Positions 1 to 5,439 of a DNA stretch of 5,439 nt are shown here, piece after piece. Source of the stretch: Deltaproteobacteria bacterium (lineage in GTDB: Bacteria; Desulfobacterota; Syntrophia; Syntrophales; Smithellaceae); assembly GCA_017860985.1 (NCBI GenBank), contig JAGFXG010000110.1, forward strand, positions 1-5,439, written 5' to 3'. How positions within the stretch are numbered: position 1 is the stretch's first letter; each line of letters begins with the position of its first letter. The notes under the pieces were generated by a model that was given only the letters and a program-made list of their open reading frames with translations, searched no databases and was not told the origin of the DNA. A program made the position numbers and the translations under genes.

Positions 1-283
1 CATCTTCGCCGGTCATACTGATCAACAACGTGTCACCCGGACGGACAGGGCTCGTAAACCTGATTCTTTTCAGAGAAGAAATATGCACACTCTCTCCTTG
101 GTTCTTCGCATCCTGCAGGATGGTCTCATAAACGGCATGAACCACCGCAATGCCGGGCAAAATCGGTTCTCCGGGAAAATGCCCTGAAAACCAGACAGAG
201 TCCTTCGGAACAAAAACATGCGCTTCCAGTAAATTGGGTGCAACGCGCCTGATATCACTGGGCAGACTCCATCGATCGATCAA
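1..283 (-). CDS. FabZ/ApeI-type hotdog 3-hydroxyacyl-ACP dehydratase, 3' end outside window
   Basis: The minus frame reads without a stop from 283 to the left edge, giving about 94 residues of an N-terminal hotdog domain. The diagnostic segment WFSGHFPGEPILPGIAVVH lies at about residues 31-49. It matches the FabZ/ApeI signature GHFPxxPxxPG, with the catalytic His at residue 35. By family knowledge such enzymes dehydrate 3-hydroxyacyl-ACP in the cytoplasm; ApeI-like members work in polyene and specialised lipid clusters. I chose TTG at 283 because GGGGGAG lies 7 nt upstream. An in-frame ATG at 316 has its purine run only 1-2 nt away, so it is less likely; a TAG lies just beyond it. Residue 49, where FabZ carries its second catalytic acid (Glu), is His here. 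The gene follows the deacetylase after 131 bp and may have its own promoter. The family is clear; the exact acyl substrate and whether it is active are not. Confidence 0.85.
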   Translation of the reverse strand, partial: MIDRWSLPSDIRRVAPNLLEAHVFVPKDSVWFSGHFPGEPILPGIAVVHAVYETILQDAKNQGESVHISSLKRIRFTSPVRPGDTLLISMTGED

Positions 284-290
284 AAAATTA

Positions 291-297
291 CTCCCCC
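291..297 (-). promoter_or_regulatory. Ribosome binding site that decides the TTG start at 283
   Basis: On the minus strand GGGGGAG stands 7 nt upstream of TTG (283-281), which is good Shine-Dalgarno geometry. The competing in-frame ATG at 316 has GGAG separated by a single base, which is too close. This supports the shorter protein with a non-ATG start. Confidence 0.6.
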
Positions 298-368
298 GTT
301 CGTTTACGATACACATACTCCGATTAATCTAACTTATTCATATATTATTGGATAGTTTGTCAATCAAA

Positions 369-374
369 ATTATA
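369..374 (-). promoter_or_regulatory. Candidate extended -10 promoter for the FabZ/ApeI-like gene
   Basis: The minus strand reads TGGTATAAT here, a perfect TATAAT preceded by the TGn of an extended -10 element, in an AT-rich 131 bp gap. A weak -35 (TGTTCA, 3 of 6) lies 16 nt upstream. Initiation near 362 would leave a leader of about 80 nt before the TTG at 283. A perfect TTGACA also occurs on the same strand at 363-358, with a poor TATGAA 15 nt downstream. If real, the terminal gene can be transcribed separately from the upstream cluster. This is motif-based inference only. Confidence 0.4.
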
Positions 375-380
375 CCAGAC

Positions 381-405
381 GGCTGATCAATGAACATTTT
401 CAGCC
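381..405. repeat. Inverted repeat GGCTGA...TCAGCC downstream of the deacetylase stop
   Basis: Perfect 6-bp arms at 381-386 and 400-405 are separated by 13 nt, starting 9 bp past the deacetylase stop codon and just upstream of the extended -10 on the minus strand. No uninterrupted T run follows on either strand, so it is a poor intrinsic terminator. It could be a weak hairpin at the end of the upstream transcript or an operator for the next gene. A 6-bp match may also be chance. Confidence 0.25.
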
Positions 406-414
406 AAAGATCTT

Positions 415-1230
415 TCATGTCCTTGATTCTAAAATCATTATTTCCCTTTCAATGAGCCGGGCCAGGGGGACGACACGAAAGCCCCTGTCCTGAATGCCCT
501 TCAGAATATCCTCTATTTCCTGAAACAAAACAGGATGGTCCTCGCTGCGGCACGGCGGTTTGTCATGCAAAAGAATTATATCGCCATCCTTTAGTTTTTT
601 TAAAATCCGTACAGCCATATTTTTAACGCGGACATTCCCTGCATCCATCGCCCTGCAGCTGAACGTGACGCAAAACAACCCTAACCGATCAAGGATCGAC
701 GGCAGTTTTGGATTGATGATCCCGACGGGTGGACGAAAAGCCATCGCATCAACTCCCATTTTGCGTAAAACAACCTGTGCTTCATAAACTTCCCGGTAAA
801 GCACACGGTAACTTTTCAACATGACCAAGGGATCATGATTCATGGAATGATTGCCGATACTGTGGCCCCTCCGGATAATCTCATCAATAAGGCCCGGATA
901 TTGCGTGGCATTTAACCCGGACACAAAAAATGTTGCCCGGAGGGAATACCGGTCAAGCAGATCAAGAATTTTAATGGTGGTAACTTCAGAAGGACCGTCG
1001 TCAAAAGTGATCGCTACATTTTTTTCCCCTGAGCGTCCCCTGCTGATCACGGGCCCCAGAAAGTTCGTTTGAGGATAAAAACAGGCGCCCACGCACAAGA
1101 CAATATACAAAAACAAAAGGGCAGCGGACAGAAACGGCTGAACAAAAAAGGCGGCAGCGGCGGCAATCATCAGAACGATTCCCGTGATATGAGCGGGACT
1201 CACCGCTGCCTTTCGATCTTTCATAACCAT
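415..1230 (-). CDS. Membrane-anchored polysaccharide deacetylase (NodB/CE4 domain)
   Basis: The 271-residue protein has two hydrophobic segments at about 13-30 and 33-52 and then a NodB homology domain from about 70 to 260. The CE4 motifs appear in order: TFDDGP at 75-80 (D77 presumed base, D78 metal ligand); HSMNH at 128-132 (H128 and H132 metal ligands); RPPVG at 166-170; LLHD at 220-223 (H222 presumed catalytic). The family removes N- or O-acetyl groups from sugars with a divalent metal. The N-terminal anchor suggests the domain faces the periplasm, though topology is inferred. Val169 replaces the usual aromatic of motif 3, and the usual Trp of motif 4 is not evident around 186-199. ATG 1230 has no strong ribosome binding site; ATG 1224 is an alternative. 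It sits 46 bp after the radical SAM gene, in a run of acyl-ACP genes, so its substrate may be a glycolipid sugar, but that is inference. Confidence 0.88.
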   Translation of the reverse strand: MVMKDRKAAVSPAHITGIVLMIAAAAAFFVQPFLSAALLFLYIVLCVGACFYPQTNFLGPVISRGRSGEKNVAITFDDGPSEVTTIKILDLLDRYSLRATFFVSGLNATQYPGLIDEIIRRGHSIGNHSMNHDPLVMLKSYRVLYREVYEAQVVLRKMGVDAMAFRPPVGIINPKLPSILDRLGLFCVTFSCRAMDAGNVRVKNMAVRILKKLKDGDIILLHDKPPCRSEDHPVLFQEIEDILKGIQDRGFRVVPLARLIEREIMILESRT

Positions 1231-1276
1231 ACTTTTTTGAGTACCGATATTCTGCCGAATAAGAAATGGCCTTGAT

Positions 1277-2626
1277 TCAGATCAGATGTTCCCACAAGGG
1301 CCCCGTATGCCCCCGTTCGTAAAGCCTTGGTAATATACGAGTCGCCTTGCTCTCACCCGCTCCGATCAGCCAGTTCAGCCGGCCATCGGCATGCGCTTCT
1401 ACTTTTTTTATAATATCGACATCGGAAATAAAACGGGACCGGTAAAAAACCGGTTCAATCAGATTCTGTGACGCGCCGATCTGCCCTTCACCGACAGCCG
1501 TGTCATACAGGGCCGTATGCGGATAAACGCGGATGCCGCAAAAAAAGAAAAAAACAGCCTTTGCCAGCTGATCCACGCTGTTTAATGTTTCCTGGAGCGT
1601 TTCTTCATTCTCGCCGGGTCCGCCCAGCATAAAATAATGGGCAATAAACAAACCGGCCTCGAGGGCCTTATGATGAGCCCGAAAAACGTCGGAGGTGACA
1701 AAAGGTTTTTGCAGGCTATGAAGCATCTTGTCACACATGGACTCGGTTCCAAATTCCACGTGCGTCAGTCCTGCGCCAGAGAGTTTTTGATAATAATCAT
1801 CCGGGGGAACCGTAGGTGCGAAAAACCCTCCCCACGGGATAGAGACACCGGCATTCACAAACGCTTCAGCCACTTGCAGGCTGTGATCGTAGCTGGCGTT
1901 GAAAGCGGAATCCGTTATGAAAATATATTTGGCACCGGCATTCTGCAGTTCGCAGGCCTGCCTCGCAACTTCCTGCGGCTCAAAAAAGCGCAGCCGTCCA
2001 CCTTCGATATGTGGATAGGTGCAGTAGCTGCACTTAAACGGACAGCCTCTTTTCGTCTGCAAATTGAGCATGCCGCCGTAGGACAGGTAATATTTCGTGT
2101 GCGCCGAATCCGGATCAAACGTCCTGCGCATTCCCCCGTTCCATGCTTTGTAATCAACCGAAGTAGACTGTTTTGTGACGATACCGGGAATGGCTGAGAC
2201 ATCGATTTTATCTTCCAGCGCCGCCAGCAAAACGGGGAACCTCTCCCCTTCTCCGGCGATACCGTAATCCGCATCCAGAGCGCGTATGAATTCCAGGGGG
2301 AAAACCGTGTAACCGCTGCCTCCCAAAATTATCGGCGCTTGAGAATTGCGCCGGATCACCTCCACCAGATGCTGATAATCGGATAGAAAACCCTTACTGT
2401 TGATCGTGTCCGTATTGTCAACGTTTCGAATCGAAAGACCGATATAATCCGGCGCGTAAGAGAGCACCTGCTGCCCCAGTTTTTCGAGAGATGAAAATTC
2501 ATTCATGTCCAGGATTTTTGTTTCATACCGGGACTTCAAAACGCCAACCACATAATCCAGCCCCAGCGGATAGACCGCATAGGGTTTCTTCATCATATTG
2601 GCAGAAATCAGCAGTACTCTCTTCAT
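1277..2626 (-). CDS. B12-binding-domain radical SAM protein, probable acyl/lipid-tailoring enzyme
   Basis: The 449-residue product has the standard two-part layout. Residues 1-140 form a cobalamin-binding-type Rossmann domain: the early YPLGLDYVVGVL stretch, ILGGSG at 100-105 and GEGE at 125-128. Residues about 185-400 form the radical SAM barrel with C195, C199 and C202 in CPFKCSYC, the CX3CX2C cluster motif. Later family landmarks are FGTES at 292-296 and GGPGE at 335-339. It should bind a 4Fe-4S cluster and S-adenosylmethionine, and probably cobalamin. No DxHxxG cobalamin-ligand motif is visible; many members of this superfamily lack it. Known members methylate unactivated carbons or do ring and rearrangement chemistry; the reaction here cannot be read from sequence. 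It starts 57 bp after the ACP gene, which suggests an ACP-bound or lipid substrate. ATG 2626 has only a weak upstream purine stretch but fits the domain start. The family is certain, the reaction unknown. Confidence 0.92.
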   Translation of the reverse strand: MKRVLLISANMMKKPYAVYPLGLDYVVGVLKSRYETKILDMNEFSSLEKLGQQVLSYAPDYIGLSIRNVDNTDTINSKGFLSDYQHLVEVIRRNSQAPIILGGSGYTVFPLEFIRALDADYGIAGEGERFPVLLAALEDKIDVSAIPGIVTKQSTSVDYKAWNGGMRRTFDPDSAHTKYYLSYGGMLNLQTKRGCPFKCSYCTYPHIEGGRLRFFEPQEVARQACELQNAGAKYIFITDSAFNASYDHSLQVAEAFVNAGVSIPWGGFFAPTVPPDDYYQKLSGAGLTHVEFGTESMCDKMLHSLQKPFVTSDVFRAHHKALEAGLFIAHYFMLGGPGENEETLQETLNSVDQLAKAVFFFFCGIRVYPHTALYDTAVGEGQIGASQNLIEPVFYRSRFISDVDIIKKVEAHADGRLNWLIGAGESKATRILPRLYERGHTGPLWEHLI

Positions 2627-2683
2627 GAAATCATCAGACTCTTTGTAGAAGCAAACAATAACGGCAATCGTCTATATCGAAGG

Positions 2684-2956
2684 CTAAGCCTTTGCATTCT
2701 TCGCTTGTAGAATGTAAGAGGCCAAAGCGCGAACCGAAGCAAACACTTTGGCGCCCAGTTCCTTGCTCTCAATTTTAACACCGTAATCCTTCTCAATCAT
2801 CATGACCAGCTCCAGCACATCAATGGAATCAATGCCTGTATCACCGCCGACCAGCGGCTCATCATCCTTAATGTCTTCAGGGGTCACGTCCAGCAGCCCC
2901 AGTGTCTCAATGATTTTCACTTTAAGTTCACTGATTGTTTCTTCTATTGTACTCAT
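2684..2956 (-). CDS. Acyl carrier protein
   Basis: This 90-residue acidic helical protein carries GIDSIDVLEL at 41-50, the phosphopantetheine attachment motif, with Ser44 as the expected attachment site. Length and the pattern of an N-terminal helix, an acidic loop (DDEPL) and an ExDYGV-type third helix match the ACP family. After modification by a phosphopantetheinyl transferase it would carry the growing chain as a thioester in the cytoplasm. It lies among two dehydratases and a radical SAM gene rather than with fabD, fabG and fabF, so it is likely a pathway-specific ACP and not the housekeeping AcpP (inference). It departs from housekeeping ACPs in GIDSI rather than the common GADSL. ATG 2956 is backed by a strong ribosome binding site. 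It lies 46 bp after the membrane protein and is probably co-transcribed with it. Confidence 0.95.
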   Translation of the reverse strand: MSTIEETISELKVKIIETLGLLDVTPEDIKDDEPLVGGDTGIDSIDVLELVMMIEKDYGVKIESKELGAKVFASVRALASYILQAKNAKA

Positions 2957-2958
2957 GC

Positions 2959-2966
2959 ATCACCTC
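2959..2966 (-). promoter_or_regulatory. Strong ribosome binding site of the ACP gene
   Basis: The minus strand reads GAGGTGAT, eight bases complementary to the anti-Shine-Dalgarno end of 16S rRNA, with the AGG core 6 nt before ATG 2956. It is the best site in the cluster and fits the high expression expected of a carrier protein. Confidence 0.6.
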
Positions 2967-3002
2967 GATATGTTGAATTCAGCGTTGAAACACCTCCGGT
3001 TA

Positions 3003-3398
3003 TCATCCTTTGTCACTAGAACCGGATTCGGAAATCATCCGGACATCGTCACCAAGAATTTTCTCCAATATGATCCGCACCAGCCACCGGCAAAAAACAT
3101 GGAAATACGTTTTCCCAACCATCTTGATGCCGATGATAAAGATAATCGTGGAGATCGCGTAAATTAATGGCCCGCCAATGACAGCCACCAGCGGTTTTTT
3201 CATCCAGACGGCGATGATGCCCATGGCAATGACAGCCGGTAAACCGATTACATAACTGACCCCGATCATAATCATGCCGGCGATCATCGACGGCGTCGGC
3301 TTTTCCCGAATGGCCTTCAGATCAGCATGATCCTCAATGGCTGTTTTGCAATATTTCGTACGGGCCCAATAAAGAGCCGTTTTTTTTACAATGTTCAA
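3003..3398 (-). CDS. Small membrane protein of unknown function
   Basis: I do not recognise a family for this 131-residue protein. It has a basic, soluble N-terminal part (about 1-35, with a charged EDHADLKAIREK stretch), then a strongly hydrophobic region at about 37-66 (one long helix or a tight hairpin), a second membrane segment at about 69-92, and a charged C-terminal tail ending in a Ser/Gly-rich stretch. There is no signal peptide or lipobox. The start is TTG at 3398, supported by AGGGAG 5 nt upstream; an in-frame stop lies just above it and no ATG fits. It sits between the FabA-type dehydratase (106 bp before it) and the ACP gene (46 bp after it), so a role tied to the acyl pathway is plausible, such as docking enzymes at the membrane or moving a lipid product. 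That role is inference from position only. Confidence 0.75.
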   Translation of the reverse strand: MNIVKKTALYWARTKYCKTAIEDHADLKAIREKPTPSMIAGMIMIGVSYVIGLPAVIAMGIIAVWMKKPLVAVIGGPLIYAISTIIFIIGIKMVGKTYFHVFCRWLVRIILEKILGDDVRMISESGSSDKG

Positions 3399-3401
3399 AA
3401 G

Positions 3402-3409
3402 CTCTCCCT
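3402..3409 (-). promoter_or_regulatory. Ribosome binding site for the TTG start at 3398
   Basis: AGGGAGAG on the minus strand places AGGGAG 5 nt upstream of TTG 3398-3396. An in-frame TGA stop just upstream excludes a longer version. This is the second TTG-initiated gene in the cluster. Confidence 0.55.
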
Positions 3410-3434
3410 GTCAAACATATATAAAGAACATGTC

Positions 3435-3464
3435 ATCATAGCTTCAATCGGGAAAGATTTTCAA
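3435..3464 (-). promoter_or_regulatory. Candidate promoter between fabA and the membrane protein gene
   Basis: On the minus strand TTGAAA (3464-3459, 5 of 6 to consensus) and TATGAT (3440-3435, 5 of 6) are separated by 18 nt, in the 106 bp gap after fabA. Initiation near 3428 would give a leader of about 30 nt. It could supply the membrane protein, ACP and radical SAM genes apart from fabA. The call rests on consensus match alone. Confidence 0.4.
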
Positions 3465-3504
3465 TATTTTTTGCCGGTAAAAAACAGAGCACATCCCCGT
3501 TTTT

Positions 3505-4098
3505 CTATCTATTCATCATTCCGCCTATGGAATTTTTTGAGCGATTCGGATAATCGGGATAAACAATATCTTTAAATACCCCGACACGCGCTTGAGCAAC
3601 CGTGGCAATGAGTTCATCATCCACATAAATCCGTCCATCACCAATAACTACGGACGCACCGGATTCCTTCAAACGTGAAAATCGACGCACGTCGGCTTCA
3701 AAGCGGACCGTTTTATTGTAGGGCCGGATCTGACCGTTAAATGATATATCGGCACACCCCAGAGCCCTTCCAGTACCGAGCGCTCCGCGCCAGACACAAT
3801 AATAACCCAGCAACTGCCAGATCGCATCAACACCAAGACATCCAGGCTGCACCGGGTCGCCCGGCATGTGGCATTGAAAATACCAGGCATCCAGACGGAT
3901 ATCCTGCTCGGCAACAATCCTTCCTCCTTTGCCGTTGGTTTCGATCAGCGTGATTCGATCGAACATGAGAAATGGCGGGGCGGGCAGACGTGCATCAAAA
4001 AAAGGCGGCGGATCCGAGACGAGGGTTCCATAGGCAAACGCCAGAATTTCTTCAAAATTAAAGGATTTTTTCTCTGTAAATGCTCGGTAGGTCAGCAT
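3505..4098 (-). CDS. fabA: FabA-type 3-hydroxyacyl-ACP dehydratase/isomerase
   Basis: The 197-residue protein resembles E. coli FabA along most of its length. Shared blocks include LPAPPFLMFDRI (38-49), CHMPGDPVQPGCLGVDAIWQ (76-95) and GRALGCADISFNGQI (110-124). The expected catalytic pair is present as H77 and D91, the same 14-residue spacing as His70/Asp84 of E. coli FabA. FabA dehydrates 3-hydroxyacyl-ACP and, in true members, isomerises trans-2 to cis-3 decenoyl-ACP, the branch point of anaerobic unsaturated fatty acid synthesis. Here it heads an operon with a private ACP and no fabB is in view, so a specialised role is possible. It has about 20 extra C-terminal residues, rich in Asn, Arg and Gly, beyond the E. 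coli end. Isomerase activity cannot be told from dehydratase activity by sequence alone. ATG 4098 has only a distant GGGAG (about 14 nt). Confidence 0.92.
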   Translation of the reverse strand: MLTYRAFTEKKSFNFEEILAFAYGTLVSDPPPFFDARLPAPPFLMFDRITLIETNGKGGRIVAEQDIRLDAWYFQCHMPGDPVQPGCLGVDAIWQLLGYYCVWRGALGTGRALGCADISFNGQIRPYNKTVRFEADVRRFSRLKESGASVVIGDGRIYVDDELIATVAQARVGVFKDIVYPDYPNRSKNSIGGMMNR

Positions 4099-4149
4099 GA
4101 TTTTTTCTCTTTCTCCCGGGCTACAATGTGCAGCCGGCTTCAGGGTTTT

Positions 4150-4162
4150 TGGTTTTAAACCA
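4150..4162. repeat. Small inverted repeat in the fabA leader
   Basis: TGGTTT and AAACCA flank a single T, a 13-bp near-palindrome in the divergent intergenic region, about 50 bp upstream of the fabA start. Its size and place would suit a repressor half-site pair in the fabA leader. No known operator consensus is matched, and the AT-rich core could arise by chance. Confidence 0.25.
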
Positions 4163-4219
4163 GTGCCCAGGTACCCGGACAGATCGGATAAAAGAGCAAA
4201 ATCTCCAGCGTTTAAAGTC

Positions 4220-4246
4220 CCTATAAGAGAAACGTCCGTTTGTCAA
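4220..4246 (-). promoter_or_regulatory. Candidate promoter of the fabA-led operon
   Basis: The minus strand has a perfect TTGACA at 4246-4241 and TATAGG at 4225-4220 with a short 15-nt spacer. Initiation near 4213 would leave a leader of about 115 nt before fabA. The perfect -35 is encouraging; the short spacer and 4-of-6 -10 suggest a weak or activator-dependent promoter. Nothing else in the 242 bp intergenic stretch competes clearly on this strand. Confidence 0.4.
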
Positions 4247-4271
4247 AAGAAAAAACCCGCATAGAAATCTC

Positions 4272-4301
4272 TTGGCAAGAAATATTGAATTCAGCTATAA
4301 G
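4272..4301 (+). promoter_or_regulatory. Candidate promoter of the flavin reductase-rubredoxin gene
   Basis: TTGGCA (4272-4277, 5 of 6) and TATAAG (4296-4301, 5 of 6) are 18 nt apart. Initiation near 4308 would give a leader of about 33 nt, and GAGGA at 4329-4333 serves as ribosome binding site for ATG 4341. It lies back to back with the fabA promoter, the two -35 elements being 25 bp apart. Confidence 0.45.
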
Positions 4302-4340
4302 ATGCGTCAACATAATATTTCGGAAAAGAGGAAATAAAAA

Positions 4341-5036
4341 ATGAACCGCGCAGCCCTTCACAAAATCAGCTACGGTCTTTACATCGTAACGTCGGGACAG
4401 GAAGGCAAATTCAACGGCCAGATCGCCAATTCCATTGTTCAGGCAACATCTAAACCGGCTACCCTGGTCATCTGCATCAACAGGGAAAACTACACACATG
4501 AATTAATACGGCAAAGCCGGAAATTTACCGTTTCGATCCTATCAGAGGCCGCGCCAATGACCTTTATCGGTCTGTTTGGCTTTAAAAGCGGCCGTGACGT
4601 TGATAAGTTGAAAGACGTCAAAACAAAAAGCGGCGTCACGGGTGTGCCGATCGTTCTGGACTATTCCATAGGCTTCATCGAAGCAGAGGTTGAAGGCGAA
4701 CTCGATTGCGGAACACATACGGTATTTGTAGGCAGGGTCGTCGAAGCGGATCTGACGGGAGAAGGACAGCCGATGACCTATGATTACTATCAGAATGTCA
4801 AAGGCGGAAAATCTCCTAAAACTGCGCCGACTTTTGACCAGGAAGCGGCTGCGACCAAACCCAAAGCACAGAGCGCCGCCCGTTATGTATGTTCCGTTTG
4901 CGGTTATGTATACGATCCGGAAAAAGGTGACCCGGACAATGGCATCGCCCCGGGCACCGGGTTTGAAGACATCCCTGATTCCTGGACCTGCCCTGTGTGC
5001 GGAGCGGAAAAGTCACAGTTTGAAAAAGAAAATTAA
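4341..5036 (+). CDS. hrb: Flavin reductase-rubredoxin fusion (high-molecular-weight rubredoxin type)
   Basis: The 231-residue protein joins two domains. Residues 1-150 form an FMN-binding flavin reductase-like split barrel ([16 protein letters not shown] near 24-39, THTVFVGRV at 125-133). After a linker rich in Ala, Lys and Pro (155-180), residues 181-229 form a rubredoxin with iron ligands C184, C187, C217 and C220, spaced exactly as in free rubredoxins, plus the usual [12 protein letters not shown] and WTCPVCG blocks. The layout and length match Hrb of Moorella thermoacetica, which passes electrons from NADH to the flavodiiron protein FprA for O2 or NO reduction. No flavodiiron gene is in the window, so the partner is unknown. 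It should be cytoplasmic. ATG 4341 follows GAGGA after 7 nt. It is divergent from the fabA operon and 22 bp upstream of a lipoprotein gene. Domain calls are firm; the physiological role is inferred from the family. Confidence 0.92.
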
Positions 5037-5043
5037 CGGCTTA

Positions 5044-5048
5044 AAGGA
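5044..5048 (+). promoter_or_regulatory. Ribosome binding site of the lipoprotein gene
   Basis: AAGGA ends 10 nt before ATG 5059, inside the 22 bp gap after the rubredoxin-fusion stop codon. It supports the 5059 start and translation from a shared transcript. The in-frame ATG at 5077 has no comparable site. Confidence 0.5.
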
Positions 5049-5058
5049 AAAATTAATA

Positions 5059-5439
5059 ATGTATAAACTTGGATTAATGTGGAAAAATGGGGTTTCTTTT
5101 TTATTAGCGCTGTCATTTTTGCTTCTGATCACATCCAGTTTTATTGGCTGCAGCAACAGCGACGCACCAGTATTTCCAGCATCTGCAGTGTCGACAACAG
5201 CTCCGGAAGTTCCAGTAGTTCCAGTAGTTCCAGAAGTTCCGGCAACTCCAACATTTCAACAAAAAATTGAAGCAGCTGTTGATGCCGCCATGGCCGCGGC
5301 AGACAATAAGCGCGGTATTTCTGTGGCTGTTTATGATGGTACTACCATGTGGACATATGCAGTCGGGTACGCTACTGGTGACTATGGCACAACAACCGGT
5401 ACCGCAATGACTACTGACACACCCTCCTATGCATACAGC
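5059..5439 (+). CDS. Lipoprotein serine hydrolase (beta-lactamase/PBP fold), 5' part only
   Basis: The frame is open from ATG 5059 to the window end (127 codons). Residues 1-30 form a lipoprotein signal peptide: positive Lys at 3 and 9, hydrophobic core 12-29, and lipobox-like FIGC with the acylated Cys at 31. The following Ser (not Asp) suggests outer membrane targeting. Residues about 35-60 are a Pro/Val/Thr-rich linker with a VP repeat. From about 63 the pattern QKIEAAVDAAM...GISVAVYDG...WTYAVGYA...MTTDTPSYAYS matches the start of the class C beta-lactamase/D-Ala-D-Ala carboxypeptidase family (PF00144 type). By alignment the last codon, Ser127, is the nucleophile of the SxxK motif, whose Lys falls outside the window. 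The substrate is unknown; these proteins include peptidoglycan peptidases and esterases. It lies 22 bp after the rubredoxin fusion and is probably co-transcribed. Confidence 0.82.
   Translation, partial: MYKLGLMWKNGVSFLLALSFLLLITSSFIGCSNSDAPVFPASAVSTTAPEVPVVPVVPEVPATPTFQQKIEAAVDAAMAAADNKRGISVAVYDGTTMWTYAVGYATGDYGTTTGTAMTTDTPSYAYS
5209..5244 (+). repeat. Four tandem 9-bp units encoding a Val-Pro linker
   Basis: GTTCCAGTA occurs twice, followed by the variants GTTCCAGAA and GTTCCGGCA, all in frame in the lipoprotein gene and encoding VPV-VPV-VPE-VPA. It forms a flexible, extended tether between the lipidated Cys and the catalytic domain. Direct repeats of this kind can expand or contract by slippage without breaking the frame. 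Confidence 0.7.

What the first reader, a model, noticed from the sequence alone, without database searches (positions are those of the whole stretch)
1..4098. Compact acyl-ACP cluster with a B12-radical SAM enzyme, candidate for an undescribed lipid or polyene product
Seen: six same-strand genes encoding a FabA-type dehydratase, a small membrane protein, an ACP, a B12-binding radical SAM protein, an anchored NodB deacetylase and a FabZ/ApeI-like dehydratase. Known: private ACPs with several dehydratases mark secondary acyl pathways such as aryl polyenes and dialkylresorcinols. From memory, candidate ladderane gene sets in anammox bacteria also combine ACP, Fab-like enzymes and radical SAM proteins. 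Inference: the radical SAM enzyme tailors an ACP-bound chain (methylation, cyclisation or rearrangement), and the deacetylase acts on a glycolipid head group.
Basis: partly seen in the sequence, partly recalled or inferred. Interest (0 to 1): 0.72.

Follow-up and report, generated by a model that had tools for sequence, protein, structure and literature searches.

The report
Anaerobic polyene-lipid cluster with radical enzymes
These six genes are one end of a larger gene set, kept in the same order in many bacteria, that is predicted to build an unusual lipid chain from an aromatic starter and to modify it with radical enzymes, one of them in the same protein family as an enzyme suspected of helping to make the ladder-shaped lipids of anammox bacteria.

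Summary
The window is a whole 5.4-kb contig of a Smithella-like (Syntrophales) draft genome. Six minus-strand genes encode a FabA, a small membrane protein, an ACP, a B12-binding radical SAM enzyme, a NodB-type deacetylase and a truncated FabZ-like protein. Relatives show a 14-gene cluster that continues with ACP, two further radical SAM enzymes, two ketosynthases, thioesterase, PKS-type dehydratase and PlsY; five of these lie on another contig of the same genome. The B12 enzyme passes the curated cut-off of NCBIfam TIGR04072 (rSAM_ladder_B12), as does the homologue in an anammox candidate ladderane locus, but it forms a separate clade. Related genomes carry a second locus: aromatic-amino-acid ammonia-lyase, AMP-ligase, ketosynthases, KR, CrtI, FakA/DegV, LolA, MMPL, sometimes DarH, and two more B12 radical SAM enzymes. 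The two loci co-occur and are fused in several distant genomes. Best reading: an anaerobic aryl-polyene (flexirubin-like) acyl-glycerolipid pathway in which a TsrM-like B12 radical SAM enzyme is predicted to C-methylate the ACP-bound chain. Product, methylation and glycerol attachment are inferred; the lyase was not found in the window's own 68%-complete genome. New variant of a known kind.

The parts
3505..4098 (-). FabA-type 3-hydroxyacyl-ACP dehydratase/isomerase
   Evidence: PF07977 127 bits; PRK05174 193 bits over cut-off 124; aligned to FabA structures with the CHxxGDPVxPGxxxxDAxWQ catalytic stretch kept. The only match at E up to 1e-10, and in the cluster, in 10 of 13 genomes; no match in 3
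3003..3398 (-). small membrane protein (131 aa, TTG start), family without a Pfam or NCBIfam model
   Evidence: no family hit; homologue in 32 of 33 close loci and 5 of 47 others on the same strand
2684..2956 (-). acyl carrier protein (ACP1)
   Evidence: PF00550 41 bits, GIDSID attachment site; 42% identical to the ACP of an anammox ladderane-candidate locus
1277..2626 (-). B12-binding radical SAM enzyme, NCBIfam TIGR04072 rSAM_ladder_B12
415..1230 (-). NodB-type polysaccharide deacetylase with N-terminal hydrophobic stretch
   Evidence: PF01522 94 bits; FDDGP in 50 of 51 and HSxxH in 51 of 51 proteins, window included
2..316 (-). FabZ/ApeI-like hotdog protein, cut by the contig end (105 aa seen)
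   Evidence: PF07977 35 bits, ApeI-like 27 bits (below its cut-off of 28.5); His at the catalytic Glu/Asp position
4341..5036 (+). divergent flavin reductase-rubredoxin fusion, neighbour kept in Smithellaceae-type loci; membership in the pathway not shown
   Evidence: PF01613 and PF00301; found beside the cluster in many L052-L084 loci and in none of L085-L131

Best explanation
The window carries one end of a 14-gene acyl-carrier cluster that likely works with a second locus to build an aromatic-primed polyene acyl chain, which the cobalamin radical SAM enzyme is predicted to methylate on its carrier protein before the chain would be put on glycerol and exported. Steps. (1) Inferred: an aromatic amino acid ammonia-lyase of the second locus makes a cinnamate- or coumarate-type acid and an AMP-ligase activates it. 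(2) Inferred: FabF-type ketosynthases, a FabG reductase and FabA, PKS-type and ApeI-like dehydratases extend it on private ACPs; no enoyl reductase was recognised in either locus, so double bonds would stay. (3) Inferred: the TIGR04072 enzyme, with the paired enzymes rSAM_A and rSAM_B, modifies the ACP-bound chain; C-methylation is the first choice because the closest fold is TsrM. (4) Inferred: a thioesterase releases the acid, a FakA/DegV kinase makes the acyl phosphate, PlsY and PlsC attach it to glycerol phosphate. (5) Inferred: the NodB deacetylase trims a sugar head group, and LolA, a lipoprotein and an MMPL pump move the product outwards. Shown: the genes, their families, their order, and the co-occurrence and fusion of the two loci.
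For: Cluster and order. Missing part in the same genome: contig G000:C109 carries ACP2-rSAM_A-rSAM_B-KSb-KSa; own-genome pieces of the second locus on C164 and C232. Second locus content. Co-occurrence in 40 relatives: cluster B12 enzyme with the second-locus B12 enzyme 25 both, 3 and 1 alone, 11 neither; with the lyase 23, 5, 0, 12; outside the own family 4, 1, 0, 11, p = 0.0027. Lyase within 2 to 141 bases of the second-locus B12 enzyme in 23 of 23 genomes that have it. Both loci in one neighbourhood in G033, G026 and G752, and lyase, thioesterase, FakA-DegV and MMPL inside the cluster in G755. Lyase orthologue (60% identity or more) in 11 of 41 more distant genomes, on the same contig as the B12 enzyme in 4 of the 11. 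KS active-site Cys pattern in 41 of 41 KSa and 47 of 47 KSb. FakA plus DegV domains with PlsY. TsrM-like fold; CysS and TokK in the same list were solved with pantetheinylated substrates. Flexirubin precedent for lyase plus CoA ligase priming (PMC3992019, abstract and passages).
Against: The lyase was not found in the window's own genome (68% complete, and contig C232 ends 67 bases after the B12 enzyme). It is absent in G004, G009, G019 and G030 although the cluster is there. Of 41 more distant genomes with the B12 enzyme, 30 have no lyase at 60% identity or more; 14 of these have only weaker matches (33-45%) and 16 none at E up to 1e-60, so the aromatic start is not universal. The lyase passes no NCBIfam cut-off and scores about equally with tyrosine-lyase and histidine-lyase models; Schoner et al. 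say specificity cannot be read from sequence. The FabZ-like protein lacks the catalytic acid. DarH was seen only in G006, G020 and G026 among the loci annotated. The structure shows no reaction type; HpnJ, BchE and OxsB are B12 radical SAM enzymes that do not methylate. The absence of an enoyl reductase is by the families searched, not by a dedicated search.
Confidence: 0.5

Rival explanations
1. A ladderane-like ring-forming pathway: the B12 radical SAM enzyme with rSAM_A and rSAM_B cyclises an ACP-bound polyene instead of methylating it.
For: Same NCBIfam equivalog as the B12 enzyme of an anammox candidate locus; shared ACP, KS, CrtI, MMPL and deacetylase types; literature proposes that radical SAM enzymes, B12-dependent ones among them, form ladderane rings (PMC2649909 and PMC13142503, passages).
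Against: Separate clade from the anammox enzymes with full support; 33% identity; rSAM_A and rSAM_B have no clear counterpart in the anammox locus; only 5 of 11 anammox genomes showed a member over cut-off, though just 4 candidates per genome were scored; Desulfotalea, with a similar cluster in print, made no detectable ladderanes.
Confidence: 0.2
2. A polyunsaturated fatty acid or hydrocarbon pathway without aromatic start, as Rattray et al. proposed for the Desulfotalea/Kuenenia clusters; the lyase locus is an independent pathway that merely shares the genomes.
For: 30 of 41 distant genomes with the B12 enzyme lack the lyase orthologue; Desulfotalea made C31:8 and C31:9 hydrocarbons.
Against: Lyase and cluster genes are interleaved in one gene run in L264, and lie together in G033, G752 and G026; co-occurrence among relatives.
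Confidence: 0.2
3. Housekeeping unsaturated fatty acid synthesis: FabA with its ketosynthases supplies membrane lipids, and the other genes are hitch-hikers.
For: FabA is the only FabA match in 10 of 13 genomes and lies in the cluster; PlsY is a general phospholipid enzyme family.
Against: No FabA match in 3 of 13 genomes with the cluster and none seen in 47 more distant loci, some short-flanked; a separate fabF over cut-off exists in 6 of 7 genomes; three radical SAM enzymes and the linked lyase, MMPL and LolA do not fit.
Confidence: 0.07

Closest known systems
Anammox candidate ladderane FASII locus (Kuenenia kuste33xx; Rattray 2009, PMC2649909)
   Same: TIGR04072 B12 radical SAM enzyme over cut-off, neighbouring ACP, FabF-type KSs, FabZ-like, deacetylase; FabG, CrtI, MMPL and AMP-ligase types are in the second locus here
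   Different: Window enzyme in another clade; FabA, PKS-type dehydratase, PlsY, rSAM_A and rSAM_B present here; no lyase match at E up to 1e-60 in four anammox genomes searched, a 33% match in a fifth
Flexirubin / aryl polyene clusters (Chitinophaga flx, PMC3992019)
   Same: Aromatic amino acid lyase, AMP-ligase, several FabF-type KSs, reductase, dehydratases, thioesterases; LolA, MMPL and DarH as aryl polyene or resorcinol features are recalled or by model name
   Different: Five radical SAM enzymes in G006, CrtI, FakA/DegV plus PlsY, NodB; DarA/DarB not tested; host an anaerobe by genus (recalled)
Desulfotalea psychrophila FASII clusters (Rattray 2009)
   Same: Deltaproteobacterial FASII genes with radical SAM and phytoene-desaturase-like genes (from the paper)
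   Different: Not compared gene by gene here; lyase not mentioned in the passages read
TsrM, B12 radical SAM tryptophan C2-methyltransferase (6wte, 6wtf)
   Different: 22% identity; free tryptophan substrate instead of an acyl-ACP

Membership tests
NCBIfam TIGR04072 (rSAM_ladder_B12) | score over the curated cut-off of 360 bits | tested here: met
   384.5 bits, residues 3-449 against 1-442 of 443
NCBIfam TIGR04072 (rSAM_ladder_B12) | B12-binding domain and CxxxCxxC radical SAM motif | tested here: met
   PF02310 and PF04055 over cut-off; motif in 81 of 81 proteins, window included
Anammox candidate ladderane locus | B12 enzyme in the same clade as the anammox enzymes | tested here: not met
   window in a 26-row clade (100/100); five anammox rows form their own clade (100/100)
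Anammox candidate ladderane locus | KS, ACP, FabG, CrtI, MMPL and deacetylase near the B12 enzyme | tested here: inconclusive
   ACP and deacetylase are in the window and KSs in the 14-gene cluster; FabG, CrtI and MMPL lie in the second locus in Smithellaceae and beside the cluster in several other lineages
Anammox candidate ladderane locus | makes ladderane lipids | not testable with these tools
   needs lipid analysis
Aryl polyene / flexirubin pathway | aromatic amino acid ammonia-lyase linked to the KS/ACP genes | tested here: inconclusive
   present in 23 of 40 relatives and within or beside the cluster in distant genomes; not found in the window's own 68%-complete genome
Aryl polyene / flexirubin pathway | KS, KR, ApeI-type dehydratase, AMP-ligase, LolA and MMPL set | tested here: met
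   second locus in G006 and relatives (the ApeI-type protein by similarity to my own profile only, no Pfam match); own-genome pieces on C164 and C232, MMPL not seen there
Aryl polyene / flexirubin pathway | DarA/DarB dialkylresorcinol enzymes | not tested
   only DarH was seen
Aryl polyene / flexirubin pathway | aryl polyene product | not testable with these tools
   needs isolation and mass spectrometry
Housekeeping type II fatty acid operon | contains the genome's fabF over cut-off | tested here: not met
   KSa and KSb are below the fabF cut-off of 493.75 bits; a fabF over it lies elsewhere in 6 of 7 genomes (on other contigs in five, about 320 kb away on the same contig in G007)

The most novel reading that the evidence does not exclude
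The three co-encoded radical SAM enzymes fold an ACP-bound aryl polyene into an alicyclic, possibly strained-ring membrane lipid in Smithella and other anaerobes: a non-anammox cousin of ladderane synthesis, with an aromatic cap and a kinase-PlsY route into glycerolipids.
Probability: 0.12. Interest if true: 0.92.

Novelty: new variant of a known kind. Interest (0 to 1): 0.6.

Why it matters
No enzyme of ladderane ring formation has been identified, and anammox bacteria have not been grown pure (both stated in PMC9821293, passages). A related B12 radical SAM enzyme, tied to a defined set of ACPs, ketosynthases and an aromatic priming locus and spread over Desulfobacterota, Spirochaetes and others, gives an alternative system in which the reaction of TIGR04072 can be tested. 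It also joins two natural-product logics, aryl polyenes and radical-SAM lipid tailoring, and predicts an unknown lipid in syntrophic propionate degraders that are common in methanogenic digesters (the last point recalled).

Tried and rejected
DUF3261 (PF11659) search for an aryl-polyene signature rang in 0 of 26 genomes and in no control, so it says nothing. My name DUF3261 for the second-locus lipoprotein came from memory and no Pfam match supports it; I call it a lipoprotein only. The label ApeI for the small dehydratase of the second locus is likewise mine; it has no Pfam match.

rSAM_A fold model: mean pLDDT 73.6 but under 50 around the cluster-binding loop (residues 40-69). Foldseek gave SkfB, BlsE and DesII with TM 0.43 or less (TM normalised by the model's length). 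I take only 'radical SAM enzyme' from it. Sequence search of solved structures gave SkfB, PqqE and the tetraether synthase weakly.

Motif counts: a first script had faulty patterns for KSa and the FabZ-like protein; corrected patterns still counted some genomes twice, because the unnamed loci L032-L051 and the named loci overlap. The report uses the recount on the window and named loci only. These are pattern counts, not alignments. FabA matched the whole catalytic pattern in 17 of 22; the five others were only partly shown and not examined further.

TAL against NodB as a subtype marker in distant genomes: 7 both, 3 lyase only, 7 NodB only, 21 neither, of 41 genomes with 3 dropped for short flank; too weak to use. 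A weaker lyase match (41%, G758) lies on the same contig as the B12 enzyme of L128, about 28 kb away; not counted as an orthologue.

Searches scored only 4 or 5 candidates per genome, so their tallies are lower bounds. Housekeeping operon reading rejected. Prior print: the listings showed me no paper that joins an aromatic lyase or aryl polyene genes to TIGR04072-type clusters; most subscription papers are not held. A paper on an anammox FabZ was not held.
Full report
What the window is. The window is the whole contig G000:C101 of a draft genome of 1.89 Mb in 341 contigs, 68% complete. Its closest named relatives are Smithella, Smithellaceae and Syntrophaceae genomes and unnamed deltaproteobacterial MAGs. 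Six minus-strand genes fill positions 2 to 4098. Families: FabA, an unassigned membrane protein, ACP, B12-binding radical SAM enzyme, NodB-type deacetylase and a truncated FabZ/ApeI-like protein. A flavin reductase-rubredoxin fusion runs the other way at 4341-5036.

The complete cluster. Same-genus genomes show what lies beyond the contig end. In L032, L033 and L037 the order is FabA, membrane protein, ACP1, B12 radical SAM, NodB, FabZ-like, ACP2, rSAM_A, rSAM_B, KSb, KSa, thioesterase, PKS-type dehydratase didomain, PlsY. Contig G000:C109 of the window's own genome carries ACP2, rSAM_A, rSAM_B, KSb and KSa in that order; that it follows the window directly is inferred from the relatives, and thioesterase, dehydratase and PlsY were not looked for further in this genome. 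rSAM_A and rSAM_B match no NCBIfam model over cut-off; in Pfam they match the general radical SAM model, and rSAM_B also a 4Fe-4S model. Of 7,999 candidates scored, 2,062 proteins match rSAM_A at E up to 1e-20, and the 120 listed bear only general names or none.

Conservation. A scan of one genome per species (84,980 species) found 374 places encoding a relative of the B12 enzyme at tblastn E up to 1e-3; the best 80 were kept. All 14 genes are seen in 12 of the 80 loci (counted); many loci are cut by contig ends. Where the flank is long enough, presence is NodB 46 of 73, FabZ-like 58 of 69, ACP2 58 of 67, rSAM_A 50 of 61, rSAM_B 47 of 57, KSb 42 of 53, KSa 39 of 50, thioesterase 37 of 48, PKS-type dehydratase 33 of 45. 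ACP2 stands before rSAM_A in 61 of 61 and rSAM_B after rSAM_A in 55 of 55. FabA occurs in 22 of the 33 closest loci (L052-L084) and 0 of 47 others, some of them short-flanked, so it looks like an addition of the Smithella lineage. The loci include Spirochaetes, a Planctomycetota MAG and a Myxococcales MAG. TIGR04072 is over its cut-off in at least 63 of 297 genomes sampled from the window's phylum and at least 21 of 392 sampled from the phylum of G040 (only 4 or 5 candidates per genome were scored).

Relation to the anammox locus. Eleven of 22 genomes tested have a hydrazine synthase alpha domain in an ORF of 809 to 831 aa and are taken as anammox; three more hits (G040, G065, G238) lie in other ORF types and are not. 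In five of these eleven a B12 enzyme is over the TIGR04072 cut-off, and in all five it lies beside KSs, CrtI, MMPL and a deacetylase-like protein (the MMPL match in L183 is a 26-bit fragment). The other six show only lower-scoring relatives, which with the scoring limit does not prove absence. The G134 locus (L176) fits the Kuenenia genes discussed by Rattray et al. in order and type; that naming is inferred. The window's B12 enzyme is 33% identical over 461 columns, its ACP 42% over 81, its deacetylase 29% over 126. In a 63-row tree the window lies in a 26-row clade with support 100/100, and the five anammox proteins form another. rSAM_A and rSAM_B find only weak similarity there. So it belongs to the same enzyme family but is not an anammox-type ladderane locus.

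The second locus. A KS search showed further KS genes in the same genomes. Around them in G006 lie an AMP-ligase, ApeI-like dehydratase, FabG, LolA, a lipoprotein, a CrtI-like oxidoreductase, ACP, KS, PlsC-type acyltransferase, two KSs, a B12-type radical SAM protein (x10; its Pfam radical SAM score is below cut-off), an aromatic amino acid lyase (PF00221, 512 bits), thioesterase, FakA-like Dak2 protein, DegV protein, glycosyltransferase, an MMPL pump with a C-terminal methyltransferase domain, a lipid A-type acyltransferase, two DarH acyltransferases (395 and 366 bits, cut-off 300), an ABC transporter, ACP, two KSs and another B12 radical SAM enzyme, x20. Pieces are present in the window's own genome: ApeI-like, FabG, LolA, lipoprotein, CrtI, ACP, KSs and PlsC on C164, and AMP-ligase, acyl-CoA dehydrogenase and x10 on C232.

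The two loci belong together. Among 40 relatives the cluster B12 enzyme and x10 are both present in 25, alone in 3 and 1, both absent in 11. The lyase is in 23, all with the cluster; 5 genomes have the cluster without it (G000, G004, G009, G019, G030) and 12 have neither. Outside the window's own family the counts are 4, 1, 0 and 11, p = 0.0027; relatedness inside the family makes the overall p value (about 1e-6) too small. The lyase lies 2 to 141 bases from x10 in 23 of 23 genomes. In G033 and G026 both loci lie within about 20 kb. In G752 (record of L117) both lie in one stretch of about 40 kb, and in G755 (record of L120) the lyase, thioesterase, FakA-DegV fusion and MMPL sit between NodB and the FabZ-like gene on one strand. 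Of 41 more distant genomes with the B12 enzyme, 11 have the lyase at 60% identity or more; in 4 of these it is on the same contig (adjacent or about 1 kb, 19 kb and 41 kb away). The other 30 lack it at that level, among them two Spirochaetes with NodB (L085, L090), so a lyase-free form of the system exists.

What is known in print. Rattray et al. 2009 (abstract, passages and first parts of Results and Discussion) described anammox and Desulfotalea FASII clusters with radical SAM enzymes and found polyunsaturated hydrocarbons but no ladderanes in Desulfotalea. Expression of the anammox genes in E. coli was not successful in finding the pathway (PMC4790861, abstract and one passage). Ladderane-type clusters have been flagged in Desulfobacterota and other phyla without a product (PMC9902471, passages). 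The link to an aromatic lyase, DarH and FakA/DegV did not show in the listings of nine searches.

Verdict. The finding is real and its gene set is larger than its author could see. It is a new variant that combines ladderane-type radical SAM enzymes with a likely aryl-polyene priming locus. Product and reaction are unknown.

Noticed in passing
window 4341-5036 (+): Flavin reductase-rubredoxin fusion, divergent from the cluster and kept beside it in many Smithellaceae-type loci; a possible electron donor for radical SAM enzymes.
   Followed up: partly
window 5059-5439 (+): Start of a lipoprotein-like ORF with a proline-valine repeat, cut by the contig end; no Pfam match.
   Followed up: partly
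L177, L179, L181, L190, L191, L192: Anammox-type genomes carry a TIGR04072-like relative (about 315-330 bits, below cut-off) without recognised fatty acid genes around it; six of eleven showed only this form.
   Followed up: no
G040, G065, G238: HZS_alpha domain hits in planctomycete genomes in ORFs of about 660-1350 aa, up to 11 per genome, unlike anammox hydrazine synthase.
   Followed up: no
L032:8956-9339 and relatives: FabZ-like protein with His, Gly, Ala, Ser or another residue instead of the catalytic Glu/Asp in 59 of 66 members counted.
   Followed up: partly
L200:1571-4711 (+): MMPL pump with a C-terminal methyltransferase domain.
   Followed up: no
L090, L091, L107, L111 and others: Many non-Smithella loci carry a KS-like protein of about 730 aa (read as a KS-KS didomain) before the B12 enzyme, and some a CrtI-like gene.
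   Followed up: partly
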